From assembly GCF_902364355.1 (NCBI RefSeq), contig NZ_CABJDK010000001.1, positions 488,661 through 552,660 on the forward strand: a stretch of 64,000 nucleotides of DNA, in the 5' to 3' direction. Source of the stretch: Collinsella aerofaciens (GTDB lineage: Bacteria; Actinomycetota; Coriobacteriia; Coriobacteriales; Coriobacteriaceae). Position numbers and translations under genes: made by a program. Positions 1 to 64,000 of this stretch are shown here, in pieces (positions within the stretch are counted from its first letter, which is position 1; each line of letters opens with the position of its first letter). The notes under the pieces were generated by a model that saw nothing but the letters and a program-made list of their open reading frames with translations, was not told the DNA's origin and did no database searches.

Positions 1-1374
1 GGACAGGGCGGGATCGACCGGCGCGGGAGCCTCCAGGTCGGAGACCTTCACAATGCCGTTCTCGTCGGAGAAGGCGCGGTAAATGGTCTGGATCGCCAGA
101 TCGAAGTCCTTCTCCTCCACGCCGATAATGATGTTGATCTCGTCGCAGCTCTGCGAAATCATGCGCACGCTCACGCCGGCCTGGCCGAGCATGCCAAACA
201 GGTGGCCGGAAATACCGGCGCGGCCGCGCAAGTTGCGGCCGACGGTCGCGATGAGCGCCAGGCCCTCAACAACCTCGATCTCGAGCGGCTCGACCTCCTG
301 CTGAATGTCGCCCACGAGCGAGTACAGCGAATCGCGCACATCCTGCTCCTGCACCACGGCGCCAAAGCGATCGACGCCGGTGGGCATATGCTCAACGGAA
401 ACGTCATAGCGCTCGAAAACCGAAAGCGCGCGGCGCATAAAGCCGACGCGGGGCTTGGTGCGGTCGCGGGCCACGTTGATGGCGACAAAGCCGCGCTTGC
501 CGGTCACGCCGGTAATGATAGGCTCCGCCTCGCCTTCATCAGCCGTCTCGCTAATGATGGTGCCGGGGTCCTGCGGCGCATTGGTGTTCTTGATGACCAG
601 CGGAATACCCGCCTCGCGCACGGGGAACACGGCCTCCTCGTGCAGGACGCTTGCGCCCATGTACGAAAGCTCGCGTAGCTCCTCGTAGGTAACGCGCGCA
701 ATGGGCTGGGCCTCGGGAACAATACGCGGATCGGCAGAATAGAAACCCGAGACGTCAGTCCAGTTCTCATACAGGTCGGCGCCCAGGCACTTGGCCAGGA
801 TCGAGCCCGAGATATCGCCGCCGCCACGATCGAGCAGCTTGATCTGGCCCTCACGCGTCGCGCCGTAGAAACCGGGCATAACAAAGCCGCCCTGCTGACC
901 GTACTCCTGCACCAGCTCGGAGGTGCGATTCATGCTGAGCGTACCGTCGTGATGGAACGCCACAACCGTCGCGGCGTCCAGGAACGGTAGGCCCAGGTAC
1001 TCAGCCATCAGGCGCGCGGTAAAGTACTCGCCGCGGCTTACGAGCTCCTCAGTAGAGTAGCCACCGGAGCGGGCGCGCTCGGCAAAGGCCGCGAACTCCT
1101 CACGGATGGGATAGGTGAGCTCCAGCTCGTCAGCGATATCAAAATAGCGCTGGCCAATGTCCTCGAGCAGCTCCTCACACGACACGTGGTACTTAACGTG
1201 CGCATTGACCAGGTAGAGCAGGTCGGTCACCTTGGTGTCGCCCTTAAAACGGCGACCGCAGGCGGAAACCACCACAAAACGGCGAGCCGGGTCGGCATCG
1301 ACGATGGCCTTGATCTTCTTGAAGTGTTCGGCGTCGGCGACCGACGAGCCGCCAAACTTGGCAATCTTAATCAT
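1..1374 (-). CDS. lysC: Aspartate kinase (3' end beyond window)
   Basis: Phosphorylates L-aspartate, the first step toward lysine, threonine and methionine. The protein begins MIKIAKFGGSSVADA, the amino-acid kinase signature, and 458 residues are visible with no stop before the window edge. The C-terminal part contains the ACT regulatory region (around RNLRGRAGISGHLFGMLG). The start is the ATG whose complement is at 1372-1374. It is divergent from thrC, and homoserine kinase follows thrC, so three genes of the aspartate-family pathway are clustered. Homoserine dehydrogenase is not in the window. Identification is firm; which feedback inhibitor applies cannot be read from the sequence. Confidence 0.95.
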   Translation of the reverse strand, partial: MIKIAKFGGSSVADAEHFKKIKAIVDADPARRFVVVSACGRRFKGDTKVTDLLYLVNAHVKYHVSCEELLEDIGQRYFDIADELELTYPIREEFAAFAERARSGGYSTEELVSRGEYFTARLMAEYLGLPFLDAATVVAFHHDGTLSMNRTSELVQEYGQQGGFVMPGFYGATREGQIKLLDRGGGDISGSILAKCLGADLYENWTDVSGFYSADPRIVPEAQPIARVTYEELRELSYMGASVLHEEAVFPVREAGIPLVIKNTNAPQDPGTIISETADEGEAEPIITGVTGKRGFVAINVARDRTKPRVGFMRRALSVFERYDVSVEHMPTGVDRFGAVVQEQDVRDSLYSLVGDIQQEVEPLEIEVVEGLALIATVGRNLRGRAGISGHLFGMLGQAGVSVRMISQSCDEINIIIGVEEKDFDLAIQTIYRAFSDENGIVKVSDLEAPAPVDPALS

Positions 1375-1478
1375 GGGCTGGAGGTTACCTTTCTAAAAAG
1401 CCTCTGCGAACCTATTTTGCGCGCTCTGATACCATGGTTTCACCGATTGGGACCAAGGCATCCGAGGAGCAGTGTTAT

Positions 1479-2996
1479 ATGGGAACTTATCATAGTACAC
1501 GAGGACGCACTTTATCGTGCTCAAGTAAGGTGGCAATCCGTACTGGCATCGCTCCCGACGGGGGTTTGTTTGTCTCGGACGAGCTCGGCACCCAGCAGGT
1601 CGATATCAGCTCGCTTGCAGATAAATCGTACTTTGAAATCGCTCAAGATGTGTTGGGAATGTTACTGAATGATTACACGACCGAAGAAATTTCGGCGTGT
1701 GTCGACGAAGCATACCGCGGCACGTTCGCGAGCGAAGAGGTTACGCCGCTCGTCAAACTCGATGCCGCACCGGGCGCCGACGCCCCTCAGACCTATGTGA
1801 TGGAGCTCTTTGGCGGCCCCACAAGCGCCTTCAAGGACGTCGCCTTGCAGATGCTCCCCCGCCTCATGGCCCGTACTTCCGCCAAGGACGGCGGCGCCGA
1901 GCGCATCATGATCGTCACCGCCACGTCGGGCGACACCGGCAAGGCCGCACTCGCCGGTTTTGCCGACGCTCCGGGGACGGGCATCACCGTCTTTTATCCC
2001 GAAGGCAAAGTCAGCCGCGTGCAGAATCTGCAGATGTCCACACAGGAGGGCGATAACGTCGCCGTCTGCGGCATCCGCGGTAACTTCGACGACGCCCAGA
2101 GTGCCGTCAAGCGCATCTTTGCCGATAAGGAACTTGCCGAGCGCTTGGAGGCCGCCGGCACGGTGCTTTCGAGCGCCAACTCCATCAACGTCGGCCGCCT
2201 GGTGCCGCAGGTTGTCTACTACTTTGCCGCCTATGCGCAGCTGCTGCGCGCCAGCGCCATTGTGGCCGGCGACGCCGTTGAGTTCTGCGTGCCGACTGGC
2301 AACTTTGGCGATATCCTGGCCGGCTACTACGCCAAGCGCATGGGTCTGCCCGTCGCCAAGCTCATCGTCGCGAGCGACAAGAACAACGTGCTCGCTGACT
2401 TCCTGACCACCGGCGTCTACGACCGCAACCGTCCGTTCTTCACGACTATCTCGCCGTCGATGGACATTCTCATTAGCTCCAATCTGGAGCGCATGCTCTA
2501 CTTCTTATCCGACGGCGACTGCGAGCTCGTAGCCGGCCTTATGGAGCAGCTGGCACAGACGGGTCGCTACGAGGTGCCCGCCGAGCTGCTGGCAAAGATC
2601 CAGAGCGTGTTTGGCTGCGGTTGGGCCAGCGAGGACGAGGTCCGCGCTGCCATCAAGAACTGCTGGGATGCAAACGGCTATGTGATCGACCCGCACACCG
2701 CTTGCGGCTATCACGTCTTTGAAAAGGTCGCCCCCGCCGAGGGCGCCAAGGCCCGCGTGCTGCTTTCGACCGCCAGCCCCTACAAGTTCCCGCGCGCCTG
2801 CTGCGACGCGCTGGGGCTCGACGTTCCCGAAGACGACTTTGAGGCTATGCGCGTGCTCGAGCAGGCAACCAACACGGTCGCCCCGACCCAGCTCGCCGAA
2901 CTCGAGTCCAAGCCCGTCCGCTTCGAAGACGTCTGCGACGTCGATGAGATGGCAAGCTACGTCGAGTCTGCAGCAAAACGAATGAGCACCAACTAA
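1479..2996 (+). CDS. thrC: Threonine synthase
   Basis: PLP enzyme converting O-phosphohomoserine to threonine. The N-terminus MGTYHSTRG matches the family and the PLP lysine lies in GGPTSAFKD at about residue 119. The 505-aa length is typical of the longer threonine synthases. An upstream ATG at 1434 is in frame, but the GAGGAG ribosome site at 1464-1469 sits 9 nt before the ATG at 1479, so I use 1479. It is followed by a strong terminator and by a palindrome preceding thrB, so thrC and thrB may be separate transcripts. Confidence 0.95.
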   Translation: MGTYHSTRGRTLSCSSKVAIRTGIAPDGGLFVSDELGTQQVDISSLADKSYFEIAQDVLGMLLNDYTTEEISACVDEAYRGTFASEEVTPLVKLDAAPGADAPQTYVMELFGGPTSAFKDVALQMLPRLMARTSAKDGGAERIMIVTATSGDTGKAALAGFADAPGTGITVFYPEGKVSRVQNLQMSTQEGDNVAVCGIRGNFDDAQSAVKRIFADKELAERLEAAGTVLSSANSINVGRLVPQVVYYFAAYAQLLRASAIVAGDAVEFCVPTGNFGDILAGYYAKRMGLPVAKLIVASDKNNVLADFLTTGVYDRNRPFFTTISPSMDILISSNLERMLYFLSDGDCELVAGLMEQLAQTGRYEVPAELLAKIQSVFGCGWASEDEVRAAIKNCWDANGYVIDPHTACGYHVFEKVAPAEGAKARVLLSTASPYKFPRACCDALGLDVPEDDFEAMRVLEQATNTVAPTQLAELESKPVRFEDVCDVDEMASYVESAAKRMSTN

Positions 2997-3008
2997 ACCC
3001 CTTATTAA

Positions 3009-3040
3009 GCGCCGGCGAAAGCCGGCGCACCTTCTTTTTA
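3009..3040 (+). terminator. Rho-independent terminator after thrC
   Basis: Perfect 8-bp stem GCGCCGGC / GCCGGCGC closed by a GAAA tetraloop, followed by CTTCTTTTT. Confidence 0.9.
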
Positions 3041-3071
3041 TTAAGCTTTCGGGATGATGACGAGCATGCGA

Positions 3072-3183
3072 GCGGGTCTGGCCGTTTAGTTCGTCGCGAG
3101 TTCCGCACGAGCCGGAAAGCACTTAATGTGCTTTCCGAGCGAGCCAGGACTGCCCGAGCAGCGAACTAAACGGCCAGACCCGC
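3072..3183. repeat. Nested palindrome, family alpha copy A
   Basis: A perfect 22-bp inverted repeat (3072-3093 with 3162-3183) encloses a second perfect 9-bp hairpin (GGAAAGCAC 3114-3122 / GTGCTTTCC 3128-3136). The core reads GTTCCGCA-hairpin-CCAGGAC, resembling copies B, C and E. It ends 3 nt before the thrB ribosome site, so folding in RNA could affect thrB translation. No U-tract follows, so it is not a classical terminator. Confidence 0.8.
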
Positions 3184-3197
3184 CCAGGAGGACCCAC

Positions 3198-4079
3198 ATG
3201 ATCAAAATCACCGTCCCAGCAACCAGCGCCAACCTAGGCATCGGCTACGACACCCTCGGCATGGCCGTCAGCCTCTACTCGCACTTCACCTTCGAGCGTA
3301 CCGACAAGCTCACCATCACGGGCTGCCCCGAGGAGTTCCAAAACGAGAACAACCTGGTCTATGTGAGCTTTGTCGATGCTCTGGCCGCTTGGGGCGAGCC
3401 GGCCTTTCCCGTCGCTATCGACATTCAGACCGATGTACCCGTCGCCCGCGGCCTGGGTTCCAGCTCCACCTGCGTCGTCGCGGGCATCATGGCAGCCGCC
3501 GCGCTGACGGGCCACACCGTCGACCGCGCCGAGCTCGTCCGCATCGCCACCGAGGTCGAGGGCCATCCCGACAACGTCGCCCCCGCTATCCTGGGCGGCG
3601 CCGTCTGTTCCTTTACGCCGACCGATTCGCTCCCCCAGTGCCTGCGCTACGAGGTGAGCGACAAGCTTCGTTTTATTACTGTGATTCCGCCCTACGAGGT
3701 GCATACGAGCGAGGCTCGCAAGGTTGTGCCGCAGGAGATTCCACTCTCCACCGCCGTGTGGCAGATGGGCCGCATCGCCGGCATGACGCGCGGCCTGGAG
3801 ACCGGCGACCTTGACCTGATTGCCGCCGCCAACGACGACCGCATCCAGGAGCCCTATCGCCGCCGCCTGATTCCCGATTACAACGCTGTGCGCGACACCT
3901 GCCTTAACGGCGGCGCCAAGACCATCTGGATCAGTGGCTCCGGCTCGACCCTTATGGCTGTAACCGATGACACTATCGTAGCCAAGTTCCTGCAGGTCAA
4001 GCTGCGCGAGCAGTTCCCCAAATGCGACACGCACATTCTGACGTGCGACACCGAGGGCGCTCAAATCGAGTACCTGTAG
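3198..4079 (+). CDS. thrB: Homoserine kinase
   Basis: GHMP kinase that phosphorylates homoserine, supplying the ThrC substrate. N-terminus MIKITVPATSANLGIGYDT and the ATP loop GLGSSSTCVVAG near residue 90 are diagnostic; the C-terminal GSGSTLMAV is also typical. 293 aa is normal length. The AGGAGGA at 3186-3192 fixes the ATG at 3198; an upstream in-frame ATG at 3126 would read through the palindrome and is unlikely. The stop codon lies inside the left arm of the next palindrome. Confidence 0.95.
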   Translation: MIKITVPATSANLGIGYDTLGMAVSLYSHFTFERTDKLTITGCPEEFQNENNLVYVSFVDALAAWGEPAFPVAIDIQTDVPVARGLGSSSTCVVAGIMAAAALTGHTVDRAELVRIATEVEGHPDNVAPAILGGAVCSFTPTDSLPQCLRYEVSDKLRFITVIPPYEVHTSEARKVVPQEIPLSTAVWQMGRIAGMTRGLETGDLDLIAAANDDRIQEPYRRRLIPDYNAVRDTCLNGGAKTIWISGSGSTLMAVTDDTIVAKFLQVKLREQFPKCDTHILTCDTEGAQIEYL

Positions 4080-4257
4080 ACATCGCCGATCGGTCTGTCC
4101 GGGCCACCCAGGGGCATCCCCTTAAAAACGTCCTCGCACTTGAGGCCCGCTTATCCCGCTCCTTCGGAGCTGCGGATAAGCGGGCCTCGTGCTGCGGAAT
4201 GTTTTTAAGGGGACGCCCTTGGGCGGCCCTACAACAACATTGCCGGCGATGTCTACA
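4075..4257. repeat. Nested palindrome, family alpha copy B
   Basis: Outer arms 4075-4088 and 4244-4257 are perfectly complementary. Inside, 4110-4135 pairs imperfectly with 4201-4227 through CCCCTTAAAAAC / GTTTTTAAGGGG. The centre is a hairpin with AGGCCCGCTTATCC / GGATAAGCGGGCCT. Read on the minus strand, the core is bounded by ATTCCGCAG and CGAGGAC, as in copies C and E. The left arm overlaps the thrB stop. It lies between convergent thrB and the XRE gene. The rest of 4258-4367 shows nothing. Confidence 0.8.
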
Positions 4258-4367
4258 GGGACCCACGCTTTGAAAGGGCGCCGGGCTGATAGTTTGGCTT
4301 TTTATTGGTAGGGGCTCTTGCTAGGCTGGAGCACTTCCTAGAGGCGGGCATCGGCTGTGTGCTTGGT

Positions 4368-5066
4368 TTAGGCGGCGCTGGTTTCTTTGTATTCGAAGAC
4401 TGGTTCTAGGAGGTCTTCGATGTTGCAGTGGAGGGCTTTTGCTATGGCTCTTACGCTTGTAACCGAAGCTTCATTGATGTTTCTCTGGCGCTGCTCGTAC
4501 ATTTGGATTGAGCGGAGTGATACGCCCGATTCGTATGCCAGGTCTTGTTGGGTTTTCTTGAGCCTCTTTCTTGCTTGCGCCAGTTTAGTTTGACGAGGTG
4601 TTTTCTTCGCCATATCGCAAATAAGACGCGCCACACGTTCCTCTGAGGCTTCATGCCAGGGATAGTACAGACCGCGCAGCGCATCAAATGGAACGACATG
4701 CAGCAGATCTTCGAAAGACTCCCCTAAACGCCACTGCAGGTATGCCAGCATCCAGCCCGCCCAATATTCCGGCGTCTTCTCAAATCGATAGGTGCAGTCC
4801 GGTATAGGCCTGTTTTGATAGCCCGATCTTTCAGCGATAAGCGCGAACAGCTCAACGCCCGATTTTCCCGATACGACCCATGCGTTGCCGCGTTCGAACT
4901 CGCGAGCTACGCCGCTGAGGCAAAAGAGTTCAGCAACTTCCGATCCCTCTGCTCCATAATCATTAACGGCATAGTCAAAGCAGTCGCCTAGGTTGTTCAT
5001 TGCGTCCTCGAGGTAATAGACGGGATATGTCCTACTCGGCCCACAATCCGTTAACTCTTGGATCAT
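4368..5066 (-). CDS. XRE-family HTH protein, probable antitoxin
   Basis: The last 70 residues form a helix-turn-helix of the XRE type (ARKRLKKTQQDLAYESGVSLRSIQMYEQ). The first 150 residues have no recognisable enzyme motif. Its 5' end overlaps the upstream DUF3990 gene by 35 nt if the ATG at 5066 is used; the internal ATG at 5000 would leave a 31-nt gap. Tight coupling to a putative ADP-ribosyltransferase-fold toxin and the palindromes at 5733-5777 suggest an antitoxin that also represses the pair. Partner assignment is inference. Confidence 0.7.
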   Translation of the reverse strand: MIQELTDCGPSRTYPVYYLEDAMNNLGDCFDYAVNDYGAEGSEVAELFCLSGVAREFERGNAWVVSGKSGVELFALIAERSGYQNRPIPDCTYRFEKTPEYWAGWMLAYLQWRLGESFEDLLHVVPFDALRGLYYPWHEASEERVARLICDMAKKTPRQTKLAQARKRLKKTQQDLAYESGVSLRSIQMYEQRQRNINEASVTSVRAIAKALHCNIEDLLEPVFEYKETSAA

Positions 5067-5715
5067 TTAAATCAACCCTCCCTGCCATCAAATCCCTAAT
5101 GTCGACACCCTCGGTGTCAAATCCGTTTATCGTATCCAGATACTTACGTCGAGCATTCTGTTCTCGCTCAAATCGTTTGGGATAAAACTCAGCTCCCGAG
5201 GCCTGCTTCCAATCGCGGAACCTGATCGCCGAGAACGCGCGCTCACTCATAAGAGCGTATTGGATGCCCAAATCGCCCAAACGCATAATGAGTTGCAGTT
5301 GCCTGAGCGAGATCATGCCGTTAACGAACTGTCTTGCAAACGAAAAGTAGGAATCGTCGGCGCGATAGCCTCGAATAACATCATAGGGAGAAATATCAAT
5401 CAGGCAGTTATCCAGCAGATAGCGAAGTCCTTCGCGTGCCAGCGGCGTCGAGACATTAAACTCCCGGTTGTCGGCCAAAATCGCAAGCCAATTAAGAATT
5501 GAAAACTCCCCGGACTCCAAATCCAAGACCGCGAGACCATCCATATCGAGCTCATATCGATTCGCGATACCATCGGACTCGGTCCGGCATGCCCATTCCA
5601 TCGCCATTTCCTCATGTGGCGTGCAATAAAACCCACGTCCATAGTCGTTGAACTGCTTACATCTATCCAGCGACGGATGCTCGACAACAACCTCCGACCC
5701 GTGCCACAGCTCCAT
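5032..5715 (-). CDS. DUF3990 family protein, putative toxin
   Basis: The N-terminus MELWHGSEVVVEHP followed by DYGRGFYCTPHEEMAMEWA matches the DUF3990 family, which resembles ADP-ribosyltransferase folds and is commonly paired with small DNA-binding proteins. 227 aa, no signal peptide. The ribosome site AGGAGG (complement at 5721-5726) supports the ATG at 5713-5715. It is the first gene of a two-gene unit. Toxicity and catalytic activity are inferred from family and context. Confidence 0.7.
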   Translation of the reverse strand: MELWHGSEVVVEHPSLDRCKQFNDYGRGFYCTPHEEMAMEWACRTESDGIANRYELDMDGLAVLDLESGEFSILNWLAILADNREFNVSTPLAREGLRYLLDNCLIDISPYDVIRGYRADDSYFSFARQFVNGMISLRQLQLIMRLGDLGIQYALMSERAFSAIRFRDWKQASGAEFYPKRFEREQNARRKYLDTINGFDTEGVDIRDLMAGRVDLNDPRVNGLWAE

Positions 5716-5732
5716 ATCGGCCTCCTAAAAAA

Positions 5733-5777
5733 TATCACCACAGTGATAGTTTACCAATAACTATCACTGAGGTGATA
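5733..5777. promoter_or_regulatory. Double palindromic operator of the toxin-antitoxin pair
   Basis: Two copies of TATCAC-N4-GTGATA (5733-5748 and 5762-5777), 29 bp apart, themselves form a near-perfect larger inverted repeat. They sit directly upstream of the DUF3990 ribosome site, as expected for autoregulation by the XRE protein. Confidence 0.75.
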
Positions 5778-5809
5778 TAGATAAGAGCTTTTGAGGGGTT
5801 GCAGCTCGA

Positions 5810-6400
5810 TTAGAGGCAGGCCTCGGCGATGCGGCGCTTGAGTTCATCGATGCCGGTGCCGGTCTGGGAGCTTGTGATGATTACGTTTTCGGCCGGGACG
5901 TTGAGCTGCTTTTTGATGGCTGCCGCCTGGCGGGCCTGCTGGGTGCGGCTGAGCTTGTCGGCTTTGGTGAGGCAGACGATAAAGTTGAACTCGTTGCCCT
6001 GCAGGTAGTCGATCATGTCATGATCGAGCTTGCTGGGGTCGTGACGAATGTCCACCAGCGAGACGACCAAGTTAAAGCTGCGCTCGGAGTCGAAAAAGTC
6101 GCCGATAAGCTCGGCCCAGCGGTCGCGCTCGGCCTTAGAACGACGGGCGAAACCATAGCCCGGCAGGTCGACGAAGTGCACGTCGTCGGCCTCGAAGAAA
6201 TTGATGTTGCTTGTCTTGCCCGGTGTGCTCGAAACCTTGACCAGGTTCTTGCGGCCAAAGAGCTTGTTCATAATCGACGACTTGCCCACATTGGAGCGGC
6301 CGACAAAGCTCACTTCGGGGCAGGTGGACTCGGGAATCTGCGAAACCTTGCCGTAGCTGGCGACGAACTTGGCAAGCTGGTAGTTAATGGAATCGGCCAT
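5810..6400 (-). CDS. engB: Ribosome-biogenesis GTPase EngB/YsxC
   Basis: Small GTPase needed for large-subunit ribosome assembly. G1 GRSNVGKS, G3 DLPGYG and G4 TKAD are all visible and the 196-aa length is standard. A GTG at 6406 is in frame, but AAGGAG overlaps it, so the ATG at 6400 is preferred. It follows mtnN by about 35 nt on the same strand and is probably co-transcribed. Confidence 0.95.
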   Translation of the reverse strand: MADSINYQLAKFVASYGKVSQIPESTCPEVSFVGRSNVGKSSIMNKLFGRKNLVKVSSTPGKTSNINFFEADDVHFVDLPGYGFARRSKAERDRWAELIGDFFDSERSFNLVVSLVDIRHDPSKLDHDMIDYLQGNEFNFIVCLTKADKLSRTQQARQAAAIKKQLNVPAENVIITSSQTGTGIDELKRRIAEACL

Positions 6401-6438
6401 GGACACTCCTTGGTCGTAGGTTCTTACAAAAGAGCGCG

Positions 6439-7179
6439 CTATTGCGCGGCGGCAATGCGGCGGACGATATCGAGCGTGATGTTACTTGCGACACGCGCGT
6501 ACTCGAACAGATCGAACTCTCGGTCGCAAATTGCATCGTACGCCTCGTCACAATTATCGCTGATAGCGCGCAACACCAGGCAATCGACACCATTTTTGGT
6601 TGCGACATGAGCAATCGCCGCGCCCTCCATGCCGACACAATCGGCATGTGTCGCTTCGATAGCGTCGCTACGCATGGCGGCGCCCGTCACAAAGCGGTTA
6701 CCCGTGGCAATCGTGCCGACCAAGAACTGTTTGGTGCCCTCGTTCGAAGCGACTGCATTTGTCGAAGCGTCAACGAACCCACGCTCAGCAAGCACGTCGA
6801 CGGCAATATCGACCAGCGCGGGCGTCGAACCAAACTCCTCAAGCCCCGGTGCGGACTCGGCGATAAGCGCGGTATCGGTATCCAGATAGCGCAGGCGTTT
6901 GCCAATGACCACGTCGTCGATATGGAGCTTGGGGTTCAAACCGCCCGCAATGCCCGAAAACACAACAGCCTGCGGAGCATACTTGCTAATGAGGTGCTGT
7001 GTTGCAGCGGCGGCGTTCACCGTGCCCATGCCCGCCGTTGTGGCGACAACTGTCAGGCCGTCGAGCTCGCCGCTCACAACGGTCAAGCCTGCCTCCCGTG
7101 CCTCGCAAACGTCGCTCAGCTCTTCCTTAATCTGCATGATCTCTTTTTCGAGCGCACCGATAATCGCGATGGTAGCCAT
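6439..7179 (-). CDS. mtnN: 5'-methylthioadenosine/S-adenosylhomocysteine nucleosidase
   Basis: Hydrolyses MTA and SAH to adenine and the thioribose products, recycling methionine and making the autoinducer-2 precursor. N-terminus MATIAIIGALEKEI carries the catalytic Glu; MEGAAIAHVA and RAISDNCD carry the ribose-binding Glu and the catalytic Asp. 246 aa from the ATG at 7179; a TTG at 7191 is in frame but overlaps the GGGGA ribosome site. Upstream of engB. Confidence 0.93.
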   Translation of the reverse strand: MATIAIIGALEKEIMQIKEELSDVCEAREAGLTVVSGELDGLTVVATTAGMGTVNAAAATQHLISKYAPQAVVFSGIAGGLNPKLHIDDVVIGKRLRYLDTDTALIAESAPGLEEFGSTPALVDIAVDVLAERGFVDASTNAVASNEGTKQFLVGTIATGNRFVTGAAMRSDAIEATHADCVGMEGAAIAHVATKNGVDCLVLRAISDNCDEAYDAICDREFDLFEYARVASNITLDIVRRIAAAQ

Positions 7180-7257
7180 ACCATTCCCCAAACCTATACG
7201 AAATTCTCAACCACGGTATGGTACCAGCATTTTGTTTGACCTCGCCAAACGAACACG

Positions 7258-7446
7258 CTAAGCCAGTGCAGCTCGCGTATCAAACAGCGCCTTTGCAATC
7301 ACGGCCGTAACCTCACTCGAGCGGTCGCTCCACGGCATCGATGTCATGACGCTCATGACATAGGTACGGCCATCGATGTCGATAAGGCCCGCATCGCATG
7401 TCGAATAGTAACCGTCCTCGCTAATCCAGCCTGCCTTGTTGCACAT
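7258..7446 (-). pseudogene. Remnant of a class A beta-lactamase-like serine hydrolase
   Basis: The 62 residues starting MCNKAGWISEDGYYSTCDAG resemble only the C-terminal end of the beta-lactamase 2 family (KTGW motif then DAGI). The SxxK and SDN parts are absent. A stop lies four codons upstream of the Met and pflA ends 31 nt away, so the 5' portion has been deleted. No ribosome site is evident. Treated as a decayed gene end. Confidence 0.6.
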
Positions 7447-7477
7447 CTTAAAGGGTAGTCAATTTGGGACGGGCTTG

Positions 7478-8296
7478 TTAGCCGATGGCCGACCTGAGCT
7501 CCGCACGGCGCTTTTTCATGCCGGCCATGACGGCGTTGCGCAGCTCGGGCATGCGCGCGGTATCCATCTGGGGCACGCCCTCGAGCTTATAGGGAATACC
7601 CAGTTGCTCGTACTTGACGACACCCATCGTGTGATACGGCAGCATTTCCAGGCCCACCACGTTGTGCCATGGAGCGATCAGGCGACCGAGCTTCTCGCAT
7701 TCCTCCGCCGTGTCGGTGATACCCGGCACCACCACATGGCGAATAACAACCTTAATCTTGCGATGGGCAAGCTCATCGCCAAACGCCAGGATGCGCGCAG
7801 GATCGCAACCGGTCAGCTTTTTATGCTCAACCGGATCGGCATGCTTGATGTCGAGCAGCACCATATCGGTCTCGTTGAGAACAGCATCGAACTTCTCCGG
7901 ATGCTTGGGATCAAATGCATAGCCACAGCTATCTAGGCAGGTATGCACACGGCCATCGGGATTGTTGTGCATTGCACGGAACAGGTCGGCCAAAAACTCG
8001 GGCTGCAGGAGCGGTTCGCCACCCGAAACGGTAATGCCGCCGCTACGGTAGAACTCATGGTTGCTCTGGAACTCGTCCATGAGATGCTCGACGGTCACCA
8101 TCGTGCCGCCGTTAACAGACCAGGTATCGGGATTGTGGCAATACGCGCAGCGCATGGGACAGCCCTGAACAAACACCACAAAGCGGATGCCGGGTCCGTC
8201 GACCGTTCCCATCGTCTCGATCGAATGCACGCGACCCAGGGCATACGCAGAGTCCTCGGGACGAGCGTCCACACCCTCAAGCGTCATTTCTGCCAT
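7478..8296 (-). CDS. pflA: Pyruvate formate-lyase activating enzyme
   Basis: Radical SAM enzyme that installs the glycyl radical on PFL. The GCPMRCAYCHNPD segment holds the CX3CX2C cluster motif; GGITVSGGEPLLQP follows. 272 aa from the ATG at 8296; a TTG at 8326 overlaps the AAGGAG and is not used. It is separated from the PFL genes by degV and an alpha palindrome, but its substrate glycine is probably on the 83-aa protein at 9763-10014. Confidence 0.93.
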   Translation of the reverse strand: MAEMTLEGVDARPEDSAYALGRVHSIETMGTVDGPGIRFVVFVQGCPMRCAYCHNPDTWSVNGGTMVTVEHLMDEFQSNHEFYRSGGITVSGGEPLLQPEFLADLFRAMHNNPDGRVHTCLDSCGYAFDPKHPEKFDAVLNETDMVLLDIKHADPVEHKKLTGCDPARILAFGDELAHRKIKVVIRHVVVPGITDTAEECEKLGRLIAPWHNVVGLEMLPYHTMGVVKYEQLGIPYKLEGVPQMDTARMPELRNAVMAGMKKRRAELRSAIG

Positions 8297-8471
8297 TCGC
8301 GCTACCTTGCCTCTCCTTGGATGCAACCAATTAAAATGCCAGAGCCATTCTAGCCCATGCGTTTGCGTTTAAACGTCTCGGACTAGAACGGCACGTTTTA
8401 ATCTATCCCCCATCACCATGGCTGGGGGGCTACGTCGAGATGTCAGGCTGGAGAACGCTCGCCTGCGGCCT

Positions 8472-9332
8472 TTACGCCTTAAGCGTGAGCACCGCGCCGA
8501 AGGCGGTCGGGCCGCAATGGCTCGAGATGACGCCGCCAACCTGCGTCCAGGTAACGTCCTCAAAGCCCAGGTCGTGCGCATAGACTTCCATGTCGTCGCG
8601 CAGCTCCTGGGAAAGGCCCACCGAATACGCCAAGCCAATGTGCGAGTAATCAATATCGCCCTTGGCAACCATGTGGTCAATAAAGGCACGGGCGCATTTG
8701 AGCATGGAGCCGCGGAGCTTCTTGGTCGCCACGAACTTGCCACCCGTCACCTCAATGCAGGGCTTAATCTTGAGCAGATGAGCGCCCAGGAACGCGGCGT
8801 TAGACAAGCGACCGCCCGCCTTAAGGAAGGCAAGGTCGGTAGGAACAAAGCCCAGCAGCACGCGGTCCATGACGGAGTTCGTAAAAGCAAAAATCTCATC
8901 GACGGTGGCATCGGGGTGAGCCTCGATGTATTTGGCGGTCTCGACGGCAACGAGCGACTGGCCAACCGAAACAAAACGCGTGTCCATAGAGAAGACGTAG
9001 TCGCGGCCCTTAGCTGCAATCTTGGAGGACTGATGCGAGCAGGTCGTGGCCTCGGAATATGCGAGATGCAAAATGGTCGCGTCGGGCTGCTCGGCATGGA
9101 TGCGGTCGTACACGTGAGCAAAATCCGCAGGCGCGCAGCCACTGGTCTTGGGCATCACGCCAAACTCGTTGCAGCGCGAATAAATCTCAAGCGGATCGAT
9201 CGAGCCGTCCTCGACGGTCTCGTCACCAATCGTGACATGCATGGGCACACGCACGATGCCATAGCGCTCGCAGAGCTCCGGTGTCACATCCGAACCAGAC
9301 TCAACCACGATTACGTACTTGCCCATTATCAT
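8472..9332 (-). CDS. DegV family fatty-acid-binding protein
   Basis: DegV/FakB-type protein that binds a fatty acid for phosphorylation by a FakA kinase. N-terminus KYVIVVESGSDVTPEL and the segment HLAYSEATTCSHQSS carry the family residues; RLSNAAFLGAHLLKIKPCIE is also typical. About 286 aa. The start is uncertain: GTG, ATG and ATG are all in frame at 9335, 9332 and 9326, and the ribosome site is weak. No fakA is nearby. The upstream stretch 9333-9610 contains two AAACGGTAGC repeats (near 9516 and 9533) but no gene. Confidence 0.9.
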   Translation of the reverse strand: MIMGKYVIVVESGSDVTPELCERYGIVRVPMHVTIGDETVEDGSIDPLEIYSRCNEFGVMPKTSGCAPADFAHVYDRIHAEQPDATILHLAYSEATTCSHQSSKIAAKGRDYVFSMDTRFVSVGQSLVAVETAKYIEAHPDATVDEIFAFTNSVMDRVLLGFVPTDLAFLKAGGRLSNAAFLGAHLLKIKPCIEVTGGKFVATKKLRGSMLKCARAFIDHMVAKGDIDYSHIGLAYSVGLSQELRDDMEVYAHDLGFEDVTWTQVGGVISSHCGPTAFGAVLTLKA

Positions 9333-9610
9333 CACGACCCATCTCGACGTTGGTTATTTATTACGCGCGCACGCCCGTCGCCCAATTGAACAACGACTCC
9401 CAAGCACCAGAGAGACGCCGCCCTTCGCCACAACAAAGGACAGCGTCTCCCTGAAATACTCCGTGCTTGCATGAGATTCTACACGGTTTGGTAATGAGTG
9501 TTACTTACTCCGCAAACGGTAGCTATATGCGATAAACGGTAGCAAGCAAGAATCCAGAACGCTCAACCCATTAGGAGAGTTCCGCCTAAAGGGTGACTAC
9601 ACAGGACCCC

Positions 9611-9739
9611 GCCGGGGCTGTTTGAGCTACCTCCCAAAATATTCCGCAGGACGCAAGAAGCCCTCGCCGCACAAAGTGCGCAGCGAGGGCTTCTTGCATG
9701 TCCGAGGACGTTTTGGGAGGTAGCTCAAACAGCCCCGGC
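9611..9739. repeat. Nested palindrome, family alpha copy C
   Basis: Perfect 29-bp inverted repeat: 9611-9639 pairs with 9711-9739. Inside is a second hairpin of GCAAGAAGCCCTCGC / GCGAGGGCTTCTTGC with small asymmetries. The 70-nt core (9641-9710) begins ATTCCGCAGG and ends TCCGAGGACG, and is nearly the same as in copy E at 37257-37325 although the outer arms are unrelated. It lies downstream of the split PFL genes. Confidence 0.88.
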
Positions 9740-9762
9740 GATCCTGCGGGAGTTAAACCCCT

Positions 9763-10014
9763 TTAGAACTTGTTGTGGAAGGTACGCGAAATGACCTCGT
9801 CCTGCTGCTCCTTGGTGAGCGTGTGGAAGTTCACGGCATAGCCGGAAACGCGGATGGTCAGCTGCGGGTACTTCTCGGGGTGAGCCTGAGCGTCAAGCAG
9901 CGTCTCACGGTTGAAGACGTTGATGTTCAGGTGGTGGCCACCCTTCTCGGCGTAAGCGTCGAGCATGTGGACCAGGTTATCGGCCTGAGTCTCGGAAACT
10001 TCAGAAACCTTCAT
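9763..10014 (-). CDS. Separate glycyl-radical domain of pyruvate formate-lyase
   Basis: 83 aa that align with the last ~80 residues of ordinary [36 protein letters not shown] and ISRTFH. Gly58 in RVSGY is the radical site. GrcA/YfiD proteins look like this, but they coexist with complete PFL, whereas the pflB upstream ends before this domain. A strong AAGGAGA and its own ATG argue against a frameshift. Inference: it combines with the 683-aa PflB to form the working enzyme and is activated by PflA. Confidence 0.9.
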
Positions 10015-10099
10015 AATGTGTCTCCTTCGATTAATAGGCGCCGGCCGAAACCGGCACGCTAATCAGTAATCGTTATTGTTAGTATAGCACTAACAATAG
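10015..10099 (-). promoter_or_regulatory. Two hairpins between the PFL halves
   Basis: The 85-nt spacer has ATTGTTAGT / ACTAACAAT around GCTAT just after the pflB stop, and a GCCGG / CCGGC hairpin just before the ribosome site of the small gene. Neither has a U-tract. They may set the ratio of the two subunits by mRNA processing or stabilisation; this is inference. Confidence 0.5.
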
Positions 10100-12151
10100 T
10101 TACTCGCCCAGCTGATCAAGGTCGATATCGCCAAAGAACACCTGGTCCTCCTTGCCGAGCGCGCCCGGGATGATGGAGAAGGTGTTGGAGATGCCGTCCT
10201 GAGCATCGCGGAACGGGAGCTTGGAAACCGAAGACAGCGAAGCGATGGCGCCGTGGCTATCGCGCTTGTGCATGGGGTTAGCACCCGGGGCGAAGGGCTG
10301 GCCAGCCTTGCGGCCATCAGGCGTAGAACCGGTCTTCTTGCCGTACACGACGTTGGAGGTGATGGTCAGAACCGAGGTCGTGGGCACGGAGTTGCGGTAG
10401 GTGTCGTTCATGCGGATGTACTCCATGAACTGGTGCACAACGTCGTGAGCGATCTGGTCGACGCGGTCGTCGTCGTTACCGTACTTGGGGAACTCGCCCT
10501 CGGTCTCGAAGTCGACAATGATGCCGTTCTCGTCGCGGACGGGGTGGACCTTGGCGTACTTGATGGCGGACAGGGAGTCAGCCACGACGGAAAGGCCAGC
10601 AATGCCCGTAGCGAACCAGCGGTGCACGTGCTTGTCGTGCAGAGCCATCTGGATGCGCTCGTAGCAATACTTGTCGTGCATGTAGTGGATGATGTTCAGC
10701 GAGTTGACGTACACGCCAGCGAGCCACTTCATCATGTCGTTGTACTTGGCCACAACGTCGTCGTAATCGAGCGTATCGCCCTCGACGGCGCGATACTTGG
10801 GGCCGACCTGCTTCTTGGAGACCTCGTCAACACCGCCGTTGAGTGCGTACAGCAGGCACTTGGCCAGGTTGGCACGGGCGCCGAAGAACTGCATCTCCTT
10901 GCCGATGCGCATGGAGGACACACAGCAGGCAATGCCGTAGTCGTCGCCGTGGTAGACGCGCATGAGGTCGTCGTTCTCGTACTGGATCGAGGAGCTGGCA
11001 ACAGAAGTCTTGGCGCAGAACTTCTTGAAGTTCTCGGGCAGACGGGTCGACCACAGAACGGTCATGTTGGGCTCGGGGCTGGTGCCCATGTTCTCGAGCG
11101 TGTGCAGGTAGCGGTAGCTCATCTTGGTAACGAGCGTACGGCCGTCAACACCCATGCCGCCGATGGACTCGGTGACCCACTGCGGATCGCCGGTAAACAG
11201 GGCCTGGTACTCGGGGGTACGGGCAAACTTGACCATGCGGAGCTTCATGATGAAGTGATCCACGAACTCCTGGATCTGCTCCTCGGTGAAGGTACCGTTG
11301 GCAAGGTCGCGCTCAGCGTAGATGTCGATGAACGTGGAGGTACGGCCGATGGACATAGCGGCGCCGTTCTGCTCCTTGACGGAAGCGAGGTAGGCGAAGT
11401 ACATCCACTGGATGGCCTCCTGCGTGTTGGTAGCAGGGTTGGAAATGTCGAAACCATAGGTCTCGGCCATCATCTTGAGCTCGCCGAGGGCGCGGATCTG
11501 CTCCTGCAGCTCCTCACGATCGCGGATGTTGTCGGCGGTCATGACCGTCGGGGTGGAAGCCTTCTGGGCCTCCTTGTCCTTGATCAGGTAGTCGACACCG
11601 TACAGGGCGACACGACGGTAGTCGCCGATGATGCGGCCGCGGCCATAGCCATCGGGCAGACCGGTGATGATGTGGGCCGAACGGCAGGCGCGCATCTCGG
11701 GGGTGTAGACATCGAAGACGCCGGCGTTGTGGGTCTTGCGCTCGAAGGTGTAGCGCTCGACAACGTTCTCGTCGATCTTGTAGCCGTGCTGGCTGGCAGC
11801 CTGGCAAGCGATGCGGATACCGCCGTTGACGTGCAGCGCGCGCTTGAGCGGCTTGTCGGTCTGGAGGCCGACGATGGTCTCCTTGTCGCGATGGGCGTTA
11901 TCGATGTAGCCAGCGGGGTGGCTCACGATACCCGTGACGGTCTTGGTGTCCATATCGAGGACGCCGCCCTGCTCGCGCTCCTTGAGCAGCAGGTCGAGAA
12001 CCTCGCCCCACAGCTCCTTGGTACGCTCGGTCGGGCCGGCGAGGAACGACTCGTCGCCCTCGTAGGGGGTGTAGTTCTTCTGGATGAAGTCTCGGACGTC
12101 AACCTCTCCCGTCCAGATGCCTTCCTTGAAGCCTTCCCATGCCTCCTGCAT
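10100..12151 (-). CDS. pflB: Pyruvate formate-lyase, truncated before the radical domain
   Basis: Cleaves pyruvate with CoA to acetyl-CoA and formate. The catalytic Cys pair is C409-C410 in [13 protein letters not shown]. The 683-aa protein ends at [17 protein letters not shown], where other PFLs continue for about 75 residues to the essential RVSGY glycine. That domain is encoded by the next gene; together they total 766 aa, close to the roughly 760 aa of E. coli PflB. The start ATG has AGGAG 12 nt upstream. A one-piece pflB elsewhere in the genome cannot be excluded. Confidence 0.93.
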
Positions 12152-12545
12152 TGTGTAACCACGCTCCTAGTTACGTGTAATGCGGCGCACTCTCACACCG
12201 CTGCTTATTGAATTCTTGAATGTTAGACCTGCATGACCGGCTTCATTCGCCTTCCGTCGCGCGTTAGCGCAGGGAAAAACGTTTATTCACCTTGGTCTTG
12301 CAACCCTAAACCCAAGATTTCACCCGTTAGTGAAGGATAACATAGCCACCCCCTTCATCAGGGCTGTTATATGTTCCTTTTTTTGTGTCATGAGAGCGTT
12401 TTCAACAAATCCGCAGGAAACGCGCCCGTCATCATCTACCGTTCACCGAATTATTTGATATTTCCCCTTGCCTTTATACGTCCTTCACTCTAGCTGTTAT
12501 GCCAGCTTTAGCAGGGTAAAGTACCCCAGAGACCCCACAGAAACT
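12152..12545. promoter_or_regulatory. pflB upstream region
   Basis: No gene is seen in these 394 bases. It holds TTCAC-N6-GTGAA at 12319-12334 and ACCGTTCACCG at 12438-12448, a motif shared with six other intergenic regions in the window. A promoter is expected on the minus strand but I cannot place it with confidence. Confidence 0.5.
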
Positions 12546-12583
12546 ACAGGGCGGCCACGGGATTTCCCCCGGGGCCGCCCTGT
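12546..12583 (-). terminator. Terminator-like hairpin after the KdgT-type permease
   Basis: Perfect 11-bp stem ACAGGGCGGCC / GGCCGCCCTGT. On the minus strand it is followed by AGTTTCTG, only moderately U-rich. Confidence 0.6.
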
Positions 12584-12621
12584 GGCATGGCTAGTTATTT
12601 AGCTTTGATTGCCGCTTGGCA

Positions 12622-13635
12622 TTAGGCGGCTGCGGCGGCTTTGTCGGTCGTTGCCTTGCTGTGGCCCTGGCCCTCAAAATGCTTGTAGCACCAGCTGGTG
12701 ACCAGCGGGGTCAAAATGGCCGTCACGATAGCACATGCTGCGACCTGCGCCGTAGCCGTCGCGAGCACCGCGCCGCCGTACATGGCCTCGTTGACGCTTG
12801 CCATGGCAGCAGGCGTGGCCACATTGGCTCCGGCGCAGCTCGAAATGGCCGCACCTGCGACACCCGTACCGCCCGTGAGCTTATCGACCGCGATGACGGG
12901 AATTGCAAAGACCACCGAGCAGATCACGCCGAGCAGGATGCCGGGAAGACCACCGTTGATAAGCTGGCCAAAGGTCATGGTCGATCCCATGGCAAAGAAG
13001 ACGAGCACGATGATGGCGGAAAGTGCCGGTGCCATCATCTTCTTAAAGCTGGGGAAGAGGTTACCCAGGATAATGCCGACGACGATCGGCAGGATGGCGC
13101 CCACGAGCGACCAGCCGATCGGAGCCTGACCGGCAGCGCCGAGCACGATCATCGTGACCGGAGGGCCGACAACCAGCGTGGTGATGGCGACGGCGCCACG
13201 CTCGGCCTCATTGCCCATGGTGCCCATCAGACCAGCGTACATAGCGTTGTTGGCGCCGGTGCAAGCGGCCAGCATCACCATGGCAGAGATGCCAAACAGG
13301 TTGTCGTTGAATACATAAAGGATGAGCAGCGACACGGCAACGACCACGATCTGCTTGACGGCGATGATGATGGCGCCGCGGGCAGCGGCGGCAGGAGCGC
13401 TCTTAAACGAAATCGTCGTACCGACGATGAGCAAAAAAGCGCCAACAAGCGGGCCTGCGCCCTGCTGGGTCATGCCGAGCGTAAAGCTGCCGAGCGTTTT
13501 GAACAGATCGGGGAACAGCGTGTTGAGCAGGCAGCCCAACAAAAGCGGCACCAAAATATTGGCACCCGGGATGGAGGACATCTTAAAGAACGGCTCCTTT
13601 GCCGCCGGCGCCTCCACCGCAGTCGATTCACTCAT
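12622..13635 (-). CDS. 2-keto-3-deoxygluconate permease family transporter
   Basis: About ten hydrophobic segments and the KdgT family pattern (SSIPGANILVPLLLGCLLNTLFP near the N-terminus, AISSCAGANVATPAAMA near residue 285). The family moves 2-keto-3-deoxy-gluconate or related sugar acids with protons. AAAGGAGA supports the ATG at 13635; the ATG at 13656 would overlap that site. It lies downstream of an SDR dehydrogenase with a hairpin between. The substrate is not proven by sequence. Confidence 0.85.
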   Translation of the reverse strand: MSESTAVEAPAAKEPFFKMSSIPGANILVPLLLGCLLNTLFPDLFKTLGSFTLGMTQQGAGPLVGAFLLIVGTTISFKSAPAAAARGAIIIAVKQIVVVAVSLLILYVFNDNLFGISAMVMLAACTGANNAMYAGLMGTMGNEAERGAVAITTLVVGPPVTMIVLGAAGQAPIGWSLVGAILPIVVGIILGNLFPSFKKMMAPALSAIIVLVFFAMGSTMTFGQLINGGLPGILLGVICSVVFAIPVIAVDKLTGGTGVAGAAISSCAGANVATPAAMASVNEAMYGGAVLATATAQVAACAIVTAILTPLVTSWCYKHFEGQGHSKATTDKAAAAA

Positions 13636-13692
13636 ATATATCTCCTTTGGATGCATGCGAATCGTAGCCGCACGCGCCTTTGTCAGAAAGAA

Positions 13693-13724
13693 GGCGACGG
13701 TCCCGAGTCGCAGGAGCCGTCGCC
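13693..13724 (-). terminator. Hairpin between SDR gene and permease
   Basis: GGCGACGG / CCGTCGCC stem followed on the minus strand by TTCTTTCT. It may terminate part of the transcription from the SDR gene before the permease. Confidence 0.6.
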
Positions 13725-13743
13725 GAATTAACGTCGCGGGGTA

Positions 13744-14493
13744 TTACCCGTCCAGAACGATGCCACCGTCGCAGTCACCGATCTCGCCGTTCACGAAGCT
13801 AGCGAGGTCGGAAGCGAAGAAGAGCACCATCTGCGCAGGCTCGCTGGCCTGGGCGGCGCGGCCCAGAGGAATACCGTTGATGATGCGCTGAGAGTTCTCG
13901 TCAGAGAGAATCGAGGTCATATCGGTAAGGGTGAGCGACGGGCACACGGCGTTGCAGCGGACGCCAAACTTGCCGCCTTCCTTGGCGACTGCCTTGGTTA
14001 GACCGTTAACACCGGCTTTGGAGCTGGCGTAGGCAGCGGTGCCGAGCAGGCCGCCGCCGATCTTGCCAGCAACAGAGCTCACGTTGACGATAGTGCCGGC
14101 ATGGGCCGCCTTAAAGTGCGGGTACACGGCGTTCATCATGGTAAAGGTGCCGTTGAGGTTGATGTCGATGGTGCGACGCCACTCGGTGTCATCGATCTCG
14201 TCGAACTTCTTGGTGCTGATGACGCCAGCGCAGTTGATCAGGATGTTGGTTTGCGGCAGGTCCGTAAAAATCTGCTCGACGGTCTCACGCGCCTTAGGCG
14301 CATCGGCAACATCGAGCTGATAGAACTTGTTGCCCTCGCCAAGCTCGGCCACAGCGGCCTCGCCCTTGGCAGCGTTCCTTGCGATGAGCGCGACGTGTCC
14401 GCCGCCCGCGACGATGCCCTTGGCGATCTCGAGGCCAATGCCCTGAGTGCCACCCGTGACAATCGCGGTCTTGCCCGTGAAGTCAAATGCCAT
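13744..14493 (-). CDS. SDR-family NAD(P)-dependent dehydrogenase
   Basis: 249-aa classical short-chain dehydrogenase: cofactor loop TGGTQGIG near residue 14, NCAGV, catalytic Ser in NVSSVAG, and Tyr/Lys in YASSKAG. Beside a KdgT-type permease it could be a KduD-like 2-deoxy-gluconate dehydrogenase, but FabG-type enzymes look similar, so the substrate stays open. The start has GGGGGA upstream. Between this gene and marR lie three AATTCTT direct repeats (14613, 14631, 14648) that could be an operator. Confidence 0.85.
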   Translation of the reverse strand: MAFDFTGKTAIVTGGTQGIGLEIAKGIVAGGGHVALIARNAAKGEAAVAELGEGNKFYQLDVADAPKARETVEQIFTDLPQTNILINCAGVISTKKFDEIDDTEWRRTIDINLNGTFTMMNAVYPHFKAAHAGTIVNVSSVAGKIGGGLLGTAAYASSKAGVNGLTKAVAKEGGKFGVRCNAVCPSLTLTDMTSILSDENSQRIINGIPLGRAAQASEPAQMVLFFASDLASFVNGEIGDCDGGIVLDG

Positions 14494-14705
14494 GACTCCA
14501 TCCCCCTTTATATAAGGTGTCTCCTTGCGGGAAGTTGGAGCATCGCACGTGGCGATAAATGAGTCCCAGTCGTCATGGTGGTGACAACCCCTCGCCTAAC
14601 CGCGTGCATGATAATTCTTTGAAACGCTGCAATTCTTGAAAGATTTTAATTCTTTATGCGCTCTTTAAATTGCTCACCGCATGAGGCCCGCGTATGTGGG
14701 TATCA

Positions 14706-14752
14706 TCTTTCACCGAAAATAGTTTCTAGTGTTAGGGGTTTTCGGTGGAAGA
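14706..14752. promoter_or_regulatory. Inverted repeat over the marR start, probable MarR operator
   Basis: TCTTTCACCGAAAA (14706-14719) and TTTTCGGTGGAAGA (14739-14752) are complementary with one mismatch. The right arm covers the GTG start of the MarR gene, so binding would block its expression. Confidence 0.65.
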
Positions 14753-15194
14753 TACCGATTTCCATGAGCTTGGGCGTCAGCTCTTAACTGAGTTTGGCAG
14801 CATGCATCAGCGCATTTCGCGCTTTGCGGACAAAGCTCTCGGCGGCGAGATGGCTGTCATGCGCGCCCTCATGCTCGCTGGCGGCTCGCTCACGCCGAGC
14901 GAACTCGCCGATCGCGCCTGGGTCTCGAGCGCCCGCATCGCCAATATCCTACGCGCTCTCGAAGCCAAGGGCTGGGTCGAGCGCGAACACTCAAAGACCG
15001 ACCGTCGTCGCGTACACGTCACGGTGACCGACAAGGGATTCCAGGATCTCGAAATCAAACGTCGGGAATTCGAGAACCGCACCGCGGCTTTCCTCGAGCA
15101 GCTCGGCGAAACAGATACCCAAGAGATGGTGCGCCTTCTTAGACGTGCCAACGAAATTATCGACCGCAATCAAGAAAGGAGAGATGCCGAGTGA
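14745..15194 (+). CDS. MarR-family transcriptional regulator
   Basis: 149 aa with a winged helix: MAVMRALMLAGGSLTPSELADRAWVSSARIANILRALEAKGWVER and the wing KTDRRRVHVTVTDKG. The GTG start follows AGGGG. It overlaps the first ABC gene (GTGA overlap at 15191), so the regulator and exporter form one operon that it probably represses in the absence of a ligand. Ligand unknown. Confidence 0.9.
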   Translation: MEDTDFHELGRQLLTEFGSMHQRISRFADKALGGEMAVMRALMLAGGSLTPSELADRAWVSSARIANILRALEAKGWVEREHSKTDRRRVHVTVTDKGFQDLEIKRREFENRTAAFLEQLGETDTQEMVRLLRRANEIIDRNQERRDAE

Positions 15195-17557
15195 GGATTC
15201 TCAAGCTCTTTAAAAAGCATATTCCGGCACTGTTCACAGCTATCGTACTTATCGTAATCAGCTGCAACGCCGACCTGGCACTGCCTACCTATATGAGCGA
15301 CATCGTCGACGTGGGTGTGCAGCAAGGCGGCATCGCCTCGCCCGTGCCCGACACCATTCGTGCCGAATCGCTCGACGACCTCGAACTCTTTATGAGCGCC
15401 AAAGACGCCAAGACAGTAGAAGCTGCGTTTGGCAGGGCAGACAAAAACGGCATTCGCACGTACAGGGGAACCGAGGATGAGCGCGCCGACGGCGGCAAGA
15501 TTGCCGATATCATGAGCCTGCCCGAGACCGTCGTCCTTTCGCTCAACCAAGGCATCGACGCCAGCTCCATGGGCGACATGATGGGCGCGTCCAGCGAGAA
15601 AGGCAACAGCGACGCCCAAGCCATGCCCACGCCCGAGCAAATGGCAGCGATGACGCCCGACCAGCTCGCCAAGATGCAGCAAAAGGCCGCAGCGGCGCAG
15701 AATATGCAAAAGCAGATTGATGCCGACGGCGGCAAGATCACCATGAAGAGCCTGCGTCTAGGCGTTGAAGGCGGCCTAATCGACCAAGGCAAGCTCGTCG
15801 AGGGCGCCAACGGTATGGCGGACAAAATGGGCTCCATGTCGGGCTCCATCGTGACCCAACGCGCCGTGAGCTATGTGCAGGACGAGTACAAGGCACAGGG
15901 TATCGACCCCGCCGACGTGCAGAACGCCTACCTGGGCCGCATGGCGACCACGATGTTTGGTCTGTGTCTGGTGTCGCTGGTCGCCACCATCCTGACCGGT
16001 GCCGTGGCTTCGCGCACCGCCTGCTCCATCGCCCGCGACCTGCGCCGCGAGACCTTCAACAAGGTTATGCACTTCTCGCCGGCCGAGGTGGGCAAGTTTA
16101 GCCAGGCCTCGCTCATCACCCGCTGCACCAACGACATTCAGCAGATTCAGATGGCCGCAACCCTGTTTATCCGCATGTGCCTCATGGCGCCCGTCATGGG
16201 CATCGTCGCCGTCATGCGCGTCCTGGCCAACCACACCGGCCTGGAGTGGACCATCGCCGTGGCCATCATCGCGGTCTCGGCCGTCGTCGGCGTGCTTATG
16301 GGCCTCACCATGCCCAAGTTCAAAAAGATGCAGAGCTTTGTGGACCGCGTGAACCTTACCGCCCGCGAGCTGCTCGACGGCCTTATGCCCATCCGCTCGT
16401 TTAACCGCGAGGAGCATGAGCTCGAGCGCTTTGACCAGGCGTCCCTCGACCTGATGACCACGCAGCTCTACACCAACCGCGCCATGAGCTTTATGATGCC
16501 GCTCATGATGCTCGTCATGAACTGCATCACCGTGCTTATCGTCTGGTTTGGTGCGCAGGGCGTGTCCGACGGCGTGATGCAGGTCGGCAACATGATGGCG
16601 TTTATCTCCTACACCATGCAGATCGTCATGGCGTTTATGATCCTCACCATGGTTTCGGTCATCCTGCCCCGCGCCGAGGTCGCAGCCGAGCGCGTGGAAG
16701 AGGTCATCACCTGTCCCACGAGCATCAACGACCCCGTCTCGCCCAAACTGCCCGCGGCCAACGCGCCGCGCGGTGAGCTCGCCTTCCACGACGTGAGCTT
16801 CCAGTATCCCGATGCCCACGCCGATGTCATCAGCGGTGTGAACTTCACCACGCACGCCGGCCAGATGCTCGGCATCATCGGCTCCACGGGTTCGGGCAAG
16901 TCCACGCTTGTGCAGCTCATCCCGCGCCTGTACGACGTCACCGGCGGCAGCATTTCGCTCGACGGCATCGACGTGCGCGATATGACCCTTTCCGAGCTTC
17001 GCCGCCGCATTGGCTATATCCCGCAGCAGGGGCGTCTGTTCTCGGGCACTGTCGAGAGCAACCTCAAATTTGCCGGCGACATGGTGAGCGATGATGACAT
17101 GCGCCAGGCGGCACGCATCGCACAGGCCGAGGACTTTATCGCCGAGCGCGAGGGCGGCTACGACTCCCCCATCAGCCAGGGCGGCTCCAATGTCTCGGGC
17201 GGTCAGCGCCAGCGCCTGGCCATCGCCCGCGCGTTGGCCAAAAAGCCCGAGGTCGTGGTGTTCGATGACTCGTTTAGCGCCCTCGACTACAAGACCGACG
17301 CGCGCCTGCGCGAGGAGCTTGCCAAAAACGTTACCGACGCCGCGCTCGTGGTCGTGGCCCAGCGCATCGCGACCATCATGCACGCCGATCAGATCATCGT
17401 GCTCGACGACGGCCACGTAGTGGGCACCGGCACGCACGAGGAACTGCTGCACAACTGCCCGGCATACCTGGAGATCGCACAGTCGCAGCTTTCCGCCGAG
17501 GAGTTGGGGCTTACCCAAGAAGAGATTGAAGCCGTCATGGAAGGAGGCGAGCGCTAA
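15191..17557 (+). CDS. ABC exporter subunit with degenerate ATP site and large extracellular insert
   Basis: 788-aa membrane-plus-ATPase half-transporter. After the first membrane segment there is an insert of about 200 residues (about 40-250), rich in Met and Gln around MPTPEQMAAMTPDQLAKMQQ, predicted to lie outside the membrane. Walker A GSTGSGKS is near residue 563 and the signature is VSGGQRQR. The residue after Walker B is Asp (VVFDDSFSALD) in place of catalytic Glu, and the switch His is Gln (VVVAQRIATI). This is the non-catalytic half of a heterodimer with the next gene. GTG start overlapping marR. Confidence 0.92.
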   Translation: MRILKLFKKHIPALFTAIVLIVISCNADLALPTYMSDIVDVGVQQGGIASPVPDTIRAESLDDLELFMSAKDAKTVEAAFGRADKNGIRTYRGTEDERADGGKIADIMSLPETVVLSLNQGIDASSMGDMMGASSEKGNSDAQAMPTPEQMAAMTPDQLAKMQQKAAAAQNMQKQIDADGGKITMKSLRLGVEGGLIDQGKLVEGANGMADKMGSMSGSIVTQRAVSYVQDEYKAQGIDPADVQNAYLGRMATTMFGLCLVSLVATILTGAVASRTACSIARDLRRETFNKVMHFSPAEVGKFSQASLITRCTNDIQQIQMAATLFIRMCLMAPVMGIVAVMRVLANHTGLEWTIAVAIIAVSAVVGVLMGLTMPKFKKMQSFVDRVNLTARELLDGLMPIRSFNREEHELERFDQASLDLMTTQLYTNRAMSFMMPLMMLVMNCITVLIVWFGAQGVSDGVMQVGNMMAFISYTMQIVMAFMILTMVSVILPRAEVAAERVEEVITCPTSINDPVSPKLPAANAPRGELAFHDVSFQYPDAHADVISGVNFTTHAGQMLGIIGSTGSGKSTLVQLIPRLYDVTGGSISLDGIDVRDMTLSELRRRIGYIPQQGRLFSGTVESNLKFAGDMVSDDDMRQAARIAQAEDFIAEREGGYDSPISQGGSNVSGGQRQRLAIARALAKKPEVVVFDDSFSALDYKTDARLREELAKNVTDAALVVVAQRIATIMHADQIIVLDDGHVVGTGTHEELLHNCPAYLEIAQSQLSAEELGLTQEEIEAVMEGGER

Positions 17558-19413
17558 TGGCAGACGAGACCAAGACTCAGATTCCCAAGCCCACCCGCCG
17601 GCGCGGTCCCATGGGCCGCATGGGTGGTATGGGCCGCGGCGAAAAGGCCAAGGACTTTAAGGGCACCATGAGGCAGCTGCTCGGCTATATCGGCCAGCAC
17701 AAGATTGCCGTGTTTGCCGCCGTCGCCTTTGCCGTATGCTCGGTCATCTTTAACATTGTGGGGCCCAAGGTGCTCGGCCAGGTTACGACCAAGCTGTTCG
17801 AGGGCCTGGTTGCCAAGGTCAACGGTACCGGCGACGTTGACTTTGCCTGGATCGCCAAGACGCTCGGCTTTTTGCTCTGCCTGTATCTGGCAAGCTCTGT
17901 CTGCGGCCTCATCCAGGGCTGGCTCATGACCGGCGTCACGCAAAAGATTTGCTACCGCATGCGCAAGGAGATCGCCGCCAAGATCGCTGTCGTGCCGATG
18001 AGCTACTTCAACGGCCACAGCAAGGGCGACGTGCTCAGCCGCATCACCAACGATGTCGACACGCTGGGTCAGTCACTCAACCAGAGCGTGACACAACTCA
18101 TCACATCGGTGACGCAGATTATCGGCGTGCTCGTCATGATGCTGTCGATCAGTCTGCCGCTCACCGGCGTCACCGTGCTCACGCTGCCGGCTGCCGCGAT
18201 TATCCTGACCGTGATGATTCACTTCTCGCAGCCGTACTTCCGCGAGCAACAGCAAGTCCTGGGCGCCGTCAACGGCATTATCGAGGAGGACTTTGCCGGC
18301 CAGAACGTTATTCAGGTGTTCGACCGCGCCGAGGCCTCAATCGAGGAGTTCGACCGTCAAAACGACCGTCTCTTTATTAGTGGCTGGCGCTCGCAGTTCC
18401 TATCGGGCCTGATGATGCCGCTTATGAGCTTGGTGGGCAACATGGGCTACGTGGGCGTTGTCGTGGTGGGCGCACAGCTCGCGCTGACCGGCAATGCCAC
18501 GCCCGGCGACATCCAGAGCTTTATCCAGTACGTTCGCAACTTTACGCAGCCGGTGCAGCAGCTGGGCAACGTGAGCAACACGATGCAGTCGATGGCCGCC
18601 GCCACCGAGCGCGTGTTTGAGTTCCTGGCCGCGCCCGAGGAGGAGCAGAAGGCCGACGCGCAGATTCCCGAGAAGCGCCCCGGCCACGTTGAGTTCGACC
18701 ACGTCAAGTTTGGCTACACGCCCGACAAGACCATCATCCACGACTTTAGCTGCGAGGCGCAGCCCGGCCAAACCATTGCCATCGTCGGCCCCACCGGCGC
18801 CGGCAAGACCACGCTCATTAAGCTGCTGCAGCGCTTTTACGACGTGGACGGCGGTTCGCTGCGCATCGAAGGCGTCGACGTGCGCGACTGGGACCGCGCG
18901 GCGCTGCGCGGCGAGTTTGCCATGGTGCTGCAGGACACCTGGCTGTTTAACGGCACCATCCGCGAGAACATCCGCTACGGACGCCCCGATGCGACCGACG
19001 CCGAGGTCGAGGCCGCCGCACGCGCCGCACGCTGCGACCACTTTATCCATACGCTCGCCGGCGGCTACGACTTTATGATCAATGAGGAGGGCACCAACCT
19101 CTCACAGGGCCAGCGCCAACTCGTGACCATCGCCCGCGCCATTTTGGCCGACCGTCCGGCGCTGATTTTGGACGAGGCGACTTCCAACGTCGATACCCGT
19201 ACCGAGGAGCTTATTCAGCGCGCCATGGATGCGCTGATGCAGGGCCGCACGAGCTTTGTCATCGCGCATCGCCTGTCCACGATCCGCAACGCCGACGTGA
19301 TCTTGGTGATTCGCGACGGCGACATCGTCGAGAAGGGCACGCACGACGAGCTGCTCGCCCAAGGCGGCTTCTACGCCGACCTGTACAATTCGCAGTTCGA
19401 CGAAGCGGCGTAA
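17557..19413 (+). CDS. ABC exporter subunit with canonical ATP site
   Basis: 618 aa: six membrane segments, Walker A GPTGAGKT, signature LSQGQRQ, Walker B LILDEATSNVD with the catalytic Glu, and switch His in VIAHRLSTI. The N-terminus is rich in Gly, Met and Arg (RRGPMGRMGGMGRG). TAATG overlap with the upstream gene shows translational coupling. With that gene it forms an LmrCD/TM287-288-like heterodimeric exporter; multidrug or peptide export is inferred from the family. Confidence 0.93.
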   Translation: MADETKTQIPKPTRRRGPMGRMGGMGRGEKAKDFKGTMRQLLGYIGQHKIAVFAAVAFAVCSVIFNIVGPKVLGQVTTKLFEGLVAKVNGTGDVDFAWIAKTLGFLLCLYLASSVCGLIQGWLMTGVTQKICYRMRKEIAAKIAVVPMSYFNGHSKGDVLSRITNDVDTLGQSLNQSVTQLITSVTQIIGVLVMMLSISLPLTGVTVLTLPAAAIILTVMIHFSQPYFREQQQVLGAVNGIIEEDFAGQNVIQVFDRAEASIEEFDRQNDRLFISGWRSQFLSGLMMPLMSLVGNMGYVGVVVVGAQLALTGNATPGDIQSFIQYVRNFTQPVQQLGNVSNTMQSMAAATERVFEFLAAPEEEQKADAQIPEKRPGHVEFDHVKFGYTPDKTIIHDFSCEAQPGQTIAIVGPTGAGKTTLIKLLQRFYDVDGGSLRIEGVDVRDWDRAALRGEFAMVLQDTWLFNGTIRENIRYGRPDATDAEVEAAARAARCDHFIHTLAGGYDFMINEEGTNLSQGQRQLVTIARAILADRPALILDEATSNVDTRTEELIQRAMDALMQGRTSFVIAHRLSTIRNADVILVIRDGDIVEKGTHDELLAQGGFYADLYNSQFDEAA

Positions 19414-19444
19414 ATTCTGCCGCAGGGAACGAATAACGCCCGAG

Positions 19445-19483
19445 AACGGGGGCGCAGGACAGCCTGCGCCCCCGTTTTTTATT
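19445..19483 (+). terminator. Terminator after the ABC exporter operon
   Basis: 14-bp perfect stem, 19445-19458 with 19463-19476, loop ACAG, T-run 19475-19480. Confidence 0.92.
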
Positions 19484-19536
19484 CTGCGGCCCTCGAACCG
19501 CCTCCCCTGGGACCTGATTGACGCCCTCCCTCAAGG

Positions 19537-19774
19537 CCCCGTGGACAAAAAATGGCAAATATGAGTACTGTCACCTTTTTAGTAACAGCCAAAACTGCCC
19601 CAAACGACCTCATTGCGGCCTAGATATGCCTTCAAATTGATCAAAATGCCCGGTAGCATGCTTCTGTGTGCCAACGTTAATAAACATATTTACTGTTGTG
19701 TCTAATATCTTATAAGGTCGATATGATACTAAGCTAGCAACAGTACTCATATTTGCCATTTTTTGTCCACGGGG
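19537..19774. repeat. 238-bp element with 35-bp perfect inverted ends
   Basis: 19537-19571 and 19740-19774 are exact reverse complements over 35 bp. The 168 bp between are A+T-rich compared with the neighbours and have no convincing gene (no ribosome site, no homology). This looks like a MITE-like element or a very large stem-loop. No flanking target-site duplication is obvious. The remaining 19775-19982 is the aroG leader and holds one copy of the dispersed repeat at 19849. Confidence 0.75.
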
Positions 19775-19848
19775 TATGCCGCAGAAGATCCAACTTGCTC
19801 CAGCATGTCGTACGCCGGTCCCCCCTTCCGGCGAGTGCCGACATTTCC

Positions 19849-19884
19849 CCAGATAAAACCGACCAAAATAAACCTGTCCCTTTT
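19849..19884 (-). repeat. Dispersed repeat GGACAGGTTTATTTTGG, copy 1
   Basis: On the minus strand this reads AAAAGGGACAGGTTTATTTT, then GGTCGGTTTTATCTGG. Near-identical to 30494-30530; variants at 22599-22639 and 22077-22101. Confidence 0.7.
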
Positions 19885-19982
19885 CGGCAGGTTTCGCTTG
19901 CACTTTAGCGTGCGACAGCGGATAATGCCGAGCATTCGAGAATTCGCCAATTGTTGCTGTTAATTGATAAAGGAGGCCCCGT

Positions 19983-21014
19983 ATGGCCATGGAATTCAAA
20001 CGCAGGCTGCCGATTCCCATGGAGATCCGCGAGGAAATGCCGCTTTCTGCCGAGCTTACCGCCAAAAAGCAGGCATTTGACGCCGAGGTCGCCAAAGTCT
20101 TTACCGGCGAGGACGCACGTAAGGTGCTCATCATCGGCCCGTGCTCTGCCGACCGCGAGGATTCGGTGCTTGAGTACATGAACCGCCTGGTCAAGACCGC
20201 CGAGGAGGTCAAGGACAAGCTCATCATCATTCCGCGCGTCTACACCAATAAGCCGCGTACCAAGGGCACCGGCTACAAGGGCCTTCTGCACAACCCCAAC
20301 CCCGAGGCTCCCGACGACCTGCTCGAGGGCGTCAAGGCCATCCGCCATATGCATCTGCGTGTTATTGAGGAAACGGGCTTCTTCACCGCCGACGAGATGC
20401 TCTATCCGTCCAACTACCAGTACCTCGTTGACCTGTTGAGCTATGTTGCCGTGGGCGCGCGCTCGGTCGAAAACCAGGAGCATCGCCTGGTGTCGAGCGG
20501 CATTTCGGTGCCCGTGGGCATGAAGAACCCCACCGCCGGTTCCACCACCGTCATGCTCAACTCTATTTACGCCGCGCAGGCGCACCAGAGCTTCATCTTC
20601 CGCAACTGGGAGGTCGAGTGCGATGGCAACCCGCTCGCGCACGCCGTCATGCGCGGCTACATCGGCCTCGATGGGCGCACCTACCCCAATTACCACTACG
20701 AGCACCTGGAGCGCCTGGCCGAGCGCTATACCGAGCATGCCGGCTATGCCAATCCGGCAGCGATCATCGACTGCAACCATGACAACTCGGGCAAGCGTCC
20801 GCTGGAGCAGTATCGCATTTGCAAGGAAGTGCTCGACAGCTGCCGCCGCAACGAGTCCATCTCCAAGCTGGTCAAGGGCTTTATGATCGAGTCTTACCTG
20901 GAGGACGGCAACCAGCCGGTCGACGGCGGCGTCTTTGGCAAGTCGATCACCGACCCGTGCCTAGGCTGGGAAAAGACCGACTACCTCATCCACGAGATCG
21001 CAGAGCGTATTTAG
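19983..21014 (+). CDS. aroG: 3-deoxy-7-phosphoheptulonate synthase, AroG type
   Basis: Joins phosphoenolpyruvate and erythrose-4-phosphate, the entry to the shikimate pathway. LIIGPCSADREDSVLEY, RVYTNKPRTKGTGYKGLLHNP and DCNHDNSGK are characteristic of the class I alpha enzymes with metal and substrate ligands. 343 aa, normal length. AAAGGAGG lies upstream of the ATG. It stands alone, preceded by a leader with small hairpins; I see no leader peptide or T-box. Confidence 0.95.
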   Translation: MAMEFKRRLPIPMEIREEMPLSAELTAKKQAFDAEVAKVFTGEDARKVLIIGPCSADREDSVLEYMNRLVKTAEEVKDKLIIIPRVYTNKPRTKGTGYKGLLHNPNPEAPDDLLEGVKAIRHMHLRVIEETGFFTADEMLYPSNYQYLVDLLSYVAVGARSVENQEHRLVSSGISVPVGMKNPTAGSTTVMLNSIYAAQAHQSFIFRNWEVECDGNPLAHAVMRGYIGLDGRTYPNYHYEHLERLAERYTEHAGYANPAAIIDCNHDNSGKRPLEQYRICKEVLDSCRRNESISKLVKGFMIESYLEDGNQPVDGGVFGKSITDPCLGWEKTDYLIHEIAERI

Positions 21015-21053
21015 TTACGCGGGCCGCATTTGGACAATCTGACGTTCAACTTC

Positions 21054-21087
21054 AAGGGCGCAACCAGAAGGTCGGCGCCCTTTCGTT
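21054..21087 (+). terminator. Terminator after aroG
   Basis: AAGGGCGC / GCGCCCTT stem (21054-21061, 21075-21082) followed by TTTCGTTT. The rest of the gap to 21376 holds GGGGACGTTC-type repeats. Confidence 0.7.
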
Positions 21088-21218
21088 TCACGTCACCTTG
21101 TCTCAAATGCAACCCGCTCGCTGTCCGTCCTCTACCTGCGGCGTTGTCTTGCTCCGGATGCGGCAGTTGGGGACGTTCCTTTTCTGCCGGCAGTCTGGGA
21201 CATTCCTTGAGGTAGTCG

Positions 21219-21262
21219 TTGGGGACGCTCTTGTTTGACCAGTCGTTTAAGAACGTCCCCAA
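21219..21262. repeat. 44-bp palindromic repeat, copy 1
   Basis: TTGGGGACG-C-TCTT (21219-21232) pairs with AAGAACGTCCCCAA (21249-21262). The whole 44 bp is the reverse complement of 45041-45084 with two differences. A partial GGGGACGTTCC copy lies at about 21166. Confidence 0.8.
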
Positions 21263-21376
21263 TGACTATCTCTCCGCCCCCGTGGGATCGGGGGTCGTCT
21301 ACCGAATGGTTGATGCGGCGGCCCTGCGGCCATGTCACACTCAGAGGTGGCCTGACCCAACCCGGAAGGAGCCTCC

Positions 21377-22027
21377 ATGAGCCTTGACAACGTAGCCCTG
21401 CGCGCCACCACACTTGATGACCTGACCGGCATCGCCGCCATCTACAACCAGCTGTGGTGCAACACGCTGCGCAACCGCGGCGACGTCGAAGCTGCCGATT
21501 TCTGCGCGCGCTTTAACATCGCTATGCAGCTGCAACGCTCACCTATCGCGCTTGTCGCCGAGGCCGAGGGCCGCATTATCGCCGCCTGCTGCATCGGCAT
21601 CTTCGAGAACGGCAAGCCGCGCACCAACCCCACGTGGGAGTCCTGCTACAACGAGATGCTCGCCCAGGCAACCGAAATGGCAAAGGCTGCCGACGCCAAG
21701 CTCGAGGGCTCGCTCTTCGGCGACAGTCGCGAAAAGGCCACGGCGGATCGCTTTGCCGCCACAGGCAACGAGTATGCCCAGGGCCAGCTCAACCTGATCA
21801 TCATCGTGCCCGAGTGGCAGGGCAAGGGGCTCGGCCGCGCGCTTATCGACCTTGCGCGCGCCGAGCTCGCCAAGGCAGGCTGCACCAAGTTCTTCCTGAT
21901 GAGCGACTGCAACTCCGACTGGCAGTTCTACGAGCACCTCAACATGAAGCGCATCCTGGAGGATCACAGTCAAGACACCGGCGACGGTTTTATCGTCTAC
22001 ATGTACGGAGGCGACACGCAGGGATAA
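21377..22027 (+). CDS. GNAT-family N-acetyltransferase
   Basis: 216 aa with a GNAT acetyl-CoA loop, VPEWQGKGLGRALIDLA, at about residues 150-166, preceded by LNLIII. The acceptor substrate cannot be read. GGAAGGAG precedes the ATG. Single gene flanked by repeat-rich spacers. Confidence 0.88.
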   Translation: MSLDNVALRATTLDDLTGIAAIYNQLWCNTLRNRGDVEAADFCARFNIAMQLQRSPIALVAEAEGRIIAACCIGIFENGKPRTNPTWESCYNEMLAQATEMAKAADAKLEGSLFGDSREKATADRFAATGNEYAQGQLNLIIIVPEWQGKGLGRALIDLARAELAKAGCTKFFLMSDCNSDWQFYEHLNMKRILEDHSQDTGDGFIVYMYGGDTQG

Positions 22028-22161
22028 CCCGCTAAGCAAGTACCAAAACCACCACAAAAGGCGCCCATCCCCCTTGTGGTGACAGGTTGTATCTGGGCGA
22101 ACGTTAAGACCACCGCGGGGGAGCTGCTTTCCCTCGCGGCGGTTTACTAACCGTGAAAACC
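22028..22161 (+). repeat. Hairpin block paralogous to 30488-30593
   Basis: Contains the ACCACCACAAAAGG repeat, the shortened dispersed repeat GACAGGTTGTATCTGGGCG (22081-22099 region), and a CCACCGCGGGGGAGC / TCCCTCGCGGCGG hairpin. The same order occurs after the LuxR gene at 30488-30593. Confidence 0.65.
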
Positions 22162-22280
22162 AAGTGAGTAGGCTTTTGGCGGGATCCCGAGCACACCCCA
22201 AAACGCCGCAGCTCTGGCCTGCGGTTTTATCGAGCGTTTGTCGCGATGTGCTCGGCAGATCCCAAAAAGTCTACTCACTT
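22162..22280. repeat. Nested palindrome, family beta copy 1
   Basis: Outer arms AAGTGAGTAGGCTTTT (22162-22177) and AAAAAGTCTACTCACTT (22264-22280) pair nearly fully. Inside are GAGCACA / TGTGCTC and a core reading CCTGCGGTTTTATCG. Same arms and core as copy 2 at 30594-30712. Confidence 0.8.
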
Positions 22281-22393
22281 GCATCCGAGACGCACCAGGC
22301 AGGCAAAAAACCGCCGCGAAAGGGGCCCGTCCCCCTTCGCGGCGGTTGTTCATCGCGGTTTTGCGACGGTTTTGCGGTGGTTTTGCCCGCCTG

Positions 22394-22454
22394 CTACTCG
22401 CTGTAGCGAGTGGCGATGGCAACTCGCACCATACCGGCGCTCATGAGGTACGTT
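22394..22454 (-). pseudogene. 3' tail of an FtsX-type ABC permease gene
   Basis: Minus strand encodes ATYLMSAGMVRVAIATRYSE then stop, matching the last residues of the permease at 30814-33051 (VTYLMSTGMVQAAIATRYSE). Nothing upstream continues the homology. With the flanking hairpins it forms a duplicated block (22028-22454 versus 30488-30874). Confidence 0.75.
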
Positions 22455-22456
22455 GC

Positions 22457-22540
22457 CATAGGCTGTAGTAGCGCATGTCATAATCCTACAGCAGCATTCG
22501 CCATAATCTGACAGTAGAGTTTTCCACAATCTATAAGTAG
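22457..22540. repeat. Tandem array of 16-bp repeats with 23-bp period
   Basis: CATAATCCTACAGCAG (22479), CATAATCTGACAGTAG (22502) and CACAATCTATAAGTAG (22525) start exactly 23 bp apart. A weaker unit, CATAGGCTGTAGTAG, begins at 22457. Could be a multi-site operator or a decayed minisatellite. Confidence 0.65.
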
Positions 22541-22598
22541 CCCAGGTCGGGACCCTATTTAACAAACCAAATTCTCGCCCAACGCCATTTCCTCTCCT

Positions 22599-22680
22599 GG
22601 TGACCGGTTCATTTTGGCGGGTTTCATCTGGGCAAACGCCAAAACCACCACAAAGGCGCCTGTCCCCTTTGTGGTGGTTT
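22599..22680 (+). repeat. Dispersed repeat plus ACCACCACAAAGG hairpin
   Basis: A variant of the GGTTCATTTTGGCGGG repeat (22605-22630) is followed by a 15-bp perfect hairpin, 22642-22656 with 22666-22680, loop containing CGCCTGTCC. The same hairpin occurs at 39389-39425. Confidence 0.7.
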
Positions 22681-22762
22681 GAAGCTCTCCTGGGCGGGAT
22701 GCTAGACTTGCGGCATATACATTCGCGCCAAAGCACGGGTCGCATACAGGAAAGGAGATGCC

Positions 22763-22954
22763 ATGGCGCCTATCGCACCGCTCAAGATGCTCGTCGCTCC
22801 TGCCGCCAAGACCATCGCCCGCCTGAGCGACTCACTCACCTACGAAGATATCCCCTGCGTCGTCGAATCACGCGAGGACAGCTGCCCCTACCTGGGCCAC
22901 GTCCCCTACTTTGCACCCAAGCTCGCATCTGATCCCGAGCAGCGTGAGCAGTAA
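22763..22954 (+). CDS. Small hypothetical protein, 63 aa
   Basis: I do not recognise it. The sequence MAPIAPLKMLVAPAAKTIARLSDSL is followed by a short acidic/Cys segment (EDIPCVVESREDSCPYLGHVPYF). It has a strong AAAGGAGATGCC just before the ATG, which is why I keep it. No membrane segment or signal peptide. It is convergent with the following permease gene. Confidence 0.5.
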   Translation: MAPIAPLKMLVAPAAKTIARLSDSLTYEDIPCVVESREDSCPYLGHVPYFAPKLASDPEQREQ

Positions 22955-22989
22955 TCCAAGATGCATCTAGCACCGCACAACTCGCGGCG

Positions 22990-24399
22990 CTACTGTTTTG
23001 GTGCAAAGCGACCTGTCCCCCTTGCGCCAACGCCGGGATTGTCGATGCTGCGGCCGCGGCGCGATATGAGGCGCGAAACCTCGCCCAGCAACACGCCGAT
23101 CACCACACCCATGAGGATCGGCAACTTTGACATCTCGGCGGGCGAGCTGTTAAGCGGCACGATTGTCGCAACAATCGAAAGCACGAGCTCTACCACCGGC
23201 ACCGCAAGCGCTACCGCAAGCACCTTGCCCTCGAAGGGCGCGCGGAACACACGCGGGCGACCGTCGTATTTACACAGACGCCAAAACGCCGGGAACATCG
23301 GGATATAGCTCATGAGCAGAAAGACGACGTTCATCGAGAAGAAAACCCAAAAGACGTCGGAACCTTCGCCCAGCGGAATCTGAAGAAGCAGCACCAAGCT
23401 GGCAAAACAACCGTTAATGAGTGCTGAGCCGTTGGGCATGCCGGTCTTCTTGGACACCAGCGCAAAGGGGCGCGGCATGTTGCCGTGGCGCGCGGCATAG
23501 CTCGCCACGTTGTTGACGCCAAAACTCCAGCAGATCATGTTGGCGAACAGCGTCACCAAAAAGGCCACGCCCACGACCATCGTCAGCGGGTGGGTGCGCC
23601 CCACCATAGCGGCGACTGCGTCCACAATGCCCGAATCGAGTGAAAGCTGCTCGGTGGGAACCGCGGCTCCAATGCCAATGCCACAGATGATGTAGATCGC
23701 CGCAATGGCCACGCCACCGGCAATAACCGCCTTGGGGATATCACGCGACGGGTTCTTCATCGTGCTGGCAAAGGTCGCGACCACTTCGAAGCCCATAAAG
23801 TTGAACAGGATAATCGATAGGTACGTCAACGAATTGGTGTCGCCCAGATCTGGAATGAAGGTCTTAAACGACATGTCGTTGGCAAAGCCGTTATTGCAGG
23901 CAAACCAAATGCCGACGATTCCCACCGCAGCGGTAATGAGCACCTTGATGACGGCGCCGCCGTCCATAACCCAATCGGCCTCCGCCACCGGCTGCATTGC
24001 CATGACCGTGACGCCCCACACAAAGGCAATCTCGATGGCAATTCGGATCCCGAGTGAAAACTCGATACCCCACACCGCATTAATGACACTGGGGAACATG
24101 CAGGCGATACTTGCCACCCACAGCGGAAAGTTAACCCAGTAGCACCAAGAGCAACGGGCGCCCCAACGGTCGCCCAGGCCCAAGCGAACCCAATCGTACA
24201 GGCCGCCCTCGGAATCAAACGCCGTACCCAGCTCGGCCACCACCAGACCATAGGGAAGCAAAAACGTAATGATAAGGAAAATCCACCAGAAGAACTGTAC
24301 GTTACCCATGGCAGATGCCGGAGCCGCCGCCTCGATGGTAAACACGACGCAGATAACCGAAAGGATGACCTCGATCAGGGAGAACTTTTTACCTGCCAT
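22990..24399 (-). CDS. APC-family amino acid/polyamine permease
   Basis: 469-aa, about 12 membrane segments, beginning FSLIEVILSVICVVFTIEAAAPASAMG. It is closely similar in sequence pattern to the permease at 26545-27984 (shared FFWWIFLI.TFLLPYG, LFANM..WSFGVN, LMSYIPMFPAF), so a paralogue of the agmatine/putrescine exchanger. It lies downstream of aguA on the same strand, behind strong hairpins. The actual substrate may be another amino acid or polyamine. Confidence 0.88.
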   Translation of the reverse strand: MAGKKFSLIEVILSVICVVFTIEAAAPASAMGNVQFFWWIFLIITFLLPYGLVVAELGTAFDSEGGLYDWVRLGLGDRWGARCSWCYWVNFPLWVASIACMFPSVINAVWGIEFSLGIRIAIEIAFVWGVTVMAMQPVAEADWVMDGGAVIKVLITAAVGIVGIWFACNNGFANDMSFKTFIPDLGDTNSLTYLSIILFNFMGFEVVATFASTMKNPSRDIPKAVIAGGVAIAAIYIICGIGIGAAVPTEQLSLDSGIVDAVAAMVGRTHPLTMVVGVAFLVTLFANMICWSFGVNNVASYAARHGNMPRPFALVSKKTGMPNGSALINGCFASLVLLLQIPLGEGSDVFWVFFSMNVVFLLMSYIPMFPAFWRLCKYDGRPRVFRAPFEGKVLAVALAVPVVELVLSIVATIVPLNSSPAEMSKLPILMGVVIGVLLGEVSRLISRRGRSIDNPGVGARGTGRFAPKQ

Positions 24400-24414
24400 G
24401 GCGCGCGCCCCCTA

Positions 24415-24494
24415 CAGCAAAAAGGATGGCATCTGTACCGAAGGCGCAGCCCAAGGTAGGGTTGCAGGCCGCGTCACCGGTGCAGGTGCCATCC
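24415..24494 (-). promoter_or_regulatory. Attenuator-like terminator before the second permease
   Basis: A 17-bp stem (24424-24440 with 24478-24494; two G-U pairs on the RNA) encloses a second stem GCAGCCC / GGGTTGC. On the minus strand it is followed directly by CCTTTTTGCTG and then the permease ATG 25 nt on. It should stop read-through from aguA unless antiterminated. Confidence 0.6.
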
Positions 24495-24626
24495 CAGAGA
24501 GAGGAGAGGATGCATTTGTTGGACCAACGCTCGCGGAACAGGCGCGTGTAGATAACGATACGCTGGTACATAGATACTCCGATCAAAACGGCCGCGTTCA
24601 CGACCGATAACTTTCGGCAATTGAAG

Positions 24627-24838
24627 ACGCGTCTGACCTGGGAAATTCAAGCGAACAATTGGCCTAACCCGCAAAAAATCCCAGGCCAGACGCGTACTCA
24701 ATCAAAGAAAAGGGCACTCCGAAGTGGAGGCAACGGAGTGCCCAAAGAAAAACCCAACCGACCAAGACATCGAATAAACCGACCATCAATGCCCCGAGAT
24801 GGTCCGATTCACCGACCGTCCGATTGATCGGCTGGGTT
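24627..24838 (-). terminator. Hairpin series including the aguA terminator
   Basis: Three structures. 24712-24743 is GGGCACTCCG / CGGAGTGCCC followed on the minus strand by TTTTCTTT, a good terminator for aguA. 24627-24643 pairs with 24679-24695 (one mismatch). 24751-24838 is a nested palindrome with AACCCA / TGGGTT ends and inner GACCATC / GATGGTC. No gene is visible in 24400-24970. Confidence 0.7.
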
Positions 24839-24873
24839 CCCGAAGCATCACGGCTCGGAAAGTCAGACGTTTA

Positions 24874-24980
24874 CTCGGCGTGCTCAGGTGCGCCAGATTG
24901 GCGCGAACGAGGAGCGTAGCGTACTGACGCTACGTAAGCGACGAGTGAACGCCAAGGTGGCGTGCCTGAGTTACGCCGAG
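24874..24980. repeat. Nested palindrome, family gamma copy 1
   Basis: Outer arms 24874-24895 and 24958-24980 pair through CTCGGCGT and CTCAGG, separated by small loops. The centre is the hairpin GCGTAGCGT / ACGCTACGT. The core GCGAACGAGGAGCG-hairpin-AGCGACGAGTG recurs at 47287-47387. The right arm overlaps the last codons of aguA. Confidence 0.75.
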
Positions 24981-26176
24981 GGCTCCTGCTGGGTAATGCA
25001 GTGGATGTTGCCGCCACCGAAGACGACCTGCTCGGACTGGACGCCGACGCACTTGTAGACGCCCTCGCCCCAGACCTCGTCGTAGATCTTCTGGAGCGTG
25101 TCGACGGCCAGCTGGTCGTTCTCGTCGCCGTACTGCGGGACGATAACGCCGTGGTTGGTGACCAGGTAGTTCATGTAAGAGGCGATCAGCGGCTCGTCGG
25201 GGACGCGCGGCTCGGCGTTCTCGTCGGCGTCGATGGTGTCGCAGGAAGCCTGGTCCATGAACAGCGGGTTCACGGGCATGCAGAGCTTGTAGACCTTCAT
25301 CTTGCGGCCCTTAGCGTCAACGGCGTTGGAGAGGGTCTCGTAGGCAGCGTGGCACTGCTCGTAGAACGGATACTCGGGATCGTCGGTCCAGATGCAGGCC
25401 ATGACGCCCGGAGCGATGAACGTGGCGACGTCATCGATGTGGCCGTTGGTCTCCTCGGGGTCGATGCCCTCCTTGACCCAGATGACCTTCTCGATACCCA
25501 GGTAATCCTTGAGGTGCTCGTCCATGTAGGCGCGAAGCTCCTCGCTCCAGGGCTCAAACTTCTTGCGGTACTTGGGCCAGATGGACTCGGGATCCTCTTC
25601 CTCCTCCAGAACCGCAGAGCAGGTGCGGCCCGGGGAAAGCAGGCACTGGTCGGTCACGACAAGGGTGCCCTCGCCGTCGACGGTGATGGAGCCGCCCTCG
25701 AGGATCATGTCGTCGGGACGATAGCGGCAGCAGCCGGAGAGCTCAGCCATCTTGAGGGCGATCTGCTCGTCCTTGTCCCACGGGAAGTACAGGCCGTCGA
25801 CGAGGCCGCCGTAGGCGTTGAAGTGCCAGTGGTTGGCGCGCTTCTCGCCCTTGCCGTTGATGACGTAGGTGGCGGCAGTGTCGCGGAACCAGGCGTCGTC
25901 GGTGGTCATCTCGATGACGGTGACGTTCTCGTCGTTCTCGAAGACGGCCTTGCAGTTGGCGTAGTCGACCTGGTTGGCGCACATATAGACCGGGGTGAAC
26001 TCGGAGATGGCGCGGGCGATGGCGGCATACTGCTTCTGGGCCGGCTTGGCGCCGTGGGCCCAGGTGTCGGTGCGGTGGGGCCAGCCCATCCACACGCGAT
26101 CCTGCGGGGCGAACTCGGCGGGCATGAAGAAGCCGTCGGCCTTGGGGGTGGACTCGGACTCGGTGATCGTACGCAT
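24971..26176 (-). CDS. aguA: Agmatine deiminase
   Basis: Hydrolyses agmatine to N-carbamoylputrescine and ammonia. Family features: RVWMGWPHRTDTW, TTDDAWFRDTA, NGHIDDVATFIAPG and the catalytic Cys in FGGGNIHCITQQ near the C-terminus. 401 aa from the ATG at 26176, with GGAGG upstream; the longer in-frame extension has no homology. After CLLSPGR there is an acidic insert of about 25 residues (LEEEEDPESIWPKYRKKFEPW) that I do not expect in the family. Its leader (26177-26310) has three hairpins. Confidence 0.93.
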   Translation of the reverse strand: MRTITESESTPKADGFFMPAEFAPQDRVWMGWPHRTDTWAHGAKPAQKQYAAIARAISEFTPVYMCANQVDYANCKAVFENDENVTVIEMTTDDAWFRDTAATYVINGKGEKRANHWHFNAYGGLVDGLYFPWDKDEQIALKMAELSGCCRYRPDDMILEGGSITVDGEGTLVVTDQCLLSPGRTCSAVLEEEEDPESIWPKYRKKFEPWSEELRAYMDEHLKDYLGIEKVIWVKEGIDPEETNGHIDDVATFIAPGVMACIWTDDPEYPFYEQCHAAYETLSNAVDAKGRKMKVYKLCMPVNPLFMDQASCDTIDADENAEPRVPDEPLIASYMNYLVTNHGVIVPQYGDENDQLAVDTLQKIYDEVWGEGVYKCVGVQSEQVVFGGGNIHCITQQEPSA

Positions 26177-26310
26177 AAGATTTCCTCCAAATCGAACGAT
26201 CGCTTGCTGCGGGCGGGTTACCCGCAGCCTAAAACCAAGAGATGGTAGGCGCCCGTTCCCCGGCAAAGGTCGGGGCGCCCGGTGCCGGTTTTCACGGAAT
26301 CGCACCGGCA
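26177..26310 (-). promoter_or_regulatory. Structured leader of aguA
   Basis: Three consecutive stems: GCTGCGGG/CCCGCAGC (26206-26228), GGCGCCC/GGGCGCC (26248-26279) and TGCCGGT/ACCGGCA (26283-26310). No known riboswitch class is recognised. It lies between the upstream permease gene and aguA. Confidence 0.45.
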
Positions 26311-26370
26311 AGCGACGACGTAACCAAGTGCGCGGAGACAAAACGCACGAAGGATACGGAAGAGAGATTG

Positions 26371-26422
26371 GGGTGGGCGGTGGTTACCGGAGCTATCGCT
26401 CACACCCACCCCGGGGGAATGG
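26371..26422 (-). terminator. Hairpin after the agmatine/putrescine antiporter gene
   Basis: GGGGTGGG near 26371 pairs with CCACCCC near 26407. On the minus strand it is followed by AATCTCTCTTCC. A weak terminator or processing stem; nothing else is seen in 26423-26544. Confidence 0.45.
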
Positions 26423-26544
26423 TTAGCAAACCTGTCGCTTGGACACGCCTCCGAAGAGGCTAGAGTGCCCGGAGTCGGGAGCGACAAGCCCGACGAAGCG
26501 CGCGTTGGTACACGAGGAGGGTTGGAGCCCCAGAACCGGGTGCT

Positions 26545-27984
26545 CTAGTTCTCCTCGGCCTCGGCGGCCTCCTCAGCGAGACGCTGGGCTGCGAGCTCAG
26601 GGGTCAGACCCTTGTACTCGGTCTCGCGGCCCTTAGCGCTGACGACGCGGACGACCTCGCCGATGAGCACGAGCACGATGAAGATAACGATCATCGGGAC
26701 CTTGTCGCCAATTTCAGCAGCGGAGAACGGGATCAGCGTGGCAACGATGGCAAGAACCAGCTCGATGCAGGGGATGGCCAGCATGACCTTCATCATGGCG
26801 CCCTTAAACGGGAACGTGAAGATGCGCTCACGGTTGGGGTCGTTCTTACGAAGGTTGAGGAACGCCGGGAACATCGGGATGTAGGTCAACAGCAGGAAGA
26901 CGACAGAGGTGCCAAAGAGCATCCAGAAGACACCGTTGGAGATGGCGTCGATGGGAACGAGCTGCAGGCACAGCACCAGGGAGGCAACGACAGCGTTGAC
27001 CAGGTTGGCGCCGTTGGGCATGTCGTCATCCGAGATCATCGAGGCGAAGACCTTGGGCATGTTGCCGTGCTCGGCAGCGTAGCGAGCAACGGAGTTAACG
27101 CCGAAGGACCAAGCGGCCATGTTGGCGAACAGGGTGATCAGGAAGGCGATGCAGATGACCTTAAAGATCATGGAGTCGCCCACCATGGTCTGGACTGCGA
27201 CGATCATGCCGTAGTCGGGGTCGATGGAATCGGCCGGCACAGCAGCGCCGATGCCAAAGCCAGCGAACAGATAGATCACGGCGATGGACAGGCCACCGAC
27301 GATAATAGCCTTGGGGATATCGCGAGCGGGATCGGCCATGTCGTCGGTCATGGTGCAGATGACCTCGAAGCCCATGAAGTTAAAGATGATGATCGACAGG
27401 TAGCCGAGAGCGTTGGTGTTGGTGAGCTCGGGCAGGAAGGTGGCAGCGGACATGTCGTTCGCAAAACCGTTCTCCATGGCATACCAAATGCCCAAAGCGC
27501 CAACGATAACGGCGACGGCGACCTTGATGATGGCGCCACCGTTAAGGACCCACTCGGAGTCGGCCGCCTTGGAGCGGCCCATGAGGTAGACGATCCACAC
27601 AAAGGCAAGATCGATACCCATCTTGGCGATCAAGTTGAACTCGATGCCAAAGACCATGCCCAAAATGTCGGGGAACATGGTAGCCAGCGAGGCGATCCAC
27701 AGCGGGTAGTTGACCCAGTAGTAGTACGAGATGCGGGCGCCCCATTTGTCGCCCAGGCCATCGCGTACCCAGTCGTAAATGCCGCCCTCGCCGTCATAGG
27801 TGGTACCGAGCTCGGCGACAACCATGCCGTAGGGAAGCAGGAAGGTCAGGATCAGGAAGATCCACCAGAAGAACTGCTGGTTGCCAATGGCGGCAGCAGG
27901 AGCGGCGGCCTCGCAAACGAAGACGACGCAGATGATGGTCGAAATGACCGTCAAGAAGGAAAGCTTTTTCTTTCCGTCGCTCAT
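26545..27984 (-). CDS. aguD: Agmatine:putrescine antiporter (APC family)
   Basis: 479-aa, about 12 membrane helices, beginning KLSFLTVISTIICVVFVCEAAAPAAA. Placed between putrescine carbamoyltransferase and agmatine deiminase, it should exchange agmatine for putrescine. AAGGAG precedes the ATG. The C-terminus is acidic (EEAAEAEEN). Function is from context and family; other amines are possible. Confidence 0.88.
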   Translation of the reverse strand: MSDGKKKLSFLTVISTIICVVFVCEAAAPAAAIGNQQFFWWIFLILTFLLPYGMVVAELGTTYDGEGGIYDWVRDGLGDKWGARISYYYWVNYPLWIASLATMFPDILGMVFGIEFNLIAKMGIDLAFVWIVYLMGRSKAADSEWVLNGGAIIKVAVAVIVGALGIWYAMENGFANDMSAATFLPELTNTNALGYLSIIIFNFMGFEVICTMTDDMADPARDIPKAIIVGGLSIAVIYLFAGFGIGAAVPADSIDPDYGMIVAVQTMVGDSMIFKVICIAFLITLFANMAAWSFGVNSVARYAAEHGNMPKVFASMISDDDMPNGANLVNAVVASLVLCLQLVPIDAISNGVFWMLFGTSVVFLLLTYIPMFPAFLNLRKNDPNRERIFTFPFKGAMMKVMLAIPCIELVLAIVATLIPFSAAEIGDKVPMIVIFIVLVLIGEVVRVVSAKGRETEYKGLTPELAAQRLAEEAAEAEEN

Positions 27985-28117
27985 GATGAGCTCCTTCGCT
28001 CAGTCTTGGACAGATCCGAGGCCCTAAGGTATTAAGGCAATTGCTTGGGCCTCGGTGAGCGGGCGACAGGAGACGAGCATCCGCCGCCCGCAAACGTGCT
28101 TTTAGAAGCCTTGAGGC

Positions 28118-29191
28118 TTAGAGCTGCTCGAGAGCCTCGAGAGCGGCGTGGAGCTCAGCCTTGGCGGAGTACTCGACACCCTCGTCGTTGAGCGGGGTGC
28201 GCTTGCCCAGGGCGGCAAGGAGAGCACGGATGGAGTGCTTGCGGTTCTCGGCCTCGACCCAGCACAGGGAGCGCTCGGGATCGTCCATGACCTCGTCGAC
28301 GACCTCCTCGTTGCGGGTGGCCGGCAGGCAGTGCATGAACTTGGAGTTGGGGCCGGCGAAGTTCATCATGTCCATGGTGACCTGATACTTGGGATAGAAC
28401 ACGTCCATGTAGTTCTCGCCCGAGACCTCCTCGTCGTACAGGCCATACCACACGTCGGTGTAGATGAAGTCGGCGCCCTTGATGCACTCGATGTCGTCGG
28501 AGATGACGACAGAGCCGCCGGAGACCTTGCAGTTCTCCTCGGCGATGGCCATCATCTGCTTGCCGAACTCGGCGCGCTCCTCGACGGTGCCAACGTGCAG
28601 GCCGCCGTCGGGGATCTGGTGGCCCTTAGGTCCAAACTGGACGAACTTCATGCCGACCTTGGAGGCGATGAACATGAGGGAGACGCAGACCTGGGTGGCG
28701 TCGCCGATGAAGGCCAGGGTGCAGTCCTCGATCTTCTTGCCCTCGGGGAGGTTCTCGAGCATGGTCATGAGGTCGCCCATCTCCTGCGTGGGATGGTTGA
28801 ACTCGGACATGCCGTTGATGACGGGCACAGCGGAGCCCTCGGCGAGGCCGACGACGTCCTTGTGACGGTCAACGCGAGCCATCATGATGTCGAGCAGCGA
28901 GCCCATAACGCGAGCGGTGTCGCCCAGGGACTCGTGACCGCCGAGCTGGATGGTGCCAGGGCCATAGAACTGAGCATGGCCGCCGAGGTCGGTCATAGCG
29001 GTCTCGAAGGAAAGACGAGTGCGGGTGGAGACCTGCTGGAAGATCATGCCAAGGCTCTTGTTGCGGAGCAGGTGCGGATAATAACCGTCAACCTTGATGG
29101 CCTTCTTCATTGCCAGGCCAAGATCCTCGATAGCCAGGATCTGCTCTTTGGTGAAGTCGTTGGTGTCGATGAAATCCTTAGGCAGTGCCAT
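28118..29191 (-). CDS. ptcA: Putrescine carbamoyltransferase
   Basis: Phosphorolyses N-carbamoylputrescine to putrescine and carbamoyl phosphate. Carbamoyl-phosphate loop [20 protein letters not shown] and HCLPATR are transcarbamoylase motifs. 357 aa from the ATG at 29191 (AAAGGAAA upstream). The operon partner genes make putrescine a better call than ornithine. The carbamate kinase that would make ATP is not in this window. Confidence 0.88.
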
Positions 29192-29521
29192 GTCGATTTC
29201 CTTTCCGCCGGTCGTGCCGACTATTACTATGAGGCGCTCGAACATCACGCCTCGTGTTGACAAGACCATCATTCACCCGTATGCAATTTTTACCTAGTTT
29301 ATTCGGGATTAAAGACCGTTCACGGAGTTACACCCCCTCTAAACCAATATAAACCCGCAGGTAGCGGGATTGCAGGGGGTTTACTATCTAGAACCGCGAA
29401 CGGTATACGGCTATGCTGTATCTCGGCGCCTAATCCGCAATGAAACGAAGGGTTGAGACGTCTATACCCCACAAGGCATACAGGGCTTTGCCATAGATTA
29501 AATGAGATGGGACGGTGACAG
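29192..29521. promoter_or_regulatory. Divergent promoter region, ptcA/luxR
   Basis: No gene. Contains ACCGTTCACGG (29315-29325), a variant CCGCGAACGGTAT (29393-29405 region), and an inverted repeat TAAACCC-N20-GGGTTTA around CCCGCAGGTAGCGGG (29349-29382), which are candidates for the LuxR-type regulator or a global one. Confidence 0.5.
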
Positions 29522-30487
29522 ATGAACACTCTGATGTTCTTCTATACCCTAGCGATACTCGTGATCTGTATTGTGACGGCAGTGCTTTCGCTTGCCGCCT
29601 ATGCCTCGTCCCGTCGCCGATTCTTTATCTATGGCAGCGGCGTTTTTATTTGCTATGCCATCGAGATGACCGAGATCTTCTTTTTTGAATACACGTTGCA
29701 AAACCAGAGTTTTCCGGCCAGTGACTATTACTCAATTACCATGCCTGTAATGCGGACCCTTGTGGCGACCGCTTCACAGGCTTTTATTTGGCTGATTGCC
29801 ATGGACCTGCTCGATAAGCATTCTAAAAAGCAGTTTGTTATTCCCGTCGCAACGTTCTTCCTGAGCGAGCTGCTGATCATTGTCGCTGTCCCCTACGGCC
29901 CCATGCATCAATGGCTCTACTACACGATGCGTCAGGCATTCCTTGTATTTGTGGGGCTCTATATCTTTTGGACGGCACGCAAGAGCACACAAGTCGAGCT
30001 GAAGGCACGCGTTAACAACCAACGAAAGCACCTGATTATCGGCGCTATTCTGGTCGGATGCATCGTCGCCGAGGATTTCTACAACATTCTGATTGTCCCC
30101 ATGAGTCTGGCGCCCTCTTGGCTGCAACTATATCTGTCCGAGCGCAACTTTAGCGAAAACGTCTTTGCCTGCTACTTTGCGATTCTGCTGATCATCCACT
30201 CCTACCACGTGCTTTCAATCCGCATGCAGGAGGCGCCCGAGGAAAAGAACGTCAGCGATCTTGATCGACACATCGAAGAGCAGATGCCCTTCTATCGCAA
30301 CGCCTACAAGCTCTCCAACCGTGAGACCGAAGTTATGCGTCTGGTTGTGCTGGGCAAATCGAACCAAGAGATCGCTGACGAGCTATTCCTTGCCGTGGGC
30401 ACCGTCAAGACCCACATCCACAACATCCTGGTCAAAACCGAGCAGCAAAACCGCACGACGTTGATCCTCCACTTTTGGAAGCGATAA
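29522..30487 (+). CDS. Membrane-bound LuxR-type transcriptional regulator
   Basis: 321 aa. The first ~240 residues contain about seven hydrophobic helices and the last ~65 a LuxR helix-turn-helix (LSNRETEVMRLVVLGKSNQEIADELFLAVGTVKTHIHNIL). Such membrane-anchored LuxR proteins are typical of Coriobacteriia. Divergent from the agmatine operon, so it probably senses agmatine/putrescine or membrane state and controls it. The ribosome site is weak (GACGGTGAC). Confidence 0.85.
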   Translation: MNTLMFFYTLAILVICIVTAVLSLAAYASSRRRFFIYGSGVFICYAIEMTEIFFFEYTLQNQSFPASDYYSITMPVMRTLVATASQAFIWLIAMDLLDKHSKKQFVIPVATFFLSELLIIVAVPYGPMHQWLYYTMRQAFLVFVGLYIFWTARKSTQVELKARVNNQRKHLIIGAILVGCIVAEDFYNILIVPMSLAPSWLQLYLSERNFSENVFACYFAILLIIHSYHVLSIRMQEAPEEKNVSDLDRHIEEQMPFYRNAYKLSNRETEVMRLVVLGKSNQEIADELFLAVGTVKTHIHNILVKTEQQNRTTLILHFWKR

Positions 30488-30593
30488 CCTACCAAAAAGG
30501 GACAGGTTTATTTTGGCAGGTTTTATCTGGACAAACGTCGGCCGCTGCGAGGGAGTTGCCTTCCCTCGCAGCGGTCTTCTAGCAGCAAAAACC
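30488..30593 (+). repeat. Dispersed repeat and hairpin, copy 2 of the duplicated block
   Basis: 30494-30530 carries GGGACAGGTTTATTTTGGCA followed by GGTTTTATCTGG. Next comes the hairpin GCCGCTGCGAGGGA / TCCCTCGCAGCGGT, which may terminate the luxR transcript. Paralogous to 22028-22161. Confidence 0.7.
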
Positions 30594-30712
30594 AAGTGAG
30601 TAGACTTCTTGCAGGAGGCAGAGCACACCCCAAATCGCCACAGCGCTGACCTGCGGTTTTACCGAGCATTTGTCGCGATGTGCTCGGCAGATCCAAAAAA
30701 GTCTACTCACTT
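30594..30712. repeat. Nested palindrome, family beta copy 2
   Basis: Arms AAGTGAGTAGACTT (30594-30607) and AAGTCTACTCACTT (30699-30712) are exact complements. The core has CCTGCGGTTTTACCG and GAGCACA / TGTGCTC. Followed at about 30740-30780 by a CCGCCGCGGAAGGG / CCCTCCGCGGCGG hairpin, probably the terminator of the ABC permease on the minus strand. Confidence 0.8.
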
Positions 30713-30813
30713 GCATCTGAGGCGTACCGGAAAGGCAAAAACCGCCGCGGAAGGGGGCCGACTCCCTCCGCGGCGGTTGTTTGCGTTGGTTTTGCGACGG
30801 TTTTGCCCGTCTG

Positions 30814-33051
30814 CTACTCGCTGTAACGGGTGGCGATGGCAGCTTGTACCATGCCGGTGCTCATGAGGTAGGTCACCAGGAAGTAACCACCATAGGCCGC
30901 CAGGAAGATCGCACAGGTGAGGCCCACGGTACCGCCGATGCTCATGTTGCCAAACGTGCTCACCAGCTCGATGATCACCTTAAGCGCCACAAAGGAGTGC
31001 GCCAGACCCACTGCCAGCGGGAATAGGAAGAACACCGCTTGCTGCGCCATCACCGAATGGCGAATCTGGCGGTCGTCACAGCCAATCTGTGCCAGCACAC
31101 GATAGCTGCGGCTGCCGTCGGCCACATTGGAGAGCTGCTGGATCGACAGTATCGCCGCGCACGCAACGACCAGTACAAAGCCAATGTAGATGGCCAGATA
31201 GCTAATCATGCCGTTCATCTGCGCTGCTTGCGTGTACATCTCGGAACGCATGATGAAGACTCCCCACGACCCCGGCTCCTTGCCGTCAACGAGCAGATTA
31301 TCGAGCAAGGTGTATTTAATGCTCTCGTCTGCCTCGGTCGTATCCATACCCTGTTTGTAATTAACGAGCAGATTACTGGAATACGGCTGCAGATTAAGCT
31401 GGGACAGCAGCTCATCGGCTACGACCACGGTACCGGGATTGCTGCCCATCGCCGAGTTGGCGATGGCCGCCGTGTCCTCGTCCGACTTATCGGTTGCGGG
31501 CTTGAGCTCATGCCCGTCCAAGGTGAGGGTATGGCCGCCAGCCATATACTTGGTGTACAGGTCGCCCAGCTCACCGCCCATATCACACGTAAGCACGTAC
31601 TGGTCGCGGCCAATGCTCACCGGCTCCTCGCCCATCATCTGGCGCAGCTTGTTGTACTGGCTCGCCGGCGTCACATACAGACCCATCGCATCGGCGTTGC
31701 TTCCCTCGAGCGCCTTGAGAAGCTTTTCGCCCATGGCCTTGCACATCTCACCCGCCACCACCGAGGGGCCCGAGCCGCCAAGCGGATAACTCAGATACGA
31801 ATCGATCTGCACATGCTCACCGGCAACATCGGCGATATTGACCTTCTTGCCGGTCTCGTCGTTGTTGTCCGCCGACTTGCCCTTAATACCGTCTGCAACG
31901 TTATCGGGATCTTTACGATCGCCATGCCATGCAGCGTACAAATCGACCGTTGCATCGGCCAGCACCATGCGATCGGCCTCAGACGGATTGACATACTCCT
32001 TGTAGTAGTCGAGCGTTTCGGGCGTGTAATAGACATACGTCTGAGACACGTCAACAGGGTTATAGCGCTCCAGATTCTCGTTCATCACGTTGGCAATCGA
32101 CATACCGCACGTCACCGAGGTAATGGCAAGGAACAGAATCATCGCGATGACGCCCATCGAAAAGCACACCGTATTGACCTTGGCCGAAAGCTGACGCACG
32201 GTAAACATATTGAGGCCGCGCCAATACACGCCGCGCAAGCTCTGCAGCAGCTTGATGAGCATGCCCGAGAGTCCCCAGAACAGGGCAAAGGTGCCCACCG
32301 TAACCATAGCGGTCGTAATGCCAAACTGGCTCATGGCCCCGTCCAGCTTGTCGCCCGTCTCGGTTAGCGGGAACCCATCACGCAGCAGACGGTAATAGGC
32401 CACGCCCACAAGTAGCACGCCCACGGTAAAGATGGCAATCGCGATCCAGGGGTTGCGTGTCTTGATGCTCTCGTTGCGACGCTCGGCACCCATAAGCTCG
32501 ATGAGTTTGGTACGACGCACGGCGCGCAGGTTCAGCAGTAGCGTGAGCACAAACATTACGAGCATGCAGGCAAGGGTCAGGTTGAACGCATGCACCGAGA
32601 AAAAGAAGTGAAAATCGGCGATCTGCGTCTTAAAGAGCGAAGCCGTAAAGAACGTCATGAGCTGGGAGAGCCCCACGCCCAGCACAATGCCGGCGACAAA
32701 GGCGCCGACCGAAACGATCACGGTCTCGAGCGCCATGATCGTGGCGACGCGCCCGCGCCCCATGCCAAGCACCTGGTACAGGCCAAACTCCTTCTTACGG
32801 CGTTTCATGATGAAGTTATTGGCATACACCATCAAAAAGGCCATGACGCCAGCCAAAAAGTAAGTAAGGTAACCGAGCATGGTGCCCATGAGCTCGGACA
32901 GTCCCTCTTCCTCGATGCCGGCAATGTCGACCTGCATCGAGACGGTGTTGAAAGCATAGAAGACCGTGACGCCTAGGGTGAGCGTCAGCAAGTAGACGAG
33001 GTAATCGCGGCCGGCGCGGCGGACGTTGCCCCAAGCGAGTTTACAGAGCAT
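30814..33051 (-). CDS. FtsX/BceB-type ABC transporter permease
   Basis: About 745 aa, around ten membrane helices in two blocks with a large extracellular domain at about residues 330-560. N-terminus MLCKLAWGNVRRAGRDYLVYLLTLTLG is typical of BceB-like permeases that detoxify or sense cell-wall antibiotics. The ATG at 33051 follows GAGG and overlaps the ATPase stop by 11 nt. No BceRS two-component genes are adjacent. A copy of its 3' end sits at 22394-22454. Confidence 0.9.
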   Translation of the reverse strand: MLCKLAWGNVRRAGRDYLVYLLTLTLGVTVFYAFNTVSMQVDIAGIEEEGLSELMGTMLGYLTYFLAGVMAFLMVYANNFIMKRRKKEFGLYQVLGMGRGRVATIMALETVIVSVGAFVAGIVLGVGLSQLMTFFTASLFKTQIADFHFFFSVHAFNLTLACMLVMFVLTLLLNLRAVRRTKLIELMGAERRNESIKTRNPWIAIAIFTVGVLLVGVAYYRLLRDGFPLTETGDKLDGAMSQFGITTAMVTVGTFALFWGLSGMLIKLLQSLRGVYWRGLNMFTVRQLSAKVNTVCFSMGVIAMILFLAITSVTCGMSIANVMNENLERYNPVDVSQTYVYYTPETLDYYKEYVNPSEADRMVLADATVDLYAAWHGDRKDPDNVADGIKGKSADNNDETGKKVNIADVAGEHVQIDSYLSYPLGGSGPSVVAGEMCKAMGEKLLKALEGSNADAMGLYVTPASQYNKLRQMMGEEPVSIGRDQYVLTCDMGGELGDLYTKYMAGGHTLTLDGHELKPATDKSDEDTAAIANSAMGSNPGTVVVADELLSQLNLQPYSSNLLVNYKQGMDTTEADESIKYTLLDNLLVDGKEPGSWGVFIMRSEMYTQAAQMNGMISYLAIYIGFVLVVACAAILSIQQLSNVADGSRSYRVLAQIGCDDRQIRHSVMAQQAVFFLFPLAVGLAHSFVALKVIIELVSTFGNMSIGGTVGLTCAIFLAAYGGYFLVTYLMSTGMVQAAIATRYSE

Positions 33052-33826
33052 CGGAGCCCTCACCGCCCATCATGGCAACGACCTCCATAATGCGGTCGAA
33101 GAACTCTCGGCGGTCGGTATCGCCGCGGCGCAGCTCGGTGAAGATCTTGCCGTCGCGAATAAACAGCACACGGCTCGTGTAGCTGGCGGCAAAGCTGTCG
33201 TGCGTGACCATGAGTACCGTGGCGCGCAGGCGGCGATTCAGGGCCTCCAGGCTCTCGAGCAGCAGACGAGCGCTTTTGGAGTCGAGGGCGCCGGTGGGCT
33301 CGTCGGCCATAATCATAGTGGGGTCGGTGACGAGCGCGCGAGCCGCGGCAACGCGCTGCTGCTGACCACCGGACATCTGGTAGGGATACTTGTCGAGCAC
33401 CTGGCTGATGGACAGGCGCGCTGCCACATCCTGCACGCGGGTCGAAATCTCTGCCGAGTTTGCGCGGGCGATGGTGAGCGGCAGGGCGATGTTCTCGCGT
33501 GCCGTGAGCGTATCGAGCAGGTTGGAATCCTGGAAGATAAAGCCCAGCTCCTCGCGGCGGAACTGCGAGAGCTTGGCCTGCTTCATGCGCGTCACATCCT
33601 GGCCGTTGATGCGGATGGCGCCACTCGTGGCGGCATCGATGGTCGACACGCAGTTGAGCAACGTCGACTTGCCCGAGCCCGAGGCTCCCATGATGCCGAC
33701 GAATTCGCCGCGGTTGACGGTAAAGTTGACGTCGTTGAGCGCGCGGGTCACGTTGCCCAGCGCTCCATATACCTTTTCGAGATGCGCGACCTCCAGTACC
33801 GGGGTCGCCATTTGGGTGGTTTGCAT
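33041..33826 (-). CDS. ABC transporter ATP-binding protein (BceA/MacB type)
   Basis: 261 aa: Walker A GASGSGKS, Q-loop FIFQDSNLLDTLT, signature MSGGQQQR, Walker B MIMADEPTGALD and switch His in VTHD. FtsX-partner class by the LDSKSA and LLDTLTARENIALPL patterns. AAAGGA precedes the ATG. Overlaps the permease gene, so the two form one transporter. Confidence 0.93.
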   Translation of the reverse strand: MQTTQMATPVLEVAHLEKVYGALGNVTRALNDVNFTVNRGEFVGIMGASGSGKSTLLNCVSTIDAATSGAIRINGQDVTRMKQAKLSQFRREELGFIFQDSNLLDTLTARENIALPLTIARANSAEISTRVQDVAARLSISQVLDKYPYQMSGGQQQRVAAARALVTDPTMIMADEPTGALDSKSARLLLESLEALNRRLRATVLMVTHDSFAASYTSRVLFIRDGKIFTELRRGDTDRREFFDRIMEVVAMMGGEGSDAL

Positions 33827-33970
33827 ACCGAGTCCTTTCTTGCGATTAGTCTACGGCATCTATAGTCGCAAGGAGCCGAGTCGGCTACCATCGATATGGC
33901 TTACGCTTGCCTTACCGTTGTGTAAGGTAAGGGTAGCCTGCCATGTGTTGATGTGGAGAGAGGACTCCTG

Positions 33971-34957
33971 TTGAAGACTGTTCATGTTGCCGCTGGGATC
34001 ATTCGCAAGGATGGATCTGACGAGCTGCTTGCCGTGCAGCGCGGCTACGGCGACATGCAGGGACTGTGGGAGTTCCCAGGTGGCAAGCTCATGCGCGGCG
34101 AAACACCCGAAGACGCTGTGCGCCGCGAGCTTATGGAAGAGCTACAGGTAAAGGTCACCAACCTACGTGATTTCTACACCGTTGAGTATGACTACCCCGA
34201 TTTTCATCTCTCAATGGAGTGTTACTACTGCTCGCTGGCTGATGAATCCGATGAGCCCCAGAAGCACGACCGCCAGCTCGATATCCGCTGGATTCCGCGC
34301 ACCTCGCTTGCCACGGTGGAATGGATGCCCGCCGACAAGGGGCTCATTGATGCGCTGATTGAGCTGAAGGAAGACCGGCTTGAGGCTAATGGCGCTGCCA
34401 ACGATACCGAGACCACGGCCGACGAGCCCGCTACCAAACCCAAGCGCAAGCCTAAGCGCCACAGCAAAAAGCGCCCCAAGCCCGGCCTGCTGGACGGCAT
34501 CGATACCTCGGACCTCTCCGCTGACGAGCGCGAACTGGTCCGCCGTCGAGCCGCCATCAAAAAGTCCATGAAGGGCAACAAACGCGCCAACACCAAGCCC
34601 GAGCTGCTCGTTCGCCAGCGCCTACGGGCCGCCGGCCTCACGGGCTATCGTTTGGAATGGAAGGTGCCCGGCAAGCCCGACATCGCCTTTCCCGGGCGCA
34701 AGATCGCCATCTTCGTCAACGGCTGCTTTTGGCACCGCTGCCCCAAGTGCAACCCGAGCCAGCCCAAGCGCAATGTTGATTTTTGGGAGGCAAAGTTCCG
34801 TCGCAACGTCGAGCGCGACCGCGCTGCCGTGGCGGCACTCACTCAAATGGGCTGGACACCCATAACCATCTGGGAATGCGAGCTCAAAAAAGACCGCATC
34901 GACGCCACGATGGAAAAGGTCATCGAGCAGGTACGGGCTGCAGAGCCGCAGCGCTAA
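33971..34957 (+). CDS. NUDIX hydrolase fused to Vsr-type mismatch endonuclease
   Basis: 328 aa with two complete domains. Residues 1-125 are MutT-like: the box GGKLMRGETPEDAVRRELME-EL fits GX5EX7REUXEEXGU. A Lys/Pro-rich linker (about 150-170) follows. From about 185 on it is a very-short-patch repair endonuclease: KRANTKPELLVRQRLRAAG, VPGKPDIAFPGRKIAIFVNG, CFWHRCPKC, with catalytic Asp and Zn-ligand His/Cys. A GTG at 33953 overlaps the ribosome site, so I take the TTG at 33971 (AGAGGA upstream). Both halves prevent mutations; no dcm methylase is in the window. Confidence 0.88.
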   Translation: MKTVHVAAGIIRKDGSDELLAVQRGYGDMQGLWEFPGGKLMRGETPEDAVRRELMEELQVKVTNLRDFYTVEYDYPDFHLSMECYYCSLADESDEPQKHDRQLDIRWIPRTSLATVEWMPADKGLIDALIELKEDRLEANGAANDTETTADEPATKPKRKPKRHSKKRPKPGLLDGIDTSDLSADERELVRRRAAIKKSMKGNKRANTKPELLVRQRLRAAGLTGYRLEWKVPGKPDIAFPGRKIAIFVNGCFWHRCPKCNPSQPKRNVDFWEAKFRRNVERDRAAVAALTQMGWTPITIWECELKKDRIDATMEKVIEQVRAAEPQR

Positions 34958-35042
34958 CAGCGAGCATTCACACGCCCCACACAGGCGAGCCACATCCACG
35001 TCACAAACCTTAGAAAGCCCTTAAGCCCAAAACCTTTCAAGA

Positions 35043-35083
35043 GTGTTACTCAATAGCCTTGACCTGCGGTTTCATCGTAACAC
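35043..35083. repeat. Small palindrome with beta-family core
   Basis: GTGTTAC (35043-35049) and GTAACAC (35077-35083) enclose GACCTGCGGTTTCATC, the same core motif as beta copies 1-4. The rest of 34958-35210 shows nothing else. Confidence 0.55.
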
Positions 35084-35210
35084 CAAACCAGGTTAAGCCT
35101 TTCTTTAGCGCTTCTTTGAACGGTCCGCTGCATAATACTGCCAACGCACGGGACCTAGCAGCACACCCTGTGCGCAACCTTTTGGTGGACATCGAGGAGG
35201 CCGCATAAGC

Positions 35211-35420
35211 ATGCATTCTTCCAATGACGCAACACAGCAGCCATCCCTAACACATGCAGACCTTTTCTCCTTCCCCCCGACACAGAGAAATGGCCTCCTC
35301 GACTCCCCCACCACAAAAGCAAAACGCTCAACCGACCAGAACCTCAACTTGCGAGCATCGTTCGAAAAGCTCCAAGCATCCCTAAACAAGGCGTTCCCCG
35401 AACAGGCAAGAGCAATCTAA
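35211..35420 (+). CDS. Possible small protein, 69 aa
   Basis: Not recognised. GAGGAGG lies 10 nt before the ATG and the frame ends 25 nt before araC. Composition is Ser/Thr/Gln-rich (MHSSNDATQQPSLTHADLFS). Without homology it is only tentative. Confidence 0.25.
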   Translation: MHSSNDATQQPSLTHADLFSFPPTQRNGLLDSPTTKAKRSTDQNLNLRASFEKLQASLNKAFPEQARAI

Positions 35421-35445
35421 GCCCATCGCGCTTTATACTGATGCC

Positions 35446-36384
35446 ATGCGAAACATGGATCACATAGAATTGCACCGCGGAGGACGCGAGGAAGCGTTTC
35501 CCGAGACCGCCGATGACTGGCCCTATATTGCCGAACGCGCAGAATTCGCTCGCTATCCGGGCAATTCCGTCCCCTGGCACTGGCATTCCGAAGTTGAGCT
35601 TTTCTACATGGAGCAGGGAGCGATTGACTATCGAACGCGCGCGGCTCATGAGCACGTACGCTTTGAGGAAGGGTCCGCCGGCTTTATCAACGGCGGCGTT
35701 TTGCACAGCACGCTGCAATCACCCAATTCGGCACCAGCCATTCAAATGTTGCATATCTTTCAGCCGTCGATGCTCGGCGATCCCGCGGGACGCCTTCAAA
35801 AGCGCTATATCAATCCTTTACTGCAATGTCGAGGCGTCGATGTGCTCAAATGGTCGCCCACCAACCCCGACGATATGCCCTTTATCGATTTGCTAAAGAG
35901 TTCCTTTAACCACGACCTTCAACGGCCGCAGAACGAGATGGCGCTTCGGAATAGCTTGTCAGAGCTCTGGATTCAGATTTACGCCAAGGCCGAACCGCTC
36001 TTTTCCTCCGACAACGCCTCTTGGATGACCAACCGCGACGTACAGTTCAAGGCAATCCTGGACTATATCCGCGCGAACTATGCAGCCGCTATAGATGTGC
36101 CCCAGATGGCATCTGCAGCCGGCGTAAGCGAAAGAGAGTGTTACCGCATTATCGAAGCTTGCGCAGGAACGACCCCGGCGGCATATTTGCGCGCATACCG
36201 CGTAAACCGTGCTTGCGAACTTTTGACACACACCACGCGAACGGTCCAGACAGTCGCGCGCCAATGCGGCTTTGCGACAGCAAGCCATCTTGGCCAGGTA
36301 TTTAAAGAACAAATGGGATGCACTCCTTCGAGCTATCGAGCAGCGAGGCAGAATCTCGATAGCACCAGGCAGAAATCCCGCTAG
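35446..36384 (+). CDS. AraC-family transcriptional regulator
   Basis: 312 aa: N-terminal cupin (PWHWHSEVELFYMEQG, FINGGVLHS) that binds a small effector, and a C-terminal pair of helix-turn-helix motifs (VPQMASAAGVSERECYRIIEACAGTTPAAYLRAYRV, VQTVARQCGFATASHLGQVFKEQMGCTPSSYR). Upstream of a HAD phosphatase on the same strand, 56 nt apart. Start among ATGs at 35441-35455 is uncertain by a few codons. Confidence 0.88.
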   Translation: MRNMDHIELHRGGREEAFPETADDWPYIAERAEFARYPGNSVPWHWHSEVELFYMEQGAIDYRTRAAHEHVRFEEGSAGFINGGVLHSTLQSPNSAPAIQMLHIFQPSMLGDPAGRLQKRYINPLLQCRGVDVLKWSPTNPDDMPFIDLLKSSFNHDLQRPQNEMALRNSLSELWIQIYAKAEPLFSSDNASWMTNRDVQFKAILDYIRANYAAAIDVPQMASAAGVSERECYRIIEACAGTTPAAYLRAYRVNRACELLTHTTRTVQTVARQCGFATASHLGQVFKEQMGCTPSSYRAARQNLDSTRQKSR

Positions 36385-36440
36385 CCTTTCTTCTGTCACC
36401 GCATCAAACTTGCAGGCAAACAACAGAGAGGAGCAATCAT

Positions 36441-37064
36441 ATGAAGCACTTTGACCATATCGTATTTGACGTTGATGGGACATTGGCAGATACAGAAGAA
36501 AGCGTTCTATCATCACTTGTCCAGATTGTCCAAGAAGAGACCGGCAAAACGCTCCCCCGACACGAGCTTGAATTTGCCCTCGGCATACCCGGCAAGGATG
36601 CCCTTGAGAAACTTGGAATCTACTCGCAGGCAACGTTGGATCGCTGGTGCCAAGTTGCCGCCAGCTTTAAAAGCACCATCAGCGTGTTTCCAGGTTTGCT
36701 TGAAGTCATCGCAACACTCGCCGATAGCGGCTGCAAACTTGGCATCGTCTCCTCACGTGCGCGCGACGAATACGCAAAAGAAATTGCACCCCTTGGTTTC
36801 GATAAGTATTTTGAGCACATCATCCTTGTCGAAGACACAACCGAACATAAACCCGCACCCGCTCCCATGCTCGAATATCTCCGGCGTACGGGCGCGAATC
36901 CTGGCAACGTCGTCTACGTTGGCGACACCGTCTACGACGAACAATGCGCAACTTCGGCAGGGGTCAGTTTTGCCCGAGCAGCATGGGGATCACACCAAGA
37001 TATCCCAAACGCCACCTACAACCTCAAAACCCCCAACGACCTACTAACCCTAACAACCAAGTAA
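36441..37064 (+). CDS. HAD-family hydrolase, phosphoglycolate phosphatase-like
   Basis: 207 aa with the nucleophile motif VFDVDGTLADTE, motif II SSR and motif IV GDTVYD. A cap domain follows motif I, giving a subclass I HAD. Substrate unknown (PGP, beta-phosphoglucomutase and PpaX groups look similar). GAGAGGAG before the ATG. It may be co-transcribed with the AraC gene. Confidence 0.85.
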   Translation: MKHFDHIVFDVDGTLADTEESVLSSLVQIVQEETGKTLPRHELEFALGIPGKDALEKLGIYSQATLDRWCQVAASFKSTISVFPGLLEVIATLADSGCKLGIVSSRARDEYAKEIAPLGFDKYFEHIILVEDTTEHKPAPAPMLEYLRRTGANPGNVVYVGDTVYDEQCATSAGVSFARAAWGSHQDIPNATYNLKTPNDLLTLTTK

Positions 37065-37125
37065 CCCCCGCGCCCCACCCTTTCAGCCCCAACGCCACAA
37101 GGGCGATTGAGCAGGACGGCTTGGG

Positions 37126-37185
37126 CGGGTCCCCGTACTTAGTTTCCAAAATCATTCCGCAGCGCGAAGGCTTCTTATTATTTTC
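37126..37185 (+). repeat. Half copy of a family alpha palindrome
   Basis: CTTAGTTTCCAAAATCATTC followed by CGCAGCGCGAAGGCTTCTT shows only the left arm and the ATTCCGCAG start of the core. Its arm resembles that of copy E 100 bp on. Confidence 0.5.
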
Positions 37186-37228
37186 AGACCTAACGCCACA
37201 AGGGCGACGACCTCGAGTAGGTCAACCT

Positions 37229-37353
37229 GGGAGGGACGAGGGCTTAGTTCTCCAATCTTTCCGCAGGGGGCAAAAAGCCTCGCCGCACGAAGTGCGCAGC
37301 GAGGCTTTTTGCATGCCCGAGGACGATTGGGGAACTAAGTCCTCGTCCCTCCC
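37229..37353. repeat. Nested palindrome, family alpha copy E
   Basis: Outer arms 37229-37256 and 37326-37353 pair over 28 positions with two G-U pairs. The core 37257-37325 (TTCCGCAGGGGGCAAAAAGC to CCGAGGACG) nearly equals that of copy C. It lies between convergent HAD and aldolase genes. Confidence 0.88.
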
Positions 37354-37386
37354 CGGGATATGTAGCGAGTCGGAGTACCCTTGCAG

Positions 37387-38244
37387 TTACTCTGCTTTGC
37401 CCACAGAGTTGAGGTTGGTCATGCGAATCTTAACCAGCTCGGTGATCTCACGCATGCCCTCCTTGGCCGGCTTCTTGGGATCGAAGCAGGCAGGGTTCTC
37501 GGCCATGTAGGCCATGAAGCCCTTGGTGTAGGCCTGACGCAGCTCGGTGGCGTAGTTAACCTTGCAGATGCCGTTCTTCACAGCCTCGGCAACCTGCTCA
37601 TCGGGCACACCGGAGGTGCCGTGCAGAACCAGCGGCACGTCGACGGCGTCGCGGATGGCCTTGACCACGGACTGCTCGATGTGCGGATCGCTCGTGTACA
37701 CGCCGTGGCTGGTGCCAACGCCAATAGCGAGAGAGGTGCAGCCGGTGCGCTCGACGAACTCCTTGGCCTCGGCCGGATCGGTGTAGGGGCTCTCACCCTC
37801 AACCGCGGGACCGTCGTCCTCCTTGCCGCCGACCTTGCCGAGCTCAGCCTCGACGGGCACGCCCATGGCGCGGCCAGCGTCGGCAACGGACTTGGTCAGG
37901 GCGATGTTGTCCTCGAAGGACTCATGCGAACCGTCGATCATGACAGAGGTGTAGCCAGTGCGGAAAGCCTGCATGCAGCGGTCATAGCCATCGCCGTGAT
38001 CGAGGTGCAGGGCGACGGGCACGGAAGCGCGCTCGGCGGCAGCCTTGACCATGCCGTAGAAGTAGTCCAGGCCAGCGGTCTTAATGGTGCCCGGGGTGGT
38101 CTGCATGATGACGGGGGACTTGGTCTCCTCGGCAGCGGCTAGAACGGCCATAACAAACTCGAGGTTCTCGACGTTGAAAGCGCCAACAGCGTAGTGGCCG
38201 GCCTGAGCGTCCTTGAGCATCTTTTCGGTGGTAACAAGTGCCAT
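37387..38244 (-). CDS. Class II tagatose/fructose-bisphosphate aldolase
   Basis: 285 aa, class II zinc aldolase of the GatY/KbaY/FbaA group: LHLDHGDGYD with Zn ligands, MIDGSHESFEDN, and LHGTSGV. GAGGAG precedes the ATG at 38244; longer in-frame starts reach into the promoter. The lac genes nearby need a tagatose-1,6-bisphosphate aldolase, which makes GatY/LacD-like function plausible; a glycolytic role is the alternative. Confidence 0.88.
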   Translation of the reverse strand: MALVTTEKMLKDAQAGHYAVGAFNVENLEFVMAVLAAAEETKSPVIMQTTPGTIKTAGLDYFYGMVKAAAERASVPVALHLDHGDGYDRCMQAFRTGYTSVMIDGSHESFEDNIALTKSVADAGRAMGVPVEAELGKVGGKEDDGPAVEGESPYTDPAEAKEFVERTGCTSLAIGVGTSHGVYTSDPHIEQSVVKAIRDAVDVPLVLHGTSGVPDEQVAEAVKNGICKVNYATELRQAYTKGFMAYMAENPACFDPKKPAKEGMREITELVKIRMTNLNSVGKAE

Positions 38245-38464
38245 GAGCGTTTGCTCCTCTCCCTCGCCCGCATCTGGACATCGGGCGTACGTGTCCGCAA
38301 GGCGTTTTACCTTGCGTTTTGCTGCCCCCATTGTATGAAAATCGTTCGTGTTACATGCATGAGATATCGCCGGCACGCAGGTCAAGACGCTCGATTTTGA
38401 AAAGCAAACGGAAGGGATTCGGACCAAATTCCTCTATCCGACACTGAAGTTTTCACACGAATTG

Positions 38465-38522
38465 TCTTTCTTTTATAGAAAAGATAAGTAATCGAAAGGT
38501 GTTTTCTTACTTAAAAAGAAAA
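38465..38522. promoter_or_regulatory. Two palindromes between aldolase and DeoR genes
   Basis: TCTTTCTTTTATAGAAAAGA (38465-38484) and TTTTCTTAC-N-TTAAAAAGAAAA (38502-38522) are imperfect inverted repeats in an A+T-rich divergent promoter, likely operators for the DeoR protein. No gene in 38245-38579. Confidence 0.55.
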
Positions 38523-38579
38523 TGAACGAAAATAGACTCAACACAATTCCTGCAAATTTAGGTTGAGGATGGAGCAGCT

Positions 38580-39383
38580 ATGGCCCACGCAACAACCCGG
38601 GCTTTCGCCGATGAGCGCCGCGCCGCCATCATGGAAATGCTCGAGCATAACGCCTCCGTTCAGGTGGCAGACATCGCCCAAACCTTTGGCGTGTCCTCCG
38701 TCACCGCCCGCGCCGACCTGGACGCGCTCGCCGAATCCGGCAAGCTGCGTCGCACGCATGGCGGCGCCGTGTCGCTCCACAAACGCCTAACTGTCTCCAC
38801 GCAAGATCGCCGCATCAACGTAAATGTCGCCGCCAAGCAGGCCATCGCACAAAGTGCCATCGAACTCGTCGGCAGCGGTGACACCCTGCTCGTCGACTCG
38901 GGCACCACGGCGCTCGAGTTCGTCCGGCTCCTCGATCAGCGCGATGGTATCACCGTCATCACGGCCGACATTACCATTGCCGATTACATCGACGAGAGCA
39001 TGCCCTCAGTCGATGTCGTCATGCCGGGCGGGGCGCTGCGCAAAGGCCATCGTTATCTGTACGGACCGCTCACTATGCAGGCGCTCCAAATGGTCCACGC
39101 CGATCTTGCCGTCATGTGCCCTGGAGCTTTTGTTCCCGGCTGCGGCTTTACGACCGACTTTCCGCAGATGGCCGAGACCAAAGCGGCTATGGTCGGTGCC
39201 GCCCGTCAAAGCGTCGCCCTTATGGACGCCAGCAAGGTTAACGGACGCGGCATGTACCGCTTTGCCGAGCTGACCGATGTCGACACCATCGTGATGGACC
39301 GTGATCCCGATGGCGCCGTCGCCACCTCAATCGCCGAGACCGCCGACGACGCCCGCCCAAATCTCGTCATCGCCGGCGCTTAA
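38580..39383 (+). CDS. DeoR-family transcriptional regulator
   Basis: 267 aa: N-terminal helix-turn-helix (ERRAAIMEMLEHNASVQVADIAQTFGVSSVTARADLDALAESGKLRRTHGGA) and a sugar-phosphate sensing domain (LVDSGTTALEF). Divergent from the aldolase, so it probably represses that gene and responds to a phosphorylated sugar such as tagatose-6-phosphate. GAGGATGGAG precedes the ATG. Confidence 0.9.
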   Translation: MAHATTRAFADERRAAIMEMLEHNASVQVADIAQTFGVSSVTARADLDALAESGKLRRTHGGAVSLHKRLTVSTQDRRINVNVAAKQAIAQSAIELVGSGDTLLVDSGTTALEFVRLLDQRDGITVITADITIADYIDESMPSVDVVMPGGALRKGHRYLYGPLTMQALQMVHADLAVMCPGAFVPGCGFTTDFPQMAETKAAMVGAARQSVALMDASKVNGRGMYRFAELTDVDTIVMDRDPDGAVATSIAETADDARPNLVIAGA

Positions 39384-39388
39384 ACAAA

Positions 39389-39425
39389 AACCACCACAAA
39401 GGTGCCTGTCCCCTTTGTGGTGGTT
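39389..39425 (+). terminator. ACCACCACAAAGG hairpin after deoR
   Basis: Perfect 14-bp stem, 39389-39402 with 39412-39425, same stem sequence as at 22642-22680. No U-tract; probable terminator or repeat for the convergent deoR and flavoprotein genes. Confidence 0.6.
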
Positions 39426-39457
39426 GTGATGGTTGAGCGTCAAAAGTGAACGTGTCG

Positions 39458-40618
39458 CTACTTGGAAAGCTCGTCGGCGAGGGCCTCGATCTGAGCGCGC
39501 GAGGCGTCGTTGAGCGAACCCAGGACGGTCACCTTATTCTGCGCCAGGGTGATGTCCTTCATGCCCTCGAGCTCCTTGGTCATAACCTTGGCAGCTGCAG
39601 GCGCCCAGGAACCGGCCTCGACAAGCGCCACGGTACGGTTCTGGTAGGCATGCTCGGCGAGCGTGTGGATAAAGGTGCTCATGAACGGGAAAACCTCGCC
39701 CTGATAGGTAATGGAGGCGAGCACCAGGCGGTCATAGCGGAACGCATCCTCAACGGCCTCGGCCATGTCGTCGCGAGCCAGGTCAAAGACGGAGACCTTC
39801 TGGCCGCGAGCCTCGAGCGCTGCGGCGAGCTCCTCGACGGCGGCCTTCAGATGGCCGTAGACGCTCGCATAGGCAATGGTGATGCCCTCGTCCTCGGGCT
39901 GATAGCTCGACCAGGTGTTGTAGGTGTCGAGGTAGTAGCCCAGGTTCTCGGTCAGTACGGGGCCGTGAAGCGGGCAGATGATCTGGATGTCCAGGTCGGC
40001 GGCCTTCTTGAGCACGGCCTGCACGAACTTGCCGAACTTACCGACGATGCCAAAGTAGTAGCGGCGCGCTTCGCAAGCCCAACCCTCGGGGTCCTCGATG
40101 TCGTTGGCGCCAAACTTTCCAAAGCCGTCGGCGCTAAAGAGCACCTTATCGGTGGACTCGTAGGAGAAGAGTACCTCGGGCCAGTGCACGTTGGGGGCGC
40201 CGACAAACGTTAGGCTGTGACCGCCCAGATCGAGCACGTCGCCCTCTTTGACGACTATCTTGCGCTCGGGGAAATCGGTGCCAAAGAAGTTGACCATCAT
40301 GCGGAAAGCGCCCATGCTTGCCACGATCTGTGCCTGGGGATAGCGCTCCATAAAGGCGGCGATGCCAGCGGAGTGATCGGGCTCCATATGATGGACAACC
40401 AGGTAGTCGGGCGTGCGACCGTCGAGCACGGCTTCGATGTTACCGAGCCACTCGTCGACAAAACCGCCGTCGACTGAATCGGCGACAGCAATCTTTTCGC
40501 CCAAGATAACGTAGCTGTTGTATGCCATACCGTTCTCGGACACATCGTACTGGCCCTCGAACAGGTCAATGTCGTGATCGTCGACGCCAACGTAGCGGAT
40601 ATCCTTGGTGATCTCCAT
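39458..40618 (-). CDS. FprA-type flavodiiron protein
   Basis: 386 aa: metallo-beta-lactamase diiron domain with HMEPDHS, NVHWPE, SADGFG and PLHGP ligands, then a flavodoxin domain (TIAYASVYGHLKAAVEEL). These enzymes reduce O2 or NO without making radicals, which fits protection of the oxygen-sensitive PFL. AGGAGG precedes the ATG at 40618. No rubredoxin domain is fused. Single gene. Confidence 0.9.
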   Translation of the reverse strand: MEITKDIRYVGVDDHDIDLFEGQYDVSENGMAYNSYVILGEKIAVADSVDGGFVDEWLGNIEAVLDGRTPDYLVVHHMEPDHSAGIAAFMERYPQAQIVASMGAFRMMVNFFGTDFPERKIVVKEGDVLDLGGHSLTFVGAPNVHWPEVLFSYESTDKVLFSADGFGKFGANDIEDPEGWACEARRYYFGIVGKFGKFVQAVLKKAADLDIQIICPLHGPVLTENLGYYLDTYNTWSSYQPEDEGITIAYASVYGHLKAAVEELAAALEARGQKVSVFDLARDDMAEAVEDAFRYDRLVLASITYQGEVFPFMSTFIHTLAEHAYQNRTVALVEAGSWAPAAAKVMTKELEGMKDITLAQNKVTVLGSLNDASRAQIEALADELSK

Positions 40619-40747
40619 CAGGCAAAGCCTCCTAGATAGACAAAAGAGCCCGTCTATCATAGCACTCGGCTACATCCCAACAGCTATCTACCGACATCCT
40701 TACCGATTGTTATTGATGTTCAACATATCACCGTTGACCTGCAGAAA

Positions 40748-41779
40748 CTATGCGCGCGGTGCCGCCGTACTATGTCGAACGATGAGCTGACCGGGAATAC
40801 GAATGGCAACAGTTTTGCCCGCCGTACCCGCCTCGGGAACCGCATGCTCAAACACCTCGCGTCCGCGCTGATGTAGATCGAATCGCACGGTCGTGAGCTC
40901 GTTGTGTGCCACAAAATCATCGAGTGAATCGTCGACGCCCACTACGCTCACATCCTCGGGCACGCGCAGGCCGCTATCGCGCAGCGCTGCAATAGCGCCG
41001 TTTGCCATCTGGTCGTTTGCCGCGTAAATCGCCGTCATGGCGCGGTCATGCTCGGCCAGGTACCTGCCGGCCTCGTAACCGCTGTTAGCAGACCAGTCGC
41101 CCTCGAGCGGCTCTGCCGGCTCGATGTGTTTACGCTCGAGCGCATCCTGCCAACCGGCGCGACGAAATTGCTCGTCGACCGAGAAAGACGGACCGCCGAT
41201 AAAGCGAATCTGCTCGTGTCCCAGCTCAAGCAGATGATCCATGAGCAGCAGCGAGCAGCCGTAATGATCGGAGTCGACCGTAGTCACCCGTGGGTGCGCA
41301 TACATGGTGACGATAACCGTGCCGATACCCGGCAACGGATCAAACGTCTCAAAATCGGGCGCCATACGACTCATGCCGATGATGATGCCGTCCACCGGCA
41401 GTGCGGCCATACGACGCGTGGCCTCGGCAAGCGAAAACTCTTCGGTCTTGGACATCTCGACCAGCGTGATGGCGCAATTATGCTCACGAGCAGCGCTGGC
41501 GATGCCGTCGATCATTGAGAGGTTGCCAAACTTGGTGACATCGTTGATGCATAGGCCGACCGAATGGTAACGGCCGTCGCGCAGCGAGCGACCGGCATAA
41601 CTCGGACGAAAGCCGAGCTCTTGCATAGCGGCCTGCACGCGCTGGCGCGTCTGCTCGTTAACGTTGGGCAAGCCGTTGGCGACGCGCGAGACCGTCTGCT
41701 GCGAAACGCCAGCAGCGCGGGCGACGTCGGCCATGGAGACCGGACGCGTACCTGTATCGTTGGACGGGCGCCTTGCCAC
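40748..41779 (-). CDS. LacI-family repressor of the galactose genes
   Basis: 343 aa: LacI helix-turn-helix SMADVARAAGVSQQTVSRVANGLPNVNEQTRQRV and a sugar-binding domain of the periplasmic-binding-protein fold. GTG start at 41779 with AAGGTGAT upstream. Divergent from galK; the inverted 19-bp sites at 41991-42078 are its probable operators. Paralogous to the regulator at 50740-51744. Confidence 0.88.
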   Translation of the reverse strand: MARRPSNDTGTRPVSMADVARAAGVSQQTVSRVANGLPNVNEQTRQRVQAAMQELGFRPSYAGRSLRDGRYHSVGLCINDVTKFGNLSMIDGIASAAREHNCAITLVEMSKTEEFSLAEATRRMAALPVDGIIIGMSRMAPDFETFDPLPGIGTVIVTMYAHPRVTTVDSDHYGCSLLLMDHLLELGHEQIRFIGGPSFSVDEQFRRAGWQDALERKHIEPAEPLEGDWSANSGYEAGRYLAEHDRAMTAIYAANDQMANGAIAALRDSGLRVPEDVSVVGVDDSLDDFVAHNELTTVRFDLHQRGREVFEHAVPEAGTAGKTVAIRIPGQLIVRHSTAAPRA

Positions 41780-41872
41780 AGGATCACCTTCACACTTGCG
41801 AGATCTGAATAGCGTGCATGCCGACCCGGGCAGAAACACACCCCGCGCCGAAGCCCGCTATCGTCGGACGCA

Positions 41873-42078
41873 TGTTAACGTACTCTACTTTTTCAATCCG
41901 CAACTCTTCTGCTCTATAAGTCCATACGGCAATACCGTTCACGGCTGAATTTCTACCGATTACCAGATTCTCAAAAAGTGATAAGCGTTGTGTTATGAGT
42001 ACGTTAACATAGCCCGTAACGTGCGGCATCGTGAACACTTGGTTCATGCCGCTTCAAGTTGTTAACGTACTCATAACA
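41873..42078. promoter_or_regulatory. Operators in the galK/lacI intergenic region
   Basis: TGTTATGAGTACGTTAACA (41991-42009) and TGTTAACGTACTCATAACA (42060-42078) are exact reverse complements; a half-site TGTTAACGTACTC is at 41873-41885. Between the two full sites is a GCGGCAT / ATGCCGC hairpin (about 42023-42052). ACCGTTCACGG is at 41934-41944. Confidence 0.75.
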
Positions 42079-42117
42079 ACGCAAAACTCACCCGTGCGCG
42101 CCAAGGAAAGGACCCTC

Positions 42118-43323
42118 ATGACCACCTCCGACGAAAAGACACTCGCCACGCTCACCAAGCTGTTTGAGGAGGAGTTTGGCCCCATCGGCGATCGCCAGGT
42201 GCTCTATGTGCACGCGCCCGGCCGCTCCGAGATCAGCGGCAACCACACCGACCACGAGGGTGGCCACGTTATCGCCGGCTCGCTCGATGTCGCTGTCGAC
42301 GGCATCGCCGTGGCAACCGATTCCAACAAGGTTCGCGTAGCCGACGAGGGCTATCCCACGTTTGAAATCGCGCCCGGCACGCTAGACGTTCGGGAGTCCG
42401 AGAAGGGCACGTCCGCAAGCCTCGTGCGCGGTATGGCCCACGAGATTGCAGCCCTTGGCGTTGAGCCTCACGGCTTCGATTTCGCCTTCACCTGCTCCGT
42501 CCCCTCGGGCGGCGGCCTTTCCAGCTCCGCTGCCGTCGAGGCCGCATACGGCCGCGCCATGGAGACGCTCTGGGGCGCGCCCGCCATTGAGCCCGTCGCG
42601 CTCGCGCAGATGAGCCAGCGCACCGAGAACAACTACTACGGCAAGCCCTGCGGTCTGATGGACCAGGCCGCCGTGTGCCTGGGTGGCCTCGCCTACATGG
42701 ACTTTGAGGACCAGGCTCAGCCTAAGACCCAGAAGCTCGAGCTCAACTTTGAGGATCACGGTTATGCGCTTGTGCTCGTTAAAGTGGGCGCCGACCACGT
42801 GGCAGCCACCGATGACTACGCCGCCGTTCCGCGCGAGATGCAAGACGTCGCTGCCGAGTTTGGCAAGGCGCGCCTGTGCGAGGTCGACGTTGCCGACTTT
42901 GACGCTAAGCTCCCCGAGCTGCGCGCCAAGCTGGGCGACCGCGCCTGCCTGCGCGCCGTTCACTACTGGTACGAGAACGGCCTGGTCGATAAGCGCTGGG
43001 CAGCGCTCAACGCCGGCGACATTGACCAGTTCCTGGTCCTGACGCGCGAGTCCGGCGCCAGCTCTGCCATGTACCTGCAAAATGTTGTTGCCAAGCTGGG
43101 TTCCGAGCAGCCTTCCATGTATGCCCTGGCGCTGGCCGAGCACGTGCTCGACGGCCGCGGCGCCGTCCGTATCCACGGTGGCGGCTTTGGTGGCACCATC
43201 CAGGCCTTCGTGCCGCTCGATCTGGTCGACACCTTCATTGCCAAGATGAACGGCTGGCTGGGCGAGGGCTCTGCCCGTCACTACGCCATCTCTGACAAGG
43301 GGGCTTACGCGGCATGGCTGTAA
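42118..43323 (+). CDS. galK: Galactokinase
   Basis: 401-aa GHMP kinase that phosphorylates galactose in the Leloir pathway. HAPGRSEISGNHTDHEGG (signature variant with Ser in place of the usual Val/Arg), ATP loop PSGGGLSSSAAVE and GGGFGGTIQAF. AAAGGA precedes the ATG at 42118. Overlaps galT by 10 nt. Confidence 0.93.
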   Translation: MTTSDEKTLATLTKLFEEEFGPIGDRQVLYVHAPGRSEISGNHTDHEGGHVIAGSLDVAVDGIAVATDSNKVRVADEGYPTFEIAPGTLDVRESEKGTSASLVRGMAHEIAALGVEPHGFDFAFTCSVPSGGGLSSSAAVEAAYGRAMETLWGAPAIEPVALAQMSQRTENNYYGKPCGLMDQAAVCLGGLAYMDFEDQAQPKTQKLELNFEDHGYALVLVKVGADHVAATDDYAAVPREMQDVAAEFGKARLCEVDVADFDAKLPELRAKLGDRACLRAVHYWYENGLVDKRWAALNAGDIDQFLVLTRESGASSAMYLQNVVAKLGSEQPSMYALALAEHVLDGRGAVRIHGGGFGGTIQAFVPLDLVDTFIAKMNGWLGEGSARHYAISDKGAYAAWL

Positions 43324-44942
43324 TGACTGACGTGCGAGAGGCCGCGCAGAACCTGATCGAGTACGCCATCCACCGATCGATGATCGGACAGGACGACCGC
43401 ATCTGGGCATACAACACCATTTTGGAGTGCATCGGCGCTACGGGTCCCGCGCTCGATATGGCCTGGGCGCTCCAGGTTGAGAAACTCTCGCTCTTGCACC
43501 CCAATACCCTGCCCGACTTTGATCTTGAAGGCACGCTTGCCGCGCTTTCCGAGGCCGCCGTTACCAACGGTGCCGCCGAGGACACGGCGTCAGGCCGCGA
43601 CCGCATCGCCATGCGCATCATGGGTGCGCTCATGCCGAGGCCTTCGGTTGTAAACGAGGAGTTCAACGGACGTATGGGCGTCAACGAGCCCCGCGCCGCA
43701 ACCGACTGGTTCTACGGCCTGTGCTGCGGCGCCGGCTACGTGCGCCGTGCCGCCATCGCGCGCAACATCAAATGGAGCACCCCCACCAACTGGGGCGATC
43801 TTGAGATCACCATCAACCTCTCCAAGCCTGAGAAGGACCCGCGCGATATCGCCGCGGCAGGTGCCGCCAAGAACACGGGCGAGAAGTATCCCGCCTGCCA
43901 GCTCTGCATCGAAAACGAGGGCTATCCCGGACGCTCCGCTGCAGCCGACGGCGGCGCTCACCCCGCTCGCCAGAACCTGCGCATTATCCCCATCCAGCTC
44001 AACGGCGAGCGCTGGGGTTTCCAGTACAGCCCGTACGCGTACTTTAACGAGCATTGCATTGCCATGAGCTCCGAGCATCGTCCGATGCACGTCGACCGCA
44101 AGGGCCTGACCTGCCTGCTCGACTTTGTGGACCTGTTCCCGCATTACTTCATCGGCTCCAACGCCGACCTGCCTATCGTGGGCGGCTCGATTCTGTCGCA
44201 CGACCACTTCCAGGGCGGCGCGCACGAGTTCCCCATGATGCATGCCGCCGAGGTCTCGCAGTTTAGCGTGCCCGGTTTTGACCAGGTCACCGGCACTGTG
44301 CTGCAGTGGCCGCTCTCGGTGCTGCGCCTGCGCTCGCATGACCGCGCTCAGCTGCTCGACGCTGCCGAGAAGATTATCCTCGCCTGGCGCGAGTGGACCG
44401 ACGAGTCTGTGGGCGTTATCGCGCACACGGCCGACGGCGTAGCGCACAACACCGTGACGCCCGTCATCCGCCGCGTCGACTCCCGCGGCAACGCCGGCGG
44501 CGAGATTTACGAGGCCTACCTGGCGCTTCGCTGCAATATCACGACCGACGAGCATCCGCTGGGCGTTTTCCACCCGCATGCCGAGTATCACCACATTAAG
44601 AAGGAGAACATCGGCCTGATCGAGGTCATGGGCCTGGCCATTCTGCCGCCGCGCCTGGTTCCCGAGCTCGGCGCTGTCCGCGAGCACCTGCTGGCAGCCA
44701 AAGCCGATACCAGCTACGACCTTGCCAGTGCGCTCGAGGGCGACGACCTTTGCCGCAGCCATGCCGCATGGGCCGAGGACGTCTATGCCCGCCGCGCCGA
44801 CGAGCTTACGGCGGATAGCGCCATCGGCATCCTGCACGAGGAAGTCGGCGTAGTGTTTGGCCACGTGCTCGACAACGCCGGCGTCTTTAAGTGGGACGAA
44901 GCCGGCCGCGCCGCCCAACAGCGCTTTATCGACTCACTGTAA
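43314..44942 (+). CDS. galT: UTP-hexose-1-phosphate uridylyltransferase (class II)
   Basis: 542 aa, the longer GalT type of Gram-positive bacteria. Recognisable segments are NRMGVNEPRAATDWFYGL-like MGVNEPRAATDWFY, ILSHDHFQGGAHEFPM and HPHAEYHHIKKENIG. It transfers UMP between UDP-glucose and galactose-1-phosphate. Start ATG at 43314 overlaps galK; an ATG at 43323 (TAATG with the galK stop) is an alternative. galE is not in this window. Confidence 0.93.
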   Translation: MAVMTDVREAAQNLIEYAIHRSMIGQDDRIWAYNTILECIGATGPALDMAWALQVEKLSLLHPNTLPDFDLEGTLAALSEAAVTNGAAEDTASGRDRIAMRIMGALMPRPSVVNEEFNGRMGVNEPRAATDWFYGLCCGAGYVRRAAIARNIKWSTPTNWGDLEITINLSKPEKDPRDIAAAGAAKNTGEKYPACQLCIENEGYPGRSAAADGGAHPARQNLRIIPIQLNGERWGFQYSPYAYFNEHCIAMSSEHRPMHVDRKGLTCLLDFVDLFPHYFIGSNADLPIVGGSILSHDHFQGGAHEFPMMHAAEVSQFSVPGFDQVTGTVLQWPLSVLRLRSHDRAQLLDAAEKIILAWREWTDESVGVIAHTADGVAHNTVTPVIRRVDSRGNAGGEIYEAYLALRCNITTDEHPLGVFHPHAEYHHIKKENIGLIEVMGLAILPPRLVPELGAVREHLLAAKADTSYDLASALEGDDLCRSHAAWAEDVYARRADELTADSAIGILHEEVGVVFGHVLDNAGVFKWDEAGRAAQQRFIDSL

Positions 44943-44988
44943 TGATCCCTTGGGGACGGAGGAAAACGGACTATTTCGTCTTCAAGAC

Positions 44989-45030
44989 AACGGCGCCCGC
45001 CGGCAACATCGCCGACGGGCGCCGTTTTTG
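44989..45030 (+). terminator. Terminator after galKT
   Basis: 11-bp stem AACGGCGCCCG / CGGGCGCCGTT (44989-44999, 45016-45026) with TTTTT. Confidence 0.9.
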
Positions 45031-45040
45031 AGTGTAGCCA

Positions 45041-45084
45041 TTGGGGACGTTCTTAAACGACTAGTCAAACAAGAACGTCCCCAA
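45041..45084. repeat. 44-bp palindromic repeat, copy 2
   Basis: Arms TTGGGGACGTTCTT / AAGAACGTCCCCAA are perfect; inner CGACTAGTC. The reverse complement of 21219-21262 with two differences. The phrase CCCTTGGGGACGGAGGAAAA (44947-44966 region) just upstream recurs inverted at 63166-63186. Confidence 0.8.
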
Positions 45085-45097
45085 TGGCTAATGACTC

Positions 45098-45161
45098 GAG
45101 CGTGGAAAATCTCCCACTTTGAGCTCGCATGGGCACCAAAAGCAGGAGATTATCCACGCTC
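45098..45161. repeat. Palindrome between galT and lacC
   Basis: GAGCGTGG-N3-ATCTCC (45098-45114) pairs with GGAGAT-N3-CCACGCTC (45145-45161), with a symmetric 3-nt internal loop. Lies between convergent genes. Confidence 0.65.
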
Positions 45162-45183
45162 ATTCTATTAGGAGTCGCAACCG

Positions 45184-46119
45184 CTACAACTCTACGACCT
45201 CAACGTTGCTGTAGATCTCGTCCCAGCGGTCCATGACCAGGTGGCCGGTCTTGGGATCCATGGCGTTGAGCTTGCCGCAGGTATTGGCGGTCTTGAGCAC
45301 CGTGACGTCGTCGGCACCAGCAGCAATGGCATGCGCAAAGCCGGCGATGGTCGAGTCACCGGAACCCGTCGCGTTCACAGCCGCAATCGCGGGCGTCTTG
45401 GCGCGGAACGCGCGGCCCTCATGGAAGCCCACCGAACCGGCAGCGCCCATCGAGACGACGACCCCGGGAATACCGGCAAAGCGGCCATCGGCGGCAAGCG
45501 CCTCGCGCAGGGCATCGACATCATCGGTCGTAAAGGACGTACCCAGCAGGCCGTTAATCTCGGTCAGGTTGGGCTTCACGAGCTCAGGCTTAGCGTCAGA
45601 TTCCAGCGCAGCCTCCAGCGATGCACCCGAGGTGTCGAGCAGCACCTTGGCGCCCGCCTCCTCGGCGATCTTGACGAGCTCGGCATAGTAGCCGGCATCG
45701 ACGCCACGCGGCAGCGAGCCCGAAAGCGTCACGACGTCCGCCTTCGCTGCAAGCTCGGCGAACTTGGCCGTAAAGGCCTCGAGCTCGGCCGGGGCGATTT
45801 GCGGGCCGCTCTCCAGCAGCTCGGTCTGATTTCCCTCGTGCAGGATATTCAGGCAGATGCGCGTCTCACCGGCGATGGGCACAAAGTCGTTCTTGACGCC
45901 GTCGGCATCCATAAGCTCGGCCATATAGGCACCCATGTGGCCGCCGAGCAGACCGGTCGCGAGCACATCGTCGCCCAACTGCAGCAGCACACGGCTCACG
46001 TTGAGGCCCTTGCCGCCAGCGGTCTTTTCGGGCGTCACGCGGTTAACATCGTCGATGATCAGCTTGTCGAGTTGATAGCGCGTATCAATCGACGGGTTCA
46101 TGGTAACGGTCAGAATCAT
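45184..46119 (-). CDS. lacC: Tagatose-6-phosphate kinase / 1-phosphofructokinase (PfkB family)
   Basis: 311 aa: MILTVTMNPSIDTRYQL, GGKGLNVSRVL and the catalytic loop NATGSGDSTIAGFAHA. Position behind lacA, lacB and lacX suggests phosphorylation of tagatose-6-phosphate. A 1-phosphofructokinase would look similar, but no fructose PTS is adjacent. The ATG at 46119 follows CAGGAG. Confidence 0.88.
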   Translation of the reverse strand: MILTVTMNPSIDTRYQLDKLIIDDVNRVTPEKTAGGKGLNVSRVLLQLGDDVLATGLLGGHMGAYMAELMDADGVKNDFVPIAGETRICLNILHEGNQTELLESGPQIAPAELEAFTAKFAELAAKADVVTLSGSLPRGVDAGYYAELVKIAEEAGAKVLLDTSGASLEAALESDAKPELVKPNLTEINGLLGTSFTTDDVDALREALAADGRFAGIPGVVVSMGAAGSVGFHEGRAFRAKTPAIAAVNATGSGDSTIAGFAHAIAAGADDVTVLKTANTCGKLNAMDPKTGHLVMDRWDEIYSNVEVVEL

Positions 46120-46172
46120 GTTGAACTCCTGTTCCGGGGCGGCATAACTCGCCCCAAACATACGATAACTCG

Positions 46173-47054
46173 TTAAAGGATCTCGATCTCAAAGCCGCGA
46201 GTGACGGTCTCTCCCGGCTTGGCCACCAGGCAGCCACGCTTGTGCTCCAGAATATCGTCCTCGTCGGAGCAGGTGGACAGGCCGCCCCACGGTTCAACAG
46301 CCACAAAGTCGCCCTCGGGCTTGCTCCACACAATCAGGTACGGCATATCGGGGAACGTCAGGCGCACGCCCTTGTCCTCGGTTTTCTTGGTCAGCGTAAC
46401 CACACGGCTCTCGAGCACGTCAAAGATGGTCTCCGCAAAGTCGAAGAGTTCGTGAGTAAGCGGCAGGTTCTGGCCGATCATGGGGTTCTTGCTGCGATGC
46501 TCAACATCAATCAGGCCCGTCGAGGGAACGGCAGTACAGAGCTCGGTGGCCTCACGCTGCTCAAAACGAAGCTCATAATCGTCATAGGACTCGCCCTCGT
46601 CGAGCGGGCACTTAAAGCCGGGGTGACCGCCCACAAAGAACGGCATGTCCTCGGTGCCCTCATTGGTCACCTCGTACGACACGGCCACCTTTTTCGAATC
46701 GATCGTGTAACGAGCAACGATCTTAAACGGATACGGGTACTGCTCGAGCAACTCGGCATGGTCGGCAGAGCTTAGGCTCAGCGCAACCATGTTGTCGCTC
46801 TGTTCCTCGAGCTTCCACTCCTGTTTGCGCGCAAAGCCGTGGCGGGCGAGGTTTACCTCGCGGCCGCCCATGGTCATCGCGCGACCGTCACGAAGGCCGC
46901 CGCAAATCGGGAAGCAAATGGGTGCCTGGCCCGACCAGACCGCCGGGTCACCCTGCCACAGGTACTCACGGCCGTTGGCCGCAATAGAAGTGAACGACCC
47001 GCCCGCCGCGCTCAACGCCACGCGAACAGAACCGTTATCAAGAACAAACTCCAT
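46173..47054 (-). CDS. lacX: Aldose 1-epimerase family protein, LacX-like
   Basis: 293 aa of the LacX/YihR-like branch (WQGDPAVWSGQAPICFPICGGLRDG, ARHGFAR, GHPGFKCPL). LacX accompanies tagatose-6-phosphate operons; activity is usually assumed to be hexose mutarotation. It precedes lacC by about 53 nt on the same strand. Distinct from the GalM-type enzyme at 61813-62865. Confidence 0.85.
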   Translation of the reverse strand: MEFVLDNGSVRVALSAAGGSFTSIAANGREYLWQGDPAVWSGQAPICFPICGGLRDGRAMTMGGREVNLARHGFARKQEWKLEEQSDNMVALSLSSADHAELLEQYPYPFKIVARYTIDSKKVAVSYEVTNEGTEDMPFFVGGHPGFKCPLDEGESYDDYELRFEQREATELCTAVPSTGLIDVEHRSKNPMIGQNLPLTHELFDFAETIFDVLESRVVTLTKKTEDKGVRLTFPDMPYLIVWSKPEGDFVAVEPWGGLSTCSDEDDILEHKRGCLVAKPGETVTRGFEIEIL

Positions 47055-47286
47055 AGGAGCCTTCCCTTTCGTACGCCAGCCCGCCGAGTCAGTGGGGCTG
47101 ATAGAAAACCGGCCCGCGCCCCCTCACAGAAACGCGAGCCGTCAATTGAAAAGCTGCAAATCGCCAAATACAGCCGAGAGCGAAGCACTCAAGCCAAGCA
47201 AGCAAACGTGTTATCGGAGCAGCTTACCGAACCAGAAAGCTTCGCAACAACAGCGGTAACCCTGCAGATACCCCCAACGTCAGCGA

Positions 47287-47387
47287 GCGGCGCTCAGGTG
47301 CCCCAGGTCGCCGCGAAAGAGGAGCGACGCGTACTTCATGTACGCGAGCGACGGTTTGAGCAGCGAGATGGGGTGCCTGAGCGCCGC
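47287..47387. repeat. Nested palindrome, family gamma copy 2
   Basis: Arms GCGGCGCTCAGGTGCCCCA (47287-47305) and 47369-47387 pair except for a 2-nt TG/TG internal loop that is also in gamma copy 1. The core GCGAAAGAGGAGCG-hairpin (ACGCGTACTTCATGTACGCG)-AGCGACGG matches copy 1 outside the hairpin. It splits lacAB from lacXC. 47055-47286 holds only the lacX leader. Confidence 0.75.
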
Positions 47388-47430
47388 GCAGCGTCGGCCG
47401 GTCCGGCGTTCGGTAGAACGCCGGAACCCC

Positions 47431-47955
47431 TTAGTCGTGGTATTCGCCGCGGTCCCACTTCTCGAGGAACTCGTCAAAGAAGTGCGGGTCGGCCTGAGCC
47501 TCGGCGTCGGCCTTGTTGCAGGCGTCGATCTTGGCGATCAGGGCGTCGTGCTCGGGAGTCTTCTCGTAGGGCTCCTCCAGGAAGGCAAGCATGATGTCGG
47601 CCATCAGGAACTCGCCGGTGATCTTGCCGCCAAAGCCCACGATGTTGGCGTTGAGCTCGCGACGGGCATAGAGGGCAGAGGTCATGTCGCGAACCAGGGC
47701 GCAGCGGGCGCCGGGAACCTTGTTGACGGCGTTGGTGATGCCGATGCCGGTGCCGCACAGGGCCACGCCAAAGTCGGCCTTGCCGCTGGCAACAGCCTCG
47801 CCCACGGCCTTACCGTAGATGGGATAGTGCGTACGGGTGTGGCTGTAGGTGCCGCAGTCGAGCACCTTGTAGCCAGCCTGCTCCAGGCGGTCGGCCAGAT
47901 AGATCTTCTCGTCCGTAACGATATGGTCGCAACCGATTGCGATGGTCTTCTTCAT
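47431..47955 (-). CDS. lacB: Galactose-6-phosphate isomerase subunit LacB
   Basis: 174 aa RpiB/LacB fold: [31 protein letters not shown] and [17 protein letters not shown]. With LacA it interconverts galactose-6-phosphate and tagatose-6-phosphate. The ATG has AAAGGACG upstream. The neighbour lacA makes LacB more likely than RpiB. Confidence 0.92.
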
Positions 47956-48018
47956 CAGAACGTCCTTTCGTCTGAATTCACAAGTTGAGATAGAAGTTCG
48001 AGTTCTCGGTGGCTCTCG

Positions 48019-48447
48019 TTAGGCCATCTTGTTGAGCATGTCGACACGGATCTGGTGACGGCCGCCGGCGTACTGGGCGCGCAGGAACTCGCGGGCGATC
48101 TTCTTGGCGACCTCGGTGCCCACAACGCCCGGGCCCATGGTGACCATGCGCGAGCCGTTGTGCTCGCGGGTCATGTAGGCGGAACGCTCGTCGGAAATGT
48201 TGGCGACGACCATGCCCTTGATCTTGACGGCGGCCATATAGGAGCCGACGCCGTACTTATCGAATGCGAAGCCCTGGGAATCCTTGTGCTCCAGCAGGTC
48301 CTTGGCAACGGCGGTCGCGGAATCGACAAAGTCCGCGGCAGGGGTCTCGGAATAGTCGACGACCTCGTGACCGTCGGCGATGAGCATCTCCTTGATGGAC
48401 TCCTTCATCGACATACCGTCGGCATCGGAAGCGATTACAACCCTCAT
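48019..48447 (-). CDS. lacA: Galactose-6-phosphate isomerase subunit LacA
   Basis: 142 aa RpiB/LacA fold: MRVVIASDADGMSMKESIKEML, FDKYGVGSYMAAVKIKG and REHNGSRMVTMG. The usual GTG(I)G active-site segment is altered, as in other LacA subunits. First gene of the lacAB(XC) series; AAGGAGGAT precedes the ATG. Confidence 0.92.
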   Translation of the reverse strand: MRVVIASDADGMSMKESIKEMLIADGHEVVDYSETPAADFVDSATAVAKDLLEHKDSQGFAFDKYGVGSYMAAVKIKGMVVANISDERSAYMTREHNGSRMVTMGPGVVGTEVAKKIAREFLRAQYAGGRHQIRVDMLNKMA

Positions 48448-48553
48448 GACATCCTCCTTGAGAGATACGCAGGTGCGTAGTTTCTGTTTGGAAGTGTTGA
48501 ATCGCGCTCAGGTCCGGGCATCTGAATGTGCGGTTCTTCACTGTTCATGTTTA

Positions 48554-48629
48554 TTTGAACACATTCAAACATCGGGTGCAACCATTATTTGTTTAACTTT
48601 GTTCTTTTTTGAACAAATACCGTTCACGG
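48554..48629. promoter_or_regulatory. lacA operator region
   Basis: TTTGAA-N4-TTCAAA (48554-48569), TTTGTTC-N6-GAACAAA (48598-48617) and ACCGTTCACGG (48619-48629). TTTGAACACATTYAA also appears at 51797-51811 and part of it (ACATTCAAAC) at 50607-50616, so the three lac promoters probably share a regulator. Confidence 0.65.
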
Positions 48630-48682
48630 ATGATTGCCGACCGTTTGAGCCCGGCGCAGACGTAGCGACCATGTGTTCAACA

Positions 48683-48718
48683 AACAAAAGGGCGGCCGAG
48701 AACGTGTCTCGGCCGCCC
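48683..48718 (-). terminator. Terminator of the membrane-protein gene
   Basis: 12-bp perfect stem GGGCGGCCGAGA / TCTCGGCCGCCC (48690-48701, 48707-48718), followed on the minus strand by TTTTGTTTG. Confidence 0.85.
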
Positions 48719-48755
48719 CTTCGGCGGTATTCCCCGGTATATACAGCTGTTTTAG

Positions 48756-49769
48756 CTACTCAGACTGCCTGTTCTTCTTGGCATGTTTGGACGGAGCGCT
48801 CAAGAAACGACCCGTCAGATAGTTCGCGGGACCGGAGATATCAATCCCCAGCAGGGTGTGGCCCAGCCACAGAAACGCCACAAGCACCAGCAGCGGGATA
48901 ACGCACGAGGTCACGATCATCACGATGACGCCTTCAATTAGGTCGGTCACCTGTTGCACGATCTCGTCGGTCATTTGCTTGGCACCACTGGTTACCGACG
49001 TGACCAGGCTCGAGGCACCGTCGGCAAGCTGTTCAAGCACGTTCTTGGACTCTGTGGACTCGGTCTTTTTCTTGCTTGCCTTGGAGCTGTCGCTATCTGC
49101 CGCACTCGCAGCGTCGGCCGACTTTTGCTCGGCCACCTCGATGCTAACGCGATACGTTTCATCGACCTTCTGCGACACCCATACGCTCGCGGGCACAAGC
49201 GCCATGCCGATTACGGCAACCACCAACACGCGCGTCGCCACACGGCGCAGGACGGCGCTCGTGCTCCAGCGCCCGTGAATGCCAAGCGACACCGCAAAGA
49301 GCACCAACGCAAACGGGATTAAGATGCCCAAGCCAACCGACCACAAAATCGTGAGCAAGTATTTCTCTAGGTATAGCACGGCAAGCACGATACCAAGGTT
49401 GCCTGAAAGCTGCGCAAGCTGCTCGGCAACCGGCGTTCCCGTATCACCCGGCAGCGCGGTAATGCCCGCAGACAGCGCCACGCACGAGGTCGTGAGCGCC
49501 AGTACGTTGCCTTTCTTTTGGTCGATGACCTCGATGGTGGAGTCCCAAGTCTTGGTATCGGCAAAATGTGGGCGTGCGACAAATCCCGACAGCAACGCCA
49601 GCACCACGAGCGCAACGATAAAGCCAATCTGCAGCTTTTTGTTTGCGCACACGACATCGGACAGGCTGGGCTGCAGCTCGGTTACCGTCGTGTGCTCGGT
49701 TATCTGGACAGGACGCCCATGAGCCATCTCGTGCGCATCTCTTTTTTGTATTGACCCGTTATCCGGCAT
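48756..49769 (-). CDS. Hypothetical membrane protein, 337 aa
   Basis: No known family recognised. About five membrane segments: near residue 48-66, a stretch around 128-165, 185-207 and 285-310. A Ser/Lys-rich extracytoplasmic region (AASAADSDSSKASKKKTES) precedes an amphipathic helix VLEQLADGASSLVTSVTSGAKQM. Start at 49769 is the ORF limit; the ribosome site is not clear, and an internal Met at residue 15 is possible. Lies between lactose genes without an obvious role. Confidence 0.7.
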   Translation of the reverse strand: MPDNGSIQKRDAHEMAHGRPVQITEHTTVTELQPSLSDVVCANKKLQIGFIVALVVLALLSGFVARPHFADTKTWDSTIEVIDQKKGNVLALTTSCVALSAGITALPGDTGTPVAEQLAQLSGNLGIVLAVLYLEKYLLTILWSVGLGILIPFALVLFAVSLGIHGRWSTSAVLRRVATRVLVVAVIGMALVPASVWVSQKVDETYRVSIEVAEQKSADAASAADSDSSKASKKKTESTESKNVLEQLADGASSLVTSVTSGAKQMTDEIVQQVTDLIEGVIVMIVTSCVIPLLVLVAFLWLGHTLLGIDISGPANYLTGRFLSAPSKHAKKNRQSE

Positions 49770-49882
49770 TTGGATACCTCCCCAGTCCAGCGTTTAATGC
49801 GAAAGGAAGTATACCCACCGAGCGAAAAACCGAACGACAGGAGGCGCAACGAGCCGCCGCATGACCCGCTTGCCACGAAATG

Positions 49883-50020
49883 GGCCCATCTACTACGTTT
49901 AACTGCCCATCCCCGACCATGCCCCGTGGCGTAAAAACAAAACCGCAGGTAGAACGCTTGCGGTTTTTCATGAAACGCGGGTGTGTTCGGGGGTATCGGG
50001 TTAAACGTAGTAGATGGGCC
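49883..50020. repeat. Nested palindrome, family beta copy 4
   Basis: Perfect 21-bp arms: 49883-49903 with 50000-50020 (CATCTACTACGTTTAAC side). Core on the minus strand reads CTACCTGCGGTTTTGTTTTT, identical over 20 nt to copy 3 at 63044-63066. GACCATGC is also shared. It lies downstream of lacF. Confidence 0.85.
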
Positions 50021-50123
50021 ATTTTCGTGGCGAGCGTCGCCACTACCCCTCGGGGGACGGAGGACAGCGGGGCATCTTGGCCTGTCAACCCAAATTTCAC
50101 CGCAACCAAGACAGATGGGATAT

Positions 50124-50156
50124 AGAAAAAGCCCTGTCGCGGGTAGCGGCAGAGCT
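50124..50156 (-). terminator. Terminator of lacF
   Basis: AGCCCTGTCGC (50130-50140) pairs with GCGGCAGAGCT (50146-50156) with a G-U and a mismatch; TTTTT follows on the minus strand. Confidence 0.7.
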
Positions 50157-50186
50157 TTTGGAAGGGGACTTGGTTGTGAAGGCTCG

Positions 50187-50525
50187 TTAGGCGAGCTTAG
50201 CCTCGAGTGCGGCGATGCGCTTATAGGCATCGATGGTAAAGCGGGTCTGCTTCTCCAGGATCATGGTGGTCATGAGAGTATCCTGAGCGTGAGCCATGAT
50301 GAAGGTCATCTCCATCTCACCGCCGCCGGCCTCCTGCGAAAGCAGCTTGGTCTGCGTGTCGTGGGCGCCGATAAGTGCATCGCTGGCATCCTTGTGCAGC
50401 TGCTCGGCCTTCTCAAAATCACCCTCGCGAGCAGCATCGAGCGCTGCAAGCAGATCGGTCTGGGCGTCGCCCGCGTATGCGACAATCTCGAATCCAACCA
50501 TCGAGATTTCTTCTTTGGTTGCCAT
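50187..50525 (-). CDS. lacF: Lactose PTS enzyme IIA
   Basis: 112 aa PTS IIA of the lactose/cellobiose family. The phospho-His is in FIMAHAQDTLMTTMI at about residue 78. It passes phosphate from HPr to the IIB domain of LacE. AAAGGAACG precedes the ATG. It stands apart from lacE, which is on the other strand 1.6 kb away, with a LacI gene between. Confidence 0.92.
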   Translation of the reverse strand: MATKEEISMVGFEIVAYAGDAQTDLLAALDAAREGDFEKAEQLHKDASDALIGAHDTQTKLLSQEAGGGEMEMTFIMAHAQDTLMTTMILEKQTRFTIDAYKRIAALEAKLA

Positions 50526-50647
50526 ATTGCGTTCCTTTCACATATGAACCAACGGAGAGCATCGCGTCCGGGCATACGCGCTGCGCTGTGTATGGCAGGA
50601 ACATTAACATTCAAACAAAAAAGAACAGCGCAAAACGTAATTTCGAG

Positions 50648-50679
50648 CTGTGAACGGTTGCTTTTCACCCGTGAACGGT
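50648..50679. promoter_or_regulatory. Paired CSGTGAACGGT motifs upstream of lacF
   Basis: CTGTGAACGGT (50648-50658) and CCGTGAACGGT (50669-50679) start 21 bp apart, two turns of the helix. ACATTCAAAC at 50607-50616 lies nearby. Confidence 0.55.
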
Positions 50680-50739
50680 TTTTAAACCAATCTGAACATT
50701 CTCGAACACAATTAGCGGCAACCCAAACAGGTCCGTACC

Positions 50740-51744
50740 CTAGCGTACATCGCGCACCGTATCGCCCTCGACGAGCACACCCGGAAACAGCATGTGCTCC
50801 ACACCGGGTGCAGCGCCCTCGGCGCCGGCAATCTTGTCGACCGCCCACATGCCGACGCGCTTGTTGTTAAAGCGCACCGTAGTCAGGCGACGATCGGGCA
50901 CGATATCGCCCAAACTATCGTCAACACCCACCACGCTTACGTCCTGGGGCACGTGCTTCCCGCGCGACTCGAGCCCGCGAATGCAGCCGTAGGCCATGGC
51001 ATCGTTGGAAGCATAAATGGCTGTGCAGTTCGGATCGTCCGCAAGCACCTGGCCGGCGGCATATCCGCTCTGTGCCGTCCAATCGCCACGGACGAGTCGC
51101 GGCGGCTCAATACCATGCGCGCGCAATGTCTCGCGCCAGCCCTCCTCGCGACGCATGCCCGAAAGTGAGCGCTCGGGGCACGAGATAAAGTGCACGGTCT
51201 TGTGCCCCTGCTCCAGCAAGTACTCGACCACCTGGCGCGAGCAATCGAACTGATCGTTATCGACCGTCGAGCACAGCGGGTGCTCCAGCATGGTAACGAG
51301 CACCGTCTGCATACCGGGCAGCGGCTCGAAGGTGCCAAAGTCCGCCGGCATGCGATTCATGATCACAACCATGCCATCCACCGGCAGCGCGCTCATGCGC
51401 GACGATGCGCTCTCGAGGGTATACGGATGCCCGTCTACTTTAGTGAGGGTGATGGCATAGCCATGTTTGTCGGCCGCGGCGGCAAAGCCCTCCATACGGT
51501 CGAGGTTGCCGGTGCCGGTAATGTTGAACATGGCGACGCCGACGGTCTTAAACTTGCCGCGGCGCAGCGATCGACCGGCAAAATTGGGGCGATACCCCAG
51601 CTCGCGCATGGCGGCGCGCACGCGCTCCTTGGTCTCGGGGCGCACGCTGGGCGAATCGTGCACGGTGCGCGAGACCGTCTGTTCCGAGACGCCCGCGAGG
51701 CGTGCCACATCCTTAACGGAAACCGATTTTTTAACAGCGGCCAT
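50740..51744 (-). CDS. LacI-family repressor of the lactose genes
   Basis: 334 aa: helix-turn-helix SVKDVARLAGVSEQTVSRTVHDSPSVRPETKERVRAAM and a ligand domain. Sites ATGTYAACGWTGCCATT overlap its promoter and that of lacE (51759, 51903, 52022), so it probably represses itself and lacEG. Ribosome site AGATCGACC is weak. Paralogue of the gal regulator at 40748-41779. Confidence 0.88.
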   Translation of the reverse strand: MAAVKKSVSVKDVARLAGVSEQTVSRTVHDSPSVRPETKERVRAAMRELGYRPNFAGRSLRRGKFKTVGVAMFNITGTGNLDRMEGFAAAADKHGYAITLTKVDGHPYTLESASSRMSALPVDGMVVIMNRMPADFGTFEPLPGMQTVLVTMLEHPLCSTVDNDQFDCSRQVVEYLLEQGHKTVHFISCPERSLSGMRREEGWRETLRAHGIEPPRLVRGDWTAQSGYAAGQVLADDPNCTAIYASNDAMAYGCIRGLESRGKHVPQDVSVVGVDDSLGDIVPDRRLTTVRFNNKRVGMWAVDKIAGAEGAAPGVEHMLFPGVLVEGDTVRDVR

Positions 51745-51758
51745 AGGTCGATCTTTCT

Positions 51759-52039
51759 ATGTCAACGATGCCATTGACGGCATCCTGCGCAGTCATTTTG
51801 AACACATTTAAGTATATCCAACGTCTCTCCAACGATACGCTTACCACCCAAAACCTACCGTTCACCGACAATTCTGCTTCGCCGAACGGCTTTTGTCGCC
51901 CAAATGTTAACGTTGCCATTGTGCAAACACAGAGCCACCGGGCGGCTCAATCGTTTACACGCAAGGAATCGACGGTCTACAGGCACAGGGGCCACCGATT
52001 CACATCTTTTTTGTGTCGCAAAATGGCAACGTCAACATT
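51759..52039. promoter_or_regulatory. Three LacI-type operators upstream of lacE
   Basis: ATGTCAACGATGCCATT (51759-51775), AATGTTAACGTTGCCATT (51903-51920) and, inverted, AATGGCAACGTCAACATT (52022-52039). Also TTTGAACACATTTAA (51797-51811) and ACCGTTCACCG (51857-51867). No gene in this 356-bp region. Confidence 0.75.
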
Positions 52040-52100
52040 TTGGCAACCAGACGTCAAAAGCTACCATCGTTGCTAACCCACCGACTCTTAGGAGCATTGC

Positions 52101-53870
52101 ATGGAGCAACTCATCGCCACCATCGAAAAAGGCCAGCCCTTTTTCAACGCGATCGCCCGCAACAAGTACCTCAAGGCGATTCGCGACGGCTTTATCTCCG
52201 TCATCCCCATCATCATCTTCTCGTCCATCTTCTGCCTGGTAGCCTCGGTCCCCAACATCTGGGGTTTCTACTGGCCCGATGACATCAACAACGCCCTGTG
52301 GAAGTGCTACAACTACTCCATGGGCATCCTGGCTATCGCCTGTGCCGCCACCACGGCCAAGCACTTCGCCGACGCCCAGAACCGCGACCTGCCCAAGAAC
52401 AACCAGATCAACTTTATCTCGTGCATGTGCGCGGCCATCATCGGCTTCTTGCTCCTTTCGAGCGACACCATCGCCACGGACGCCGCCAGCGGCTTCAACA
52501 CCACCTACCTTGGTTCCAAGGGCCTGCTGACTGCCTTCATCGCTGCGTTTGTGACCGGCATCATCTACAAGTTCTTCATTAAGCGCAACATCACCGTCAA
52601 GATGCCCGAGCAGGTTCCGCCCAACATCTCGCAGACCTTTAAGGACATCATCCCCTTCTCCGTCTGCATCACCGTCTTTTGGGTCTTTGACATCGTCTTC
52701 CGCGCTGCCTTTGGCTTCTGCTTTGCCCAGGGCGTCATCCAGGTGTTCCAGCCCCTGTTCACCGCTGCCGACGGCTACATCGGTCTCGCTGTGATCTACG
52801 GTGCCATGAGCCTCTTCTGGTTCGTCGGCGTCCACGGCCCCTCGATCGTCGAGCCCGCCATCGCCGCCGCTCTCGTTGCCAACATGACCGACAACCTGGC
52901 TGCATTCCAGGCCGGCGAGCACGCCACCGCCGTCCTGACGCAGGGCGCCCAGTACTTCGTCGTCTGCATGGGCGGTACCGGCGCCACGCTTGTCCTGGTC
53001 TTTATGTTCTGCTTCCTGGCCAAGTCCCAGGAGATGCGCGCCGTCGGTAAGGCCGCCATCGTCCCCGTGTGCTTTGCCGTCAACGAGCCGCTGCTGTTCG
53101 CCGCACCTATCGTGCTCAATCCCGTCTTCTTTGTCCCGTTTGTCTTTGCCCCGATCGCCAACATCTGGATCCTCAAGGTCTTTATCGACTTCTTGGGCAT
53201 GAACGGCTTTATGTACACCCTGCCCTGGACCGTCCCCGGCCCCATCGGCACCATCATGGGCCTGGGCTTCCAGCCGCTCGCCTTTGTGATGCTCGCCATC
53301 ATCCTAGTCGTCGACTTTGTCCTGTACTATCCGTTCTTCCGTGCCTATGACGCCCAGAAGTGCGCCGAGGAGGCCGAGATCTCCCAGGAGGAGCTCGCCG
53401 CCAAGAACGCCGAGAAGGCCGCCAAGCTCAACGACGCCTTCCAGGGTAAGGCCGACGCCAAGAGTGTTGCCGCCGGCGCCGCTGCCGAGGTCGTAAAGAC
53501 CGACGCCGCCCCCGCTGCTGCCGCCACCGAGGCTACGGCCGCCAGCGACCTCAACGGCAAGCGCGTACTCGTGCTCTGCCAGGGCGGCGGCACCTCGGGC
53601 CTGCTCGCCAACGCGCTGGCCAAGGCCGCCAAGGAGCGCGGCATCGATCTTGAGACCGCTGCCGATGCCTATGGCAACCACGTGGACATGCTCCCCGACT
53701 TTGACCTGGTCGTCCTGGCCCCGCAGGCTGCCAGCTACCTGGCCGACCTGCAGAAGGACTGCGAGCGTGTGGGCAACAAGTGCGTCGCCTGCCGTGGTAA
53801 GCAGTACATCGAGCTCTCCCAGAACGGCGACAAGTCTCTCGCCTTCGTCTCCGAGCAGCTGTCGAAGTAA
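52101..53870 (+). CDS. lacE: Lactose PTS enzyme IICB
   Basis: 589 aa. Residues 1-~430 are the IIC membrane domain (about eight to ten helices); an Ala/Lys-rich linker follows, then the IIB domain with the phospho-Cys in RVLVLCQGGGTSGLLANAL. Length and fused order match LacE. Takes up lactose with phosphorylation. AGGAGC precedes the ATG. lacG follows after a hairpin. Confidence 0.93.
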   Translation: MEQLIATIEKGQPFFNAIARNKYLKAIRDGFISVIPIIIFSSIFCLVASVPNIWGFYWPDDINNALWKCYNYSMGILAIACAATTAKHFADAQNRDLPKNNQINFISCMCAAIIGFLLLSSDTIATDAASGFNTTYLGSKGLLTAFIAAFVTGIIYKFFIKRNITVKMPEQVPPNISQTFKDIIPFSVCITVFWVFDIVFRAAFGFCFAQGVIQVFQPLFTAADGYIGLAVIYGAMSLFWFVGVHGPSIVEPAIAAALVANMTDNLAAFQAGEHATAVLTQGAQYFVVCMGGTGATLVLVFMFCFLAKSQEMRAVGKAAIVPVCFAVNEPLLFAAPIVLNPVFFVPFVFAPIANIWILKVFIDFLGMNGFMYTLPWTVPGPIGTIMGLGFQPLAFVMLAIILVVDFVLYYPFFRAYDAQKCAEEAEISQEELAAKNAEKAAKLNDAFQGKADAKSVAAGAAAEVVKTDAAPAAAATEATAASDLNGKRVLVLCQGGGTSGLLANALAKAAKERGIDLETAADAYGNHVDMLPDFDLVVLAPQAASYLADLQKDCERVGNKCVACRGKQYIELSQNGDKSLAFVSEQLSK

Positions 53871-53879
53871 GTAACGCTT

Positions 53880-53920
53880 AGGGCCAGCCGACTATCCAAG
53901 ACCGGCTGGCCCTTCGATTT
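53880..53920 (+). terminator. Hairpin between lacE and lacG
   Basis: GGGCCAGCCG (53881-53890) / CGGCTGGCCC (53903-53912), then TTCGATTT. Probably a partial terminator or mRNA stabiliser inside the operon. Confidence 0.65.
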
Positions 53921-53936
53921 AAACGATTGGATCATC

Positions 53937-55376
53937 ATGTCCGTTAACCCCGCCAGCGTCACCAACCCGCCCGCGCAGTTCCCCGAGGACTTTGTCTTTG
54001 GCGGCGCCACTGCTGCCTACCAGGTAGAGGGCGAGACCCGCACCCACGGTAAGGGCAAGGTCGCCTGGGACGACTTCTTGGAGGCCCAGGGCCGCTTCTC
54101 TCCCGATCCCGCCTCCGACTTCTACAACCAGTATCCGGTGGACCTGGAGCTGTGCGAGGAGTTCGGTATCAACGGCATTCGCCTCTCCATTGCCTGGAGC
54201 CGCATCTTCCCCGAGGGCACCGGCAAGGTGAACCCCGAGGGCGTGCAGTTCTACCACGACCTCTTTGCCGAGTGCCACAAGCACCACGTTGAGCCGTTTG
54301 TCACGCTGCATCACTTCGACACGCCGCTGCCCCTCTTTGAGAAGGGCGACTTCCTCAACCGCGAGACCATCGACGCCTTTGTGGACTTTGCCACCTTCTG
54401 CTTTAAGGAGTACGCCGACCAGGTGACCTATTGGTTCACCTTTAACGAGATCTGGGCCGACGCCTCCAACACCTACATCGAGGGTACCTTCCCCGGCGGC
54501 GTCAAAGCTCATCTGGCCGAGGCCTTCCAGTGCGAGCACAACATGATGCTCGCCCACGCCAAGGCCGTGCTGGCCTTCCACAACGGCGGTTTTAAGGGCA
54601 AGATCGGCGTCATTCAATCGCTGGAGTTTAAGTATCCGCTCAACGAGAACGACCCCGCCGACATCAAGGCCGCCAATAACGAGCACGTGCTGCAAAACCA
54701 GTTCCTGCTCGACGCCACCTTCCGCGGGGACTATGCTCCCGACACCCTCGAGTGCGCCAACCGCCTGGCCGCCATCTCGGGCGGCACCATCCAGATCCTG
54801 GACGAGGATCTGGAAATCATGCGCGAGGCTGCGCTCTACAACGATTACCTGGGTGTCAACAACTACCAGTGCCGCTTCCTCAAGGCTTACGACGGCGAGA
54901 ACGACCTGCACCACAACGGCACGGGCGAGAAGGGTACCGGCCGCTGGCGCGTCAAGGGCATTGGCGAGCACGTGAACAAGCCCGGCATCCCCACCACCGA
55001 CTGGGACTGGATCATCTATCCCGAGGGCCTGTTCGATCTGCTCGTCTACATTAAGCAGCGCTACCCCAACTACAAGCAGATCTTCATCACCGAGAACGGC
55101 ATGGGCTACAAGGACCCCTACAAGGACGGTTTTGTGGACGACCAGCCGCGCATCGACTACATCGAGCAGCACCTGCGCTGGTTGCTCAAGGCCATAGAGG
55201 TGGGCGTCAACGTGGGCGGCTACTTCCTGTGGAGTCTACAGGACCAGTTCTCCTGGACCAACGGCTACAACAAGCGCTATGGCTTCTTCTACGTAGACTT
55301 TGAAACCCAAAAGCGCACGCCCAAGGCAAGCGCCTACTGGTACAAGCACGTGGCGCAGACCCGTCGTCTGGACTAG
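53937..55376 (+). CDS. lacG: 6-phospho-beta-galactosidase
   Basis: 479-aa family 1 glycosidase. Acid/base Glu in FTFNEIWA (NEIW, as in LacG, not NEP), nucleophile in ITENGMG, and the phosphate-binding end WSLQDQFSWTNGYNKRYGFFYVDF. Splits lactose-6-phosphate to glucose and galactose-6-phosphate, feeding LacAB. The ribosome site is poor, so it may be translated by coupling or from a close alternative start. Confidence 0.92.
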   Translation: MSVNPASVTNPPAQFPEDFVFGGATAAYQVEGETRTHGKGKVAWDDFLEAQGRFSPDPASDFYNQYPVDLELCEEFGINGIRLSIAWSRIFPEGTGKVNPEGVQFYHDLFAECHKHHVEPFVTLHHFDTPLPLFEKGDFLNRETIDAFVDFATFCFKEYADQVTYWFTFNEIWADASNTYIEGTFPGGVKAHLAEAFQCEHNMMLAHAKAVLAFHNGGFKGKIGVIQSLEFKYPLNENDPADIKAANNEHVLQNQFLLDATFRGDYAPDTLECANRLAAISGGTIQILDEDLEIMREAALYNDYLGVNNYQCRFLKAYDGENDLHHNGTGEKGTGRWRVKGIGEHVNKPGIPTTDWDWIIYPEGLFDLLVYIKQRYPNYKQIFITENGMGYKDPYKDGFVDDQPRIDYIEQHLRWLLKAIEVGVNVGGYFLWSLQDQFSWTNGYNKRYGFFYVDFETQKRTPKASAYWYKHVAQTRRLD

Positions 55377-55430
55377 CGACTTGCGACGAGCGGAATTGCC
55401 CCGCTCACATAACTTGTCCCCATTTCTCAG

Positions 55431-55480
55431 CCGGGGGCGGCACGTCACGCGGCGCGCCGCCCCCGGTCTTTTTGTTTTTG
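55431..55480 (+). terminator. Terminator after lacG
   Basis: CCGGGGGCGG (55431-55440) / CCGCCCCCGG (55457-55466), then TCTTTTTGTTTTT. Confidence 0.88.
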
Positions 55481-55496
55481 AGCGGGTCGGCAACCA

Positions 55497-55725
55497 TTTG
55501 TCTCGATCTGTAACATCTAGCTGAGTTTTTCGGTCCCACCTGTTACAGATTGAGACAAACGTGGAGGCCGGGCCGAAATATCTAAATCTGTAACACTTAA
55601 CCCGGTTTTGGACGTCTAGTTGTTACAGATTTAGATAAACGTGCGAGCCAATCCCTTCAATCTAAATCTGTAACAACTAGCTTGTGTTTTCGCCCCTAGC
55701 TGTTACAGATCGAGACAAATGAAAT
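55497..55725. repeat. Three tandem delta hairpins
   Basis: Copies at 55497-55559, 55579-55637 and 55661-55717. Each has an arm ending ATCTGTAACA and a partner starting TGTTACAGAT around 25 nt of loop. The outer part differs between copies but stays paired: TCTCG/TGAGA in copy 1, TCTAA/TTAGA in copy 2. Copy 3 mixes the two types and pairs less well. A fourth copy is at 57329-57385. Confidence 0.85.
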
Positions 55726-55778
55726 AGACCGGGCTGACAATCTCAGCCGCATGCCCCCTTTTGGCCGCATACCGTCGA

Positions 55779-57149
55779 TCAGATAAAGATCGTCATATAC
55801 AGAGGTAGATATATCCTATGCCCTTCAGCCCTGAGCTGTTTTGGGTGAAGAACTATCTCTTCTCCGACTCGTCGTTCGAATCGTCTGCCGAAATCGTCAA
55901 GCGAGATTGTTGAATACGATTTGGAAGATTTAACTTCAACAGGAGTGACCCGCGGTTTTCCAGCCGCGTCTTCAAAGCCGCGCGAAACAAGAAAATCAAT
56001 TTCACGCGTTCTGGGCCGACTCCCCTCTGTTTTGGAAGGCTCCTGCCAGCTGTAATAAAAAAGCGAATGCCCCAGACCCTTAAGCTGCTGCGCCACGATG
56101 TTCTCGATTAGCATTCCTTTATTAATTGAAATTCTTCCAAATTGAATGTCTCTATGAACATCCATAAGGTCCGGACCATCATCAAACGCCAAGCTCACGA
56201 GCAATCCCGTGTCCGCCATATAGCATTTAAGCGAAGACGCGTCCTCGTGCAGGCGGTAACCCACGCTCGGATCACTGCATAAATAGCAACGGTTAATCAG
56301 TCGCGCATCCTCAAGCCAGATTAACGCCGACTCATATGTCTCAAAACGGGACCCCTTCTCCAAGCTGTCAAATTTGAACCGTTTATTTGCCGCAGATAAT
56401 TGACCCGGAATATCGTCATAAACCGCCCGCGCACGTCTAGCGTCCGAACCTCCAAACTTGGCAATGTCCTCCCTGTACAGTGCGATAATCTGCCGTTTAA
56501 CCCTGTCGCATCCTCTAAAATCATTCTCTGCCACAAAGGAGTCGACCGACTGAGGCATACCACCGACAAGCATATACTCATCAAATAATCTCATGCACGT
56601 CGCATGAACGCCGTCCGGAAGCGCGGTCCGAGATTCGCGCGCTTTACGGATCTCTTCTGCATAAAGATCTTTTCCGGTCGCCCAAAGATACTCCTCAAAA
56701 TCGAGGGGCTCGAGAGGGATCCTTTCTTCCTCTGACGGTATGACAATGCTATCGACATTCTTTTTGATGGAGACAAGAGAGCCTGTCTCGATGTAATCAA
56801 ATCTGCCGTCTTCTACAAGATGCTTTATGTATTCGCGCGCGATGGGAAACCGCTGCACTTCATCAAAAATGACCAGCGACTCTCTCGGTTCGAGGGCCTT
56901 ACCATACTGCAGCTGAAGCATGCGTAAAAAAAGATCGACATCTTCACGATGGTTCAGAAATATATCGAGCGTGGCTTTGCTAGCAGCCGAAAAGTCAATG
57001 TACAGATAATCCTTGTATTCATTTTGCGCGAAGCACTTGACGAGCGTCGTTTTGCCAACGCGTCTTGCACCCTCAATAAGCACCGCAGTGCGCCCTTGCG
57101 AGCGTTCTTTCCACTCCTGCAGACGATCATATGCCTTCCGTTTAAACAT
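55779..57149 (-). CDS. AAA+ ATPase with DUF4143 domain
   Basis: 456 aa: Walker A EGARRVGKTTL near residue 26, Walker B LVIFDEVQR, then the DUF4143 region in the C-terminal half (IDFLVSRGFEDAAGKPRVTPVEVKSS, a nuclease-like VEVKSSKSY motif). The family is widespread but its role is unresolved; defence or regulatory functions have been suggested. Its coding sequence is poorer in G+C than the neighbours, which may mean transfer. Flanked by delta hairpins and a 34-bp repeat array. Confidence 0.85.
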   Translation of the reverse strand: MFKRKAYDRLQEWKERSQGRTAVLIEGARRVGKTTLVKCFAQNEYKDYLYIDFSAASKATLDIFLNHREDVDLFLRMLQLQYGKALEPRESLVIFDEVQRFPIAREYIKHLVEDGRFDYIETGSLVSIKKNVDSIVIPSEEERIPLEPLDFEEYLWATGKDLYAEEIRKARESRTALPDGVHATCMRLFDEYMLVGGMPQSVDSFVAENDFRGCDRVKRQIIALYREDIAKFGGSDARRARAVYDDIPGQLSAANKRFKFDSLEKGSRFETYESALIWLEDARLINRCYLCSDPSVGYRLHEDASSLKCYMADTGLLVSLAFDDGPDLMDVHRDIQFGRISINKGMLIENIVAQQLKGLGHSLFYYSWQEPSKTEGSRPRTREIDFLVSRGFEDAAGKPRVTPVEVKSSKSYSTISLDDFGRRFERRVGEEIVLHPKQLRAEGHRIYLPLYMTIFI

Positions 57150-57182
57150 AATCTCACCTCAGCATAATTTACGTGCTAGTTT

Positions 57183-57298
57183 ACAAAAATACCGACCTTC
57201 AGATATATCTAATAATACAAAAATACCGAGCTTTAAATGAGCTTATAGCTACAAAAATACCGACCATTGCAATGGTTGAGACATACAGTAATACCGAG
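57183..57298. repeat. Four direct repeats with exact 34-bp period
   Basis: ACAAAAATACCGA(C/G)C starts at 57183, 57217 and 57251, with a variant ACAGTAATACCGAGC at 57285. The spacers are unrelated but at least two hold palindromes (AGATATATCT; ACCATTGCAATGGT). The array lies in the promoter of the DUF4143 gene. Confidence 0.8.
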
Positions 57299-57328
57299 CT
57301 TTACGCATAACGGATGCTATGCCTCACC

Positions 57329-57385
57329 GTCTCGATCTGTAACATCTAACCCGGTTTTCTACTCCCAACTGTTACAGATTGAGAC
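57329..57385. repeat. Delta hairpin, copy 4
   Basis: GTCTCGATCTGTAACA (57329-57344) pairs with TGTTACAGATTGAGAC (57370-57385). Nearly the same as copy 1 at 55497-55559, on the other side of the ATPase gene. Confidence 0.85.
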
Positions 57386-57451
57386 AATTCGACGGTACCG
57401 ATTATTTGATACGGCGTGGTACAATTGTGTCCCAACGCAAAGGAGGTACCC

Positions 57452-57718
57452 ATGTCAGTTTGTGTGCCCGTCCGAGACATGAAGGACACTGCCACATTCA
57501 CCGCACTTGTTGAGTCTGAGCGCGACGTCACCGTAACTAAGAACGGCTACGAGGCCATGCACTGCATCAGCAGCGACCAGTATCGCCTCATGCAAGAAGA
57601 AATCGCCAAGGCAAAACTGTTGTCTCGTATGATGTTGGCAGAAGACGAAATATCGCAAGGCGACTACAGCGACTATGACACCTTCGTGACCTCGATACGA
57701 GACAAATATGGCCTATAA
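57452..57718 (+). CDS. Phd/YefM-family antitoxin
   Basis: 88 aa: MSVCVPVRDMKDTATFTALVE followed by VTVTKNGYEAM, the Phd/YefM DNA-binding pattern; the C-terminal half is acidic and would bind the toxin. AAAGGAGG precedes the ATG at 57452; the upstream in-frame ATG at 57416 lacks a site. Overlaps the toxin gene by 11 nt. Confidence 0.85.
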   Translation: MSVCVPVRDMKDTATFTALVESERDVTVTKNGYEAMHCISSDQYRLMQEEIAKAKLLSRMMLAEDEISQGDYSDYDTFVTSIRDKYGL

Positions 57719-58013
57719 CGTCGTAATACTCAAAAGCGCGCGATATGAGTACGAGAGTATCGTCGGATACCTTGCCCAAATCCTCAAGAATCCGCGCGCA
57801 GCGGGCAATTTTGTCGCTGAGTTTGAATATCAGCTTGATTTGCTTCGCGAGCAGCCGCTCCTACGACCTCTCTCACACATGCAAGAGCTGGCGGCACGTA
57901 ATTACCGATCGTTTCCCGTCAACAACTACGTGTGTCTATACAAGTTTGAGCACGAAACAATCTATATTGCCCACGTCTTTCACCAGTCACAGGACTACGC
58001 CCGCTTGGTCTAA
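57708..58013 (+). CDS. RelE/ParE-family toxin
   Basis: 101 aa: VVILKSARYEYESIVGYLAQILKNPRAAGNFVAEFEYQLDLL and the C-terminal YRSFPVNNYVCLYKFEHETIYIAHVFHQSQDYARLV match the RelE/ParE fold. Whether it is an mRNase or gyrase poison cannot be told. Second gene of the pair. Confidence 0.85.
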   Translation: MAYNVVILKSARYEYESIVGYLAQILKNPRAAGNFVAEFEYQLDLLREQPLLRPLSHMQELAARNYRSFPVNNYVCLYKFEHETIYIAHVFHQSQDYARLV

Positions 58014-58033
58014 GATATCTCCCGCAGTACGAA

Positions 58034-58798
58034 CTAGCAGATGACCTGCGTGTGCTCCTCGATGGCGGCGCGATCTCCATCAGCAATACCCGGTTCGCAC
58101 ACCACGGCGTCTAAACTGTCCAGGCGACAGAAGGTATAGAAATCGCGCTTGCCGATCTTGCTGGAGTCGGCGATCAGATAGCGCGAGTCCGCCTTGCTAA
58201 AGGCGAGCTGCTGGATACGGCCCTCGTCCATGTTGGACGTGGATACGTCACCGTCCAAGATACCGTTGGCGCCGATAAACGCCGCATCGATGCCCAGCGC
58301 ACGTAGGGTATCCTCGGCCGTCGGCCCCACAAAAGCGGCAGTGCGGCGGCGGTACATACCGCCCACGAGGCACAGCTCGCAGTCCTCGCGCTCCTCGAGC
58401 AGGTTGAACACCGAAAGCGAATTGGTCACGATACGCAGGCGAAACGCCGGCAGCATCGAGGCCATCTGCTCAACCGTGGTGCCCGTACCCAAGAAGATGG
58501 TCGAGCCTTCCTCGATAAGCTCCACAGCGCGGCGCGCGATCTGCAGCTTTTCCTCGGCATGCTTAGTGCGCTTTTCGCTGTGCGAATACTCATGGCGCAG
58601 CATAGCGTGGGGACGGCCCTGTGCACTGCGGGCTCCGCCGTGCACGCGCTCGATCTCGCCTAGGCTCGCAAGTTCCTCAAGGTCGCGGCGGATCGTCATG
58701 TCCGAGACACCTAACGCATCAGAAATCTCTTTTACCGAGACCGTCCCCTGTTCCTCGAGCAGCTGACGAACCTTATCCTGACGCTCCGCCTTGATCAT
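58034..58798 (-). CDS. DeoR-family repressor of the galactitol-type PTS
   Basis: 254 aa: helix-turn-helix ERQDKVRQLLEEQGTVSVKEISDALGVSDMTIRRDLEELASLGEIERVHGGA and sensor FLGTGTTVEQMA. AAAGGAG precedes the ATG at 58798. Divergent from the PTS genes, with TGTTCG-type operators between. Confidence 0.9.
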   Translation of the reverse strand: MIKAERQDKVRQLLEEQGTVSVKEISDALGVSDMTIRRDLEELASLGEIERVHGGARSAQGRPHAMLRHEYSHSEKRTKHAEEKLQIARRAVELIEEGSTIFLGTGTTVEQMASMLPAFRLRIVTNSLSVFNLLEEREDCELCLVGGMYRRRTAAFVGPTAEDTLRALGIDAAFIGANGILDGDVSTSNMDEGRIQQLAFSKADSRYLIADSSKIGKRDFYTFCRLDSLDAVVCEPGIADGDRAAIEEHTQVIC

Positions 58799-58819
58799 TT
58801 TTACTCCTTTGAGTGGTTT

Positions 58820-59110
58820 TGTTCGCATTTATAGTAATCGAACATTTATGCTCACTCACCCTAAACGGTCGGTTTTTCCCGGTGAACGGTAGGATAGTAA
58901 ACGCCAAACGTTGAATATCGAATGTATCCGACACATCAACTTCAGCTATACATAGGCAAAAAGCTGCGATTTTAAAATCATTTCAATCCAATGTTGCCTC
59001 AATAAAGCAAATTGAACTTTGCCGAACAATAGAAAACAGATTGACACACTAATTCTCTTAGACTTAAATAACAGAGAACTTAAACAAACAGATTCGAACA
59101 TGTTCGATCT
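58820..59110. promoter_or_regulatory. PTS promoter with DeoR operators
   Basis: Promoter TTGACA (59041-59046), 17 bp, TTAAAT (59064-59069). Operator AGATTCGAACATGTTCGATCT, written as 59090-59110, is palindromic; TGTTCG-N13-CGAACA at 58820-58844 is a second site. CGGTGAACGGT is at 58880-58890. No gene in 58799-59135. Confidence 0.75.
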
Positions 59111-59135
59111 GCATGGAACGGAAGGAGTTGCAGAC

Positions 59136-59627
59136 ATGTCCGCAGAGAGCAATCTGTTCTTCGAAGACACCGTGTTTGTTTGCGACCGCACCACGCAAGA
59201 AGAGGTCTTTACCGAGATCGCCAATAAGTTGTCACTCAAAAACTATGTGGCGCCCGCGTTTCTCGAGAACATCATCGAGCGCGAAAAGGGCTACCCCACC
59301 GGCATGGATATGTCCGTCGTCGACCCCGAGTTGCCCAGCTTTGCCGTTCCTCACACCGAGGTCGAGTTCGTTCACACCCGTCGCATCGTCCCCGTCAAGC
59401 TGACGACCCCCGTCGAGTGGCACTCTATGATCGACCCCTCGCAGACCTTCCCCGTCTCGTTCCTGTTCATGATTCTCAACGACGACAAGGAGGCCCAGGT
59501 GGGCATCCTCGCCAAGATCATGGACTTCGTTAACGCTCTTGGCACCGATCGCGTCAAGGAGCTGTTCTCCATGACCGACGCCAAGGCCATCTACCAGTTC
59601 TTGGTCGACAACTTTCCTGCCGACTAG
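59136..59627 (+). CDS. PTS enzyme IIA, galactitol/fructose type
   Basis: 163 aa type-2 IIA domain; the phospho-His lies in LPSFAVPHTEVEF. GGAAGGAG precedes the ATG at 59136, which is why I do not use the upstream ATG at 59019. First of three PTS genes with a GatABC-like order. Substrate is not determined; no gatD dehydrogenase follows. Confidence 0.88.
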   Translation: MSAESNLFFEDTVFVCDRTTQEEVFTEIANKLSLKNYVAPAFLENIIEREKGYPTGMDMSVVDPELPSFAVPHTEVEFVHTRRIVPVKLTTPVEWHSMIDPSQTFPVSFLFMILNDDKEAQVGILAKIMDFVNALGTDRVKELFSMTDAKAIYQFLVDNFPAD

Positions 59628-59680
59628 CCAACCACCCTTAGGAATCCGCGGAATAACCCGCATAGAGAAAGGAATTCATC

Positions 59681-59986
59681 ATGATTAAGGTTCTCGCAGC
59701 TTGTGGCGCCGGTGTTAACTCCAGCCATCAGATCAAGGACGCCATCGAGTCCGAGTTCAAGAATCGCGGCTACAACCTGCACTGCGACGCCGTGATGATC
59801 AAGGACGTTAACGAGGAGATGCTCTCTCAGTACGACATCTTCGCCCAGATCGCCAAGACCGATTTTGGCTTTGAGGTTAAGACTCCGATCGTCGACGCCG
59901 GCCCGATCCTCTATCGCATGCCTGCTATGGCTAAGCCGGTTTACGACAAGATTGAGGCCATTATCAAGGAAAAGGGTCTCAACTAA
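59681..59986 (+). CDS. PTS enzyme IIB, galactitol type
   Basis: 101 aa: MIKVLAACGAGVNSSHQIK with the phospho-Cys at residue 8. Normal length for GatB. AGAAAGGAA precedes the ATG. A hairpin separates it from the IIC gene. Confidence 0.9.
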   Translation: MIKVLAACGAGVNSSHQIKDAIESEFKNRGYNLHCDAVMIKDVNEEMLSQYDIFAQIAKTDFGFEVKTPIVDAGPILYRMPAMAKPVYDKIEAIIKEKGLN

Positions 59987-60022
59987 TCATTTGCAGCTTC
60001 GCTCTGCACAATCTTTGGCTTT

Positions 60023-60061
60023 AAGGAAGATGACGACCGGGAACGGCATCTTCCTTTTTTA
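60023..60061 (+). terminator. Attenuating terminator between IIB and IIC
   Basis: AAGGAAGATG (60023-60032) / CATCTTCCTT (60047-60056) with TTTTTT overlapping the stem end. It should cut transcription into the IIC gene in part. Confidence 0.8.
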
Positions 60062-60107
60062 AGGCAACATACGGAAAAGGAAACACTCTTTTAGGAAAGA
60101 GGGAGAC

Positions 60108-61631
60108 ATGGACGCAGTAATCGGGTTTGCTAATGCCGTCTTTCAGCCGCTGATCGACCTTGGCGCAGCCCCTATGATGACCATCGTTTTGACGGTTATT
60201 GCCCTTCTCTTCAAAGTTAAGTTTACCAAGGCCCTCGAGGGCGGTCTTAAGCTCGGCATCGCCATTACCGGCATCGGCGCCATCATCAACATTCTGACGA
60301 CGGCTTTCTCGAGCGCCATGACGACGTTCGTTGAGTCCACCGGCCTTCAGCTCACCGTTACCGACGTGGGTTGGGCACCGCTGGCCACCATCACCTGGGG
60401 TTCTCCCTACACGCTGTACTTCTTGATGGTCCTCGTCATCGTCAACATCGTGATGATCGTGCTCGCCAAGACCAACACCATCGACGTCGACATCTTTGAC
60501 GTTTGGCACCTCGCCTTTGTCGGCCTTGCCTGCATCTACTTTGGCGCCAACATCGTCGTCGCCACGCTGCTCGTCGTCTTCGTCGGCGTTATGAAGATCA
60601 TGAACTCCGACCTTATGAAGCCCACGTTCAACGATCTTTTGGGTGCTCCCGAGGAGAACCCCATGACCACGACTCACATGAACTACATGATGAACCCGCT
60701 GGCCATGCTGCTCAACAAGATCATCGACAAGGTGCTCCCCTTCCTCGATAAGTACGACTTCGACGCTGCCAAGCTCAACAACATGATCGGCTTCTGGGGC
60801 TCCAAGTTTGCTATTGGTATCTACCTGGGCGTCTTCGTCGGCCTTCTTTCGCACCAGACCCCGCAGCAGATCTGCACGCTCGCCTTTACCGCCGCAACCT
60901 GCCTTGAGCTGTTCTCCATGATCGGTTCTTGGTTCATCGCAGCCGTCGAGCCGCTGTCTCAGGGCATCTCCGACTTTGCCAACAACAGCAAGTGGCTCCA
61001 GGGCCGTACCCTCAACGTCGGCCTCGACTGGCCCTTCATCGCCGGCCGCGCCGAGATCTGGGCTGCTGCCAACATCCTTGCCCCCGTCATGCTGGGTGAG
61101 GCACTGCTGCTCGCCAACGTTCCCTTCCCCTTCTCCCCGACTGGCACTTGGAACGGCCTGCTGCCGCTCGGTGGCATCATCGCCATGGGTCTGACGCCGG
61201 CACTGCTCGTTGTCACCCGCGGCCGCGTGATTCGCATGGTCGTCATTGGCGCTGTCCTGCTGCCCGTCTTCCTGGGCGCTGGCACCCTCGTCGCCGATTT
61301 CGTTACCTTTACCGCTAAGACTGTCGGCGCTTTCCCCGATGGCGTTACCGGCCTGATTTCTCAGACCACCATGGAAGGACCTGTCGAGAAGTTCCTGGCC
61401 TTCTTCGTGGGCAAGGCGACCACGGGCGATGTGACCATGATCATCGCCACTGTCGTTGCCATCGTCGTGTACGTCGCGCTCTTCGCTTGGTATCGCAAGC
61501 AGATGATCGCTCGTAACATCGAGTACGCGAAGCAGGACAAGTGCACCCTCTCGCCGCTCACCACCGGCAAGTTTACCGAGGAGGACCTCAAGGCTGCCAA
61601 GGAAGCCGAGTCCGCAAAGGCAAACGCCTAA
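60108..61631 (+). CDS. PTS enzyme IIC, galactitol type
   Basis: 507 aa with about ten membrane helices, of the GatC/SgcC family (MDAVIGFANAVFQPLIDLGAAPMM; EENPMTTTHMNYMMNP). Forms the membrane channel for a polyol or sugar imported with phosphorylation. The next gene is galM, hinting at a galactose-related substrate, but this is inference. Confidence 0.88.
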   Translation: MDAVIGFANAVFQPLIDLGAAPMMTIVLTVIALLFKVKFTKALEGGLKLGIAITGIGAIINILTTAFSSAMTTFVESTGLQLTVTDVGWAPLATITWGSPYTLYFLMVLVIVNIVMIVLAKTNTIDVDIFDVWHLAFVGLACIYFGANIVVATLLVVFVGVMKIMNSDLMKPTFNDLLGAPEENPMTTTHMNYMMNPLAMLLNKIIDKVLPFLDKYDFDAAKLNNMIGFWGSKFAIGIYLGVFVGLLSHQTPQQICTLAFTAATCLELFSMIGSWFIAAVEPLSQGISDFANNSKWLQGRTLNVGLDWPFIAGRAEIWAAANILAPVMLGEALLLANVPFPFSPTGTWNGLLPLGGIIAMGLTPALLVVTRGRVIRMVVIGAVLLPVFLGAGTLVADFVTFTAKTVGAFPDGVTGLISQTTMEGPVEKFLAFFVGKATTGDVTMIIATVVAIVVYVALFAWYRKQMIARNIEYAKQDKCTLSPLTTGKFTEEDLKAAKEAESAKANA

Positions 61632-61655
61632 CTCATTGCCACATATCCCCTGTGG

Positions 61656-61691
61656 AAGAAACCCGTCGCATCCCGGCGGGTTTCTTTTTTT
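61656..61691 (+). terminator. Terminator after the PTS operon
   Basis: AGAAACCCG (61657-61665 region) / CGGGTTTCT (61677-61685), then TTTTTTT. Confidence 0.88.
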
Positions 61692-61812
61692 CGTCACAGT
61701 AAGTCAATCATCACTTTTTTGAGAAAAATACCCCCAGCTTTAGTGGGGTGTAGTGATAATCTCGCCTGTTCGCGCTACAGTTTGTCCGAAATATCTCGAT
61801 GTTAGGAACCAA

Positions 61813-62865
61813 ATGATCACTTCCGAGCTTTTCGGCACCGCGCCGTGCGGTACCCCCGTTCATCGTTACACCCTCAACGGGCCCGAGATCTACGTTCGCA
61901 TTATGGACTATGGCGCCACCGTGCTGGGTATCGATGTGCCCGACATTCCCGGCAACGTGCGCGATGTGGTGCTGGGCTTCGATAAGCTCGAGGATTACTT
62001 TGACAACCCCGCCTGCTTTGGCGCGACCATCGGCCCCGTGGCAAACCGCACCGCGGGCGCCACGATCACCATCGACGGCACGGACTGGCATATGCCCGCC
62101 AACGAGGGCGCCAATAACCTACACAGCGATCTTGAGCACGGCCTGCATAAACGCGTGTGGGATGTTGAGCTCGACGAGGTCCATAACGCTGTGCGCATGA
62201 CCACCTCGCTTAAGGATGGCGAGCTGGGCCTGCCCGGCAACCGAACCTTTACGGCCGTGTTTACCGTTACGCGCACCGGCGTCTTCCGCATCGAGTATAG
62301 CTGCGAGAGCGACCGCGCCACCTACGTGTCCATGACCAACCACACGTACTTTAACCTTGCCGGCCATAACGCCGGCATGGACTGCGAACATTTCTTTGTC
62401 GCCAACGCCGCCCACTACCTGCCCATTGATGACCAGAACATTCCCACCGGCGAGATTGCTCCGGTCGAGGGCACGCCGTTTGACTTCCGTGAGCTGCGCC
62501 CCGTCGCGCCTGGCATGGAGGCCGACGATCCACAGATTAAGCAGGCACGCGGCTACGACCACTGCCTGTGCATCGATGACTATCAGTACGGTCGCAACCT
62601 GCGCCGCGCCCTGCATGTCGAGGAGATGTGGACCGGCCGCGAGCTGGACTACTACACCACCGCCCCGGGCGTGCAGCTCTACACTGGCAATTGGCTGGGC
62701 GACGAGCACGCCAAGGACGATGCCAACTATAGCTGGGGCGCCGGCTTTGCCCTCGAGGCAGAGATGTACCCCGACACGCCGCACCAGCCGCTGTTCCCGC
62801 AGGGCATTGTGGGCCCGGGTCACCCCTACAGCAATGTGATCGAATACCACTTTATGAGGCACTAA
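61813..62865 (+). CDS. galM: Aldose 1-epimerase
   Basis: 350 aa GalM: interconverts alpha and beta galactose for GalK. GATIGPVANRTAGA, NEGANNLHSDLEHGLHKRVW with the catalytic His pair, SMTNHTYFNLAGH and the C-terminal Glu region YPDTPHQPLFP. AGGAACC precedes the ATG at 61813. It stands alone, behind a small CCCC/GGGG hairpin (about 61731-61750) and a possible TGATAAT box. Confidence 0.93.
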   Translation: MITSELFGTAPCGTPVHRYTLNGPEIYVRIMDYGATVLGIDVPDIPGNVRDVVLGFDKLEDYFDNPACFGATIGPVANRTAGATITIDGTDWHMPANEGANNLHSDLEHGLHKRVWDVELDEVHNAVRMTTSLKDGELGLPGNRTFTAVFTVTRTGVFRIEYSCESDRATYVSMTNHTYFNLAGHNAGMDCEHFFVANAAHYLPIDDQNIPTGEIAPVEGTPFDFRELRPVAPGMEADDPQIKQARGYDHCLCIDDYQYGRNLRRALHVEEMWTGRELDYYTTAPGVQLYTGNWLGDEHAKDDANYSWGAGFALEAEMYPDTPHQPLFPQGIVGPGHPYSNVIEYHFMRH

Positions 62866-62892
62866 GCCCATAACACAACATATCGCACAGCA

Positions 62893-62936
62893 GCGCCCGC
62901 CGGCACCACCGCCGACGGGCGCTTTTTCATCTTTTG
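62893..62936 (+). terminator. Terminator after galM
   Basis: AGCGCCCG..CCGGC / GCCG..CGGGCGCT stem followed by TTTTTC, similar to the galKT terminator. Confidence 0.85.
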
Positions 62937-62972
62937 GGCTCATTTTCGCTGTGACTGTATGAGTGACATATC

Positions 62973-63124
62973 AAAACTATGCCCATTTACTACTTTTAGC
63001 CCGGGTTGCTCGACCATGCACCGGTTTTTGTTAAATTCGCGAGCCGTCTACCTGCGGTTTTGTTTTTCTCAAATTCGACATGCTCGGCGATAGCCGATCA
63101 AACGTAGTAAATGGACATAGTTTT
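62973..63124. repeat. Nested palindrome, family beta copy 3
   Basis: Arms 62973-62993 and 63104-63124 pair over 21 positions with one mismatch. The core CTACCTGCGGTTTTGTTTTT is shared with copy 4; GACCATGC and ACATGCTCGG are also family features. Lies between convergent galM and the EIIB-like gene. The inverted CCGTCCCCAAGGGATC repeat is at 63176-63194. Confidence 0.85.
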
Positions 63125-63191
63125 TAACAGGCGGTATCGCGCGCGTCCCTCGCAAGGGCAAAATGATCCGTTTTCCTCCGTCCCCAAGGGA

Positions 63192-63674
63192 TCAGTTGAA
63201 CAGATTGCCGATGGGGTCGGGGGCGGAACTGGGGAGATAGCGGATTTCTAGTTCTATGCCGAGCTTTTGCAACTCTCTGAAGGCGGCGACGTCTGCATCG
63301 TCTATGGCGACTGCGGGCGTTGTGGGACGCTTGCCCTCCCCTGCTTGCATATGGCCAATGCTAATCTTGGTGATCGGCACACCGCCCTTGACCAGCGTGA
63401 GCGCATCGGCGGGCGACGCCACCATGATGAGAATCCATTGGCGCGGCGTTGCAGTATGAATGATGTCGACAGTCCTTTGTACCGAGAAAAACCGCGTCCA
63501 CACGCCATCGGGCGCCGCGACCCTCATGGGTGCCCATTGGCGCGAATCTGCCGCGATCTCATCGTTGACGATTAAGACAAGATTGGAACCCACAGTCTCG
63601 TTCCACAGCTCAACGTCTTGCCCGTAAATGAAACGGTCATCAATACGCGTGAGAAGGATCTTGGGCTGAGCCAT
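63192..63674 (-). CDS. Mannose-type PTS EIIB-like protein lacking the phospho-His
   Basis: 160 aa of the PTS IIB-Man/sorbose family. The usual RIDDRLIHGQV loop reads RIDDRFIYGQD, so the phosphorylated His is Tyr17. The rest of the fold (LVLIVNDEIAAD, GGVPITKISIGHMQAGEGK) is kept. No IIA, IIC or IID is next to it, so it is probably a regulator or sensor. The start at 63674 has GGGGCAGCC upstream; the ATG at 63701 has no site. Confidence 0.82.
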   Translation of the reverse strand: MAQPKILLTRIDDRFIYGQDVELWNETVGSNLVLIVNDEIAADSRQWAPMRVAAPDGVWTRFFSVQRTVDIIHTATPRQWILIMVASPADALTLVKGGVPITKISIGHMQAGEGKRPTTPAVAIDDADVAAFRELQKLGIELEIRYLPSSAPDPIGNLFN

Positions 63675-63812
63675 GGCTGCCCCATTCTGTTTGAGACCCA
63701 TATGAGCGGGACGTCGGCCACCAGCTCAATAGCAGGTCAAGCGCCAAATGGACGCCGCAGACATCACGTCTCCAATATTAGTGCATTTAAAGTGAGAAAA
63801 GCCGTCAGAACA

Positions 63813-63842
63813 CTTGCGCGGATGTGCGATGTCCCGTATTAT
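63813..63842 (+). promoter_or_regulatory. Promoter of tRNA-Thr
   Basis: CTTGCG (63813-63818), 18 bp, TATTAT (63837-63842), 40 bp before the tRNA. Confidence 0.6.
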
Positions 63843-63881
63843 AGACAGCCGTTGACGCCTCAGTTGCGTCACCACATGGCC

Positions 63882-63957
63882 GCCAGCGTAGCTCAGTTGG
63901 TAGAGCACCGCTCTCGTAAAGCGGGGGTCACCGGTTCGAGCCCGGTCGCTGGCTCCA
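63882..63957 (+). tRNA. tRNA-Thr (anticodon CGT)
   Basis: Complete cloverleaf: acceptor GCCAGCG / CGCTGGC, D-loop GCTCAGTTGGTAGAGC, anticodon stem CCGCT / AGCGG with loop CTCGTAA, T-loop GGTTCGAGCC. CCA is encoded at 63955-63957. Anticodon CGT reads ACG. Confidence 0.95.
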
Positions 63958-63966
63958 TTGAATCAG

Positions 63967-63989
63967 AACCACCCTTAAAAAGGGTGGTT
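63967..63989 (+). terminator. Terminator after tRNA-Thr
   Basis: AACCACCCT (63967-63975) / AGGGTGGTT (63981-63989), then TGCTCTT. Confidence 0.7.
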
Positions 63990-64000
63990 TGCTCTTAGGG

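Follow-up and report, generated by a model that had tools for sequence, protein, structure and literature searches.

Pyruvate formate-lyase of Collinsella aerofaciens as a probable obligate two-subunit enzyme with its radical glycine on a separate 83-residue protein

The Collinsella aerofaciens locus analyzed here, part of a 64,000-nucleotide stretch of contig NZ_CABJDK010000001.1 (the window), in all likelihood encodes an obligate two-subunit pyruvate formate-lyase (PFL), in which the activase PflA is predicted from sequence to set the radical on Gly58 of the small subunit, GrcA3. The protein with the Cys pair ends just before the helix that enters the radical domain, and that helix, together with the radical loop, forms a separate gene. 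An earlier note on this DNA had described a PFL in two genes with the radical glycine on a separate 83-aa protein, a description that the open reading frames match; the ribosome site of the small gene and the 85-nt spacer with two hairpins are both present as it stated. What it overlooked is the new tail of the large subunit, the NCBI GrcA3 family and the pflB-grcA3-pflA cluster. The features are:

10100..12151, reverse strand: pflB core, PFL large subunit without the glycyl-radical domain, 683 aa (TIGR01255, PF02901)
10922-10927, reverse strand: Cys409-Cys410 of the pflB core, read from the sequence
10103..10150, reverse strand: large-subunit tail past LGK, 16 residues, acidic, no Cys
10015..10099, reverse strand: pflB-grcA3 spacer, 85 nt, containing two hairpins, one AT-rich (10074-10098) and one GC-rich (10037-10058)
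10022..10027, reverse strand: AAGGAG ribosome site of grcA3, 7 nt 5' of the ATG, read from the sequence
9763..10014, reverse strand: grcA3, separate glycyl-radical subunit, 83 aa (NF038360, PF01228)
9841-9843, reverse strand: codon of the radical Gly58 of grcA3, read from the sequence
9610..9740, reverse strand: nested palindrome 3' of grcA3, 131 nt
8472..9335, reverse strand: DegV-family gene, here between grcA3 and pflA (TIGR00762)
7478..8326, reverse strand: pflA, radical-SAM activase (TIGR02493, 285 bits)

The large ORF scores 1084 bits against TIGR01255 (cut-off 994), covering positions 1-665 of 744; the match ends there, and the C-terminal glycyl-radical domain is not on the same chain. 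The small ORF carries RVSGY and scores 165.4 bits against NF038360 GrcA3 (cut-off 158), while its 97.2 bits against TIGR04365 (GrcA/YfiD) fall below the cut-off of 170. Against E. coli PFL, the large ORF is alignable through residue 680, after which 12 residues have no counterpart, and the small ORF is alignable from its own residue 8, equivalent to E. coli residue 679, onward. The two ORFs together represent the E. coli enzyme fully except for a 5-residue loop that is extra in E. coli, and both new ends (the large C-terminus and the small N-terminus) gained residues relative to it. The earlier note had added 683 and 83 to 766 aa and equated this with a normal PFL; the sum is correct, but the equation hides the 12-residue tail without an E. 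coli counterpart.

The substrates of glycyl-radical enzymes are diverse, and many relatives are on record, such that the two-piece enzyme could in principle be a glycyl-radical enzyme for another substrate, for example another 2-keto acid. This is very improbable given that the TIGR01255 equivalog score exceeds its cut-off and that the AlphaFold model of the large subunit (pLDDT 83.6) has a TM score of 0.92 and 63% identity to E. coli PFL (2pfl). Formate also counts against another substrate, as Table 1 of PMC9381525 gives C. aerofaciens as a formate former.

The possibility that a sequencing error, a pseudogene, stop readthrough or a frameshift conceals a one-piece enzyme can almost certainly be dismissed. 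Damaged relatives do occur, with an in-frame stop in the large gene of L274 (G621:C3) and a frameshift in L108, but the cut recurs in 105 Coriobacteriia genomes and in other phyla, and RefSeq has two intact, adjoining genes, pflB and grcA3, in C. aerofaciens TSDC17.2-1.1 (with no pflA within the next 4 kb). Spacers between the two genes range from 14 to 270 nt and fall in all three phases among the 49 pairs read base by base (window included; the frameshifted L108 was excluded from pair statistics), and therefore neither readthrough nor a single frameshift could join the parts. Recurrence, spacer phases and RefSeq annotation thus reject artefact, readthrough and frameshift alike, including the sequencing error removing a stop that the earlier note had named as its own refuter. 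In grcA3, the window differs from L064 or L071 by two synonymous and no replacement codons out of 84. A 900-kb C. aerofaciens replicon labelled as a plasmid (L291, NZ_OY725717.1) bears the locus, and its next 4 kb are without pflA.

The distribution of the split was assessed among 396 genomes of the class of G001, the nearest genome compared; this class is Coriobacteriia by G001's titled relatives, and class and family names of coded groups were likewise inferred from titled loci. A search with the GrcA3 domain and a search with PFL converged on an identical set of 105 genomes in which a cut PFL accompanies GrcA3, consisting of 104 above the GrcA3 cut-off and G330 slightly below it, with G379 and G387 counted as split though their large gene matched only in part. 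A PFL match of any kind occurred in 137 Coriobacteriia genomes, with the one-piece form in 31, a disrupted gene in G329 and a gene cut by the contig end in G130. Within G001's family, 58 of the 61 sampled genomes are split, two have no match and one, G162, is one-piece. G162 belongs to G001's genus and solely carries a one-piece PFL of another lineage (L042, L114) with pflA upstream, an apparent replacement of the split enzyme.

Coriobacteriia, to which the survey proposed in the earlier note was confined, proved too narrow a scope, as several phyla carry the split. A scan of titled genomes was baited with the small protein, and the best 80 of 579 relatives were kept. The small gene stands alone in all 80, and a PFL without the glycyl-radical domain lies upstream in 79, at most 406 nt off and in one case overlapping by 4 nt; at the 80th locus the contig begins too close to show the upstream gene. 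Split carriers among these best 80 of 579 include Collinsella, Enorma, Slackia equolifaciens and Lancefieldella; Blautia, Ruminococcus albus, R. bicirculans, [Clostridium] citroniae and Holdemania; and a Spirochaetales MAG and Melainabacteria/Cyanobacteria MAGs. In the tree, the Spirochaetales locus (L154) is surrounded by Lachnospiraceae rows, possibly because of a binning error. A sample of 245 Clostridia genomes from the class of a Blautia, drawn without the small-protein bait except for its centre G408, contained a PFL match in 124 and the cut form in 12 including G408, and the small gene is downstream in all of the other 11. Of 60 genomes from the class to which the Cyanobacteria MAG UBA2855 belongs, two matched PFL (this centre included), both cut. 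It should be noted that part of the split set was baited with the small protein, and a split PFL whose small part is dissimilar could escape.

Among phage records, matches to the small protein numbered 1538, of which 34 covered more than 80% of it, and the 20 listed were mostly enterobacterial-phage GrcA-like proteins; the 145 matches to plasmid records were, among the 20 listed, mostly annotated pflB. One record from human feces deposited as 'Bacteriophage sp.' (L293, MT838895.1) contains a pflB-grcA3-pflA cluster and looks bacterial.

GrcA3 could be an ordinary spare part, as GrcA/YfiD is, serving a one-piece PFL elsewhere in the genome while the 683-aa gene is dead or regulatory. The NCBI name, 'autonomous glycyl radical cofactor GrcA3', implies such a role, and G171 and Blautia caecimuris carry both kinds of PFL. 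These two are the exceptions: a one-piece PFL was not found in 104 of the 105 split Coriobacteriia genomes (the PFL search scored two candidates per genome, and the absence also rests on the GrcA3-domain search), in 19 of the 20 chosen genomes behind the titled loci, all 20 of which have a cut PFL, or as a second PFL in any of the 12 split Clostridia genomes (up to four candidates per genome scored). No PFL besides the split pair was found in G001, and the one-piece PFL elsewhere that the earlier note had named as a refuter thus fails in the nearest relative compared; the third radical-domain (PF01228) hit in G001, considered as a PFL, is NrdD. A dead or regulatory large gene also sits poorly with a Cys pair that is invariant across 60 aligned split large subunits and with 17 synonymous versus two replacement differences, as a plain count, between the window and L064 in the first 300 codons of pflB. 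Finally, the alignment of GrcA3 with E. coli PFL starts at residue 8 of GrcA3, and that with E. coli GrcA not before residue 22. With no accompanying one-piece PFL found, the role of a spare part is rejected for most carriers and retains little probability overall. By these comparisons, and with GrcA3 being without the ~60-residue N-terminal half of GrcA, the suggestion of the earlier note that the separate domain is obligatory holds up.

The obligate two-subunit enzyme shares its fold, Cys-Cys pair, RVSGY loop and activase family with PflB (TIGR01255; 759 aa in E. coli). Unlike the single polypeptide of E. coli, it is cut near residue 680 into two genes, the larger of which has gained a tail. 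GrcA/YfiD (TIGR04365; PDB 6owr) is likewise a stand-alone glycyl-radical domain, and E. coli GrcA provides PflB with the radical in trans; E. coli GrcA, however, has 127 aa with a disordered N-terminal half of ~60 residues and works beside a one-piece PFL, whereas GrcA3 keeps the PFL helix and its partner has no radical domain of its own. GrcA3 is 75-85 aa long in 81 of 82 sampled pairs, with one of 127 (starts chosen in this analysis). The small protein of the window is a member of NF038360, a family whose name says autonomous, and the evidence here favours an obligate subunit. Benzylsuccinate synthase and 4-hydroxyphenylacetate decarboxylase are also multi-subunit glycyl-radical enzymes with small subunits, but their radical domain stays on the large subunit and not the small one, and the large subunit of the decarboxylase (2y8n) matches GrcA3.

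In the proposed mechanism, GrcA3 would dock in the PflB barrel as its last strand and loop and PflA would generate the glycyl radical at Gly58. This radical would then abstract a hydrogen from the Cys pair and start pyruvate cleavage, much like E. coli GrcA in trans. Two studies describe the E. coli precedent. In cells with PflB-G734A, formate output was intermediate when GrcA was present and nil when it was absent (PMC12338860). In vitro, binding of GrcA by PFL truncated at 695 was below what could be measured, and this PFL acquired 32-fold less radical, with activity equal to wild type once activated (PMC8683613). E. coli GrcA requires its ~60-residue N-terminal half to bind damaged PFL well (PMC8683613). 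The natural cut lies ~15 residues before 695, so that the helix stays with the small part; this arrangement may be an evolved answer to weak GrcA binding and may or may not solve it.

According to the same two studies, oxygen cleaves PFL at the radical glycine (PMC8683613, PMC12338860), and because the chain is cut there the loss would be limited to 83 residues instead of 766. Oxygen damage would then cost the cell only the 83-aa part and allow the 683-aa part to be reused, a step that is less sure than the preceding ones. It is plausible that the split exists for the cheap replacement of damaged enzyme.

The split may alternatively concern dosage or regulation instead of repair, with hairpins and some promoter-like sites setting the radical subunit apart from the scaffold. 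The hairpins of the window spacer have a z of -4.6 versus dinucleotide shuffles, and no T-run follows the GC-rich hairpin at 10037-10058. Among pflB-grcA3 spacers of at least 50 nt (seven shorter spacers were left out of the folding comparison), z is below -2 in 26 of 42, compared with 25 of 42 stretches downstream of grcA3, four of 42 upstream of pflB and one of 42 coding, though these loci are related and non-independent. TATAAT at a 17-nt spacing to a loose -35 occurs, as counted with no chance control, in the spacers of five Collinsella relatives (L066, L068, L072, L073 and L112). The folding and the TATAAT sites therefore suggest that the dose of the radical subunit may be set independently of the scaffold, against which several spacers are a mere 14-33 nt with no hairpin found. 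Dosage is thus a possible explanation that we lean against, and it does not exclude repair. Spacers of the C. aerofaciens group differ at few positions (22 rows, 12 distinct), and a 13th distinct row (L135) lies outside the group.

The palindrome at 9610-9740, possibly the 3' end structure of the unit, has 30-nt perfect arms around a 21-nt inner hairpin, with a folding energy of about -120 kcal/mol. The sequence of the arms differs in L064, L071, L137 and L291 with the pairing kept, and L138 and L139 have other or decayed structures at this site. Homopolymer runs 3' of grcA3 in one MAG contig (L132, L136) look like assembly junk at the palindrome.

Farther downstream, the fetched stretch of ~7 kb shows a co-oriented pflA 3' of grcA3 for 46 of 50 Coriobacteriia loci. 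Of a second, partly overlapping set of 80 assessable loci, 62 have a co-oriented pflA within 1.5 kb, five have it at another place in the locus and 13 showed none in the fetched stretch. No pflA was found in the fetched stretch of C. aerofaciens L137 and L138 or Collinsella L139. The one-piece PFLs of many f2 genera are another lineage, with pflA upstream in the two loci examined (L113, L114). One locus (L107, G367:C1) has two grcA3 genes separated by ~5 kb. Both are followed by a pflA match, and within the fetched stretch a PFL core was found for one only.

Trees for the origin of the split were built from the PFL core only, with the radical domain and tail removed and near-identical rows thinned. 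L274, where an in-frame TAA in an otherwise open cut PFL is followed by open grcA3 and pflA (an assembly error, decay or recoding), was kept out due to its interrupted large gene. In a 129-row core tree, 78 cut PFLs fall on one side of a branch with an SH-aLRT of 99, which amounts to one change. With 40 Clostridia loci added and near copies thinned, well-supported branches of a 163-row quick tree force two changes, because L281 groups among one-piece PFLs. A careful 66-row tree that included PDB 38la has all cut forms on one side with weak support (68/46, 70% of bootstrap trees), and the 29 cut forms besides L281 and 38la group firmly together (100/98). These two sequences, which terminate at LGKDD and LGKED, respectively, are tail-less and branch near the base of that clade, as would be expected if a simple fission came before the tail. 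The core trees are compatible with one or two fissions, and re-fusion is also possible. Distances of the large and small subunits correlate across 82 pairs (Mantel r 0.61, 0 of 999 permutations). The cut most likely goes back to one fission, or perhaps two, of a gene for one-piece PFL; it would then have come to be common to several gut-anaerobe groups, and the new large-subunit tail would have grown after the cut.

This tail, counted from after LGK, is represented by 117 distinct sequences among 138 cut large subunits (some genomes occur twice), with a mean of 31.5 residues and a net acidity of 8.5. Examples include VFMGDLDIE, IENPVDCACEADASAPEGAEDR-like ends in Coriobacteriia and LEPDCACCEPNLSVDEAE in Blautia relatives. 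The number of Cys per distinct tail is zero in 28, two in 50, three in 35, four in two and five in two, and a single Cys occurs in none; control windows of 32 residues from the core of the same rows have a single Cys in 409 and pairs in 83. The two nearest Cys are adjacent or 1-2 residues apart in 79 of 89 Cys-bearing tails, and the Cys state (none versus at least two) changed at least 10 times on the tree (83 rows of the 163-row tree). The pattern suggests a dithiol or metal site. The species group of the window has a Cys-less tail, with an identical end in 21 further sampled genomes. AlphaFold gives the tail a pLDDT below 50 in two models, and in the window protein values are below 50 from residue 657 on. 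Two one-piece PFLs of deep Coriobacteriia (L034, L036) have a C-terminal extension past the radical domain that ends in VVGACVE.

Aerobic ribonucleotide reductase has a C-terminal dithiol tail, and a comparable reset arm can be proposed here. The freed tail could conceivably be a functional arm, either a dithiol or a metal site to which both halves of the dimer contribute, and could act on the active site left open by the departure of GrcA3, for example by re-reducing Cys409-Cys410 or by holding the slot for a fresh GrcA3, but we regard this as unlikely. If true, the enzyme would be a radical machine whose cartridge can be exchanged and whose reset arm is built in, and some lineages, the C. 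aerofaciens group among them, could do without the arm.

Several components of this system are already on record, namely the GrcA3 family name, the RefSeq annotation and large chains in the PDB. PDB 38lb ('Formate acetyltransferase') aligns over the entire large subunit of L103 including its Cys tail. The end of PDB 38la ('Formate acetyltransferase') at LGKED is either natural or that of the construct, and its 12 best matches in the set are all split PFLs. Both entries hold large chains only and are absent from the fold-search rows (library to April 2026), and among PDB chains matching GrcA3 at E 1e-3 none is named GrcA3. Searches of the open-licence literature brought up no description of an obligate split PFL, of GrcA3, of their distribution or origin, or of the paired-Cys tail, and no biochemical study of a GrcA3 pair. 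New here is the acidic C-terminal tail on the cut large subunit, with either no Cys or at least two.

Formate is a common currency of gut fermentation. A genome-based reconstruction of gut short-chain fatty acid metabolism (PMC9403272) assigns its formation to PflB and the activase PflA; PflB without GrcA3 should be dead in split carriers, and such models may thus overlook a third required gene. An enzyme naturally cut beside its radical site offers a radical part that can be swapped, labelled and titrated, and opens half-site reactivity, activase access and oxygen damage to direct testing.
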